Shown one piece after another: positions 1 through 64,000 of a stretch of 64,000 nucleotides of DNA. Every line of letters starts with the position of its first letter. Positions within the stretch are counted from its first letter, which is position 1. The notes under the pieces are model-generated. The model had not been told where the DNA came from. It worked only from the letters and a program-made list of their open reading frames with translations, and made no database searches. The translations under genes and the position numbers were made by a program. This stretch comes from Anas platyrhynchos (lineage: Eukaryota; Chordata; Aves; Anseriformes; Anatidae), in assembly GCF_047663525.1 (NCBI RefSeq), contig NC_092611.1:10019001-10083000 (forward strand), read 5' to 3'.

Positions 1-530
1 CCTGCTGAATCCTGGGCAAGGTGCACGACATAGCCCAGTTCCTGCTCCATTTCCTGTAGCTGTGAGGTGACAGCCGTCGTGTCACTGCACAACACCAGCA
101 CAAACACCTGAGCCTTCCCTCAAGCTCTCCATGCAAGGATTTTAAAGCACTTTATCAACATTCACTGATTATTTGCCTTATCAGCGCTTGAGAATGAGAG
201 AAGAATCAACAGCCACAGCTGAGCTCTTACTAATAATAATTTAGTTGGGGAAATAAGAGTGAGGTTCAAGACAAAGCTTGTGCAGCCATGACTGCAGGAA
301 CCTGTCTAAAACAGCTAATGCTTTCGTGTCACTGAGTGCTCTCTCCCAGCCTCCCATTAAGCATCCCGAACAATGCTCAGGCACAAAAAATACTCCGGGG
401 AACTCACGGACAATGCAGCAGGCTGTGATGTGTGATGGGGCACCACATCCACTGGAGTTCCCATGCCGGGTGCCACAGCTCAGCGCCAGGAGGAACGTAG
501 CAGCAGTGCTCCTGCCCCCTTGAAGCAAAC
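1..530. other. Left-edge intergenic or intronic DNA
   Basis: No gene can be established here. Bases 1-60 read on the minus strand give a short open stretch behind an acceptor-like sequence; it is described as a finding because it is too short to call. By synteny DIXDC1 is expected to the left on the minus strand. The rest shows no feature I can support. Confidence 0.4.
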
Positions 531-640
531 ATAGAATCATAGAATCATAGAATATCCTGAGTTGGAAGGGACCCTTAAGGATCATCAAGTCCAACTCTTG
601 ACACCGCACAGGTCTACCCAAAACATATTAAGAACAAAGA
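531..640 (-). repeat. CR1 LINE 3' tail fragment
   Basis: The segment opens with two to three copies of the octamer whose reverse complement is ATTCTATG, the hallmark of the avian CR1 3' end. It continues with GTTGGAAGGGACCCTTAAGG and a following ATCATCAAGTCCAAC, both CR1 tail sequence. The element is inserted on the minus strand and is 5'-truncated to about 100 bp, as is usual for CR1. Confidence 0.85.
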
Positions 641-1249
641 ATTTTCTTAGAGGGAAACAGACTTAGCAATGCAATGCCTGAATATAACCAACAGAAAGGA
701 GGAAAGTTTCCCCCTTTTATTACTGCCTGAAAAAAAATACATATTTAAGGGCTACTATCTTAGGGAAAATTATACATTTTTATATTTTGTTCCACATGTA
801 AAGGATGTACAGGGGGCAGAATTCCTATGAAACGTTATGTAGAAAAGATTGCTGATTACATTGGCTCATAGTGCACATAGGGTCTAATTATCTTCTGCAT
901 TTGTGCAAGGGGAATCCAAATTCCTTTGTGTCAAATATTCAGGGTATTATTTGATTTGGTGTTAAACGACCCTGACAGCAAACACTCATAAGCAACTTTA
1001 GGAAACAATTCCCCAAACTGACATTTATATTTGGGATTTTGGGGGTAATCTGTATTTTTTTGCTCTGTCTTCTTTTGGGATTCTGGAGAAATGTCTGGTG
1101 AAAGGAGAGGTGGGGGAGTTTGGACGAGCTACCAGAATGGAAAACGGTGAGACTCCTTAAGAGACACCCCACAAGAAAGACCCCATGAAAGACTTTCATG
1201 GGGAAAGAAATGGCACAGCAGTGGCAAATGCGATATTTAAAGATGTTTT

Positions 1250-1740
1250 AAAGGCATGTAACCTGTAGGCCGATGGCTGCTGCTGTCTCTGGCGTGTCCA
1301 GGGCTGCAGGTCAGGGGTCTGAAGGCTGCCGGAGCCCAGGCCTGCTGCTGCCCCTGCTGCGGGCTGGGGCTTTTGGGGTCCACCGTGCTGGCAGCAAGAG
1401 ACGAGGGGAGCCCAGAGCGAGGACGGGAAACCGGGGAGGGGGCTGGAGCAGGAGCGGAGCAGGCCTGGGGACACCGGGGCTGCGGGGAACGGAGGGTCCC
1501 GGGGGCTGAGGAACGCCGGGGTGGCACCGAGAACCGGGAGCCGAGGCCCTGCCTGCGGCCGGCCGGCTGCGGACCCGGCCCCCGCGCGTCGCCGCTGCCA
1601 TGGGGACGGGAACGGGGCTGGGAACGGGGCGGGCCGGGCCGAGGGCTCGGCCCCCGAAAGCGAGGGCGTTTCCATGGGGGCGAGGTCCCCTGTCAGCCCC
1701 AGGAAGCCCCTGCCGCCGGGATAAAGTGCGAATTTATCAG
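1250..1740. promoter_or_regulatory. CpG island, possible upstream promoter
   Basis: About 490 bp of very GC-rich, CpG-dense DNA sits abruptly in AT-richer flanks. Open frames on both strands here are low-complexity Arg/Pro/Gly/Ala and look like composition artefacts. In the mammalian order the next gene past C11orf52 is DIXDC1, which would lie to the left on the minus strand, so this could be its promoter. No first exon with a convincing donor was found, so that assignment is inference. Confidence 0.45.
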
Positions 1741-4172
1741 TTCACGCCGAAAATCAAGTGTTTAATGTCCGAAGAGCACTTGATGCGTTTAACACTCGTT
1801 TAACCCCTAAACAGGCAACCTTGGGTAACACCGGGCATGTAGCTGGAATCTGTTAATACTCACTGCAAAATAAAGGCTTTTAGAAAAACCCTTACTCCAA
1901 AATACGTGATTTTCACATTTTAGAGATCCAAGGCCCTGATTTTCCCGGTGCCACACTGGTACAAGTCGATGCTGCATGTGCAGATTTACCCCAGGCTGTG
2001 CCCAGGAGCAGACCCAGTGCTGGGCTGTCCCCAGCCCCAGCTTGCCTGGTGGTGAGGAAAGCTCCAGTACCACAAAAAAAGACCCTTCACGGTGCTTGAC
2101 ACTGCAGTAACAGGTAGTTTCTGTCAAATTGTCTTTAAAAATGACTTGTTGGAGTCAGCACCTTCCAGAAAACCTCCCCTCTGGTGAATTATAGTCTATA
2201 TTTAATAAATGTATTACATATATATATATATATTTATTCCTGCACTGCAGAGGGCTTGGTTTGAGCTTTAACCAGTGTGCCTTTTCAGTTCTGGTACCAG
2301 CAGCTCAGTGCGAGGAGGTCCCCAGCTGCTGCTCAGCACCGGCTGGGCCTGGGGCTGTGTCCTGGGAGCCCCTCCGGTGGCTGGGCTAAGCAGGACCGAG
2401 TGCTCAGGCAGTCCCGTGTTCCCTAAATTGTCCCCCCCTGCCCATTCAGTCCTCCTCGCTACGGGTTTTTGTCCTTGGCACTCAGAAGAGCCAGCCCTCA
2501 AACAGCATAATACTGTGCCCATTGTAAATGAAGGGTCTTTTGCTGCAGGCCTTGCAATAGCCGTGCAGAGGTCAGCTCAATAGCATGGGCAAAAAAAAAA
2601 CACAGTTCAGGCAGAAAAATAAACTGTCTCCATTATTGAAAATGGAGACAAATTTCTTCTTTCTGCAAACCTTACTCTGGCCTTTTAATAGCCCTGCTGA
2701 GGTCCACTGGATAGCACAGGCAAAAAGCAGAAAAATTGTAGGATTGGTCCTTAAAACATTTTCATCTTAGTACACACTACCCGTACCAGCTTTATTTTTT
2801 GTAACGAGCAGGAACTCCTTCATGGTTTTTTTTTGTTGGTGGTGGTTTTTGTTTTTTTTTTTACATATAGCTAAACCATAATATGCAAAATGATGCATGT
2901 TTATAAAGTGTACAATGAAGTCCATTTTTCAACAATGGCAATAAACAGGTTGTTCCACGACCTGCATTTGGCTATGCAGACCATTGCTGAGGAAGAGAAC
3001 ATGCTAACCATTGATCTAGGGCCTGAGGACACTGCTTGGGAGCACTGTGCTACTGCCAATGGTGCAAATGTCAATCTCAATCCAGTGGCAGAAGCCTTTT
3101 GGACGGCTGCTGTACTGCATTACTGACATTATTTTAAACCCATAAATTCTCAAATGTGTCTTTGGGAGCTTTAGCAGAAAACACCACGTGGTATGTGCTC
3201 TGCTTTACAGGGTTTTATAACTAAGGCTGACAATACAAAATAAGAAAACACGAAGAAAAAGTCCAAAGCCTTCTCTAAAGTTGGCCAGGATTCATTCCTA
3301 GTGTCTCAGGCATGCAAACAGCTACTGTGCTCTAAGGATTGGATAACTGCCCTAAATATAGGCAGTGGCTTTTAAATGGCTGTCCTACAGATAACCTGCA
3401 AATCTGCCTTCTTTCATTGCCAGTCAGAGCCAAGAGCTCAGTGCTCACTTTTGTGCACCTTGGGCTAAGGATGCGTGTCAGTACCGCCCTTCAGCGAAAG
3501 GAATTGTTCTGTACCCTTCAGTTAATTCTGCATTTTTGGCCTTGGTCTCAGTATGCTGTGCATGGCTGTAAAACACTGCTTTTTTAGAAGAGGGATGCAC
3601 AGAGTGCATGACTGCAGCGTACAGTGGCTGGTGTTGGAGGAAAACATTGCGGCAGATACCCTTAAAACTTCCATACAATTTCCTCACAGTATCATCCCCA
3701 TATCATTCTGCACGTTGCAGAATTTTCTTAACCTCAACATAAAATCCCATGGCAACATCTCCCTTGTCCCAGTATGGACTCCTCTATCCCCTGTTCCCAA
3801 ATCTGCCGGCACAACCGCGCTTGGAACATCCTCCTGGCAGCTCCAGGCTGTGATTTTAACCATCACCAGCCAAGCAGCAGCTCTGCCTTCTCGCAGGGCA
3901 GAGAGGAGATGGGTTGCCAGCTTCAGAGGCAACATGGATTTTCCAAGGGGAAGAAGTGGCTTTTTTTTTTTGCCAGCAGAACCAGACAGGTAACTGTTCC
4001 TCGTGTGAGAATAAATACACCTCTGTCCTCTGAAGGCACACACAGGTGGAAGACACAGCCTCTCTGCTTCGCAGGCAGACACAACGTGTCCATGAGGTTA
4101 GCTCGAGTCTACGGCATCTCTAAGTCTGTGAAATCCTTTTGCTGCTGAACGAGGAGGGAGGCACCAGGCCTT
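1741..4172. other. Intergenic region left of C11orf52
   Basis: This region holds a short TA microsatellite at about 2216-2233, a diverged direct repeat near 2554 and 2688, a 9-bp-stem hairpin at 2625-2650, and poly-T/poly-A runs. A 78-codon open frame at 2890-3126 was not recognised. The 3' UTR of C11orf52 (minus strand) must occupy the right part, but no clear polyadenylation signal was fixed. Confidence 0.4.
2216..2233. repeat. TA dinucleotide microsatellite
   Basis: A run of about nine TA units embedded in AT-rich DNA. Simple sequence, likely length-variable. Confidence 0.8.
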
Positions 4173-7100
4173 TTAAACCAGAGTCCCGTTCTTACTGTCA
4201 TATTTCAGCCTGGGCCGGGGGAAGTTGAGGGTGGCATACTCTGTGGCATTCTGCATCTGCAAGTTCTTCACCTCCTCCGCGGAGCGCTCCCGGACCTTGG
4301 TGAACACCTGGATGTCTGCGTAATGAATGCTGTCGTCCTGCTTCATGTTCTTGGGTTTACTCACAGTGGCGTAGACGGGAGACTCCGAGACATTTTCGTA
4401 CGTTGGAGCCTTTGGGGAGAAAAAGCTCCAGATGGTCAGCTCTGGGCTACTGCTACACCTGCCCAGATGCCTGCATGCTGCCCCCAGCACCCCCAGCCCT
4501 CTGACATCTCCTGCTCAGAGAGACAGGTTTCATCCTACTGCTTCCACTGCACTTTTAGGGGAAAAAATCGTTTCCACATTGTTCCCAGAGCCAAACCCAG
4601 CCTACATCAGATGAGACATTTCACAGCTGTGGATAATGGCCCCACATCTCCCTGACCCCTCTAGGCCAGGAGGTGATGGTCAGCTCTGTCCTGTCAGTAT
4701 CCCGTAAGCAAAACAACTCTGGGAAGCTGTTTACCTTCCTGCCAGGCTGGTGCTGTTGGCTCTCGTGTCTCACATCGGTTCCTGAAAAAGAAACACCAGC
4801 GGATCAGGTTAACACAACTGTTTATTGTTCCATCTCTGAATTCAGAAATGCAGCATCTGGCACACGGGCTCTCTCCACTGGACGCAAATCAAATTTCCAC
4901 CCCATCTGACATCTTCAGCCCTAACGCTGTCTTTGAGGCCTGCCTCCGAGAAGAAAGCCTGGGCTTGTTTCTTTGGAAAAAATAAGGTTTCCTGGGATGA
5001 CAACATGCTGTGGACCGCAATGTTCTTGGCAGAACCTAGGAGGACTCACACAGCACAGAGAGCTTCCTTGTCAGGCCCTTGAAGAAGTCAGATCCAGTTT
5101 TAACTTTGTTATTTCCTCTGCTGCCTGCAAACATATTTTGCCCAGCATGGTCCAAAGGCCACAGGACACAACTGGGCTATGTAGGACCCCCCTTTATCCT
5201 GGGACACTGATATTCAGATGGATGTTTGTGGCACTTAGGGGAGTTTGACGCAGCTTCTGCTTTGCTGCCTCTTGAGAGCACTCACACGCTTTTCGATGTG
5301 AGACTTTGGTATTTTAAAGACACTTCTGAAGCCCCTTCCCTCCCCCTTGCCGAGCTCCATGGCATATCATACCCCTCGCTGTAAATTTTAATGAAATTTT
5401 GCCTCTTGCCTCTGCTCTTGAGAAAGGTTAGGTACAGAAGAATTTGTGAGAGCACCTCAGCCTTAGGGGTCCATTTACAGCCAGCGCTGATGAATGCCAG
5501 CTAACCAGGGGCTGATTTATGCCCCCCGTTCTTGTGCTGTAGAGCATCTTCACAAATCCTTACCTTGCTTTTCCTTCTTCCTTTTAAAAAGTGAAAGACA
5601 GTTCCTGAAATGAGAGAGAGACGTCAGCCCGGAGAAGCCCCAGCCTCTGCTCTCATAACACGCAAAACCAAATGCACCACCCCAGGGTACTGCATCCATG
5701 CTGTTTGTGGTGTCTGGGGCTGCCAGGACGCCCTGAACAGCTCCATGGGCTCCAGCCCTGCTGGTGGAATGAGGCACCCTCTGAACCTGAGCAGCTTTTG
5801 TAGGGAAAAGGTCCAAGGGAGAGACGTGGGGCTGCATATCCTTCTTTTGTGAGTCATCTACTGTGCCCTATAGACACCCACAAGGCTCCTTGCTGTCCTG
5901 CCCTGTCTGGTTGTCCCGATGGACCTGCATCAGTGTGAGTGGGAACAGATTTCACTGTGGTTTTGCAACTGCGTTTCCACAGCTCAGTGGCCAAAGATGT
6001 GGGGTGCTGAGCGTGATCTCAGCTAGCACAAAACGTTTCTCTTAGGGCCAGATGCTCTCATAGCCCCATGCCCTGTGCTTTAGCCCCTGTGCCCAAGGAA
6101 CAGCTGCACAGCCCATGTGCTGATTTAATGTTTCAGACTGTGTTTTTCCTGTTCGCAGCTTTCCACCTAAAACGCTACCAAACCAAACAAGCTGCACGCT
6201 TTATACAAGCCAAGCCAAACCCTAATCTTGTCTGTACCTGTGTGACCAGAGAGCGACAAGCCAAACACAGCTACGGCCCAGCCACAGTGCGGATGGGAGC
6301 CAAATTCCTTCCTGCTGCAACAACAGAGCCAGGAGCCAAGCTCCTATCTGCCTGGCCGAGCAGAGACGTGTCACACTCCGTGCCAGATGCACGAAGCAAA
6401 TGTTAGCCCTGCAGCACAAAGCAAATGTTATCCTTGCAGCACACTCGCATGTCTGGAGGAGAGCAGGTGCCAGCCCCTCGTGGGCTGCAGCACAGCTGAA
6501 AAGGGACAGGCAGTGCTCTGAAAGGGGCTGAAGAGCTCCCAGCTGGTACCAAGGAGCAGCGTGTGTCCCACAGGGTGTGCATTCGCCAGGCAGGTCTGCC
6601 ACAAAGCAGCCCCTGAGGCAGAGCTTTGCCTCTGTCTTCTTTTAGAGGCATTTTGGGGAGGCGGCTGGGTTGTGCAGTAATGGCTTAGGTGCTCTAATGG
6701 CAAAAGGAGAAAAGGAAAATAACGGCCAAGAACCTGGAAAACCTCTGAAATGGCTGGCAATGATTAACCAGGCCTGCTGGAGCTGGGAAGTCAAAGGCAG
6801 CCCTGGGGAGAGCTGGGGGGGCCATGCCTGTACAACAGGATCCAATGCTGCTTCTCACCCCTCTGCTGTGTCCTGCCAGCCCTCCAGTCCCTGGCAGACA
6901 AAATCTGCCAGCAAGGCAATCTTGTCTTGGGGGGGGGGGAGGGAATTTTAACTTTCAGCTCCCTCCTCCAACATCCCTGTGAGCCTGCAGGGTCTCCAGG
7001 GCCCTCCCTAGCAAGCCTTGTGTACCTCAGGCCTTTGCTTCCTTACAGTATTCAGGCAGGTTGTGCACTGTAATTAAAATAATGCCATTTGAAGTAAAAC

Positions 7101-9054
7101 TGACAGGGTCCCTTGCCTCTTTCCAGGGAGGTGGGTCCCTAAACCAGCTTTCCAAGCTGCTCTGTCTTGTTTGGGTTGTCTTTCTTTGCAGAGAGAGCAT
7201 TAGCAGGTAGTGTGTAGGCTGGAGGTACGCTGAGGCTGTCTGCAGGCTAATCGTAGCCCAGCAGGAGATGGCATCTCCTTGCCTCAGATCTGCGGTAATT
7301 AGAAAGGATGTGGCAAGGGAAACAAGAGCAGGGTAAACCTCTCCCCTCCTCTTCTCAAAACCAGGTCATATGTGTTGTAACTAACTCACAGCCTGCTAGG
7401 CTGTATTCTGCATGACAACGCACAGCGATACGCTGCTTCTCCCTTCCCTGTCTCAGCAGCATCCTGATCTCTGCCCTACACAAGGCTATGGCTTTGTGGT
7501 AATGGCTTTTCTCTGAAAATGTCAGGAACCTCCTCGGTCTCTTGCCATTTGCCCCCCCTTAAGGCACACACTTTGGCAGCGATCATGACCAGGATCTTCC
7601 ATCCAGCAGCGGGGTGCCTGCCTCCCCTGAGCCCTTTTGTGAGTCTCAGCTTTCTTTAGGAAGCCCAGCTCTTTGCTGACACAGCTGTGGTGCTGAGCAA
7701 ATACCCAAAAACACAAGCGGTTCTGATGCCTGAACTAAAATTAGGTAGCATTTTTTCCCCCTCTGTCACTGAGGTGAAGCCATGAACCATGCAAACTGCT
7801 GCAGTGGGGCTTCACTGTGCTTGGTCATGGTCCTCTGTAGGTGTCCCACAGCCCATGTTACCAACAGCACATCCCCATTTACCTTCACCCACGTATTTCC
7901 CTGTGCAGGGCAGGGAAAGATGCTCCTGGGGAGAGAGCTCTGCTTTTTTAGGGCCCCACGCAGCCCCTAAGGCAGGTGGTAGCACCCAAGTCCCTCAGGG
8001 GTGCTGGGGGCAAAAGGGTCTTTGGCCAGAGCCCTGCCCCTGCTGCCACCAGCAGAAACTCCACGCCAGCTTCTTGCTTTCTAGGCAGCCTCTGGGAATA
8101 AAATCACGCAGGACACAGCAGCCCCGGTCCCTTGGGATGGCAGAACTTGACGTTGCCCCAGAGGAGCCTGCAGGAGCCATCGCTGCTCCCCAGTCAGAGC
8201 ACAAAGCTGCTCTCCTGTTCGGCCCTGCCTGGGCGAGTGACCTCCAGATCCGGGTTTGTTCCTCCTTCAGCAGCAGCAGTGTTTGCACAGGGCCTGGCAC
8301 TGCTTGGACCTGGCAGCGCCCCACGACGTGAGAGCACCCCTGGCTCTCACCGCCCCCAGCCCTGTCCCAAGGGATGCCCCCGGTGCCTCATTTCCCCCAG
8401 TCACCGGGCAGAGGACGTAGGAAAAGGGGCTTTTGGTGGGGAGATGTCACCCACCTGCCTCCCACCTGCACTTTCTAGCCCTGAATCCCGAACTCCCTGA
8501 CCCCCCCTCCCCTGCTGCAGCCACTAGGTGATGCTGTGCCGCTTTTAATTATTAAAAAAGCGCCGGCGATTTTCGGACACTTTCGCAAAGCCGGCGCTGG
8601 AGGCAGGGAACGTCCTCCGGGCTCCGGCCGGCAGTCGCCGCTCCCCCCTCGCACCCCCCCGGCGGCTCAGCAGACCTGGCACCGCAGGATGCTCCCCCCT
8701 CTGCCCTTTTTCATCAAGAAATAGTGGGCTGGGGGGGGGGGTTAAAGGGCTGTGTCCCTCCAGGGGCACGGACCCACAGCACCAGGAGGAGCTGCCAGGG
8801 CTCCCCAAGCGGGGGCAGGAGCGGACAGGGGGTCCCCGACGAGTGCCCTGCCTCCCGGGGCTTGCTTTGCTTTGGGGGATCTGATTTTCGGTCCCTCGGC
8901 TCTTCTCAGCCCCGACCAGGGGGAAGCCGGGCTGCGGACCCCCCCAAAAAAAACTTATCGGGGTGGCGGTGGCGGTTTGGAGGGGGAGATGCCCACCCCC
9001 TGCCCGCCGCCGCCCCACTCACCGCGGGCGGCCGCAGCTGCAGCGGTTGCCCAT
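4173..9054 (-). CDS. C11orf52: C11orf52 homologue, 118 aa, four exons
   Basis: Coding exons on the minus strand are 9023-9054, 5564-5604, 4735-4781 and 4173-4409. Every junction has GT/AG and the frame closes (32+41+47+237 nt). The C-terminus reads HYADIQV, then NATEYATLNFP, then YDSKNGTLV-stop, which matches the C-terminus of human C11orf52 as I remember it. The start MGNRCSC matches human MGNRVCC. Human length is 123 aa. MGN with Cys at positions 5 and 7 is a classic N-myristoylation plus palmitoylation context, and a Lys/Arg-rich patch (FKRKKEK, about residues 17-23) follows. Tyrosines lie in TYENV, VYATV, HYADI and EYATL contexts. The function of the family is poorly known; membrane anchoring is inferred. 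The ATG of exon 1 lies in a CpG island, separated from exon 2 by a 3.4 kb intron. Confidence 0.93.
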
Positions 9055-9260
9055 GTCGCTCCCTCCTCCGCGCAGCAGGAGCGGCTTGTGGCCGGGCACA
9101 GCCCGTGTTTCCTCCTTCCCGGCCCCCGGCAGCTCCCGGGGAGTGTCTCCCTGGCTCGGGTTTCTCGCCAGCGCCGCGCCGGGGCCGTGCGTGCCATCTA
9201 CCGGGGGGCTCCGGGCTCCCGGCTGCAGCCCCAGGCTGGATCCTGCCCGTGTCCCGGCCT
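8560..9260 (-). promoter_or_regulatory. CpG island promoter of C11orf52
   Basis: GC- and CpG-rich block surrounding the C11orf52 start codon (9052-9054) and its first donor site (GTGAGT, 9022-9017). The position fits a CpG-island promoter for that gene. The open frames running through it on both strands are compositional. Confidence 0.65.
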
Positions 9261-12200
9261 TAGAAAGCTGTCCGAGGGGAAGCTTTGGGCTTGTGGGTGT
9301 GCTAAAGCCCAGCTCGCGGCGTTAAAGGTCTGCAGTGTAGCCCCCAGGCTCCCCCCTGTGCCTTTCACCCATCCTCTGTACCCAGGGGAGATCCCTCCAG
9401 CCCACGCCCTGGGCTGTGCCCCAAGGAGCTGGTTGTGGAGCTGCTGCTAAATGCTGAAGGTGCCGTGCTCGTGGTACCCTGGAGCAGAGCCCATGAGCTC
9501 CACAGGCAAGGTTTTGCAGCTCTGTGCTGGCCTCACAGGTGGCTGAGCTTTAATTCACCCTTCTGGAGGGGGAGCCAGCCCTTAGACCCCTAAAAGTGAC
9601 AGCCCCAGGCTGTGCCCCTGCTCTCGGCCAGGCTCACGGCATCGTTTGTCAGCTGCCCAAGTGCAGGGCAAAGCCTGGGGGTGTCCAGAAGTGGCAGGAG
9701 GAGAAGGGTTCTGCTGTGCATGGACCACGGGGCACTGCTGCTCTCAGCTGAGTCCTGGGTGAGCTGCACAGCCTGTCTCTGGCACTGAAATACTCTGGGC
9801 TCACCCAGCACACCCAGTACACCCAGCACCCCAGGGAGGATTGGGGGTCTGGCCAAATCAGGATTCGGTCCTGTCCCGACAGGACCCTGTCCTTGGACTC
9901 CTGCAAAGGCCAGGTGGTCTCAGGAGCCTGCATCCCCCTGGGAAAGTGCAGACTGCATGTCTTTGGGTTTGCCACAGACACTGTTGATTCAGTGAGCCCA
10001 TGTCTGTTTAGATTTCTGGGATAACTTGGTCTTTGTTTCTTTGTGGAGAAAGAAAATAAAAAGGCTGCGAGCCCATTCCCAGCAGCCCCTGACACAAGTG
10101 CTGGAGCTGCTGGTTTGAGCTCCACCAGTGAAACAGAAAGGCATCGAAAACATTGGCAGGGCTGGAGAGCACTTGGCTGCCGTTCTGCATTCCCTCTGCA
10201 GCCCCTGTCTGCGGGGCTGGGAGGCAGCCTTGGCTTCCAGAGCTCAGCAAACCCACCGGGCTCCGGCATGCACAGGGGTGAGGAGCAGCCCCCGGCCGCC
10301 ACCAGGCAGTGCCAGCACCATGCTGCCCGGGGCAGCTGTCTTCATGCTCCTGGAGACATCGTCTGGGTAGCGAGCTGTGAAGTTGGCACAGGACAAGCCT
10401 GCGAGTGCCCAGCAAAGGAGAATGAACTTGGTGGAGAGCTAAGGCAGCGCTAATGAAAGCCAGAGGGGGAAGAGAGCAGCATAGAGGCTGCTAATGCTGC
10501 ATGTTTCCACTGCAGCAGTGTTGGGGTACTGCAGGCACCGGGGGACTGGGAGCATGCCACAACAGGTGTGGTACGGGCACACAGCGAGCTGGCATCATCT
10601 CCAAAACATGAAGATGAGAGAGCTCTGAACTGATCTGGCCACTTCTCCCTTAGGATCCGCTCCGTGGTAGCCCCAGCCCAGGCCCCGTGGCTGTTTTTAG
10701 GGACCCAGGTGGGTGCTGCAGGGAGTGGGATGTGGTGTGCGCAGTGCTCGAGGCTGGTGCAGCGTGTGCCCAGCAGCATGGGGGCTGCACACAGAGCAGT
10801 TGCTTCTCGAAGGCTGGGAAATTTCTGCCCTTAGAAGCGGCCACTTCAGGTGACTGACGGCCACTAGCAGAGGGTTATCTCTTGAGTTACTACCAATAAC
10901 CTAGACAAAGCCTGTTGTAAAGGTGATTTTTATTTTGGCATCAACTGAAATGCTCTCTGGCAGCAGCTTATCTGGTCCTACAGAGTAAGGGCATCCCCCA
11001 GCGGCATGTACCACGGCTGTGGGTGATGTGCACCGGGCAGGATGGATGCTCTGTCACCCTCCTGCTCACTCCCATAGTGCTGGTGAGCAGGGCAGCTTTT
11101 CTCTTCCCTCTGACCCTCACTGCAGGCAGGGACTCCAAGGAGCAGAAAGCAGCAGTACGGAGGTTGGTGGGCGAAGGAGCAGCCTGAGCACGGCCTTTCT
11201 GGTCCTGCCCGTGCAGGAAGGCAGTGTGCAGAAACCCACAGCCCTGTCCTGGCAGGAGGAGGCTCCGGCCATAGGTCCCTGGAACTTTTCTGCCTCCCAT
11301 GGGAGGGCTGCAGCGAGCCCTGCCAGGGACCCCCATATTCGGCCAGTGACACAGCAATTTGGCTGCTTTAATTGGCACTGACGAGGATTGTGCCTGGCGC
11401 CTGCTGAGCCCTGGGGCCGGCCGAGGCAGCAGCTGCTGCCGACAGCAGCACACCCGATCCCTGGCCCAGCATCACACGGCCGTGGATAGGTTTCTCATGT
11501 AGCTGGTCGCATCACTGTGCCTGCAAAAGGGGCAAAATTCTCCCCTCTGTGGCTCCACAGAGGGTGCTGGGATGCCAGCAAGGTGTTTGGGACCTGAGCA
11601 AAGCCTTTCCCATTGGCATTTTGGGGTTTGCTCCCCTCACAAGAGCTAAAAGATTTGCATGTGAACAAGCCTCACGTCCCATGAAAGAGTGGGCTGAAGC
11701 AGGGACATGGCTTTGGTGATTATTTACTCGGGCTGACTCCATCTCCAGCTCTGGACTCTCACTGTGAGCCTCCAAAGCCCACGCCCACGGTGTGGCCAGA
11801 AGCAATGCAAACCTAGGGAAGTGACAGCAGGCCAGAGGCAGATTTATTTCTCCTTCCTCCTGAGAGCTGCAGGTGCTTTTACAGACCAATGAGAGCCGTG
11901 TGTGCACACACAGGTCATCTGCCAGCTCCAGACTGAGGCTCTGGGCTCGTTCCTTCCCTGGGGCAGGAACAGCTTTTGGGCGAGAGTCACCCTTCCCGGG
12001 CGGGGTGAGAGAAGGGCACGGTGCTCAGCCGGGCCCAGGAGAAAACTTGCATTACAGTCCCTCCCACAAACACTTCAGTCCCATGTTTTTTTCAATTCCA
12101 AACCCTTTTTTCCAACCACCAGCTGTAAGAAGCTGAAGTCTGGCATTTACATGGCTGCCTCCCAGCCCTGCTGGGTGCTGGTGGTGAGAAATCAGGGTCT

Positions 12201-12262
12201 GGCACTGTGACTCCCCTCCCTCTCCCCCCCTATCCTGCTGCTCAAGCCCAGCTTTGGGGCCT
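9261..12262. other. Intergenic region between C11orf52 and HSPB2
   Basis: About 3 kb with no exon I can support. It contains a short decameric run of CACCCAG(C/T)A-type units near 9805-9835. The left edge is C11orf52 promoter DNA and the right part is the HSPB2 3' UTR. Confidence 0.4.
11843..11848 (-). terminator. Candidate HSPB2 polyadenylation signal
   Basis: TTTATT on the plus strand gives AATAAA on the minus strand, about 415 bp downstream of the HSPB2 stop codon. It is the first canonical hexamer I noticed in that direction. No cleavage site is shown. Confidence 0.4.
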
Positions 12263-13806
12263 TTAGGACTCTTCCTTCCCTTTTCCTTCCTCGGCCCATT
12301 CTTCTTTCCCCACCGGCTGCTCCTGGTGGGTTATCTTCACCTCGTTGACCCTGGCCTTCACCTCTTTCCCCGTCCGGGGAGCCACAATGCTTAGGATGCC
12401 ATCGTGGGACAAGGTGGCCCTCACCAGCAAGGGGTCGACGTCCAGTGGGAGGATGTAGGTCCTGGTGAACTCTCGGGAGATGAAGCCGTGGCGGTCAGCC
12501 TTCTGCGGGTGCTGCCCCATCACCTCCAGCAGGTTGTCCACAGTGCGGACGGTGAGCTCGCTGGGGAGGAAGTGGCAGACATCCAGGAATACCTGGAACT
12601 TGTGCTCGTTGAGGCTGACCTCAGATGTGCCTCGGTCCAGCTGCTTGTTGATGCGGGGCCTGATGTAGTAGCCGTGGTACAGGGCAGGGGCTAGAATTTC
12701 ACACGGGGACACACCTGAAAATGAGACCCAGTGAGGGTTTCCCCGAGCAAGGGGCTGGAGAAGGAAGCTTGGCAGGGGGGTAGGAGGAGGCTGGGACCTA
12801 GAGAACACCTTGGCTTTGCCACCACATCATCTACATGATGGGGACAGCCTCTGGCAGTTCCTACCCTTGTGTCTCCAAAACCACGCTCGGTGCCAGATGC
12901 TCGCACACCATGAGTTGTGCATGCTGGGTGCACTGGGAGGGACTGGTGGGTGCACTGGGCGCTTGGCAGTGCAAAGCCCACGGCCAGGGCTTGGCATGCA
13001 AAATGCTGATGGTGAAGAAACTGCCCTTGAAGAACTAAAAGGCCTTTTGTGTGCCATTGTCCGGGGGGCTTTCCTTGGAGCTTTTTGCCTTTTCACGCTG
13101 TTGTGCAGGCACTGAATGGTTCTGCTGCTGCCCACATTCCTTCCTCTCAGCCAGCCGCCAGCCGCTGCTGGGCTTTGTGCTCAACACCCCAGCTCAGCTT
13201 TTCGCCGCTGCCCCCGGATACAAAATCTCCCCCCCTCTTCACACCAGCAGCTTTCTAAATTTTCACCCCTCCACCTCTCCTGTGGCCAGGGCTCCCCGCT
13301 CAGCCTCCCCTGGCGATGAAGGTGAGCACGGGGCCGTGTCCTGCACAGCCACATGGTTGCCCAGCCTCTGCTGGGGTGTATATGGGGTGTGCAGGGCTGC
13401 CGGAGGAAAGCCTTACCCACAGCCAGGCTGCAGAGGAGGATTTTGCTCTGCACTGGCACAGCATGTGCACAAATGACAGACCACTGGGGGCATAAGGGAG
13501 GGACAGGGGAGATGGTGCTGGGTATGGATGGAAGGGGTGGACCTAAAGAGAAAGACCCTGGGTATTGCTCTCTGATTTTACCTGGCTGCCCATGCTTAAG
13601 CTTCCTTGGCTCCAGGAACCCCCCTCTGGAGCTCAGCCTGCCCAGAAAGACTCCAGCAGCCTCCTCCAGCAGAGGACAGAAAGGTGCCGGGGGGGCCCGT
13701 CTCTCTCCTTACCTTCTCCAAAGTTCTGGTCGTAGATCTTGCTGGGGTTGGCGAACTCATACTCGGAACTCATGGGGTAGGCGTGGGGCACGGTCCGTGC
13801 AGCCAT
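12263..13806 (-). CDS. HSPB2: Heat shock protein beta-2 (MKBP), 181 aa
   Basis: Two coding exons, 13713-13806 and 12263-12714, joined by a GTAAGG donor and a TTTTCAG acceptor with a split Gly codon. HSPB2 is a small heat shock protein of muscle that binds DMPK and partners HSPB3. The N-terminus (SEYEFANPSKIYDQNFGEG) and the core (VRTVDNLLEV, DRHGFISREF, LSHDGILSIVAP) match human HSPB2 (182 aa) in order and length. The alpha-crystallin domain covers roughly residues 55-150. The tail is Glu/Lys-rich. The two-exon structure and the head-to-head arrangement with CRYAB are the conserved vertebrate layout. The 998-bp intron holds nothing else I can support. Confidence 0.95.
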
Positions 13807-13933
13807 GGTGTGCTGGGGAAGGGGGACCGTCCGTGCACTCGCTGCCTCACTTCGCTCTGAGAGTGAAGGCTGCAGATTGCAAGGTTTTAGTTGGGTGAAT
13901 TCCGCAGGGAGGAGGGTGTGATAAAAAGATGGA

Positions 13934-13943
13934 CCAAAATAGC
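13934..13943. promoter_or_regulatory. CArG-like (SRF) site upstream of HSPB2
   Basis: CCAAAATAGC differs by one base from CC(A/T)6GG. It lies 128 bp upstream of the HSPB2 start codon. SRF control would suit a muscle gene, but this is a motif match only. Confidence 0.35.
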
Positions 13944-15452
13944 CTGCGCGCAGGCCCTGGGTTGCCTTGCCAGGGTGATGAGGGAAGCTCCTCGCTGCAT
14001 TCCTGAAGGCAGCAGCAGGCTCTGCCCGTCCGTGGGGAGGATCCTGCACCCCTTCCCCTGAGATCCCCTCCTCGGGCAGGGCACAGGGGGCAGGTTCAGA
14101 GGTTTACCACTGGCCCTGACACCCCTGAGTGACCCCACGGGGACAGGGCAGTGTTTCATGGCGGCTGGTGCTCAGTCGGGTCATGCAAAGTCACCGTCAT
14201 CACCTCACATCCCGAATGGTGCTGCTGCGAGCTGGCTGTCCCCACTGTGTGGTGGGACCCAGAGCAATGCCTGTGCTGGAGACCACGACTTAACCAGGTA
14301 TCCAAAAGCTGGCCTAGATCCACGGTTATTGAACTGGGGGGGTCGGTGCCCAGTTAAGCTCCCTGTACCCTGAAACCCGAGATTTCCATGAGTCTATGTC
14401 CCTGCAGGATGAGAGCAGGTGCACTGCTGCTGATGAATTGGAGGAGGTATTTATGGCTGGGCTGTTGCATGGGGCGGATTCTGCTCCCTGTTCTTGCGGG
14501 CAAGCTGAGAGGAGGAGGGTCAGACCGTTTTGGTGGTGCAGTAAGCATGGTGTGCCCGCGGGCCAGCAATCTGCGTGCAAAAAGCTTGCATTTCAGTTGC
14601 AAGCTCTCAGAGGGACACCAGTTCTTGTCCTTTAAGCACAGCTGCTAGGCTGAACCCAGGCTCATGACTTGGGTTTAATGGCGAGGCAGGAACTAAAAGA
14701 AATGTGTGAATTAAGGCATATTAGGAGCATTAATTTTAGGAAATGAGCTTGCTGCAGGGGCGCAGGCGAAGGCGGTTTGCATCCCGCAGAGGGCACGCAG
14801 CTGTGCAGATCCATGGGGCCACTGCTGTGCCCGCTTTATCTCTGCTCCCAGAGCACTGGGCTCTTCTGCTCTCTCCAACAAAGTGGCTTCTCTAGTGGGC
14901 AAAGGAGGAGAGGTGTCAAACTGATGCGATGTGGAGATCATCCTTCACTTGCACAGCCCCACAGGTGCCAGGGCAGCGACGCTGGCTGGGCTGCAGAGCT
15001 GCTCTCAGGGGCATCTCAGCCAAAACCTCCCAGGGCCCATCCTGCCCTCCCTTTTGGCCAGGCCTGGGGCTCCCTTTGCCTTAGAGAGAGGCAGAACTCT
15101 TCCTAGACACGTGGGTGCTGTGGGGAGCTGCAGCCTCGGTGCTGTCACCGGGAACAACGGCCCCTTGTCCCTTTCTGTGTGAGCCAAAGATAGGAGCTGC
15201 ATTGATCCTGCTGGCATCCAAAGCAGCTGGGATCATCCGCCAAGGCCCGCCTGGGACTCTGCAGATAAACAGCACGTGGGGAGCGGGGCGGGCGGCCGGG
15301 CAGTTGGGCTTCTTGCTGCCCCATTGGGCTCCTTTTCTTCTTCTCCCCTTCCCCCTCCTCCTTAGCAGCCTGTTCAAATCCCCCAGACAGCTCCTGGGCA
15401 CCGCTGGAAGGATCAGCCCAGGAGCAGGACAATAAAATCCCTGACACCACTA

Positions 15453-15459
15453 TTCTAGA
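15453..15459 (+). promoter_or_regulatory. HSE-like palindrome upstream of CRYAB
   Basis: TTCTAGA followed by GGA gives one good TTCnnGA pair, about 36 bp upstream of the TATA box. A full heat shock element needs a third unit, which is imperfect here. Confidence 0.3.
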
Positions 15460-15494
15460 GGACGCGGGGGGAGAGGCCCCGCCAGCCGTGTGGG

Positions 15495-15500
15495 TATAAA
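15495..15500 (+). promoter_or_regulatory. CRYAB TATA box
   Basis: TATAAA stands 67 bp upstream of the first base of the CRYAB ATG. That places transcription start near 15525-15530 and leaves a 5' UTR of about 40 nt, as usual for this gene. Confidence 0.8.
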
Positions 15501-15566
15501 GCTGCCCCCTGCTCCGGGCACAGCACCGCAGCACAGTCCTCTGCTCCACTCCTCTGCTGCGCTCCG

Positions 15567-18500
15567 ATGGATATCACCATTCACAACCCCCTGATCCGCA
15601 GACCTCTCTTTTCTTGGTTGGCACCAAGTCGTATCTTTGACCAGATTTTTGGAGAGCACCTGCAGGAGTCTGAGCTGCTCCCTGCTTCCCCCAGCCTCAG
15701 CCCCTTCCTGATGAGATCCCCCATCTTTCGGATGCCCAGTTGGCTGGAGACGGGACTCTCGGAGGTAATCTTCCCTTCTTACTGCTCTTTGCTGGCACAG
15801 GGTGCACGTCCTGACAGGTCTGGAGCCGGGGAGCTGGGAGAGCTGAGAGCTGGGAAGCTGCTTGTAGGTGGTTAACAGGAAAACCCTGGGGAAAAGGGTG
15901 CTGTGCTTGTCTGCTCCTCTGCTTTAGGCAAGAACCTCTGCACACTCTGCTAACCACTTGTGACCGCGAGCAAGCATCGTTGTAGCTGTGGGCAAGGAGG
16001 CAGATTGAGCCCCGTGTACGCTGCAGATGTCCGTAAGAGCTGATGGAAGCAAAGAAGAAGCCGAATTTCCTGCAAAGCTTTTGCTCCTGCTCCCTCCCAA
16101 GAAGCAAACAGCACATGGGCAGCGGGACCCCGGTGCCAGGCAACGTGGGAGCCCGCGGCTGTGGCGTGAAAAGGAGCCTGGGTTGGAGCCACTGCCGAGC
16201 AAAGTGGCATTTCCACAAAAACACAGCACCCAAGGGATCCCGAAACAGCCCTCTGCTTGTTCCAGGGGCTGAGCCAGGAGGCACACAGCTCAGATGACCT
16301 TGCCCTGTCTGCAGGTCATCTGTCTGCTTGCAAGTAACTTACAGAGCTACTCGGAGTGAGGGGGAAGTGTTTTCTTAATCTTTGCTTAATGTTTCCCTTG
16401 GTTTAGTGACCTGGGTCTGGCCATGTGCTGAAGCAGCCACAATAAGCATCACAGGTAACAGCATCCAACTACCACAGTGGAGAAATCTTCACAAATAGCC
16501 TAGCAGGAGGAGGAGGAAGCCTCCCAGGTCAAACTGTGGAAACCAGTAAGCCTAGAGCTGGCACTGGGGCTGCTCCACGTCCCAGAACAGAGCTCCAGGA
16601 GGCTAGCCTGCTCCTGGCCATGAATGCAGCTGAAAGGCAGAGAATTTGTATAGCAAAGTCCCACTTACTCGTCCAAGACAGGCAATAAATGCAAATTCAA
16701 CCTCAGCAGCCAGCAAAAAGAGGCGTTTTCTGGAGGTGATAAAGTGCAAAATGGAAGGGAAGGAGATAAGATTAGCAGCAGGTGACTCGGTTTCAGCAGG
16801 AGTCCTGCTGCTCAGATAAGAGGTGGGCAGTGAGGCAGCAGAGCTCTCCTGTGGCATTCTATTTTGGTTATTGAAGGGTGACGATACAGGGGGAAGCCTC
16901 CAAGTGACACAGATGAGCTGCAGTCAGCTGCACTGTCAGGGTTTCTTCTTCCAGAAAGAGTTAGCAACATCCAGTCGCAGAGACTGGAAACCTCCAGACA
17001 CTCTGTAGAAAGAACTGGATGTAAGAAGAGTTGGTTTTAACAAATACAGGTTGAGGCAGCCTCTTCCTCACACCCCAGAAAATGTTTATCCCCTGTGACT
17101 GAGCCAAAGCATCCCACTGTAGGTGCTGCAGTGATGGGCATTTATGTAGCAAGGGACAAACCCGGCCAGATGAGATCCCCAGGACTGTGTGCTGAGAGCC
17201 TTTTGAAGCTGAAACCCTTGCCTGTTCTTTCCTGAAGCCGTCCCTTTATTTTGCAGATGCGACTGGAGAAGGACAAATTTTCTGTAAATCTTGATGTGAA
17301 GCATTTCTCCCCAGAGGAGCTAAAAGTGAAGGTGCTCGGGGACATGGTAGAGATTCACGGGAAACATGAGGAGCGCCAGGTACCTCTGCTTTAACTGGGC
17401 CACTGGTAGAGTCGGTGTGAGTTTCCTTATCTGGGGTTAAACAAGGAGGCTGCAAACCAGGCCCCTCCTGTGCTCATCTCAAATGCTTCCAGTGGTTTTT
17501 ATCAATCCAATCCTAACAGAAGATGCTCTGTGCAACCTCTGAGCTGCTCCCAGCCTGGGCAGCAGCAGGGTGGCTTATTGCTGTGTTACACGATCTGTGA
17601 ACTGAACTGGGAAATCAGCTTCAAAACGGGCATTTCTGGGCCTCCCTCTTTCTGGGCAGTGGCCAGGAATGCAGGGTGGCATTCAATAAGTTAACAGTGA
17701 ACTGTAATAATTAAACCATGTAATGAATCAATGCACTGCCCTGTTCCACTAGCAGGAGGTAATCTCTTTCTGAAAAAGGCCCATTTAGCACTTTAACCCT
17801 AAAAGGTTGTGTTCTGCTGTCGGTCACCCCACTGCTTGCTGGCTCTGGGCACCTCTGCGGCAACTGGGCAGAGAGAAGTCAAAATCCATGTCCAAAGCTG
17901 TAGGTAACAGGGATTTCCCACCCCAGAAGGAAACAAATCCTCATGATAACGTAGCTATGCCACTGTGACTGTCAGCTCCAACAGCTTCTGGGAGCCCAGA
18001 TGGGTCAGTCAGAAAATCCAGCCCTACTTGTAGCTGGTGGGAGCCTGTCTGACGTGGCTTCTGCAAAGATTTTTTGTCTGAGAAAATAATCCAGCAGCAT
18101 AGCTGAGATCAGCTCACTGGGGATCTGTGTTATGAGAGCCCTAGAGACCCTCAGGAACAGACATGGATGTAGCTCCTGCACCTTCGCAGTGACAGCACGG
18201 TGCTGTGCAGTGAAGCCAGTCTCTGGCTGGCACATGAGCTGCAATACAAAGTCTCCCCCTGCAAACAGGGTGCCTGCAGGCACCTGCAGCATGGGCAGGG
18301 GAGGCTCTAGCTTCAGCCAGTCTCAGCTCTTTGTAAAGAACATCTCATAATAAAAATTCTTTGAAATTTCTGAGAAGAAATTTCAGCTTTGAGAGCTGAA
18401 GCTTCCCAAACGCAGACTTAATGCAAAGGTTTAGGTGGAACTGGGTGACCGCTTCTAATCAGGGCCGTTCCTTCTCTTCTCCTTTTGCAGGATGAACATG

Positions 18501-18694
18501 GCTTTATTGCCAGGGAGTTCAACAGGAAATACAGGATTCCAGCTGACGTGGATCCCCTGACCATAACCTCATCGCTCTCTCTGGATGGTGTCCTGACGGT
18601 TAGCGCACCGAGGAAGCAAAGCGATGTCCCCGAGCGCAGCATTCCCATCACCCGTGAAGAGAAACCTGCCATTGCAGGAGCCCAGAGGAAGTAG
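15567..18694 (+). CDS. CRYAB: Alpha-B crystallin, 174 aa, three exons
   Basis: Exons 15567-15764, 17257-17379 and 18491-18694 join in phase 0 to give 66+41+67 residues. CRYAB (HSPB5) is the lens and muscle small heat shock protein that holds unfolding clients in large oligomers. The N-terminus starts [20 protein letters not shown], the alpha-crystallin domain spans about residues 66-150 ([39 protein letters not shown]), and the C-terminal anchor I158-P159-I160 is intact. The Arg in KYRIP, equivalent to human R120, is present. Residues such as LIRR, WLAP and FNRK agree with my memory of duck rather than chicken alpha-B crystallin; this was not checked. A TATA box lies upstream and a polyadenylation signal 108 bp downstream. 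Confidence 0.98.
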
Positions 18695-18801
18695 GCTGCG
18701 ATCTAAAGTCACCCCAGGGCCATCCAGGAGCACTTGTCATCAGGTGCCAGCTGTACTGAATGGCCACTCTTATTTATTTATGTTGAGTAAGTTTACTAAC
18801 A

Positions 18802-18807
18802 AATAAA
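18802..18807 (+). terminator. CRYAB polyadenylation signal
   Basis: AATAAA 108 bp past the CRYAB stop codon, in an AT-rich 3' UTR. Confidence 0.8.
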
Positions 18808-20003
18808 ACATGAATAAGCAGTTTGTATTTTTTGGTTTTGAGCACTCAGGACAAGGTAAGCATTGGCTCAAGAAGGCCACGTAAGATTGTAGTGCAGGGA
18901 AACACACTGGGCATCATTCTTGCTTACAGCTTGAGTGGCAGGCATGTCCAGGAGAGCTTGTCTCGGTGTTCAGAAACACTTTGCTAGCATAACTTCATTT
19001 TCTCTAATGTTTTGCAAACATCTAATTGCATGAGCATTTTCCTTCAATGTTTCCAGAAGACTTCTGAGTGTTTCACAAGCAATAGAAGAGTTTCTCCAGT
19101 GGAGATTAGGCTGTTAGGACAACTTCGTGACAATCGAAACCCATTCAATGTGTAGGTATTAGATAACAACTGAGCAGAGAACAGCTGTATCTTATATCTC
19201 TAGAATGACTCATGTTATGTGGAAGCATCCAAGTGCTGCAATCAGTTTAGAGCAGTTGCAGATGACAACTGCATAGCTGCAGTAAACACAGATACACCCA
19301 GAGAGGAGAAAATGCCCTGCTGTCATGGCACACAACACATCACCTTGAAACTATGTTGTCAGTGCCCTTTGAACAATAAATAGCATCTGAAGCCTACAGT
19401 ATTCATCTGATTTATGCTAACATTGTTGAGTGGTACAAAACAATACTGAGTCTTTCTCACATGTCATCATCTGCTTAGCTTCAAAGAGATGTGAGCAGAA
19501 AAGAAAGTCTGTTACTGGAATTGAATTTCTGTGATTTCTGCTAAAAAAGAACAGAATGCCACAGATCTGTCACACAGATCATCACACTCTGCCCTATTTT
19601 CTATGTTCCTTATTTCTGCTACGACAAAAGTTGTATTAGAAGAGGTCGATTTAAATTCAGGTGAACTTGTCAGACAGCCTTCTTCCAGGGCTTTAAGTGA
19701 AATAAAACAAGCACTCAGTGATGTGGGGTCATCGTCAAACACCCCAAATCACGCTTAAATGCCAAGCTCTAGTTTTTCCTACCAGCCCATTCTAAAAAGC
19801 TGTTCCAGTTGTTAGCTGAGTGTCACTGACAAGGTGTTGTGTGACCTCTGTACAGGAAACTCAAAGGTTGCAAACAATACAGCTTAGAAAGCAGGAAGAA
19901 CATATTTCACATGATTCTATATTTAGTTTTAATGTGCAAGTGTTTTTTTTTTTTTTTTTCTTGAAGGATATCCTTGTAGCACTGCTAGCAGACAGGCCTC
20001 CTG
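18808..20003. other. Convergent intergenic region CRYAB/CFAP68
   Basis: About 1.2 kb between the two converging 3' ends. No exon or repeat was recognised apart from a poly-T run near 19941-19959. Confidence 0.45.
19928..19933 (-). terminator. Candidate CFAP68 polyadenylation signal
   Basis: TTTAAT on the plus strand reads ATTAAA on the minus strand, about 70 bp past the CFAP68 stop codon. It is a common variant hexamer. Confidence 0.4.
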
Positions 20004-21362
20004 TTATTCTGAAGGCATAGTCTGCAGATTCTCTCCACATCTGCTGTATCTTTCTTGTTCCTGCCCTGAATCTGGGACAAGAGCAAATAAATTGGTGCCA
20101 TATGGAGGCCTGTAGTCTATCATGTAGCAGGACTGTGCAGTTGATTTATATGAAGGAGGTTCCAGTTCAGGCTGGTGGCCTGGAAACCAGTGAGGTTCTC
20201 GTCCAAATCCTAAAAGGAGAAACAAAACCAATTTAAGAAAATAGGTGTAGAAGAGTAAGAAGATACCCAGAAAGCAGAGCTGGGATAAATCTTTTCTATA
20301 GAGCACGATTTTGTTAGGCTCAATCTCGGAAGCAAGACATGGGAATTTTCAGCATAAACTCTTTGGGGATAAATGTGATGAGGGTGGCTAGGCAGGAACA
20401 CTTGAAATGAAAGTGCCACTCCTTGCATGACTTGAAAGACCTGCTCTGTGGTGGTGCAGGGATATAACCCAGCAATGAAAACACACCAGTCTGTCACCTC
20501 CAAGCACCAATGTGGTTCAGAAGCTCCTCTTTAGCTATGCTACAGATCAAACAGATTATGTTTCGGTTTTGTGCACATACTTCTTGTTCTCTGACGCTTT
20601 TCCTTGCTGTAATCCGAAGAGTATGTTGTTTCAAAGCAGTGAGAGTACTGAAAAGAAAAGCTCGCATTTAGCATGGCTAAATATAAGCTAAAAACTCCAG
20701 CATTTTGTATCTTACAGGAAGACCAAAGTACCTGCAATTACACTACTGCTTTAAAGACAGTCTAAGGTAAGATCACAAAGCTTGGGTGACTTTTTTTGAT
20801 TCACCATCTGAGGGCAAAACACGGAACACCAATGCAAATTATTTTGGCTGGGGCCCCTGATAGGAGGAATAAGACTGCAATTAAACGAAAAAGCATTTCT
20901 CATGTCTTCTGTCCTGCAGTGGAACAGTTCTTTAAGGGCAAAAAGTGATGGCTGTTGCCTTAAAATCCAGTATAAAAGACTACAAGCAGGGCAGCAGAAG
21001 GGAAGCTGCTCATAGGAGGCTTGCCCTTATTACATTCAAAGCTGGGGATGGAAAGGATCGTGCCCTGTGTGCGTGACAAATTAAGTGACCAAAGAACACC
21101 TCAGCTGAGGTTTGTTATCGCCACAATGTGGAAAAGCAGAAGCACATACCTGGGAAGGAAGGGGCTTGGGCTGTACAATTTTCTGTATATCGTAGCGCTC
21201 CTCATTCCAGTTCCCAATAAGGGTTTTGTTTGAGTAATCATCCTCATTGGTGGTGCACCTCCAGCCATACTGGAAAAACTTAGAAGTGCTGTCCCTGTCT
21301 GTCTGCCTTTCCCCATGCTTGAAGGAGCCAAGGAGGGAGCTGTAAAAGTGGTTCTTGGGCAT
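20004..21362 (-). CDS. CFAP68: CFAP68 (C11orf1), cilia microtubule inner protein
   Basis: Coding exons 21150-21362, 20581-20647 and 20004-20209 give 161 aa. CFAP68 is a microtubule inner protein of axonemal doublets. Conserved blocks match human C11orf1: SKFFQYGWRCTTNE, IGNWNEERYD, IVQPKPLPSQ, FETTY and REPHWFPGHQPELEPP. The start chosen is the first ATG of the exon that begins at 21365. An upstream exon ending near 21743 with a CAG/GTAGGG donor is possible, but in this frame it meets a stop, so it would be untranslated. Compared with human (150 aa) the N-terminus is shorter and the C-terminus runs about 33 residues further, ending QTMPSE. It is head to head with FDXACB1, as in mammals. Confidence 0.9.
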
Positions 21363-21534
21363 GATCTGGGAATAGAAACCAGCACGGTGAGCAGCTGGGA
21401 TAGAAGCAGGGTGTAGATGGCTTGGAATGTTGTCCCTTCCTCCTCCCTGGTGACTGCACAGGGACATCCTCCTGCCCCTGCAGCTGTGATGAGGGCATCA
21501 GAGGACTGTGTTCATTTTTGATGTGAAAAAGTAA

Positions 21535-21557
21535 TTTTTTTTTTTTTTTTTTTTTTT
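21535..21557. repeat. Poly-T tract followed by G-rich run
   Basis: 23 consecutive T, then a GGGAGGGGGAGGGGGG run, upstream of the CFAP68 coding start. Simple sequence prone to length change. Confidence 0.85.
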
Positions 21558-21739
21558 GGGAGGGGGAGGGGGGAAGAAAGGTGTGGCGTAAGTATAGTAA
21601 GCATCTATTTTGATAACAAATTTATCAGTTTCACATGTAACATGGGGCTTCTCAGGGTACTTTACCCACCCTCAGCAACATACAGTAATTCACCCAAGGT
21701 CCCAGGGACCAGACCTCATAAACACCACACCAGGTCCCC

Positions 21740-22069
21740 TACCTGAGCTTGCCTTTTCCTGTTTTAAGCCTCTCAGCGTCACTACCCCTGTGACTGTGAA
21801 ACCCTCTCCCAGCCCCTTGCAGCAGCTGAGAGAACACAAGGAGCAGAAGCAGCGGCGCAGCGGCGCTCCTCTCCTTCAGCTGGAGCTTGTGGGGGGCCAG
21901 GGAATGCTCACAGGGCTCAGCCACAGCAGCCCATGGCTGATCCCGAACCTGGCCCTAATCCCAAACCCAGGCTCGTCAGCAGGGCCTTGGCGGAACCCTC
22001 TGGGGTGCAGCCTGGCGTCAGCAGTGAGCGACGCGCGGAAGTGTCGCCAGCAGGGAGCGGAGAGATGAG
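21740..22069. promoter_or_regulatory. Bidirectional CFAP68/FDXACB1 promoter
   Basis: The two start codons diverge across about 700 bp, and the part next to FDXACB1 is GC-rich with CpGs. A perfect ETS/GABP-type CGGAAGTG lies at 22036-22043, 26 bp before the FDXACB1 ATG. A CAG/GTAGGG donor on the minus strand near 21743 may end a non-coding first exon of CFAP68. No convincing RFX X-box, expected for a ciliary gene, was found. Confidence 0.55.
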
Positions 22070-25000
22070 ATGGTGGCGCAGCGCCGGGTCCTGCTGCTGG
22101 GGGAAGGCAACTTCTCCTTCGCCGCCTCCCTCAGTGGGGATGCAGGGACCAGCATCGTGGCCACTTGCTACGAGAGCGAGGAGGAGGTGTCCGCACGGGG
22201 CAGAGCTGCAGAGAACATCCAGCGGCTGCGGGAGAGGGGTGGGTGGGCGCCGGGTGGTGTGGTGGAGCCCTGGGGTTGTGTTGTGGCTGTGGCCATGCGA
22301 GGCTGAGGGGCTGCATGCAGGCCATGTGTGGGCACAGGCCTCGGGGTACAAGGCTTCTGCAGGGCTCCTGTCAGCCCCTCACTGCTCCCAGTGCCTCATG
22401 AGATCACTTTTGTCCTGGAGGAGCTGCAATCATCCAAGAGACTAAGTGCCCTCAAGTCGAATCAGGCTGACATAGTGCAAATAGTCAGCACAAGTCTCTG
22501 AGACAGAGCACAGGGAGCCCAGGCTTTCTCTTTTTCCTAGTGTGCAAGGGTGGGAAGCTGCCTGTCAACTGCCACTGTGACAGGCTTTAAAATGGACTGG
22601 AGAGGGCTGTAATTGCTGCCATTGTTTAAAATATTCCATAAGAAGAGTCTTGTTTTCATCTTTCTTTTAAAGGAGCTGAAGTTATGTTTTCTGTGGACTG
22701 CACCAGGCTGAAGGACTATTTCTTCCCAGCAAAAAGAGAATTTGACTGCATTTATTTCAACTTCCCTCATTGTGGGAGAAAAGCTGGGGTAGTGAAGAAC
22801 AGGGAGCTTCTTTCCCACTTTTTCCATAGGTGAGTAAAACGGTTCAGTGTTAACTGACTGCTGAGATACAGCTTTCTAGCAACATTGCAGGTGTTTTGCA
22901 AGAATTAAATACTTTCTGGGTGCACTAGTAGAATTTTTCTTGTTGCCTGCCTTTCCTTCCAGCTGTGCAGAAGTGCTGACGGAGGAGGGAGAGATTCATG
23001 TGGCTCTTTGCAATGGACAAGGGGGGACACCTGCTGATCAGCCAAGGAGGGAATGGCACAACAGCTGGCAAATAGTGGCTGTGGCAGCAGGAGCTGGATT
23101 TATCCTGAGTAATGTTCAGCCTTTCAAAGCAGAGACTATCCACGGATATAAATGTACAGGCTACAGGTAACTATGATGTGGCAAAACTGAGAGGTTGATA
23201 TTTGTGCTCTTACAATGCCTGTCACAATGATATATTGTTTTATAGAGAGAAACTCCCTTTAATTTGCCATAAAATAGATGCAGTTCTTTTTTTGTCTGTA
23301 AGCAGAACAGCCAAGATGAAACATGAAAGCTTTTTGAGAAAGTACCCTGTAAAAGATAACATTATCTTAATGTTTTAAAGTTCAAAACGGTCCATTTCAG
23401 AACAAATGTTAATCCCAGCCTAAAGACAACAGGGGCACTGTGGTGTGTGTATCTGTTTAGGAGACAATCACAGAATCACAGCATCATGGACGTTGGCAGG
23501 GACCTCCAGCAATCACCTAGTCTGACCCTACAGTTCAAGGCAGAGCCAAGTGGAATGAGTTGCTCAGAGTCAGATGCAGACTACACAACCTTTCTGTGCA
23601 ACTTGTTCCAATATCAGACCATCTTCCCAGTAAAAATATGCCAGCGTTACATTTTTGTCATCTCCTAACAAGACATAGAATTCAGCAAGAGGTGTGTTAG
23701 TGTTACGCTGAGTTATCTATGTCATGCTCACTTAAGACACATTAAATACAGGAAACAAGCAATGACTTGTCTATGTTTTTATGTATTGCCAGGAGTCAAG
23801 ATAAATCTTTTTGTATAGAAGGTGCTTTAAACCACATTTTCACACGAAGCATGCCACTTGCGTATTTCAAACCTATGACCTGTGAGATAGAACTGGAAAG
23901 CCGAAGAATTTCTTTTCAAGTACCACAAGTACTTGTGGATAAAATTAACCGGTAAGTTTTATAACTGGCATCTATTGGGCAATAACACACGTGCACTTTC
24001 AGTGGGAATGAGCAGTGTGGGTCTCAGATAAAATGGAATCACTTCACATTCCCTCCTTTTCCTTTTACAGAATCTATTCCCTTTACAGAAGTCTGTCTAG
24101 TGGCGTCTATAATTTGTACTTTTATTTTTCACAGGGGTTTCCTAGAAGTAAATTCAAACCATCCAGTGCAGACAGTAAAGGAGAAGCTCACTGCAGTGCT
24201 CAGCCAAGCCTTTCCATTACAAAGCATTGACTACTGCCTTTCTCTGCTCTTCCAAGGTCACCTCAATGGTGTTTGCCACTCTAATATATTCTGGATTGTT
24301 CTGAGCCCAGAGGAGACTCCGAGCACTGAAGAAATGGCTAGTGGGCGGGCAAATGCAATTTTATTTTCCCATGTTGATTTTTATAGGGACACAGATGACA
24401 ATGTACAAGAGGGATGTCAAATTGCAAAACAGTACTGTCTTAGACCTTCCCTTTTACCTCATGCTCAGGCAGTAATAAAAAGTGCAGCCTTTGTCCCTGG
24501 GACACTTTATGTTTTTTCTGGCCCAGTTTTCAGGAAGTGTCTTATCTCCCCTTACTCTATGCCTGTTTTTCATGAGATGGTTTTTGTATGTGCAGTTAAC
24601 AGAGGTACAGAGAACAGCTGTATAGAGATGTTAGTGGATAAAATTAAGAACAGCATACATTCTCTTCACCAGACTGTTTCTGGATTTCCACTGACCATCA
24701 GTCTGCAGAAAGCAACGTGCTCTGAAACAACTGAGCTCAATGACTTTGCTGCTTTTGAATCTCAGCTCAGTAAAGTTCAGTACTTCCTCTGCATGGAGGT
24801 GGATACTTTAGACTCCTCTGAGAAGTGCTCCTGTGTGGGAGTGATAAGGACAGCTCCGTATGAACTAGCAAGCAGCGATTTCGTTATTGTCTCTGCTTCA
24901 TTGAATCTTGACCTCATAGCCATGCTGCTCTGTGGAATACAAGACTGGCGCATGCTCTGGACATCAGACACACGCTTCCTCCGTCAGTTTCCTCGAGGAG

Positions 25001-25311
25001 AGCTAAGGCTTTTCAAGAGTTTTTCCCTCTATCCACCTTCCTATGTGCATGATGTCAGCTTTTGGGTTCCCGATGGGGAACAATTTGATGAGGCTGCTTT
25101 TCACACCATTGTTAGGCAGGTATCAGGCGAAATGGTTGCATCCATCCAGTTAATCGACAGCTTCCATCAGTCAGAGACAGGGAGGAAGAGCCTCTGCTAC
25201 CGAGTGGCCTTTCAGTCCTGTGACAAGGCCCTGAGCCGCCGGGAGGCAGTGGCGATGCAGCTGCTGTGCCGGGAGGAGCTGAAGCAGCGGCTGCGCGTAG
25301 CTCTCAGGTAG
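22070..25311 (+). CDS. FDXACB1: FDX-ACB domain-containing protein 1, 621 aa
   Basis: Five exons: 22070-22238, 22673-22829, 22963-23166, 23793-23951 and 24135-25311; all junctions are GT/AG and the frame closes. The N-terminal ~185 residues form a BMT5-like Rossmann methyltransferase domain, with LLLGEGNFSFAASL near residues 8-21, FPHCGRKAG, and NGQGGTPAD followed by REWHNSW. The C-terminal 93 residues (529-621, from YPPSYVHDVSFW) form the ferredoxin-fold anticodon-binding domain known from phenylalanyl-tRNA synthetase. Human FDXACB1 is 624 aa and collinear. Yeast Bmt5 methylates 25S rRNA uridine, but whether the vertebrate protein is active is not established. The last exon holds about 63% of the coding sequence. 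It shares a promoter with CFAP68. Confidence 0.95.
23466..23640 (-). repeat. Old CR1 LINE fragment in FDXACB1 intron 3
   Basis: A decayed copy of the CR1 3' end on the minus strand. It starts with a diverged octamer tail (AATCACAGAATCACAGCATC), continues through TTGGCAGGGACCTCCAG, and still shows the downstream CR1 block ACCTTTCTGTGCAACTTGTT. It is clearly more diverged than the copy at 531. Confidence 0.75.
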
Positions 25312-25468
25312 GGCCATGACTGCCTTCAGGGGCTCGAGTGGCCCTGGGCCTGCAGCTGGAAGACACAGGCTGCACCTTGCAGGGCCCCACACCTTATGCT
25401 GCAGGGCCTCTCGCACCAGCAGGGTGGGCACTGGCACCGGCACACACTTTAAATGTAGGAATTTTGTT

Positions 25469-25474
25469 AATAAA
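25469..25474 (+). terminator. FDXACB1 polyadenylation signal
   Basis: AATAAA 158 bp after the FDXACB1 stop codon. Confidence 0.75.
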
Positions 25475-26039
25475 GACCAAGCGCCTTCATGTTCTGTGTG
25501 TGTAATGAAACCTTGTTTTTTGAAGCAGAGCCTTTCTTTGCTGGAGTAAACTGATCTAACAGACAGTTGTGCTATGAACACCGTGTTACAGCTACAATAG
25601 ATGTGGCTGCTGACGGAGAACTGCAATAACAAGCTGGGTTACAGGAAACCCATTGGGTTATCCTGGGTACCAACAGCAGAGGTGGATGCTAAAAGCTCTT
25701 TCTTCTCACAACTTTTAAGAGAACCAACTAACCACCAACAACTCATGGTGTCACTGCAGGCATTCCTAGGCTGTGCTGGGAGACCTGCGGCTGCTGCAGC
25801 CCCCAGGTAGTTCTACTACTGGTGGGTGACATTGGTGATAAGGGGGTGGTTGGACCAGATATTTTAGAGTTTTTTTTCCAAGTTTAATCATTCTGTGATT
25901 GTATACTGGATGTGCTCCTCTGCACTGCAGGCATGGGGCTGAGGGGAGCAGCCTCGCCTCGAGGGGTGCAACTACCACAGGCAGCTGCAAGGGGCTGAGG
26001 GGACAGGGCAGGGTCTGAGGGGACACAGCGGGGCTGAGG
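25475..26039. other. Intergenic region FDXACB1/ALG9
   Basis: Short spacer between two genes on the same strand. The left part is unremarkable. The right part (about 25970-26070) has three diverged tandem copies of a GGGGCTGAGGGGACA(C/T)-type motif leading into the ALG9 CpG island. Confidence 0.45.
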
Positions 26040-26138
26040 GGACATGACAGGGTCTGAGAGGACACAGCGGCGGGCGGAGCTCCCCCGGCTGCCCGCGCAG
26101 GCGGCGTGAGGCGGTGCCGGGCCGTGCCCGCACCCGGC

Positions 26139-26372
26139 ATGGCGGCCGGCGGCTTCGGCGCCGCTCCCGTCTCGTCCTCTGGAGGCAGGGAGCGGGCTGC
26201 CGCCTGCCCGCACTCGGCATGGCGGTCAAGGGGGCCCGGCAGCGGCCGAGGGCAGGAGGAGGAGGAGGAGGAGGAGGAGGCAGCGGCGAGTCGGGCCGGC
26301 CGCGCTCGGAGGCGGAGGAGGCTCGGCTGGAGTAGGCGGCAGGGCAGCGGAGGGGGAGCGGGACCCGGCTGA
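26139..26372 (+). other. Overlapping upstream ORF at ALG9 start
   Basis: An ATG at 26139 opens a 77-codon frame that reads over the ALG9 ATG (26219) in a different frame and ends inside intron 1. Its product would be Gly/Ala/Glu/Arg low complexity, so a functional protein is unlikely. If transcription starts upstream of 26139 it could dampen ALG9 translation. The transcription start is unknown. Confidence 0.3.
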
Positions 26373-29300
26373 AGGGGAGCGGCGGCCGCCGGGGGGCTGC
26401 GGGCCGGGCTGGGCTGGTCTGTGCCGCTTCTGGGGGTTCCCCTCAGAGCCCCCGCTCCTCCCGGCCAGGGGCAGAAGCCTCTGGTTGTGGGTTTTTGCTT
26501 CGGCGTGGTGGTGGTGGGGTGCTGGGAGTCCCCAGGGTGGTGGTCGTGAGGTGCTGGGGGTCCCCTGAGGAGGGCAGAGGGTGCGAGAGGCTCCCCGGCG
26601 TGCACGGTGTGAGGGGAGAGGGGCTGCTGGAGGTGATAAGGATCAAGAGGGTGATTTGGAAATGTTGCCCTAGAGATGTGGTCAGGCAGTGTGGGGGATT
26701 CCAAAATAAAATTATTTCTTGGCCCCTTGGATGGCAGTCAGTGACTTTCTGCATGCAGGTTCTTGTCAGTTCTTTGCCTGCTGTCGCATAACTAGCCTTG
26801 ATATCGCTAATGAGTTGTCTTGGTGCATATTTATATTCTTTCTACTAAGTTGTCTTGCTGCATATTTGTATTCTTTGTGCTAGACCACCTGGGAGCAAAG
26901 CAGGACAAGTGTGGGCCCCTGAAGGATCAACGGCATTCAAGTGTCTCATCTCCGCCAGGTTCTGTGCAGCTCTCCTGAGCAACATCTCAGACTGCGATGA
27001 GACGTTCAACTACTGGGAACCAGTAAGTAGCTCTGTGTCCTTGGAGGCACTTGGGAACTTGTAGGTTGTCTGCAGAAATGCAGATTTTCTTAAAACCTTT
27101 TGCTAATAGGTGTTTTTCAAGGAGAAACATACTTAAGAATTCATAAGTGGGAAATGCAAAACTGTCTGCTGCGTGATGCACTTCATATATAACTAATATA
27201 TGTTAATCTCCATTTCAGACACACTACCTCGTTTATGGGAAGGGGTTTCAGACGTGGGAATACTCTCCAGCCTATGCCATCCGCTCCTATGCTTACCTGT
27301 GGCTTCATGCCTTACCAGCGCTGTTCCATGCTAGAGTTCTACAAACTAATAAGGTAAATCAGATGCGTCAAAACTGCTTTTTTGATTATTTTTTTTAAAG
27401 TGCCTTTAGTTTGAGTAAAACAGCTGCTTTGTTTGTTGTCAGAGTTACGAAATGATAAGTCTACCAGTGCTGACATCCCTGTAAGGATTTGCAAGGGTTT
27501 GTGAGCTAACTCAAGAAGAACCAAGGAAGAGTGACTGGGAAATTTCAGGGAAGCTGTCAGGCTTTGATTTGATTGAGAAGTTGTCCCAGAAGGGCTAGTG
27601 GTTTCTTGGCATTTTGAGTGTACCTGGCAGCCACAGGCTGCCAGTTTTACTCTGGCACTTTAGAAGGCCCTCTTGTTTTCTACCCCAGATATCAGTAGCT
27701 GTTTAGTTTTTTTGTTGTTGTTCAATAGACTGTAAGAGAAAAAATAAGATTTTGCAAGCTGTATTACAAACAGCTCACAGGAATACTTAAAAAAAAAAAA
27801 AGGCACCAAGTACACATTCTGCCATACTTTACATGTTTTTACGTGTTTCTGCATAACACGAAACAACGAAGGAGTAGTTCTGATCAGTCTAGTGGACTGT
27901 GTTATCTTTCTTTGCTGTAAAGGACTTTAAGGTTAGAGGGTAGGCCTTGAGCTGCTGGAGTTTCAGCCATCCCTTGGTGCAGGATCTGGGCCTGTAAGAG
28001 CAGCCTCATTCACTGCTGCCAGAGTTGCTCCATGCTGTTCTGAAATTTTGCAATTTGGTCTCTTGTTAGCAGTAGGTGCATAAGCTTCATTGCAAATCTT
28101 GTTCTGATTTTGGATACATCTCCTAGGTTCTTGTCTTCTATTTCCTCCGATGCTTCCTGGCGTTCCTGAGCTGTGTTTGTGAGCTCTACTTCTATAAGTG
28201 AGTATTAGAAGCTGTCTACTGTGAATGCTCTTCAACAATGTTAGGAGCATATCCAGTTGTTACCACAGGAAATATACCCTGAAGCTGGTGTGCAAATGTG
28301 CCTGAGTTAATTGGGTTGCTTCACAGTGAAACTTCAAGATACATGTTCTCAAAGGAACATAATGAAATATTGGTGAGAATTCTACTGTCGGGACACAATT
28401 ATATTCTTGGATCTGCCACCCACATCCCTTTAGCATTTTGTTGATTACACTTTTTTTTTTTTTTAATGATACCAGCAAGCAGAGTGGGAGAGTAAACTGA
28501 GCTCTGCTGGAGGAGACTGGTGCTGCGCTTGCTTATCGCAGTGAATTTTAGTGGAATGTATCAATTGTTGCTCTCTGTAATGTATGTTCAAGCTCCTGCT
28601 TTAGTGGCTGTCAACGCCACTGGCTGATACAATTACCTTGACTAATCTGGGCTTTTACTTTTGCCTTCTGCCTCTTCATTTGTGGCTTTCAAACTGTTAC
28701 AGTGCCTGACTTTTTGCTGGCAACGGACTAGTTTTAAGAGTGTGAGCTGGGGCTTTTTGCACAGTGGGGTTTTGTGATGGGTATGAATCTTAGACTGAGA
28801 AGATCTAAAGCAGCACAGACTCCCTGTCTTCTTGAAATTTGTGCAACTAACGCTGGAAGAAGCCAAGTCTGTTCTGGAGTTTTGCACTACTGTGGTTTAG
28901 GAGGATCCTAAGTCCGCCTCTGGCTTTACATTTGAGGTTGCTTTTGGCAGCTGAGTAAAGAGAATTGCTCAGCTTAAAGCTCTTGAGATGCTCTCTGGAT
29001 TGCTTCTGGCTCTGCCTGCATTGGGTACTATTATTTCACATGCTGAGGTTCTTTCAGCAGTTTCTAATTCTCTTTTCTTTCCTTAGGGCTGTGTGCAAGA
29101 AGTTTGGACTACATGTGAGTCGGCTGATGCTGGCCTTCTTAGTTCTCAGCACGGGGATGTTCTGCTCATCTGCAGGTGGGTCTGCTGCGGCAATGACCTT
29201 GTCCATAGAAGCCAAAGACAGCTGCAGAGAAGAAAATCTGCAGCACCGAAATATCTCTGGCAATCAGCACCCTGTGCTGGAGAGCTTGTTGCATTCTCTT

Positions 29301-32300
29301 GCAGATGTTTCTCATGGCAGGTGTAATGACAAAGCGTTGATTCAAGTGATGTTCCTTGCATCACCCTAACAATTTCCAGGGCATGTTTATTTCTGTTCTC
29401 TACAGTCTTTGTGCTGTGGGCCATGCTTTTTAAACAGGATGTTGGCTGGCCTACATTGAATGTTTATTTGACAGAAGCAGACATTGTCCTCTTGTATTTT
29501 GGCATTGTCATCTGCCTTTCTGTCCTATTCCCTGACTGGTACCCTTATGCCAAGCCAACCACTGTAAGGCTGATAAAACACTTGTTGTGGGTATTTAGTG
29601 TCAAGACAGGTTTTGAGGAAAGGTTTTCTGTGTTGTGTGCATTACAGAAACTTAAATAGAAATATCACAGGTTGAGTGCTGATATTTCATATTTTGTCCT
29701 TTTTTGCTTATGCTGAGTGGAGAAAGGACTTTTCTTTAATTGTTCTCACAAGGTAATAGGCCTCTTCATACTTAACTAACTTCTCACCAGTCTGTACCCA
29801 GTTGTTTTTTGTTTTCCTAGGAGATTATAGAGGGTAGAGCAAGTGTTGCAAGTGGCTGTTTACCTGCAACCGTGGATGCTGTCAGCTGGTTACCACTGCT
29901 GGGTGCTGTGGGGGAAAGAGGCCTTGGTACCTAAAGGGATTATTTCTGGCCTTGGCAGAACAGTAACAAGAACTTTATTTTTCTGTTTTCACTGACAAGA
30001 AAATTGGCAATATAGCAGCCTGCCTCCAATGGGATGAGTGAGATGATTAGCCTTATTTTGGCCTTTGCAGTTCTCTAGCTGTGGGACAGCTGTGCTGAGA
30101 AGCCCTTTTTTTCTTTGTGTTGCAGCCTTCCTCCCCAGCAGTTTCTGCATGTACACCACAGTGATTGCCATGACTGGCTGGTACATGGACAAGACCTCTG
30201 TGGCAGTGATGGGCATAGCTGCTGGAGCCCTTGTGGGCTGGCCCTTCAGCGCAGCGCTTGGGTAAGGGGAGGAAGGCTCAGGAACTTTGTACTTTGCCAA
30301 ATGTGCTATGTTGCTTGCCTGTTTGGGGAAAATGTAGGGGCTGGAAAGAAAGAGGAGGAAACTAGCAGGGGCTGAGCAGCCAGCATAGTCCAGGATCACT
30401 GTGACAGGCTTCCACAGCCTGATTTCTTTGCTTTTGAAAAGCTTAGCTTGGGAAGATTTTCATGTTCTAATACACTGAAGATAAGATCTGAGTTGGATGT
30501 TGGGAATGTGGAGTAGTAGCAGACCCCAGCACAGTGATGGTTTGCTTCCAGCTAATGCCTCATTTGCTCTGGGGCAGAAAATCCTGCAGTGGGGAAGGAA
30601 TAGTCTCTGGTTGATGCTTGGTCTCTCTTTCAGGCTTCCTATTGCCTTTGACTTGCTAATACTGAAGCAGAGGTGGAAAAGCTTCTTAAACTGGTGTGTG
30701 GTGTCGTTGATCCTGTTTTTGGTAAGTCCCTGTAAAAGCACAAAGGGGTGGATTGGGCTTGCAATAGAAGGAGCAGGTTCCATTAACAAAATCACATAGA
30801 GCTGTTGGGCAGTCCAGCCAAAAGCTGTTGGCACTCTACAAATAATAGCTGCTTTCTTTCAGGTGCCCCTGGTAGTTGTGGACAGCTATTACTATGGGAA
30901 GCTGGTAGTTGCACCCCTCAACATTGTTTTGTACAATGTCTTCACCTCTCATGGACCTGATCTCTACGGTGAGTTGAAGATAAGATGAGGAAGTCGACAG
31001 TTTTCTTGCTGCTGTCAAGGCATGGTGACCCTGGAGGTTTTGATCTCTGATCCTTTCTTTGATGTACTCCAAATCAGACACCCTGCAAGCTCCAAGGGGG
31101 TGCAGTTCCAGCTTTTTGCCACAGGATGTCTGTCTCGAGCTGGAAATTGGCAGGGCCCTCAGATTTTCTTCTGTCTGCTTCCCCATGCTGTGGTTTAAGC
31201 AGCTTTTGTTCACTTGGAAGTTTTGTAAACCATCACGAGACATCTCCGCTGTGATGTGGGGTTGTTGAGACCTGTCAGTAGCAAACTTGTCTGGATGTAA
31301 TGCGAGTGCAGTGGGAGCATGTGGTCTGTGTGTGCACGTGTTTAGGTCAGCTTTAATCTGGTTCTTGGCTGTTGTTCTTCACAGTTGGGCCCCAGAACTC
31401 TGAGCAGCTAGCAACAGTGCAGAACCTATAGTTTCTTCCCGTGCACGTCAGGTCTCTGCAGACTTCCTGCTTCCATGCTGTGGCTTGAGTCTCCTTGCTT
31501 ATTTGGCAGTGTGTGGCCTGGGGTTGGCTGGAAGGCAGGATCTGAGATTACCATAAAGGCATCTTCCAGACTGCAGAGAAGGAAGAAAGGTTAATTACTA
31601 CACCTGCTGCTGTTCTGGCAGTCACGCTGGAGGCAGGGCCAACTCGACTCACGCAGACAACACTTGAGCTCCCCATTTCTTTTGGATGAACGAATGGAGG
31701 AGAAAACCATCTTTCTGAAGACTGATAAATTAGTGACAAGTAGTGATAACAACATTTTGTCTCTCCTTGCTGTCTTCTTTCTATAAGCTCTTTTTTTTTT
31801 TTTTTTCTTCATAAGCAATGTAAGAATTATCTCTACTTCCCAGAGGAAGAGCTGAATACAGAGCAAGGAAACTGCCTTACTTCTGAAGGGGGACAGTGGG
31901 AAAGGCAGGATTAACATTTCATTTTATGTAGTTTTATGGTAGCAAAAAGTGAGAAGAAATGCAGAAAAGTTTCAGACAACCTGTATTTATAGAAATCATT
32001 GCCATGGGAAATAACTAAGCTGGTGACTTCAGTAGTATCCCAAAAGGAATTAGAAATAATTTATGGATGTCAAGAGGAATCCAAGTTGTCATCAGTGATA
32101 CCTAATTAGCAGGCAAATCATCTGCCTTTCAGGGGTTTCTGGGAACTGGCCATTTGGGATGCTGGGTGAGTTACAAGGTCTGAACCTTGATGGCAAGGCT
32201 GTGGTGCTTGTTTGGGAGCTACTGCTGCACTGGGTTGTTCTTGTTCATGTTCTTGATGTCTCCTAGATATGAAAAGTAGCAGAGCGTTATGTTTCTAGGC

Positions 32301-35300
32301 TTCAGAGGGCTGGTGGTGACCTCAGGGAGCTTAGGGTGCAAGGTCTCTGATGTCTGTCATGTTTTTTCAGCCCCGTAAAGGTATGCAGGGAGGAATTGAG
32401 CCGTGGTTAGTGGTGAGGCTTTCTGGCAGTGCCCCACAGGCTGTATTTGGTGCTTCATTTGAAGGGCTGTTTTGGGTGATGCTGAGTGGTGATCTGTTCC
32501 TCGTGCTATGGCACAACATGACAACAGATGCTTTGCCATGGTCCTTCATCTCTTCAGGAAGGCTCTGAAGTCTGTTGCTGTGAATTTTCTGTAATGGAAA
32601 CTCCAGGCTCTCTTTCTGATGGGTTTTGGCGTGGGCTCATGCCTGACCTTTTCCACACTGGTGCATGAGTTGTTTCCAGCAGCCTCCAGGGACCAATCTA
32701 TTCTGAAGTGTTTTATTCATAGTGACATTCATATAACATCCTCAGGCAAGAAAAAGAGCCTGCTTGAACCTGCTCTTTAATGCAGTGTGGCCAGGACAAT
32801 AGCGTGTGTTTGGGGAGCTTCAAAACACTTGGGGAAAATAACACTGCGAGGGGAGATGAAAGGCTGGCCAGTGCCTTTTGGCTTTGGAACAGGGATTTCC
32901 CAACTTTCACATGATTGGAGCAAAAGCTGCTGGAGGTTGCAGAATACTCAACCTATATCATCTTTAGTGTAAGCACCACAGTTTTTATTTTTATTTATTT
33001 ATTTATTTTTATTTTTGTGGTTTGCATGCAGACTGGAGTCCTGAAGAAAAGGCTTTTGGAATGTGTACTTTCTGGATTAATACAGTCTACGCAATAAATA
33101 TTTCCCTGGGATGGTTATTAGGTTTCAACAGCCAAGGAAAAGTAGCTGCTAAGCATATATCTCTGTCTGATTCTGAGCCTTTGGGGTATTTTTGTGTGCC
33201 TGTGTCTCAAAAACACTCAATTCACAGCAAAGGTTTTCCTCCAGTTCCTGAGATCAGAGCCTGGGCTCTGACTTGCCTTGTGATTGCACTCAGGGAAGTT
33301 CTGTTCAGCTCAGGTGAAATGTGCTGGAGCTGTTTATGTGACACCTTGCTCTGTTGAGTCCTGGTTCTTAAACAGAAGGAAAATAAATGAAATGCTGAAA
33401 GGAGACTGTTTGTTATGCTAGGGCTGAATCAGTCTTGCTTAGAATGAGGGCTGTGACTCATGATCAAAGTATTGTGGTTTAATTTCTGCTTAACAGCTGA
33501 GCTACAATGCCGGGCTGTATGTAGGCTTTTAGCCTGTGACAGACACGAGGTGAGGGCCACCTTAGCTGGAGCCAAGTGCATAACACCCCTGCTTTGTCCT
33601 GAAGCAGCCTCACCATCGCCGGGATGAAGCCGCAGCATGGCAGTGTGTTAAGCTCTAGCAACTTCTCTGTAGTTTGATATCCAGAAGTGCTCCTGAAGCC
33701 TGGGACAGAGCATGAAGTTCAGAACAGTTTCTGGCTCAGTGTCTGACACTGCTTCCAGTTGTTCTCCTCATGGAATGGTAGTACTTTGAGCTATGGCTAG
33801 GGCAGGGTCTCCTGAATGGCTTCAGCATCTCCTGCAGCCCACATCTGCTCAGCTCTGGCATGTGGGGTGCTTACAGGAAGCTAAATCTTCTGCCATGGTC
33901 TGAAGGTGATGCTGTAGAAGCATCAATCTATTCCTTGAAGATTTGGGACTTGGCTGTGCTGGGCAGCTTACCCGTAGCCTGAAAATGCTGGTGGGTAACA
34001 GTTCACATCAGTTTAAGAGAGCTTCTTTCTCATGATGAGATCTTCTGTGATAAAGCAGTCACAGCTTGTAGTGGGAGTAAGGAAGCAGACTGTGGTATCC
34101 ACTTATAGCATGTTTGTTTTTATAGGGAGAGACCTTGGTGCTCTAAAGAACTTTTAACTAGTGTGGCCTAATCATTGTTAACCCTTCTGGAAGTCCTTAG
34201 AAACCTGTTGTGTTGCCTCAGAAGAGAATCTGGAGGTGGCATGGTTGAGGAAATAAAACCAAGCCCTCTTCATACACGCTTGTAGGTGTCCACTGGAAGA
34301 TGTACAGCGTGATACCCCACTGCCTCAGGATTTCCCTTTACAGACATCCTGCTCAGCAGCCCTGATTTCAAAGGAGGGAAACATGCTGCAGTTCGCGTCC
34401 ATTGCTTGATCTTTTAGTCTCCTGTATCCCATATGCAGGCTTCTAGACTGAGGATTGTACTCCTGTGGGACTTGAAAGAATTAGGCAGGTGGAGGGAGAA
34501 AGAAGGTGTTTTTTTTTTTTTTTTTGTTCCCTTAAGGACCCTTATTTCCCAAAACCTGAACCTGTAATTGCAGTTTGCTTTCAGTGCTAACAATGAAATG
34601 TTTTGTACATAAGTATCAGTTGCTTGGACTTTGCTGTAGTAACTCCAGCTTCATGTTTCTGATGTTACTAGTGCAGCTTCTAATCATGTTTAACCATAGG
34701 AGCTGCAGAGGTTTTGGGTTTTCCTTGCTGCTTTTCAGTTATCTGATTAATTTCAACATGGACCCTTTTCAAGTGTCTCTGATTGCAGGAAATTGCTGTG
34801 GCATGTGACACATGTCACAACAGTGCAGTGATTAAAGCCCCCGCATGTCATTTACTGACTGATTGAGCTAATCACGCTGAGAAAGTGGCAAACGTGCAGA
34901 GAGGAACTGGCGTTCCTTATTGTTTGGGATTTTAAGCATCATGAATTAAAAGTCAAATAAGTGACAGCTGGAGTGGAATTCATCAGTTTGCATCCTTTGA
35001 AGCTTGCAACCAGTACCCAAGTATGTAATCTTAGGAGGTGGAGTTGGCTTGCTCCTGTTAAAACGTATTGAAGCAGGGAAATTTGAAGTGGTGTTGACAC
35101 TAAGGAGGTACCAAAACCTGGCGGCTGGATGAACGGTGGTGGCAGAGTCTTTGGGGTGAAATGTGAGTGTGAGCTCTTCTGCCATTTTCTGTTTCTGCTG
35201 CCACAGCTTGTACATCGCCACTTCAGAATGACAATTATCTCTTGTTAACATTAGGTGGCTTTGCATTGTATCTGTTGCTTCTCTGCAATTAGAATGAATT

Positions 35301-38300
35301 TGGAGAATTTCCTGGCTTTAGGGATTACAGCCTCTTCTTTCTGCGGAGGCTCTTAATGCGAGGGTGAGTTTTGTGTTGCAGAACTGGTTGCTGGACAAGG
35401 CTGACTGTTAGAGTTGCATTTGATACATGAGCAGCAGATGTAAAGTTTACTGTGACCCGATAAAAAAAAAAAAGGAGAGAAAAATAATTTCAGAAAAGAG
35501 AACAATCTTCTGTCCATGCCCTTTCCATTCTGTGGTTTCAGTATGTTTGCAGTAGGGAGAATTGATGTCTGCTGCTGCTTCTGTCTGTGTTGGACAGAGA
35601 AGGAATGAAGCTGCTGTGACATCCAGATCTCAAACATCCTTATGTTCGAAAACTTTTTCTTTTTTTTCCCTTCAGGTACCGAACCCTGGTCCTTCTATTT
35701 CATCAATGGCTTTCTGAATTTCAACGTGGCATTTATTTTGGCGCTGCTTGTGCTACCGCTGACTTATCTGATGGAGTGCCTGCTTCAGAAATTTCATGGT
35801 GAGTGCAGGATAGCTGTGAGAGCTGAGCACAGAGAGCCCAGATTGCAAACCTTGTTAGTAAAGGCAGAGCTTGTCTGACAAAGAGCAGCTTGCCCTTATT
35901 GGAAGTGAAACTAGGCTCAGGGAAAGTTTTGGGAATAATAGCGCAGTTCCTAGAGCTCATTACTCAGCTCAGTATTAACCACACAGTGGACTTACTGTGT
36001 AGAAAGAGGAGGCAGTGAGATATATCTACTGTGCTGTCTGCAAAAGGGCAGGAATGTGCCTTTTTCCTTTAAGGGCGATTCCTGTGTTTCCTGTCTTCAC
36101 CTGAAGAAGAACATCGTGTTGTCAAGGCTAAACTGTCCACACACAGAGTGAGCTTAACAAGTTGTACAGTGTATGTAACCTTCAGCCAGAAATACCAATG
36201 CATTAGCATTATACCAATGCAGTAGCCCTGTCAGAGCTCTAAGGTGAGGAGGAACCACGTACCCATGGCTGTTTCCATCTCACCTGCAGCAGGAAATGGC
36301 AGCCTTGCTGCCAGCTTCCACTGTTACTTTTTTTATCTCACTGCCAGGACGTTTACTGCAATAATTGGGAGAACAGGGCTGGCTTTAGGCTTTTTCATTG
36401 CTGGGGCTGAGCCTGCACAAATGCATTCTCTGGTCTGTGCTGCTGCCAACATAGGGCTTGAACCTGGGCTCTTCTGTGCTCTGCAACTTGCAGAACTGAG
36501 TCCTCTGTACGGAGGGTAGAGAAAGGAGGAGCTAGAATATTCCCTGCTTCATTATGGGGCTTTCTCCTAAGTAAAATGACCTCAGTTTGAGTACGTGATG
36601 TCTGGCAAGTGACTGTAAAGAAGATGTGTTGAAAGTGTGGATGTTCCTTTGCTGTTTCCCAAAGGAAGATTCATTAAGTGTCAGCTGCACCCGCCGGATT
36701 CATCAGGCCAGTCAGGGCTCTACTCTGGATTTTACTGAGTACAAGAAACAATAATAACATAAGCCTTGCTGAAAACGGACGTTAACGGGTATTTGCTATC
36801 TGTCCTTTGGATATGACTGACATACTGTCAGAAACCAGTAAAAGCTCAGCAGGAGATGCTGTAAATGCAAGATTTCCAGCTGTTCACTTGGGGTTCTTGT
36901 TCTTAACAGCAGGAGCCACTCTACTGAGTGCCTTGCTCTTATTGTCTGCGAAATGCTGTTAGCTTAATTGTTTAACTCTTCTGTGGGGAGTAGCAAGGGG
37001 GCAGAAAAGGGATTGAAAATTGTCAGGTGCTGTGGAACCCTCCTCAGCGTGACTAAAATTCAGGGTAATTGTTGTTATTTTTGAATCGGTTATTTCCTGT
37101 GTTGAGCAGAAGGTGCCTGAGAGATCTCTCGTGCTGTTACTTTTGTAATGAAGCAAGGAAGGTTGTGGAAATGCCAGTTGCCAAAAAAAACATTTGCAAG
37201 CAAGGGATAGATCCAGAGGCGAATCTTCCTAATCTGGGTTGTGCAGCACGCTACACAGTGGGAAATCCAGAACTTCCCACTACCTGTTTAGATGGGCCAG
37301 TTCTGGATGGATTCGGTCATTTTGGATTCAGCAGCCTGATCATTATTCACTGTCTTTTAAAATCTGTTGAGTTGTGAATGTGAGAAGTGATAATGCACCT
37401 GGTGGGTGTGTGTACGAGCAGGAGTAGGATAAACTTCTGATTACATTGCTGCTCTGCTGAGTGTGTATTTCTTCCAGTTCAGAATCTGGGCCGTCCCTAC
37501 TGGCTGACGCTAGCTCCTATGTACATCTGGATCGGCATCTTCTTCAGTCAGCCCCACAAAGAGGAGAGGTTTCTCTTTCCCATCTATCCCCTCATATGTC
37601 TCTGCAGCGCTGTAGCTCTGTCTGCTCTTCAGGTAAGTTTGTGGATTGAGAGGTTTAGTACTTTCAGTGAGCTCATACCTTTAGGAAGCTGCTGGCTCGA
37701 TTCTTTAACGTCGCTTCCCAAAGCTGTAAATTGATGTAACAGCAAAAATATTTGGGACTTCCTTCCCCGAGCATCATACGGAATGAACTAATCCAATAAG
37801 CTTGGCCTTCAGTCCAGACTTCTTAATAACCTGTCTGGACTATTAAAATCATTGTCTGGGATTATATCAAGTGGTAAGCAGTCAAGAATATTTCCTTAAC
37901 TAATTATTTCGTGGTGAGTTTTAATTCTGCCATTCTCCGTGGGTGAGCTGCTGCTGAGGAAATCTTGTGATGTTGCAGCACCAACGCAACATCTGAGGGA
38001 TGTCACAAGGATTAGTAACTTGGTTATAGCATCGTGGCTTCTTCGTCTGCTGTTAAACAAGATTTAAGGGATGGGAATTTGAGTGTGTATAGGAAATGTT
38101 TGTGTCTTATTTTTTGTATCCTAGTAGGAATCTTCACTGATTTGAAGAAGTATTCTTGTTTAGGCATCAGGAAATTATTTGGGGCATTTGAAGAGCCAAA
38201 AGTAAAAACCAATCTCAAAGCTTTATAGAGTAAAGCATTCTGAATTGATGTAAACCTTCCCAAAGCTCAAAATTACGTCTCTCCTCTGCGAAAGAGGCAC

Positions 38301-41300
38301 AGGAATGCAGTCACTTGTCCCTGCTGGAGCCCACGGCAGCTGTTCTGCCATGACCCGTCTGTCCTGCTACGCCCCACTGCTGGCTGTTCCTGTCCCGAGC
38401 TCCCTAGCTCCCTGCTGGTGTCCCCTGCATCCCTCAGGCACTCAAACCCCCCCCCCCCCCCCCCCCCCCGCCCAGCTAGTTGCAGCTCTGGCTTTTGATT
38501 TCCCAGCATTGTTGATGCTTTGCAGAGCTAGGCTGGAACGGTTCAAGGATTGAGCTCCATAATGTCAGTGTTTTTGTCTCTGGCTGAGAATTACTGTGTG
38601 CTGTCAAAAGATTGACTGGAGGGCAACAGCTTAGGATATCTGTCAAACATGGCTTTAGGAAACTCTAGTGTGTATTTCTGTAATTCATATTTTGACATTT
38701 TGTCCAGTATTCAGTATCTAGCTGAGAATTTAATTGAAATTCCTCTAATCGTGCAAGCTTGTCAGAGAATCCACTGAAAAAAAAACAACATGACAAAACC
38801 GTGTAGATTTGGCTATTGTGAGAAAAATGCAAACAAGGCAAGGGGAGCAGAAACCAGGTTAGGACATAAAGTGAATGACAATTCCTGCAGGAAGGCAGAA
38901 CGTGGGAAGGGACCGAGCCAAATGCTCAGTGCAGTTCCTCCTGGCTCTTCCTAGGAAGGCTTTTACATTAGAAAAACCTAAAGGGCTGTTTCAAAGCTGC
39001 CTGCGTTTAGGGGTGTCTGTAGGATGTGCTGTTATGTTCCTTTATCCACTCCAAAGCTGTAGTTTGTGCAGGTGGGGCACACTCCTTTACTTAGGAAGTC
39101 TGTCCACCGTTAAAAACGGGAACAGCCTGTGTAGGGAATCCTACAGGACGCTTCTGAAAGAGATTCTAGCTGTTGGTTCACCTGGGACCAGCCAAGGTGG
39201 GGCCCTGGCAGAGGGAAGGCACTTCACAGCTTGACTAGAGGCCGTCCTAGGGCAGAGAGCTGAAAAGATTAAAGAGATATGAGATGTGACTGAACCATGT
39301 GGCTTTCTGTGTAATTTTGCGGGCCTGAATGAAAAAATGAAGTCCCAGACCAAAGAACTGGTGGGAGATGCATACGCTGCTTTAACGTCCTTATGAAAAA
39401 CATGATTTTGATAAAATTTCAGAGTCTGAATAACTTTGTCGTCAATTTTTTCCTTTCTCAGAAGTGTTACCACTTCGTATTCCAGCGCTACCGCCTGGAG
39501 CATTACACAGTCTCCTCCAACTGGTTGGCTCTGGGGACTGTTTTTCTCTTTGGCCTTTTGTCACTGTCACGCTCAGTTGCCTTATTCAGAGGTGGGTATT
39601 TTAGACTGCTTCTGTGGTTTCTTGGGCATCAGTCTTGGCAGGTCTTAAGGCCTGCCAGAGTTGTGCTGCTTTGACTGTACCAACACAGGAAAAATATGGC
39701 AATCTTGAGTATATGGGTGTCATTGTTGCAGGAAAAGGAATAAATACTAATGGTGTCACCATTAATGAATGTGTACGTGTGTGTGTGTATGTATATATTA
39801 CTAGAATTAATCAGTTAAAAATCTGCTGCTCTTCACCTTCAGCCAGTACAACTATAATGATGTAAAATGTGCACCTAGACTTGTATTTAGGCAGATACTT
39901 ACAACTTGTAAATGTATGATCCCACTTGAAACAAACATTTTCGCGTGTAGAACTGTGAGAATTGGTTGCATTTCTCCTGAGTGGAGATGGATTAAGTATG
40001 GCTGTGATCCTTAAGTGCCTCCTTGGCTCACAGCCATGCAGCGAGCCTTCCCACCTCATCAAAGTTAGGTAGCAGCAGTGGTTTTTGCGTGGTAGTAGCC
40101 ACTGACAGTCAGGAGAGGAGAATGGGAATAAAGGTTTTACAGTACAAACACCTCTAGCATGTTGAGGAGCTTTAAAGTCCAGCTGCTTCTCAGCTTAGAC
40201 AAATTATTTTATTCATTGTTATCAATTTTTAAAAAAACAACAACATATATATATTTTTATTTATAGTCTTTCCAAATAAGTCATTAAAAATTGTCTATTT
40301 CTTCGGACTTACTTACAAATTCCTGCCTTCCATAGGCTACCATGGGCCTCTGGACCTGTACCCAGAATTTCACAGGATCGCTACTGACCCGAGCATTCAC
40401 ACTGTGCCAGAGGGGAGACCAGTTAACGTCTGCGTGGGAAAGGAATGGCACAGATTTCCAAGCAGCTTTCTCTTGCCAGAAAAGTAAGTTTTTTAATGTA
40501 AAAGATATGAGTTTCTGACCTCCACAAGGAGGGGCACTTCACGTAAGAAGGATTTATGGGAGTAACCTTCAAGACCTTGTATGTTTGTCACCAGCATATC
40601 CACAACAAACGGTGTACAAGTTTGGTGTCAGCAGATTGTTGGTCACAAAGTAAATATGCAGTGTGACTGTCCTAGCAGTGCTGTCTGCCCTCAGGAATGA
40701 AATGTCCTGGGTTATGCTTTTGGTTTTCTCCATGCTAACTGCTACTAGCTCCTGCAGTTTCCTGCCAGGCTTTCTGACGCTGTTCTCTGCAGTTGGCAGC
40801 TCCAGTTTATCCTGTCGGAGTTCAGGGGCCAATTACCAAAACCCTTTGCCAAGGGACCAATGGCCACACGAATCATTCCCACTGACATGAATGACCAGAA
40901 CAAGGAAGAGCCATCTCGATACGTAAGGATGCCGTTCCTGTTTTCTTTCCCTTACCTTACCACTTATATTAATACAGTGCCTAGAATTGTGGTTGGATCT
41001 CTCCATTTTGTGTCCCATGTCAGTACCATTACAGAACAAAAACGAGCTCTCTACAGCACTTTGAAACTTCCCCATTTGTGTGAGTCTGGTTTCTGTTTGC
41101 GCTTCGTCTCCCTATTTTTCATTTGAAGAGGTTAAAAAAAATGAGTAAGAAGTAATATTTCCTAGTCACTGCAGTTTGGGGCTTGTTATAATGTTACTGT
41201 GATTACAGGAAACTGACCTGAATTAGTTTGAAATCCCCAGCAGAAGATGTTTGTCACTGAGCAGGGATCAACATTTCCTTAGTACTTTTCTTTTAAAATA

Positions 41301-44300
41301 CAGATATATTAATCATTTACAACAGAAGAGGAACTTAATTTGGAAATCACAGAAACAGTTGCAACAGTGATTTTCATGCGAAGCCATTTGTGTATTACTG
41401 TCATGCATTACTGACTTGTTACAACTTTTTCTTGCTTTATCTAAACAAAAAATGTCACATGCATATGAGCATATGAGTGTTTTCCAAATTATTGTTAGCT
41501 AATTTCTCTGGAATTATTTAGCAGCTTAAATCTTAGTGGTGTGCTAAATATTAGGTATTTAGTTATCATTCTCTTTTTTGCCTCAAGGGTGAATGAGGGG
41601 AACTGTCAGTATATGCACAGTCCTTTTTTCATCGTCTCCACAGCTGGAGAGCTGTGCTTTGTCCATCAGAGTCCAGGAAGCACTTGTGTGCAGAGCATTG
41701 GGTCTCTGCTTTACCTGAGAGGGTGGATCCTAGCTGAAGACAATGGACGTGCACTTTTTTATTAAGTTTTTCACATTTTTGGCCTGTGATCGAACACTTG
41801 TGATCTCCTCAAAGAAGCGGCTGGAAGGTAGCACTGTAAGACAGGAGCCAACTGTGTGGGTAAAAGCTGAGATCAATGTGCTGAGTGAAAGCTCTCTTCC
41901 TTGGAGCTGTTATGTACCTATGGAAGTGGGAAGGAGGTGTGTTCCCACCTGAGAGATGCTGTCTGCAGCAGTGCATTCCCTTTACAGTTTATTTCAACTG
42001 TGGCGTATTTTTAGCACAGACAGCTGGCTGGCGCAGAGCCTGTGACTAACAGAACAAAATACACTTTTGTTTCATGGCTGCTCCTTAATGTCACCCTCCA
42101 ATTTTGCTATTTCTCATGCAAAAGAAAGGTCCTGGTACATGTTTAGAAACTGGCTACTTCATGTGAATTTTAAACAGAGTTTTAAAACTTTTGCTTCTGA
42201 GCTGTTAATACCAAGAAAACACGATCTTGCCTCAAGTTTTAAGCAGCTTTTAAGGACTGCAGGCATACCCACATGAAGAAAAAAAAATAATTGAGTAGGC
42301 TCTAGAAAGAACCATCATAGCAAACAAATACAAACAGTATGAGTCTGTTGGCCCCTTAAAGGGGAGAAAATGGTTCAAAAGAATTGTCAGAGCCATGGAC
42401 AGCTTAAAACCAATGAGTGTTTGCAGAAATGAGGCTGAACTCGGTGTTTCAGCTGTAAGCATCTATTACTGCCCTGCTTGAAAACTGAAGTAAATTGGAG
42501 TGTTTCTGTTGCTGTGGGACACTGGGGGGGAAAAGTCATTTGACCTTCTTGTTTTTGCAATTCTTCCTGAATCAAGTTGAACAGCACTGAGCTTGTACTT
42601 GTGCTACCGGGGAGGTGGACCTGTCTCTCAAACTGCTAAGGAGGAGTTTTATTTCTTACAAAGGTATCCAAGCAGGGACAGTAGATTTAGGCCTAAAAAC
42701 TGAAATGGTTAAAACTCCTGACTTGAAGAAGGTGTTCTTTTTTTAACCACTTTACTTTTGCTTCTTTTCCAATTCCTTTTGCCTCTCTTTTGAGCTGCAG
42801 GAACCACCTGAAGCTTGGGTGTATATTTTTTTTTATTTGAGCGTTTTCAGTAGAACATCTTTCTGCTTAAAACAGTTGAACTTTCCATGGTAAACCAGAC
42901 AAGCTCCTGTCTTTGCTCATTGTGCCCAGCTAACTCCTACCCAGACACCAGTGACAGACGTACAGCAACAGGCTGTGCCCTCAGCTCCATCTCTGTATTA
43001 CGTTGTCCCCTCCTGTACTGTGTTCTTCTTGCAGCAGCAGAAAGGAGATCTTTCACCTGTCAGATAATTCGTAAGCTTCGGAGATGCCAGCCCTTTCAAG
43101 GGGGAATGCAGAACAAAAGAAGTGAGATTATTCTTAGTGTTGGAGGCAGCTAGTTTTTTCTCCACGAGATTCTACATAACTTACAGGAAAATCTTGGTTA
43201 GTGGTTTGGGAACCTTTGCTAATGAGCCAGAACCTCTCTCAGGTCCTGGGATGTTCTGATACAGTGCAAGAAGTGGCTTCAATGTTTTCCTTGGTGTAAG
43301 TTTCCCATGGTGTAACTTCCTCTGCTGCTCAGTTGTGATGCCACGGAGTCATCTGGCATCCACTTAATTAAATTGTTTTCAGCCTTTAAATTGTAATAAT
43401 AAACCCCAAAGTTGCTTCAGAGGAGCAAATGCAAGCATGTCTAAGGAAGTTTGTGGAGTGAAGTGAAATGTGGAATCCCTTAAAGGAAGAGTTTGAGGGC
43501 GTAAGGCAAAATAAGACGTGGTCATCCTGGAGAATGTTTGGTTCCTTTCAGCTGCTGGCATTTAACATAACGTGGGTAGTAGCAACCTCTGATGTGCATC
43601 TTAAAGGACTTTATCAGAGTCCTGAGTCTTTCCCTTCCACCAGTCTGCTGCTCGGACTGTTCGTAGAAGAAATAAATCTGGAGCAGGCTGTGATTTTACA
43701 AATGCCAGTGATATGGTCTTGCCAGAACTTCCCCATAGCCTGAGCATTGATGATCCTGTGTGTGGGAAAAGGTGATGTTGCAACCTACAGTCTGTGCAGG
43801 GCCCCTGAAGAAGGAACCAAGGCCCAAGAGTTCATGTAACCAGCTGAGCAATTCTCTACACACTGTGTGATGCTGGGACCATGGAGCCTGGTTTTAGGCA
43901 ACAATTCAGCACACCTTTATTTATGCTGCTGTCTTCAGGGGAAAAAACAAACAAACAAACAAACTTAAAACCAGTATACATTAAGATGCATGATGAAAAT
44001 TCTTAGCCTAGCAAAAAAAAATCTCTTTACAGGTTGCTCCGAGTCCTGAATTCTCCAGAAAATGAGTGGATTGCTCAGTGAAAGGTGTCTTTGTTTATAC
44101 CTGAGAGTGGGGAGGAGGCACGTTAGAAGTGTGCAGCTGTCTTCTTGTTGCGATTGGGAGCTCAAACACAGGCTTGGCAGCAGCAGGGTTTTCGGGAGGA
44201 GGCTGGCCGTACCTTTCGGTTGCTTGCCAATTTCCTTGTTGTTTGCTGATCTAATGGGAGTGGGATTAGGTGGCATGGAGCTGCCTGGCACTCTGCTATC

Positions 44301-47300
44301 TCTGTCCCCCTGGCTGCTGGGATTGGTGGCAGCTGGAAACTGAGATACAGCGGTTGGGAACTCTGTATTTTTCCAAAATGCCCATGTTAAGTCTTTCATC
44401 TCTCCTTTGCATTCCACGGGGATGAAACATCAGCATGGCTAATGAGACTATTGTTGGGTTGCGATTATTTATTAATCAAAAATTACGCTCTGTCTTCTGT
44501 TGCATGTAACCTGAGGAAAGGCTTTTGGTTATGTCTTTTTCAATATCTAAACATACGTATTCGAGTTCCTTCATGTCTGCCAAGTGGAAATATCCAGTTT
44601 ACTGAAGGACACAACCAGTAATTACTGGGATGTACTGTACTCCACTGGTGCCTTTTCCCAGAAATTTCAAAACACCACTACATCTTAATATGCAACGCTT
44701 AATAATGTACCAGTGGCAGAAGTGGGAGCTGTTGGTCCCCTTTGGCAGTTGGGAGCACTGGCGTGCTGCGAGGAGGGATCGCAGACCAAAAAAAGCATCC
44801 AAGGGTTCTTGGTGTTCTCAGTTCACAGAAAGAAACATTTGAGAACGGATGTCCAGATGAATCTTATCGGAAGTGGAACGAGGGCATAAGACAGTTGCAA
44901 GCATCAGTCCTGGTTGATTTCTAGTGCCCCTGAGGTCGGTGCTGCAAGCTTTTGGCAGAGAACTCAGCCAGTGCCAGATGTGAGGATGTGTGACCCTTGG
45001 CTGACAAAACCTCCTGCCAGCAAAACAGCCAAGCACAGGGGCAGGAGCTGGCAGAATGTGCTTTTAGTGGCCAAAAGCCCTTATGCCAGGGAAAGCTCAG
45101 CCTTGCTGCTGTACCTGAGTCTCTGGGGTGCTTGTTTGCTCTCGAAAATGACTTGGGGTGTCACTTGAAGACAGCTAGGCTCTTAAAGAGGGAGGATGTC
45201 AGCTCTCGTTCACACACCTGTCCTGCCCTCTGGATCTTTCATGCTTAATGCAGAGGTTTCTAGACAATGGAGCTTCTTGTTGGGCTCCTGTTGTGAAGCT
45301 TCTCTCACATCTGGTGGTTGTTAAAGGGAAATTTGTCCTGATAGGAGCTCAACTCTCCTCAATAGCTGAGAGTTGGTGTTCCTCTCAGCAGCTCGCATGT
45401 GTGTCTGTAGGGGAAGATGTCAGGGGTGGGGGGAACAGGGCAGGAAGAGCGAGCCATGAGCTAGGAGGGCCATAGCCCCAAATAAACGAGTAGAACAGCC
45501 TGCTTGGATCCATGAGCGCTCTTCCCCTGCAGGAAGGAGCAGATTGAACAATGCGAGTCTCCTGAGGACAGTGCCCACAGCCCATTTAGCTGCGAGGTCA
45601 CACACAGCTTATTGCTTCCTCAACTACATTTTCATAACTTGGCCGAGTGTTACCCAGCACTGTGGCCAGGGCACGGCAGTTCCTTGCATCACGGGCAGCT
45701 GATAAAGGCATGACTGCACTGACAGCAGCCAGTGTGGTCCAAGAGGTGCAGCATGATGCTCATCTGCTGCGAGGGGCACCGAGGGTCATTGCTGCTACAA
45801 ACCAGGTTATTCGTGCACCAAGCCCAGCATGATTTGTGCCAGACAAGAAGCTTACTCTGGCAGAGCTGCTGGCTTTGCATGATTCTGCTCAAGCCCTGCC
45901 AGGAGATGACAAGACCAGGACAGTGAGGATTGTGGAGCTCGTGTGATCAGTTATTGGGTAATCCATGCTGGTCTATGCATGCTCTGAGCTAAACGCTCTG
46001 GAAATGTGTGTGCCTGATTGTAAAAACACTTCCCAGGAAGGTTTGGAAAATCAGCTGTGGAAGGGGATTGCTTTTGCTGAAAATCAGCAGACATAAAGAT
46101 GTACTGGGAACTGTGAAAGTCTGTCCTTTTTAATCAATGATTTGCAGGGGGTGAAGAATAATAGGCAACATAGTTATTAAATTGCATTAGATCCAGCGTG
46201 GGAACTAGAATTCCGAGTTATTGTGGCAAAGAGGAGAAAGCAACTGAAAAAGATGCAATTCAGCATGAATGGTGCACTGCAGAAATAACCAGGTGTCCGC
46301 CTGTGGGATGAGGAGCAGCCTGCTATGCACAGGTCCTTCAGGAAAGGATGGAGGGCTATGATGAATCAGAAGCTGCTTCCGACCCAGTAAATACCCACGT
46401 GTTAGGGTATTTGCAGAGGATCTTGTGTGACTCGTGTTTTGCTGCTTGGTATGGAACATCATGAGCGTGCTGCCTCCCAGTTCGCAGTCAGGATGGATGT
46501 GACTAATGGAAGACATTTCAGAGCAGGCCCATGAGAATGATCCCAGGGGTAGCAAGCATGGCTATAGAAGGAAGAGTGAGTAAAAGAGGGCTGCTGAGCA
46601 GGCAAGCCGTTTTCAGATAACAGAGCTCAAGTATGTAAAAAGAATTCAAAAAAAAAAAAAATTCCTTGTTCATAGTGTAAAACAGGTAGGAACAGGCAAA
46701 AACTAAGAAAAGAAAAAATTCAGTTTAGACATCAGGAAAGCTTTCTAACAATAAAGATAGTCAAGTCTTCTGCCTCGGGACCTTGTGGAGTCAGCATTGT
46801 AAGAAGTTTTCAGAAGCTTTTTAGAGAACCACAAGGCAAAATACCAGCAGAATTGTTCTACTGCCTCAAATTCCCCCCTGTGAGTTGACCGTTCTTTGGT
46901 AAGAGAGCTGGCAGCGGTACTTCCTCACACAGGCAGCCCAGGACGTCCCTCCCATGACCAGAGCAGCAGTGATAGCTTTTATTCCTGCATAAGGGTTTTA
47001 CTTGAAAACATTACAAATATTTTACTATGAATCCTGCAAAAAGCTTTTTCCCTGTTGCTTGAAATATAAACCCCCTGTTACAGAAAAGGAACAGCTTGTG
47101 TAAATAGACACCTGCACCCAGAAGCCTACAGGAAAACTTTCTACAAGAATCTTTCTCTTTCTGCAGATTGACATTTCAAAATGCCACTACCTGGTGGACT
47201 TGGACACAGTGGCTGAAACCCCGAGGGAACCGAGGTATTCCTTGAACAAAGAAGAGTGGGTGACCATTGCCTACAAGCCATTCCTAGATGCTTCCAGGTA

Positions 47301-48275
47301 TGTTTTACATGTTTGAGGAGTGAGAAAGGCTGGCAGATCTGTCAACTAATGTTTTTTGCAATTATTTGCTTACAACAGCTATACTCGGGGAGGAAAGACG
47401 CATTGTCAAAAGCCAGCTTGAATTTCATTCTCCAGTAGAGGCAGCTTGCTGGTTACAAGGAACAATGATTCCAATACATTGGAATCAATCCATGATTTCA
47501 ATACATTGCTCAAAAGTTTAAATCTTGCAGGGTTTGGTGTTGCTGATGGAGGAAATCGGATTGCTTTTCTCCTTCACGTTTAAGCTTGGCTTTTACTTGT
47601 AGCTTGCTTGGTAAAAGAATGCATGTGTTCAAAATGTACTCAACTAGCACAGCTCCAGCAATTACCAATCAAACATAAGGTTCTAATGTGATACAGCCAT
47701 TAAGCCCTCCTGCTCGAGTACTCCATTGGCCCCGTTGTTGCGAAGTGCTGCGAAATGCCAGCTCCCAGCATGAGCAGGGCACAGGGCGAATGCTGGCAGC
47801 AAAATGCCTCGTAGGCTTTAAGGCAGTCTGTCCCCATTAATTCAATACCCTCAGCAGAAGATCAGCACAACAACACCTTCCTGACCTCTATCCTCCTTGA
47901 TCCCACTGGAGTGGGTGGTGGGCAGGCTGAAGAATGGTGGTGATTCCAGCTGGTGATTCTGTCACAAACCAGCTTCGGTCCCACCAGCGAGAAGAAAATG
48001 GGAGTGGGCTCTGCACGCTTGTACCCTTGACATCCCTTGCATCCCTGACTCACCAACCCAGACCTTTTGCAAAGCCTCTTTTGTATCAGTTTGAAAGTGT
48101 TGGCTAATGAGCACTTTAAAGATTGATTTCTTTTTTCCTTTCTTGTTTCAGGTCCTCAAAGCTGCTGCGTGCGTTCTACATTCCTCTCCTCTCAGAACGG
48201 TACACATGGCATGCAAACTACACTATCCTGAAATCCAGGAGGTCGAAGCAAACGAGGAAAAAAATGGGAGGCTAG
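26219..48275 (+). CDS. ALG9: ALG9 alpha-1,2-mannosyltransferase, 605 aa, 15 exons
   Basis: Exons: 26219-26331, 26884-27022, 27219-27353, 28127-28197, 29087-29175, 30126-30261, 30634-30721, 30863-30968, 35676-35798, 37478-37632, 39462-39591, 40336-40483, 40793-40922, 47167-47297 and 48152-48275. All are GT/AG and sum to 606 codons with the TAG stop; human ALG9 is 611 aa. ALG9 is a GT22-family, GT-C-fold enzyme of the ER membrane. It adds the seventh and ninth mannoses from dolichol-phosphate-mannose to the lipid-linked N-glycan precursor. The acidic first luminal loop SDCDETFNYWEP is present (ending at residue 84), followed by hydrophobic membrane spans (for example AFLVLSTGMFCSS; LALGTVFLFGLL) and a basic C-terminus. 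The N-terminus has nine consecutive Gly (residues 13-21). The longest introns are 8 (4.7 kb) and 13 (6.2 kb). It is the last whole gene before the subtelomere. Confidence 0.97.
26259..26282 (+). repeat. GGA trinucleotide repeat coding poly-Gly
   Basis: Consecutive GGA-type triplets in ALG9 exon 1 encode the run of nine Gly near the N-terminus. It is likely to vary in length between alleles or species. Human ALG9 lacks it at this place, as far as I recall. Confidence 0.7.
30969..35675 (+). other. ALG9 intron 8, no nested gene seen
   Basis: 4.7 kb intron between GTGAGT and CCCTTCAG. It contains poly-T runs and a TTTA-type microsatellite at about 32978-33017. No nested exon, RNA gene or transposon was recognised. 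Confidence 0.5.
32978..33017. repeat. TTTA/TTTTTA microsatellite
   Basis: Short run of TTTA and TTTTTA units inside ALG9 intron 8. Confidence 0.75.
38447..38469. repeat. Poly-C tract
   Basis: 23 consecutive C in ALG9 intron 10. A homopolymer of this kind is error-prone in sequencing, so its exact length is uncertain. Confidence 0.8.
40923..47166 (+). other. ALG9 intron 13, longest intron
   Basis: 6.2 kb intron. It contains a CAAA-type microsatellite at about 43948-43963 and an old CR1-like stretch near 46515-46850. No nested gene was recognised. An open frame from 40860 that runs past exon 13 into this intron would give a truncated ALG9 tail if the intron were retained; there is no evidence that this happens. 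Confidence 0.45.
46515..46850 (+). repeat. Ancient CR1-like LINE fragment
   Basis: GAGAATGATCCCAGGGGTAG resembles the CR1 segment with GATGATCCGAGGGCTGG. Further on, a TTTAGACATCAGGAAAGCTT stretch followed by a later GTGGAGTCA recalls the CR1 block that reads CAGGAAAAACTTC and then GTGG. It lies on the plus strand, is strongly diverged and carries no octamer tail. This is recognition by eye only. Confidence 0.5.
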
Positions 48276-48381
48276 GAGCACTCCTGTGTAACAAAACCAA
48301 AAGCATGTGCTGACACTCTTGGACAGCTACAGAAGCATTCTTCAGTTCCTTTTCTGAAAGATTATGCTTGTAAGATTTACT

Positions 48382-48387
48382 AATAAA
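48382..48387 (+). terminator. ALG9 polyadenylation signal
   Basis: AATAAA 107 bp after the ALG9 TAG. Confidence 0.75.
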
Positions 48388-49655
48388 GATTTACCATGAA
48401 GTGATTTGCTCTGCAAGCTTCCAGCTGTAAGCGGGGTTCCTCATCTTTCAGTGCTCAGTGTCAGGTCTCTGCTCTGCCTACACAGAACGGTTTAGAACCA
48501 GTCTGAAAATCCAGCAGCCACCTACGAACGTATTAGCTGTGCTGTTCACTGTGTTGTTATCTATTACACCAGAGAAGAGAAAAACGGAAAATAAAAGGGC
48601 GGGCAGGATGAGGTTCTGCTCTGGGTTGCAATCTGGCATTGGGAAAATCCAGTTCTGCTCCCTCTGTGTCTCTAGTCCATGGCTGTTTAAGTACTGCTCT
48701 GCTCGCTTTCTCCTAGGGATTTTTTTCAGACAACAGATCTTTTTTTTTTCTTTTTTTTTGGAACAAAAAGGAAGGAAGAAAACACTTGAAAGACACTTAA
48801 CTGTGAAATGCACTGAGTCTTGAGGAATGAAGTAGTCTGTGCCATGGAGAAACAGTCTGAAGTTGCTCTGTCCAGAGGATCTTTTCAAGAAAAAACTTGT
48901 GCTTTTGGGGAAAAAAGCCACCACAAACTTCTGAATTGAACTAATTGTCTGTTTTAGTGGGACTGGGATGTTTTTGTTATATTTGACAATATGCAACACA
49001 GTGTGTTTGTTTGTTATTTATCATTTTTTAAAGATACCTATGACATGCTTTCAGGTCTACAATGCAGCATCTTAAAATTTCTGGGAACAGGCCGAGGAGA
49101 GGAGAAAGGTTGGTTTTATTTTTTGCAATCCTGTTTCCTAAAGCTACCAAGCCAAGTGTGTTTGTTCCATTGGTCCACTATGCTTCAGAGGAATGATGTG
49201 TGTAATTACATCTCCATTTTAAAAACATGCAGTGTAACAAGCTGAATGGAGTCGCTTTCACCCACATCCTTGGAGCTGTGCAGGGATGGGATGGGATGGA
49301 GCAGAGAGGAAGCTCCCTTTGCAAACGGCTACGCAAACTCCATAGCTCGTGGTGACGGATTAGATTGGGCTGTGTGTGCAGTGACAAAGAGCTGGGTGAG
49401 AAGAAAAGCAGAATTGTAAGAGAAATTTGGAAATGCAGGGAGAGGTACTCCGAATCCTCTGTGTTTCATTAGGAGAAAGGTTTTCAATGATGTTCTCTGT
49501 TAGAAACAGCTTTTATGGTGCCAAACTCGGTAAGAGCAGACTGCACTTTGTTGTCTGATTACAGCATGGAAAAGGCAGTCCTCTCCCCTTGCACCCTCAC
49601 CGTATGGAGGAACAATTTGAAGCACAGACTCTGAATTTAACCTTTAATGGGTACT
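48388..49655. other. Unique DNA distal to ALG9
   Basis: About 1.3 kb of ordinary AT-rich sequence after the last gene. No exon, repeat or RNA gene was recognised. It is the last non-repetitive stretch before the subtelomeric field. Confidence 0.5.
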
Positions 49656-49770
49656 GCAGGCGGCCGGGGGGCACGCATGCGCGGTGACGCCCGCGGGCGC
49701 CCTCTGCCGTCACCTGCTGGTGGGAAAGGGGTAATGCAGGATGCCGGGGCCGCGCATGCGCGTTGCTTAT
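49656..49770. promoter_or_regulatory. CpG cluster with two NRF1 sites and CTCF-like site
   Basis: An abrupt CpG-rich island of about 115 bp. CACGCATGCGCGG (49672-49684) and CGCGCATGCGCG (49751-49762) both match the NRF1 core GCGCATGCGC or its close variant. GCGCCCTCTGCCG (49697-49709) resembles the CTCF core GCGCCCTCTGCTGG with one mismatch. Binding is inferred from motif only. Confidence 0.55.
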
Positions 49771-50054
49771 TACGTCTTTTTTTTTTTTTGATGTGTAATT
49801 TCCTATGCTCCTAGATTTTTCTTCATATGTAAATGAAAGGTTTGAGCTAATTCCCGTTGAAAATATTTCATTTACTTTCTTGGTTGTATTGTCCTTTCTA
49901 TGATCAAAGCTGAGGCAAAAATACTGTAAATTTTGTCTGCACTCCGCATGCTGTAAACTAGGGATAGGGGAAAAAAAATAAAAAAATAAAGAATACAGCT
50001 ACTGCTGCTCCTTCTCTTTTTCTTGTGGTTTGCCCCTCCTCCTCTTTCCCAGGT

Positions 50055-50080
50055 GATTGGGTTTGGGTGCTGGGCGGGGC
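50055..50080. promoter_or_regulatory. Inverted CCAAT and GC box
   Basis: GATTGG (50055-50060) is an inverted CCAAT box (NF-Y type), and GGGCGGGGC (50072-50080) is an Sp1-type GC box. They lie just upstream of the ZNF143-motif array, which makes a compact promoter-like grouping. Confidence 0.45.
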
Positions 50081-50163
50081 CAAATGTTATACGAGCTCTA
50101 GGCATGCTATCACAGAGCTCCTTCTGCCTGGGCTGCTTTTTGGGGTCAGTGCAGTCTCCTGCC

Positions 50164-50373
50164 GAGAGGCCATGTTGGGTGCCCGGGGCATTCTGGGAAA
50201 TGTAGTTCTCGGACTCCGACCTTCGGGAGGCCATGTTGGGTGCCCAGAGCATGCCGGGAAATGAAGTTCTGGGACTCCGAACTTCCGGGAGGCCATGTTG
50301 GGTGCCCAGAGCATGCCGGGAAATGTAGTTCTCGGACCCAGAACTTCCGAGTAGTTCTCGGACTCCGAACTTT
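50164..50373. repeat. 61-62 bp tandem array with ZNF143/YY1-type motifs
   Basis: About 3.4 copies; repeat starts (GCCATGTTGGG) at 50169, 50230 and 50292, plus a partial fourth. Each copy pairs GCCATGTTG (YY1-type) with the reverse complement of ACTAYRNNNCCCR, the ZNF143/THAP11 promoter motif. The copies are 50188-50206 (perfect), 50249-50267 (one mismatch) and 50311-50329 (perfect). It sits immediately proximal to the subtelomeric minisatellites. Confidence 0.8.
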
Positions 50374-50838
50374 TAGCGCGGCGCCACTCGGACACATTTA
50401 AGCGCGACGCCGCCCGGAAACATTTTAGCGCGACGCCGCCCGGACACATTTTAGCGCGGCGCCACCCAGACACATTTAAGCGCGGCGCCGCCCGGACACA
50501 TTTTAGCGCGGCGCCACCCGGACACATTTAAGCGCGGCGCCACCCGGAAACATTTTAGCGCGGCGCCACCCGGACACATTTAAGCGCGACGCCGCCCGGA
50601 AACATTTTAGCGCGGCGCCACCCGGACACATTTAAGCGCGGCGCCGCCCGGACACATTTAAGCGCTGCGCCGCCCGGACACATTTTAGCGCGGCGCCGCC
50701 CGGAAACATTAAAGCACGGCGGCATCCGGACACATTTTAGAGCGGCACCGCCCGGACACATTTTAGCGCGGCGCCGCTTTGAAACATTTAAGCGCGGCAC
50801 CGCCCGGACACGTTTTAGCGCGGCGCCGCCCGGACACG
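50374..50838. repeat. 26-bp GC-rich tandem array
   Basis: About 18 copies of a 26-bp unit with core GCGCGGCGCCGCCCGGACAC; AGCGCG starts at 50401, 50427, 50453 and 50479 show the exact 26-bp step. Every unit has several CpGs and most carry the palindrome GGCGCC. Variants differ by single bases. It is not a CRISPR array because there are no unique spacers. Confidence 0.85.
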
Positions 50839-51280
50839 CCACCGGTGCTGTTTCCGGGGGGACACATTTGCGGGGCGCACCGGGGGGGGTCCATGGGGCA
50901 TGGGGGAACCCCAAAGGGGGGGGAACCAAAATGAGGGGGGAACCAAGTGTGCGGGGTGCGGTTGCCGGGGGGATGCATTTGCGGGGCGCACTGGGGGGGG
51001 AACCAAAATGAGGGGGGAACCAAGTGTGCGGGGTGCGTTTGCCGGGGGGACGCATTTGTGGGGCGCACCGGGGGGGGGAACCAAAATGAGGGGGGGAACC
51101 AAGTGTGCACGGTGCGGTTGCCGGGGGGACGCATTTAAGGGGCGCACCGGGGGGAACCAAAATGAGGGGGGAACCAAGTGTGCGGGGTGCGGTTGCCGGG
51201 GGGACGCATTTGCGGGGCGTACCGGGAGAGGAACCAAAATGAGGGGGGAACCAAGTGTGAGGGGTGCAGTTGCCAGGGGG
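50839..51280. repeat. 77-bp G-rich minisatellite, block 1
   Basis: Five to six copies of a 75-79 bp unit with landmarks AACCAAAATGAGGGGGGAAC, AGTGTGCGGGGTGCG and GGGACGCATTTGCGGGGCGC. The copies vary mainly in the length of G runs. The same family recurs in every macrosatellite unit to the right. Confidence 0.85.
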
Positions 51281-51880
51281 TTAGGGTTAGGGTTAGGGTT
51301 TTGGTTTAGGGTTAGGGTTCTTTAGGGTTAGGGCTAGGGTTATCGTTAGGGGGTTAGGGGTAGTGTTAGGGGGGTAGGGTTAGGGTTAGGGCTTAGGGTT
51401 AGGGGTAGTGTTAGCGTTTGGGCTTAGGGTTTGGGTTAGGGTTAGGGTTATGGTCAGGCCGTTAGGTTTAGGGTTAAGGTTAGCGTTAGGGTTAGGGATA
51501 GGGTTAGGCTTAGGGTTCATTAGGGTTAGGGTTAGGGCTTAGGGTTATGGTTAGGGGGTTAGGGTTCGGGTTCGGGGTTAGGGTTAGGTTTAGGCTTAGG
51601 GTTAGGCGGCTTAGGGTTAGGGTTAGGGTTCGGGTTAGGGCTCGGTTTAGGGTTAGGGTTTTGGGTTAGGGTTAGGGTTTGTTAGGGTTAGGGCTAGGGT
51701 TATGGTTAGGGGGTTAGGGTTAGGGTTAGGGGGTTAGGTTTATGGTTAGGGGTTAGTGTTAGGGTTAGGGTTAGGGTTAGGGTTAGGTTTTGGGTTAGTG
51801 TTAGGGTTAGGGTTAGAGGGTGAGGCTTAGGGTTAGGGGTAGGGTTAGGGTTAGGGTCAGGGTCAGAGTCAGAGTCAGGG
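51281..51880 (+). repeat. Degenerate interstitial telomere tract
   Basis: About 600 bp of TTAGGG repeats with frequent variants such as TTTAGGG, GCTAGGG, TTAGCG and TTAGTG. It ends in GGGTCA/GAGTCA variants (about 51855-51880). The G-rich strand is plus, the orientation expected if the chromosome end lies to the right. It is too degenerate to be an active telomere. Confidence 0.9.
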
Positions 51881-52495
51881 TAAGCGTAGTGAGATCCTCT
51901 CCTGAGCCTATGTTATTTTCCAAAGATTGATTCACGGTTTTAAGGTTTCAGGGGTAGGGCACTAGGGTTGGGTTTCAGGGTAAGTATTCTCAGGGTTTAT
52001 GTTTAGGATTTTCAGTTGTTTAGGTTTGGATTTTTAACGGTTAGTATTTTAGGGATTTGGGGGTTAAGGTTTTAAGTTTTTCAGGGTTAGTGTGTTAGGG
52101 TTTTAGAGTTTCTGGGTTGTAGTGTTGAAAGGTTTTTTAGGGTTAGAGTCTTAGGGTTTTCTTTTTGGTCAATTATTTAGGGTTAGGGTTTTAAAATTTT
52201 ATTTTTATTGATTGATTTGATTGATTGATTGATTGATTTTTTCAGGTTAGGTTCTCCAGGGTTAGGGTTTTGAGTGTCCTAATTTTTTGGGTTAGGGTTT
52301 GGAGCATCTTAATTTTTTGCGTTAGGGTTTTGAGCATCTTAATATTTTGTGTTAGTGCTTTGAGCGTCTTATTTTTTTGGATTAGTGTTTGGAGCGTTTT
52401 GGGGTTTAGGTTTTTGGGTTTTTAGGTTTTAGTTTTTGGGTTTAGGTTTTGAGAGTTCCTATTTTTTGGGCTTGGGATTTTTGGGCTTGGGCTTG
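51881..52495. repeat. T-rich degenerate telomere-derived tract
   Basis: T-rich DNA with scattered GGGTTAGGG-like words, a GATT microsatellite (about 52206-52240) and a strict 30-bp tandem repeat. It lacks the regularity of the neighbouring TTAGGG tract and looks like decayed telomeric sequence. Confidence 0.6.
52261..52405. repeat. 30-bp tandem repeat
   Basis: Units start at exactly 52261, 52291, 52321, 52351 and 52381 with GTTAGGGTTT (or a variant), followed by TGAGCATCTTAATTTTTT-like sequence. The register is constant although the copies have diverged. Confidence 0.8.
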
Positions 52496-52822
52496 TGTCA
52501 GGGGTCAGAGGTCAGGGGTCAGAGGTCAGAAGTCAGAGGTCAGAAGTCAGAGGTCAGAGGTCGGGGGTCAGGGGTCGGGGGGCAGAGGTCAGGGGTCAGA
52601 GGTCGGGGGTCAGAGGTCAGGGGTCAGGGGGTCATAAGTCAGGGGTTCAGGGGTCAGGGGTCGGAGGTCAGAGGTCAGGGGTCAGAGGTCAGTGGTCAGT
52701 GGTCAGAGGCCGGAGGTCAGGGGTCGGGTGTCAGGGGTCAGAGGTCAGGGGTCGGGGGGTCAGAGGTCAGGCGTCAGAGGTCAGGGGTCAGATGTCGGGG
52801 GTCAGAGGTCAGGGGTCAGAGG
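52496..52822 (+). repeat. 7-bp array of GAGGTCA/GGGGTCA
   Basis: About 46 consecutive heptamers, mostly GAGGTCA, GGGGTCA or GGGGTCG, with only a few indels. AGGTCA and GGGTCA are nuclear-receptor half-sites, and a 7-bp period places neighbouring half-sites as direct repeats with one-base spacing (DR1). It lies between a degenerate telomere tract and the macrosatellite. Confidence 0.9.
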
Positions 52823-53324
52823 GGGTCCATGGGGCTTGGGGGGACCCCAAGGGTGGGGGGGAACCAAAATGAGGGGGGAACCAAGAGTGCGGGGTACTGT
52901 TTCCGGGGGGACGCATTTGCGGGCGCACCGGGGGACCAAAATGAGGGGGGAACCAAGTGTGCGGGGTTTTGTTTCAGGGGGGGACACATTTTTGGGGCGC
53001 ACCGGGGGGGAACCAAAATGAAGGGGGAACCAAGTGTGCGGGGTGCGGTTGCCTGGGGGACACATTTGCGGGGCGCACCGGGGGGGGGGAAACAAAATGA
53101 AGGGGGAACCAAGTGTGCGGGGTTGTGTTTCCGGGGGGACACATTTGAGGGTCGCACCGGGGGGGGGGAACCAAAATGAGGGGGGAACCAAGTGTGCGGG
53201 GTTGTGTTTCCGGGGGGACACATTTTTGGGGCGCACCGGGGGGAACCAAAATGAGGGGGGAACCAAGTGTGCGGGGTTGTGTTTCCGGGGGGACACATTT
53301 TTGGGGCGCACCAGGGTGACCATG
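52823..53324. repeat. 77-bp minisatellite, block 2
   Basis: About six copies of the G-rich unit after the GTCCATGGGG marker. The last copy ends CACCAGGGTGACCATGGGG, the fixed junction into the telomere-like block. Confidence 0.85.
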
Positions 53325-55619
53325 GGGTTAGAGTTAGGGTTAGGGTTAGATCCGTTAGGGTTAGGGGGTTAGGGTTGGGGTTCGGGGGTTAGGGTTGGGG
53401 GTTTCGGGTTGGGGGTTAGGGGGTTGGGGGTTTAGGGGGTTTGGGGGTTGGGGTTGGGTACTTGGGGGGTTAGGGGTTGGGGGGTTAGGGTTAGAGTGTT
53501 AGGGTTAGATCTGTTAGGGTTGGGGGGTCGGGGGTTAGGGTTGGGGGTTTAGGGTTGGGGGTTAGGGGTTGGGGGGTTAGGGTTAGGGGGTTTGGGGGTT
53601 GGGGTAGGGTACTTGGGGGGTTAGGGGTTGGGGGGTTAGGGTTAGAGGATTAGGGTTAGGGTTAGATCTATTAGGGTTGGGGGGTTAGGGTTAGATCTGT
53701 TAGGGTTAGGGGGTTAGGGTTGGGGGGTCGGGGGTTAGGGTTGGGGGGTTAGAGGGTTAGGGGGTTAGGGTTAGAGGGTTAGGGTTAGGGTTAGATCCGT
53801 TAGGGTTAGGGGGTTATGGTTGGGGGGTCGGGGGTTAGGGTTGGGGGTTTAGGGTTGGAGGTTAGGGGGTTGGGGGGTTAGGGTTAGGGGGTCTGGGGGT
53901 TGGGGTTGGGTACTTGGGGGGTTAGGGGTTGGGGGGTTAGGGTTAGAGGATTAGGGTTAGGGTTAGATCTGTTAGGGTTGGGGGGTTAGGGTTAGATCCG
54001 TTAGGGTTAGGGGGTTAGGGTTGGGTGGTTAGGGCGTTGGGGGTTTAGGGTTAGAGGGTTAGGGTTAGATCAGTTAGGGTTAGGGGGTTAGGGTTGGGGG
54101 GTTAGGGGGTTAGGGGGTTTAGGGTTAGGGTTATTTCCGTTAGGGTTAGGGGGTTATGGTTGGGGAGTCGGGGGTTAGGGTTGGGGGGTTAGGGTTAGGC
54201 TTAGATCCGTTAGGGTTAGGGGGTTAGGGGGTTTGGGCGTTAGGGTTAGAGGGTTAGGCTTAGATCCGTTAGGGTTAGGGGGTTAGAGGGTTTGGGCGTT
54301 AGGGTTAGAGGGTTAGGGTTAGATCCGTTAGGGTTGGGGGGTTAGGGGGTTGGGGGGATTAGGGTTAGAGGGTTAGGGTTAGGCTTAGATCCGTTAGGGT
54401 TAGGGGGTTAGGGGGTTTGGGCGTTAGGGTTAGAGAATTAGGGTTAGATCTGTTAGGGTTAGGGGGTTAGGGTTGGGGGTTTAGGGTTGGGGGTTATGGG
54501 GTTGGGGGGTTAGGGTTAGGGGGTTTGGGGGTTGGGGTTGGGTACTTGGGGTTTAGGATGGGGGGTTAGGGTTAGAGGATTAGGGTTAGCGTTAGATCTG
54601 TTAGGGTTGGGGGGTTAGGGTTAGATCCGTTAGGGTTAGGGGGTTAGGGTTGGGGGGTCGGGGGTTAGGGTTGGGGGGTTAGAGGGTTAGGGGGTTAGGG
54701 TTAGAGGGTTAGGGTTAGGGTTAGATCCGTTAGGGTTAGGGTGTTAGGGTTGGGGGGTCGGGGGTTAGGGTTGGGGGTTTAGGGTTGGGGGTTAGGGGGT
54801 TGGAGGGTTAGGGTTAGGGGGTTTGGGGTTTGGGGTTGGGTACTTGGGGGGTTAGGGGTTGGGGGGTTAGGGTTAGAGGATTAGGGTTAGGGTTAGATCT
54901 GTTAGGGTTGGGGGGTTAGGGTTAGATCCGTTAGGGTTAGGGGGTTAGGGTTGGGTGGTTAGGGCGTTGGGGGTTTAGGGTTAGAGGGTTAGGGTTAGAT
55001 CAGTTAGGGTTAGGGGGTTAGGGTTCGGGGGTTAGGGGGTTGGGGGGTTAGGGTTAGGGTTAGATCCGTTAGGGTTAGGGGGTTATGGTTGGGGAGTCGG
55101 GGGTTAGGGTTGGGGGGTTAGGGTTAGGCTTAGATCCGTTAGGGTTAGGGGGTTAGGGGGTTTGGGCGTTAGGGTTAGAGGGTTAGGGTTAGGTCTGTTA
55201 GGGTTGGGGGGTTAGGGGGTTGGGGGGGTTAGGGTTAGAGGGTTAGGGTTAGGCTTAGATCCGTTAGGGTTAGGGGGTTAGGGGGTTTGGGCGTTAGGGT
55301 TAGAGAATTAGGGTTAGATCCGTTTTGGTTAGGGGGTTAGGGTTGGGGGTTTAGGGTTGGGGGTTATGGGGTTGGGGGGTTAGGGTTAGGGGGTTTGGGG
55401 GTTGGGGTTGGGTACTTGGGGGGTTAGGATGGGGGGTTAGGGTTAGAGGATTAGGGTTAGGGTTAGATCTGTTAGGGTTGGGGGGTTAGGGTTAGATCCG
55501 TTAGGGTTAGGGGGTTAGGGTTGGGGAGTTAGGGTTAGAGGGTTAGGGTTAGATCGTTTGGGGGGTTGGGGGTTAGGGTTGGGCGGTTAGGGTTAGGGGG
55601 TTTGGGGGTTGGGGTTGGG
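53325..55619 (+). repeat. Telomere-like block, unit 1
   Basis: 2.3 kb of TTAGGG, TTGGGG, TTTGGGG and TCGGGGG words in a higher-order pattern, punctuated by TTAGATCCG or TTAGATCTG and by GGGTACTTGGGG. Dense G runs suggest G-quadruplex potential on the plus strand. Confidence 0.85.
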
Positions 55620-56003
55620 TACTTGTGGCCCGCGGGGCGCCCGGTGGCCCTACCGGCGTCACCAGCGGCCACCTTGGGGTCAACGGCGGCGGTTTTGGGG
55701 TCAACGGCAGCGGTTTTGGGGTTTCGGTCTGGGGGGTGCTGACATGCCCCCCCCCGCACCCCCCCAGGCATCCTGGCCCTGCAGCTGCCCCCGGGGGGGC
55801 TCGACGCCGAGTCCTACAGGTGAGAACCAGTCCCCTCCGCCCCCTAAATGCGCCCCCAACCCCCAAAATGCCCCCACACCCTCCCCAAATTGACCCCCCC
55901 CAATTTATTCCCCCCCCTCCAGCGCTTGCCTCCACCTGGCCGAGATGCAGCATCGGGTGTGGAAGGCGCTGGCAGAGTGCGAGCGGCTGCTGCGGGCACG
56001 GGT
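55620..56003 (+). pseudogene. Amplified two-exon gene fragment, copy 1
   Basis: Exon A (55768-55819) follows a C-rich tract ending CCCCCAG and ends TACAG/GTGAG. Exon B (55923-56001) follows CCCCCCTCCAG and ends GCACGG/GTAGG. The 103-bp intron joins them in frame across a split Ser codon. The peptide begins ILALQLPPGGLDAESYSACL and continues LHLAEMQHRVWKALAECERL; the second half looks like an amphipathic helix. I do not recognise the gene. There is no start codon or 3' end, so it is an internal fragment. Upstream within the cassette are GC-rich intron-like sequence and a duplicated GGGGTCAACGGC motif. Confidence 0.6.
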
Positions 56004-56039
56004 AGGACGGGGGGAGAGACAAATTGGGGGGGGGCACCA

Positions 56040-56544
56040 AGGGGGGGGGGTCCATGGGGCTTGGGGGGACCCCAAGGGTGGGGGGGAACCAAAATGAGGG
56101 GGGAACCAAAATGAGGGGGGAACCAAGTTTGCGGGGTGCATTTGCCGAGGGGACGCATTTGCGGGGCGCAACGGGGGGGGGTCAATGGGGCTAGGGGGGA
56201 CCCCAACGGGGGGGCGGAAGGGGGGGGGGAACCAAAATGAGGGGGGAACCAAGTGTGCGGGGTTTTGTTTCCGGGGGGACACATTTGTGGGGAGCATCGG
56301 GGGGGGGGGAACCAAAATGAGGGGGGAACCAAGTGTGCGGGGTTTTGTTTCCGGGGGGACACATTTTTGGGGAGCACCGGGGGGGGGAACCAAAATGAGG
56401 GGGGAACCAAGTGTGCGGGGTTTTGTTTCCGGGGGGACACATTTTTGGGGCGCACCGGGGGGAACCAAAATGAGGGGGGAACCAAGTGTGCGGGGTTGTG
56501 TTTCCGGGGTGACACATTTTTGGGGCGCACCAGGGTGACCATGG
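56040..56544. repeat. 77-bp minisatellite, block 3
   Basis: About five copies with the GTCCATGGGG marker at 56050 and a second marker variant at about 56180. It ends at the same CACCAGGGTGACCATGGGG junction as block 2. Confidence 0.85.
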
Positions 56545-59279
56545 GGTTAGAGTTAGGGTTAGGGTTAGATCCGTTAGGGTTAGGGGGTTAGGGTTGGGGT
56601 TCGGGGGTTAGGGTTGGGGGTTTCGGGTTGGGGGTTAGGGGGTTGGGGGTTTAGGGGGTTTGGGGGTTGGGGTTGGGTACTTGGGGGGTTAGGGGTTGGG
56701 GGGTTAGGGTTAGAGTGTTAGGGTTAGATCTGTTAGGGTTGGGGGGTCGGGGGTTAGGGTTGGGGGTTTAGGGTTGGGGGTTAGGGGTTGGGGGGTTAGG
56801 GTTAGGGGGTTTGGGGGTTGGGGTAGGGTACTTGGGGGGTTAGGGGTTGGGGGGTTAGGGTTAGAGGATTAGGGTTAGGGTTAGATCTATTAGGGTTGGG
56901 GGGTTAGGGTTAGATCCGTTAGGGTTAGGGGGTTAGGGTTGGGGGGTCGGGGGTTAGGGTTGGGGGGTTAGAGGGTTAGGGGGTTAGGGTTAGAGGGTTA
57001 GGGTTAGGGTTAGATCCGTTAGGGTTAGGGGGTTATGGTTGGGGGGTCGGGGGTTAGGGTTGGGGGTTTAGGGTTGGAGGTTAGGGGGTTGGGGGGTTAG
57101 GGTTAGGGGGTCTGGGGGTTGGGGTTGGGTACTTGGGGGGTTAGGGGTTGGGGGGTTAGGGTTAGAGGATTAGGGTTAGGGTTAGATCTGTTAGGGTTGG
57201 GGGGTTAGGGTTAGATCCGTTAGGGTTAGGGGGTTAGGGTTGGGTGGTTAGGGCGTTGGGGGTTTAGGGTTAGAGGGTTAGGGTTAGATCAGTTAGGGTT
57301 AGGGGGTTAGGGTTGGGGGGTTAGGGGGTTGGGGGGTTAGGGTTAGGGTTAGATCCGTTAGGGTTAGGGGGTTATGGTTGGGTGGTTAGGGCGTTGGGGG
57401 GTTAGGGTTAGAGGGTTAGGGTTAGATCTGTTAGGGTTAGGGGGTTAGGGTTGGGGGGTTAGGGGGTTGGGGGTTTAGGGTTAGGGTTAGTTCCGTTAGG
57501 GTTAGGGGGTTATGGTTGGGGAGTCGGGGGTTAGGGTTGGGGGGTTAGGGTTAGGCTTAGATCCGTTAGGGTTAGGGGGTTAGGGGGTTTGGGCGTTAGG
57601 GTTAGAGGGTTAGGCTTAGATCCGTTAGGGTTAGGGGGTTAGAGGGTTTGGGCGTTAGGGTTAGAGGGTTAGGGTTAGATCCGTTAGGGTTGGGGGGTTA
57701 GGGGTTTGGGGGGGTTAGGGTTAGAGGGTTAGGGTTAGGCTTAGATCCGTTAGGGTTAGGGGGTTAGGGGGTTTGGGCGTTAGGGTTAGAGAATTAGGGT
57801 TAGATCTGTTAGGGTTAGGGGGTTTAGGGTTGGGGGTTTAGGGTTGGGGGTTATGGGGTTGGGGGGTTAGGGTTAGGGGGTTTGGGGGTTGGGGTTGGGT
57901 ACTTGGGGGGTTAGGATGGGGGGTTAGGGTTAGAGGATTAGGGTTAGCGTTAGATCTGTTAGGGTTGGGGGGTTAGGGTTAGATCCGTTAGGGTTAGGGG
58001 GTTAGGGTTGGGTGGTCGGGGGTTAGGGTTGGGGGGTTAGAGGGTTAGGGGGTTAGGGTTAGAGGGTTAGGGTTAGGGTTAGATCCGTTAGGGTTAGGGT
58101 GTTAGGGTTGGAGGGTCGGGGGTTAGGGTTGGGGGTTTAGGGTTGGGGGTTAGGGGGTTGGAGGGTTAGGGTTAGGGGGTTTGGGGTTTGGGGTTGGGTA
58201 CTTGGGGGGTTAGGGGTTGGGGGGTTAGGGTTAGAGGATTAGGGTTAGGGTTAGATCTGTTAGGGTTGGGGGGTTAGGGTTAGATCCGTTAGGGTTAGGG
58301 GGTTAGGGTTGGGTGGTTAGGGCGTTGGGGGTTTAGGGTTAGAGGGTTAGGGTTAGATCAGTTAGGGTTAGGGGGTTAGGGTTGGGGGGTTAGGGGGTTG
58401 GGGGGTTAGGGTTAGGGTTAGATCCGTTAGGGTTAGGGGGTTATGGTTGGGGAGTGGGGGGTTAGGGTTGGGGGGTTATGGTTAGGCTTAGATCCGTTAG
58501 GGTTAGGGGGTTAGGGGGTTTGGGCGTTAGGGTTAGAGGGTTAGGGTTAGATCCGTTAGGGTTGGGGGGTTAGGGGGTTGGGGGGGTTAGGGTTAGAGGG
58601 TTAGGGTTAGGCTTAGATCCGTTAGGGTTAGGGGGTTAGGGGGTTTGGGCGTTAGGGTTAGAGGATTAGGGTTAGATCTGTTAGGGTTAGGGGGTTAGGG
58701 TTGGGGGTTTAGGGTTGGGGGTTATGGGGTTGGGGGGTTAGGGTTAGGGGGTTTGGGGGTTGGGGTTGGGTACTTGGGGGGTTAGGATGGGCGGTTAGGG
58801 TTAGAGGATTAGGGTTAGCGTTAGATCTGTTAGGGTTGGGGGGTTAGGGTTAGATCCGTTAGGGTTAGGGGGTTAGGGTTGGGGGGTCGGGGGTTAGGGT
58901 TGGGGGGTTAGAGGGTTAGGGGGTTAGGGTTAGAGGGTTAGGGTTAGGGTTAGATCCGTTAGGGTTAGGGTGTTAGGGTTGGGGGGTCGGGGGTTAGGGT
59001 TGGGGGTTTAGGGTTGGGGGTTAGGGGGTTGGAGGGTTAGGGTTAGGGGGTTTGGGGTTTGGGGTTGGGTACTTGGGGGGTTAGGGGTTGGGGGGTTAGG
59101 GTTAGAGGAGTAGGGTTAGGGTTAGATCTGTTAGGGTTGGGGGGTTAGGGTTAGATCCGTTAGGGTTAGGGGGTTAGGGTTGGGGAGTTAGGGTTAGAGG
59201 GTTAGGGTTAGATCGTTTGGGGGGTTGGGTGGTTAGGGTTGGGCGGTTAGGGTTAGGGGGTTTGGGGGTTGGGGTTGGG
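56545..59279 (+). repeat. Telomere-like block, unit 2
   Basis: 2.7 kb, the longest of the complete blocks. Its first part follows unit 1 almost base for base (offset about 3,220 bp). It then carries additional higher-order repeats with GGGCGTT and TTAGATC landmarks. Confidence 0.85.
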
Positions 59280-59663
59280 TACTTGTGGCCCGCGGGGCGC
59301 CCGGTGGCCCTACCGGCGTCACCAGCGGCCACCTTGGGGTCAACGGCGGCGGTTTTGGGGTCAACGGCAGCGGTTTTGGGGTTTCGGTCTGGGGGGTGCT
59401 GACATGCCCCCCCCCGCACCCCCCCAGGCATCCTGGCCCTGCAGCTGCCCCCGGGGGGGCTCGACGCCGAGTCCTACAGGTGAGAACCAGTCCCCTCCGC
59501 CCCCTAAATGCGCCCCCAACCCCCAAAATGCCCCCACACCCTCCCCAAATTGACCCCCCCCAATTTATTCCCCCCCCTCCAGCGCTTGCCTCCACCTGGC
59601 CGAGATGCAGCATCGGGTGCGGAAGGCGCTGGCAGAGTGCGAGCGGCTGCTGCGGGCACGGGT
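59280..59663 (+). pseudogene. Amplified two-exon gene fragment, copy 2
   Basis: Exons at 59428-59479 and 59583-59661. Over 59281-59700 this copy differs from copy 1 by a single base that I can see (C at 59620 versus T at 55960), changing Trp to Arg in the helix (QHRVRKALAE). Splice sites and frame are intact. Confidence 0.6.
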
Positions 59664-59699
59664 AGGACGGGGGGAGAGACAAATTGGGGGGGGGCACCA

Positions 59700-60594
59700 A
59701 GGGGGGGGGGTCCATGGGGCTTGGGGGGACCCCAAGGGTGGGGGGGAACCAAAATGAGGGGGGAACCAAAATGAGGGGGGAACCAAGTTTGCGGGGTGCA
59801 TTTGCCGGGGGGACGCATTTGCGGGGCGCAACGGGGGGGGGTCCATGGGGCTAGGGGGGACCCCAACGGGGGGGCGGAAGGGGGGGGGGAACCAAAATGA
59901 GGGGGGAACCAAGTGTGCGGGGTTTTGTTTCCGGGGGGACACATTTGTGGGGCGCACCGGGGGGGGAACCAAAATGAGGGGGGAACCAAGTGTGCGGGGT
60001 TTTGTTTCCAGGGGGACACATTTGTGGGGCGCACCGGGGGGGAACCTAAATGAGGGGGGAACCAAGTGTGCGGGGTTTTGTTTCCGGGGGGACACATTTT
60101 TGGGGCGCACCAGGGGGGGAACCAAAATGAGGGGGGAACCAAGTGTGCGGGGTTTTGTTTCCGGGGGGACCCATTTGTGGGGTGCATCTGGGGGGGGAAC
60201 CAAAATGAGGGGGGAACCAAGTGTGCGGGGTTGTGTTTCCGGGGGGACACATTTGTGGGGCGTACCGGGGGGGGGGGGGAATCAAAATGAGGGGGGAACC
60301 AAGTGTGCGGGGTTTTGTTTCCGGGGGGACACATTTGTGGGTCGCACCAGGGGCGGGAACCAAAATGAGGGGGGAACCAAGTGTGCGGGGTTTTGTTTCC
60401 GGGGGGACACATTTTTGGGGTGCACCGGGGGGGGGAACCAAAATGAGGGGGGAACCAAGTGTGCGGGGTTGTGTTTCCGGGGGGACACATTTTTGGGGCG
60501 CACCGGGGGGGAACCAAAATGAGGGGGGAACCAAGTGTGCGGGGTTGTGTTTCCGGGGGGACACATTTTTGGGGCGCACCAGGGTGACCATGGG
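59700..60594. repeat. 77-bp minisatellite, block 4
   Basis: The longest minisatellite block, roughly ten to eleven copies. Variation is in G-run length and a few substitutions (CGCACC/TGCATC, GGACACATT/GGACCCATT). Confidence 0.85.
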
Positions 60595-62831
60595 GTTAGA
60601 GTTAGGGTTAGGGTTAGATCCGTTAGGGTTAGGGGGTTAGGGTTGGGGTTCGGGGGTTAGGGTTGGGGGTTTCGGGTTGGGGGTTAGGGGGTTGGGGTTT
60701 TAGGGGGTTTGGGGGTTGGGGTTGGGTACTTGGGGGGTTAGGGGTTGGGGGGTTAGGGTTAGAGTGTTAGGGTTAGATCTGTTAGGGTTGGGGGGTCGGG
60801 GGTTAGGGTTGGGGGTTTAGGGTTGGGGGTTAGGGGTTGGGGTGTTAGGGTTAGGGGGTTTGGGGGTTGGGGTAGGGTACTTGGGGGGTTAGGGGTTGGG
60901 GGGTTAGGGTTAGAGGATTAGGGTTAGGGTTAGATCTATTAGGGTTGGGGGGTTAGGGTTAGATCCGTTAGGGTTAGGGGGTTAGGGTTGGGGGGTCGGG
61001 GGTTAGGGTTGGGGGGTTAGAGGGTTAGGGGGTTAGGGTTAGAGGGTTAGGGTTAGGGTTAGATCCGTTAGGGTTAGGGGGTTATGGTTGGGGGGTCGGG
61101 GGTTAGGGTTGGGGGTTTAAGGTTGGAGGTTAGGGGGTTGGGGGGTTAGGGTTAGGGGGTCTGGGGGTTGGGGTTGGGTACTTGGGGGGTAGGGGTTGGG
61201 GGGTTAGGGTTAGAGGATTAGGGTTAGGTTTAGATCTGTTAGGGTTGGGGGGTGAGGGTTAGATCCGTTAGGGTTAGGGGGTTAGGGTTGGGTGGTTAGG
61301 GCGTTGGGGGTTTAGGGTTAGAGGGTTAGATCCGTTAGGGTTAGGGGGTTATGGTTGGGTGGTTAGGGCGTTGGGGGGTTAGGGTTAGAGGGTTAGGGTT
61401 AGATCTGTTAGGGTTAGGGGGTTAGGGTTGGGGGGTTAGGGGGTTGGGGGTTTAGGGTTAGGGTTAGTTCCGTTAGGGTTAGGGGGTTATGGTTAGGGAG
61501 TCGGGGGTTAGGGTTGGGGGGTTAGGGTTAGGCTTAGATCCGTTAGGGTTAGGGGGTTAGGGGGTTTGGGCGTTAGGGTTAGAGGGTTAGGCTTAGATCC
61601 GTTAGGGTTAGGGGGTTAGAGGGTTTGGGCGTTAGGGTTAGAGGGTTAGGGTTAGATCCGTTAGGGTTGGGGGGTTAGGGGGTTGGGGGGGTTAGGGTTA
61701 GAGGGTTAGGGTTAGGCTTAGATCCGTTAGGGTTAGGGGGTTAGGGGGTTTGGGCGTTAGGGTTAGAGAATTAGGGTTAGATCTGTTAGGGTTAGGGGGT
61801 TAGGGTTGGGGGTTTAGGGTTGGGGGTTATGGGGTTGGGGGGTTAGGGTTAGGGGGTTTGGGGGTTGGGGTTGGGTACTTGGGGGGTTAGGATGGGGGGT
61901 TAGGGTTAGAGGATTAGGGTTAGCGTTAGATCTGTTAGGGTTGGGGGGTTAGGGTTAGATCCGTTAGGGTTGGGGGTTTAGGGTTGGGGGTTAGGGTTAG
62001 ATCAGTTAGGGTTAGGGGGTTAGGGTTGGGGGGTTTGGGGTTTGGGGTTGGGTACTTGGGGGGTTAGGGGTTGGGGGGTTAGGGTTAGACGATTAGGGTT
62101 AGGGTTAGATCTGTTAGGGTTGGGGGGTTAGGGTTAGATCCGTTAGGGTTAGGGGGTTAGGGTTGGGTGGTTAGGGCGTTGGGGGTTTAGGGTTAGAGGG
62201 TTAGGGTTAGATCAGTTAGGGTTAGGGGGTTAGGGTTGGGGGGTTAGGGGGTTGGGGGGTTAGGGTTAGGGTTAGATCCGTTAGGGTTAGGGGGTTATGG
62301 TTGGGGAGTCGGGGGTTAGGGTTGGGGGGTTATGGTTAGGCTTAGATCCGTTAGGGTTAGGTGGTTAGGGGGTTTGGGCGTTAGGGTTAGAGGGTTAGGG
62401 TTAGGTCTGTTAGGGTTGGGGGGTTAGGGGGTTGGGGGGGTTAGGGTTAGAGGGTTAGGGTTAGGCTTAGATCCGTTAGGGTTAGGGGGTTAGGGGGTTT
62501 GGGCGTTAGGGTTAGAGGATTAGGGTTAGATCCGTTTTGGTTAGGGGGTTAGGGTTGGGGGTTTAGGGTTGGGGGTTATGGGGTTGGGGGGTTAGGGTTA
62601 GGGGGTTTGGGGGTTGGGGTTGGGTACTTGGGGGGTTAGGATGGGGGGTTAGGGTTAGAGGATTAGGGTTAGGGTTAGATCTGTTAGGGTTGGGGGGTTA
62701 GGGTTAGATCCGTTAGGGTTAGGGGGTTAGGGTTGGGGAGTTAGGGTTAGAGGGTTAGGGTTAGATCGTTTGGGGGGTTGGGGGTTAGGGTTGGGCGGTT
62801 AGGGTTAGGGGGTTTGGGGGTTGGGGTTGGG
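60595..62831 (+). repeat. Telomere-like block, unit 3
   Basis: 2.2 kb, the shortest complete block. It shares the start of units 1 and 2 and lacks some internal higher-order repeats (for example around 61970-62040). Confidence 0.85.
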
Positions 62832-63215
62832 TACTTGTGGCCCGCGGGGCGCCCGGTGGCCCTACCGGCGTCACCAGCGGCCACCTTGGGGTCAACGGCG
62901 GCGGTTTTGGGGTCAACGGCAGCGGTTTTGGGGTTTCGGTCTGGGGGGTGCTGACATGCCCCCCCCCGCACCCCCCCAGGCATCCTGGCCCTGCAGCTGC
63001 CCCCGGGGGGGCTCGACGCCGAGTCCTACAGGTGAGAACCAGTCCCCTCCGCCCCCTAAATGCGCCCCCAACCCCCAAAATGCCCCCACACCCTCCCCAA
63101 ATTGACCCCCCCCAATTTATTCCCCCCCCTCCAGCGCTTGCCTCCACCTGGCCGAGATGCAGCATCGGGTGCGGAAGGCGCTGGCAGAGTGAGAGCGGCT
63201 GGTGCGGGCACGGGT
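62832..63215 (+). pseudogene. Amplified two-exon gene fragment, copy 3, with stop
   Basis: Exons at 62980-63031 and 63135-63213, at a constant 3,552-bp offset from copy 2. Splice sites are kept, but exon B has TGA at 63190-63192 where copies 1 and 2 have TGC, plus a CTG-to-GTG change four codons on. This copy therefore cannot encode the full peptide. It is the most diverged of the three. Confidence 0.6.
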
Positions 63216-63239
63216 AGGACGGGGGAGGAGACAAAATGG

Positions 63240-63904
63240 GGGGGGGGCACCAAGGGGGGGGGGTCCATGGGGCTAGGGGGGACCCCAAGGATGGGGCGGG
63301 GGAAGGGGGAACCAAAATGAGACGGGAACCAAGTGTGCGGGGTGCTGTTTCCGGGGGGACACATTTGTGGGGCGCACCGGGGGGGGGAACCAAAATGAGG
63401 GGGGAACCAAGTGTGCGGGGTTTTATTTCCGGGGGGACCCATTTGTGGGGCGCACCGGGGGGGGGAACCAAAATGAGGGGGGAACCAAGTGTGCGGGGTT
63501 TTGTTTCCGGGGGGACCCATTTGTGGGGCGCACCGGGGGGGGGAACCAAAATGAGGGGGGAACCAAGTGTGCAGGGATTTGTTTCCGGGGGAACCCATTT
63601 GTGGGGCGCACCGGGGGGGGGAACCAAAATGAGGGGGGAACCAAGTGTGCGGGGTTTTGTTTCCGGGGGTACCCATTTGTGGGGCGCACCGGGGGGGGGA
63701 ACCAAAATGACGGGGGAACCAAGTGTGCGGGGTTATGTTTCCGGGGGGACCCATTTGTGGGGCGCACCGGGTGGGGGGGGAACCAAAATGAGGGGGGAAC
63801 CAAGTGTGCGGGGTTTTGTTTCCGGGGGGACCCATTTGTGGGGCGCACAGGGGGGGGAACCAAAATGAGTTGGGGGGGGAACCAAAATGAGAATGGGGGT
63901 CCAT
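63240..63904. repeat. 77-bp minisatellite, block 5
   Basis: About seven to eight copies. It differs from earlier blocks by GGACCCATTTGTGGGG in most units, so it belongs to a separate homogenised subfamily. Confidence 0.85.
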
Positions 63905-64000
63905 GGGGTTAGGGTTAGGGTTAGATCCGTTAGGGTTAGGGGGTTAGGGTTGGGGTTTGGGGGTTAGGGTTGGGGGTTTAGGGTTGGGGGTTAGGGGGTT
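63905..64000 (+). repeat. Telomere-like block, unit 4 (cut by window edge)
   Basis: The TTAGATCCG-punctuated telomere-like sequence restarts and runs off the window. The array therefore continues, and the true telomere is not in view. Confidence 0.85.

Follow-up and report, generated by a model that had tools for sequence, protein, structure and literature searches.

Gene segment and telomere-like DNA paired in a subterminal macrosatellite of Anas platyrhynchos

Known gene-bearing repeats at chromosome ends

Each unit of D4Z4/DUX4, a subtelomeric macrosatellite, carries a gene. Apes are already known to have gene-seeded subterminal caps, and in worms and mouse ES cells internal blocks have served to rebuild telomeres. 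TALT elements (templates for ALT) act in telomere maintenance in cells without telomerase. According to the extracts cited here, TALT1 of C. elegans ALT survivors includes a promoter and the first exon from a gene, TALT and mTALT (mouse ES cells) reached chromosome ends by way of a donor and a second copy next to a telomere, and mTALT copies lie head-to-tail (PMC4595603, PMC7889907). The ape caps, as outlined in part of their description, consist of the pCht (StSat) satellite with hypomethylated SD spacers, a PGM5 piece in Pan and a MALD1 intron in gorilla, and show exchange between non-homologous ends (PMC12154684). In the portions cited for birds, exon and intron pieces of avian dot chromosomes expand into repeats by "sequence stuttering", strictly locally inside genes (PMC12954441), and PO41 and the Z-macrosatellite are galliform subtelomeric repeats, PO41 being transcribed from both strands (PMC4301066).

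Here, we analysed a stretch of 64,000 nucleotides (the window; C25:10,019,001-10,083,000) on a contig of 10,142,500 bp. By analogy, the structure of the array found there matches both TALT elements and ape subterminal caps. As in TALT and mTALT, the units in the window, arranged in tandem, place an internal block between stretches of telomere-like sequence that share one orientation; unlike those elements as the extracts portray them, the array belongs to a natural genome, several of whose ends carry canonical telomere runs, and its units, in about 2,460 copies, combine degenerate telomere-like blocks with minisatellites (PMC4595603, PMC7889907). As in the ape caps, a gene-derived duplication is interspersed in, and amplified with, satellite at many chromosome ends; however, the partner repeat is telomere-like DNA plus minisatellites, the piece contains exons, and the repeat distance is about 2-4 kb at most listed places (up to about 9 kb on C2), compared with 30-kbp spacers in the part of that work cited (PMC12154684). 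The 26-bp and 78-bp minisatellites recall stuttering, as partly described, in resembling parts of a gene, namely exon X4 and the intron that follows exon B, but the product occurs on many contig ends rather than within genes (PMC12954441). PO41 and the Z-macrosatellite are likewise bird subtelomeric tandem repeats, a likeness of description and not of sequence; unlike the array, they come with no mention of a gene piece in the extract cited (PMC4301066). Features of both systems occur together in this genome, with intermediates preserved. No published description of this repeat was found in the open literature searched, the search for the repeat itself being thin.

Layout of the array in the window

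The array starts at position 52,823 and extends about 59 kb beyond the window to the end of C25, where 258 bp of canonical TTAGGG were observed; further segment copies were present in the 10 kb directly after the window and in the final 10 kb of the contig. Each unit is characterized by a gene segment of about 440 bp set between telomere-like blocks and minisatellites, the partner repeats identified in the window by TRF. Three segment copies, with starts 3,660 and 3,552 bp apart, lie within the window (Table 1).

The first-pass annotation had described two exon-like segments with working-looking splice sites, a 103-bp intron and an in-frame split codon, and all of these were recovered in the three window copies (exon A, 52 bp; exon B, 79 bp; splice sites canonical). 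The reading frame proposed for the exons is open in copy 2 but is interrupted in exon B of copy 3 by a TGA. Moreover, the W of the proposed peptide (HRVWK) proved to be a rare variant: of 71 aligned copies, 3 have T and 68 have C at the base concerned.

The 62-bp repeat, which lies proximal to the array, contains three matches to a putative ZNF143/THAP11-type motif (50188, 50249 and 50311, - strand; 0 in 100 shuffles); no exact match to this motif was found in 38 other loci.

Table 1. Features at the array and proximal to it (window positions)
Feature	Position	Strand	Method or remark
62-bp repeat, 3 copies, proximal to array	50162..50349	+	TRF; similar sequence on C35 by eye
26-bp CpG-rich minisatellite, 18 copies	50371..50837	+	TRF; CpG o/e 1.64
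77-bp minisatellite, proximal block	50916..51280	+	TRF
Degenerate TTAGGG block, proximal module	51278..51881	+	TRF
GTCAGAG 7-bp repeat, ends at macrosatellite start	52497..52822	+	TRF; similar C35 block by eye
79-bp minisatellite, first incomplete unit	52855..53316	+	TRF
Telomere-like block 1, G-strand facing chromosome end; TACTTG n = 7 (expected 0.1)	53320..55625	+	
Gene segment copy 1: TACTTG/TGGCCC junction, intron, exon A, intron, exon B, intron	55620..56060	+	
Exon A copy 1: ILALQLPPGGLDAESY then split codon	55768..55819	+	
103-bp intron copy 1, GT-AG	55820..55922	+	
Exon B copy 1, rare R to W variant	55923..56001	+	
17/78-bp minisatellite, unit 1	56081..56530	+	TRF
Telomere-like block 2; TACTTG n = 8 (expected 0.2)	56539..59285	+	
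Gene segment copy 2; exon A 59428-59479, exon B 59583-59661; frame open	59280..59720	+	
17/78-bp minisatellite, unit 2	59741..60584	+	TRF
Telomere-like block 3; TACTTG n = 7 (expected 0.2)	60588..62837	+	
Gene segment copy 3; exon A 62980-63031, exon B 63135-63213; in-frame TGA 63190-63192	62832..63272	+	
78-bp minisatellite, unit 3	63305..63899	+	TRF
Telomere-like block 4, cut by window end	63901..64000	+	

Copies in the genome, longer forms and gene of origin

A 26-base word of the segment was found at 2,460 places in the genome (at most one mismatch); its controls gave 668 and 700 matches, unlike a chance rate, and we infer that these are real copies because the reversed pattern is one base off TCCCAG-type sequence. 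Copies were present on at least 28 of the 42 contigs, 27 of them recognised through the segment or its 5' end and C11 through exon X3 alone. Sizes are known for 16 of these 28 contigs, and on 15 of the 16 the copies were subterminal and in a fixed orientation relative to the contig end; mid-contig copies were observed on C10 and count against a purely subterminal reading. Several arrays are followed by canonical telomere, and a 3,774-bp perfect TTAGGG run lies in the final 10 kb of C31. These telomeres, and upstream exons of a PH domain (see below), support the proposal of a gene piece captured at a telomere and then amplified along with the telomeric sequence, with copies on at least 28 contigs rather than at one end. 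ERV-like stretches, named by eye, adjoin the arrays and also occur within them.

A single array copy, that on C22, has 2.0 kb in common with five interstitial loci (C17 at about 4.911 Mb, C31 at about 1.377 Mb, C38 at about 2.122 Mb, C40 at about 2.818 Mb and C41 at about 0.546 Mb), at 95-96% identity. In the C22 copy, exons X1-X3 are open and bounded by GT-AG, and the junction of X2 with X3 falls within a codon. Exons A and B follow in the same continuous stretch, just downstream of exons encoding the greater part of a PH domain (Pfam PF00169; the match, with E 2.2e-8, passes the cut-off). A search for flanking exons, which the first-pass annotation had suggested, thus succeeded in the longer form.

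Shorter nested forms, with about 50, about 1,370 and about 1,040 copies, share a common 3' end. Exons X1-X2 were found in a single array copy (C22), and X3 in 50 copies (at most three mismatches) plus one on C32. A flank other than TACTTG occurs in 1,419 copies (controls, 1 and 11) and reads TCYCAG in 97 of 100 places among the matches listed; the form seen in the window lacks 237 bp between two TGG triplets. A TAG follows CTGACC of exon X4 in all four array copies read, one of which has an extra base that shifts the frame before the TAG, and a 24-base X4 version minus six bases had no match in the genome. Silent-difference patterns for exon B gave two matches on C10 and seven on array-bearing contigs; the five interstitial loci are absent from these matches, and therefore either carry the consensus bases there or have more than three mismatches. 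The preserved series comprises the interstitial segment, the long array copy, the X3 form, the X4 form and the A-B form. Since intermediate forms are preserved, capture, deletion and spread can be ordered, and the series offers a way to test whether internal DNA serves vertebrate germlines in keeping up their chromosome ends.

The array segment is real gene DNA. Its closest other relatives in the genome lie at C25:8.09 Mb and C1:93.48 Mb, the only loci matched by a PHLDB C-terminus query; we take them to carry PHLDB-type C-termini and to be PHLDB1- and PHLDB2-like. As these are its nearest relatives, the parent gene is likely to be PHLDB3, a name reached by elimination and from family sequence. 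The PH domain of PHLDB proteins is normally C-terminal, and exons A and B resemble no known sequence, both of which count against this explanation. A PHLDB3-like parent would suit, without proving, the suggestion of a GC-rich gene that is difficult to assemble in birds. As had been reported, the 43-residue peptide of exons A and B was not recognisable, with no homologue in Pfam or PDB; the best candidates (Methyltransf_11, E 0.14; a branchpoint-bridging protein, E 0.1) were at chance level. The longer joined reading matched no Pfam family and had a best PDB E of 0.031. In a tblastn search of the genome with the peptide, 150 of 4,786 candidates were scored and all resembled array copies, so that the parent could hide among the remainder.

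Coding constraint and competing explanations

In 71 copies, 26 distinct exon base changes were identified: 17 missense, 7 silent and 2 stop when taken singly, one of the two stops being part of a two-base change to W. These proportions match those expected without selection (missense 65-69%, silent 28-33%, stop 2-3%). The exons are without coding constraint in these copies, and the array is therefore no working gene family. A subtelomeric multicopy family still making protein or spliced RNA, like DUX4 in D4Z4, is improbable on these grounds and because the window segment holds internal exons only; moreover, A+B measures 131 nt, so that A-B-A-B splicing would shift the frame. Such a family would nevertheless agree with the commonest string at each of four splice sites being kept in 62-68 of the 71 copies, with a stop in A+B in a single copy, and with the absence of exon indels from all 71 copies beside flanks that carry indels, which leans towards constraint. 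The gene strand is also the G-rich strand, along which TERRA is transcribed. The array resembles D4Z4/DUX4 as a subtelomeric macrosatellite with gene material in each unit, but differs from it in having no intact gene or coding constraint and in occurring on many contigs. Long-read assemblies can hold thousands of such exon-like fragments, which annotation might call genes.

We favour, with a probability of about 0.8, a subterminal macrosatellite made of the 3' part of a PHLDB-family gene, minisatellites apparently derived from it and degenerate telomeric DNA, spread by recombination. The minisatellites appear, from sequence likeness, to descend from the parent gene's own exon and intron: the 26-bp repeat resembles PH exon X4 (score 27 versus 26 for the largest of 2000 shuffles) and the 78-bp repeat the intron downstream of exon B. 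A copy of the gene segment would have landed beside a chromosome end, come to sit between telomere-like stretches and been amplified with them in tandem; copying to other ends would have involved break-induced replication, unequal exchange or extrachromosomal circles. The telomere-like blocks, being degenerate and not canonical, may have grown on their own. The exons would be passengers, any role being structural, as homology for end exchange, as a buffer or as a heterochromatin cap. If this reading is true, a gene scrap copied thousands of times, mostly at ends, documents in a natural genome how chromosome tips may be reconstructed out of internal DNA.

Whether a telomere-maintenance episode took part is a separate matter. 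A germline vertebrate TALT, in which the gene-plus-telomere unit, copied from one end to another through an ALT-like pathway, once served to rebuild chromosome ends or still buffers them, is a tentative and rather unlikely analogy; as its gene strand is the TERRA strand, end transcripts could then carry spliceable gene exons. We know of no telomerase defect or ALT activity in this genome, and any of five interstitial loci, rather than one, could be the donor, which counts against the favoured explanation. Ordinary subtelomeric duplication and unequal exchange of the ape-cap kind, a version of the favoured explanation without such an episode, has about an even chance. Unequal exchange among subtelomeres alone predicts a nearly identical picture, and copies are indeed more alike within contigs (mean distance 1.04%) than between them (1.81%), and 64 of 71 have their nearest neighbour on their own contig. 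In the parts of the sources cited, bird subtelomeric duplications lean interchromosomal (PMC13431229) and ape caps carry gene-derived spacers in about 413-700 copies (PMC12154684). The same-orientation pairing of gene and telomere-like DNA in each unit is not explained by such exchange by itself.

Capture and spread by a mobile element, for example a Helitron, would account for a multi-exon, intron-bearing segment at many loci, five of them interstitial, but is very unlikely given that copies lie mostly near contig ends in a fixed orientation and that their 5' limits vary within arrays. We give as little credence to false duplication or scaffolding in the assembly, since variants are contig-specific, distinct forms occur on different contigs and canonical telomere runs stand at several ends; N runs of 2,500 or 5,000 in 7 of the contig-start loci examined, contig sizes that are multiples of 2,500 in 9 of 16 cases, and equal scores for the interstitial pairs C17/C31 and C40/C41 speak for such an artefact. 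Chance likeness of GC-rich, intron-like minisatellite DNA to two exons is the least credible explanation. It would agree with the lack of a Pfam or PDB homologue for the peptide and the longer joined reading, but for the segment as a whole it is largely refuted by the 2,460 places of the 26-base word, by the position just downstream of PH-domain exons on C22 and by the recurrence of the same 2.0 kb at five further loci.

Array in the window and across contigs

The macrosatellite continues beyond the window edge, and C25, the contig that holds the window (at 10,019,001-10,083,000), ends 59.5 kb further on. More copies were found in the 10 kb directly beyond the window, and the final 10 kb of C25 contained four copies along with perfect TTAGGG repeats running for 258 bp. 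The unit consists, in order, of a telomere-like block, the gene segment and a 17/78-bp minisatellite. The first-pass annotation had described two exon-like segments (A and B), a compact intron and an in-frame split codon in each unit; this arrangement was present in all three window copies, the third of which has a TGA inside exon B. G-quadruplex-type motifs covered 39% of the array G-strand, versus 0.5% of the window's first 50 kb.

Features of the macrosatellite, of its copies elsewhere and of adjoining DNA
Feature	Location	Length	Remarks
Macrosatellite	window, from 52,823		
Exon A	window	52 bp	three copies
Intron between exons A and B	window	103 bp	GT-AG; three copies
Exon B	window	79 bp	three copies
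ACTACAWTTCCCRGMATGC-type motif	window 50188-50329		three matches, at most 2 mismatches; 0 in 100 shuffles
Array copies bearing exon X3	C2; C13; C35; C1, C4, C11, C12, C22		35; 8; 2; 1 each
Mid-contig copies	C10: 12.113, 12.364, 12.450-12.472 Mb		minus strand
Truncated copy	L010 (C10) 5636-5698	63 bp	first 63 bases of the segment, then directly telomere-like DNA
Perfect telomere run and truncated gene segment	L036 (C18 start) 3223-4634	1,188 bp (the run)	the two lie near each other
Stretch with LTR-like sequence	L038 (C33:6,291,701-6,293,300)		between two gene-segment copies; by eye

The ACTACAWTTCCCRGMATGC-type motif, which we take to be a ZNF143/THAP11 site, adjoins a CpG-rich 26-bp minisatellite, and the DNA next to the array is possibly promoter-like. 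An exact match was absent from the 38 other loci examined, which counts against generality.

In the genome searched (1.26 Gb, 42 contigs), probably that of a bird to judge by its repeat style and gene content, a 26-base word of the segment occurred 2,460 times (1,074 + 1,386, at most 1 mismatch), a count that depends on the assembly. Array copies were found on at least 28 contigs (C1, C2, C4, C5, C7, C10-C19, C22-C25, C27-C29, C31-C33 and C35-C37), C11 being counted by exon X3 alone; this is a lower bound, because each search lists first places only. For 15 of the 16 contigs of known extent, the array copies listed were no more than about 0.27 Mb from a contig end, on the minus strand at left ends and on the plus strand at right ends, so that the gene strand faces the chromosome tip. 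For the remaining 12 contigs, the end position was inferred from the strand.

The exception was C10 (25.4 Mb), where no copy was found at 12.430-12.449 Mb, read between the mid-contig copies. These copies may mark a former chromosome end made internal by a fusion or an inversion, or may stem from a misjoin during scaffolding. The C10 copies between 12.11 and 12.47 Mb (L010, L024, L025, L037) are flanked by sequence that, by eye, resembles ERV and CR1 elements.

Nested forms and the probable parent gene

The segment forms are nested and share a common 3' end. The longest, on C22, comprises six exons (X1, X2, X3, X4, A and B) within 2.0 kb; the C22 splice acceptor 5' of X4 is AA, not AG. The second form bears X3: a pattern search at no more than 3 mismatches gave 56 hits, namely 50 array copies, five interstitial loci and C25:8.09 Mb, and a long-query search added one copy on C32. 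The third form accounted for 1,419 places with a flank other than TACTTG (at most 3 mismatches), and 97 of the 100 places listed had a TCYCAG flank, which is associated with X4; on C29, C33, C36 and C37, the start of this form is at GTACTTG and corresponds to position 1390 in the C22 query. The fourth, that of the window, is shorter by another 237 bp, missing from between two TGG triplets, and has about 1,040 copies, a figure obtained by subtracting counts made at unequal mismatch limits.

X2 and X3 join over a split codon to encode most of a PH domain (Pfam PF00169, 35 bits with the cut-off at 25.1, E 2.2e-8), with SET binding factor 1 as the best PDB match (E 1.1e-7). In the array copies read, this domain is broken at X4, where CTGACC is followed by TAG in all four, in frame in three; the fourth (L014) has an additional base upstream of the TAG that changes the reading frame.

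The PHLDB family is described as having three members, with a C-terminal PH domain in PHLDB3 (PMC7278972, PMC5196188). Besides the array and the five interstitial loci, the best protein matches were C1:93.48 Mb (X2, 45%; X3, 82%) and C25:8.09 Mb (X2, 42%; X3, 83%). As a query with a PHLDB1/2-type C-terminus found exactly these two, we take them to be PHLDB2- and PHLDB1-like loci, respectively, which by elimination would make the third member, PHLDB3, the likely parent gene. A PH domain of this kind normally completes the protein C-terminus, and exons A and B, lying 3' of it, would therefore belong either to a neighbouring gene or to a lineage-specific tail, each reading being tenable.

The interstitial loci, one each on C17, C31, C38, C40 and C41, match the C22 query from position 11 to 2018-2021 of 2,021, introns included, at 95-96%. 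Those on C17 and C31 are internal, from contig extent, and C41 also carries, at 2.13 Mb, a second match that is only partial (187 bases, 91%). Since an X4 version without six array bases had no match anywhere in the genome, the interstitial copies may carry the same break as the array. A divergence of 4-5% would correspond, at an assumed avian rate, to some ten million years, which is a mere guess. Scores were equal within pairs (C17/C31, 2164 each; C40/C41, 2088 each), which may mean that one small chromosome recently acquired its copy from another, or that the assembly duplicated the sequence.

Variation among copies

We aligned 71 copies from 15 contigs, each covering at least 400 of the 441 bases; shorter matches and four C19 copies (L004, L005, L007, L008) were left out. 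Relative to the consensus, the exons showed 26 distinct changes, with 17 missense, 7 silent and 2 stop changes taken singly, against 65-69%, 28-33% and 2-3%, respectively, expected under no selection. Only one copy has a real stop, the other being part of a two-base change to W. Distinct substitutions per site numbered 0.20 for the exons and 0.16 for the 5' intron; the values for the short and 3' introns, 0.44 and 0.42, are too high because of the alignment within runs of C and G. Indel columns were present in the flanks and absent from the exons, which leans towards constraint, but homopolymer content differs between the parts. We read the exon variation, on these alignments, as drift with homogenisation.

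Mean distance was 1.04% within contigs versus 1.81% between them, a gap matched in none of 1,000 label shuffles. The nearest neighbour was on the same contig for 64 of the 71 copies, ties included; the single C35 copy was the most distant (5.9% from the others).

Proposed history of the macrosatellite

In the most economical history, a chromosome end would have received a copy of a PHLDB3-like segment together with that segment's minisatellites; the copy would have become flanked by telomere-like DNA and spread by tandem amplification and exchange between ends, with internal deletions then giving shorter units that came to dominate many arrays. The junction motif TACTTG occurred 7, 8 and 7 times in the three telomere-like blocks, versus 0.1-0.2 expected from base composition; because the long form has this motif within an intron, each occurrence may be a scar left when the gene segment dropped out from between telomere-like stretches. 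The 26-bp minisatellite scored 27 when aligned to X4, where 2,000 composition shuffles reached at most 26; the 78-bp minisatellite outscored all 1,000 shuffles when aligned to the intron 3' of exon B, low complexity being a caveat. Both would fit the sequence stuttering reported for chicken dot-chromosome genes (PMC12954441).

The anatomy of these arrays is shared with three known systems. In C. elegans, TALT1, a template for ALT, consists of a gene promoter and first exon between telomere-like sequence in the same orientation, was cis-duplicated next to a telomere, and afterwards, under ALT, spread by copying to chromosome ends (PMC4595603); mouse ES cells make similar use of a subtelomeric block of about 7.4 kb (PMC7889907). 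Ape subterminal caps contain gene-derived spacers in hundreds of copies, with exchange between non-homologous ends, and no credible spliced transcripts are reported from them (PMC12154684). Within the same general explanation, plain unequal exchange without an ALT episode would leave nearly the same picture, and we give this variant about even odds.

The truncated C18 segment runs into telomere-like DNA 5' of exon A, a further internal breakpoint. On C33, the LTR-like stretch lies between two copies, so a retroelement may have been co-amplified with the unit there. Nine of the 16 known contig sizes are multiples of 2,500, and runs of 2,500 or 5,000 N occurred in seven loci read at or near contig starts, probably a trace of scaffolding or trimming.
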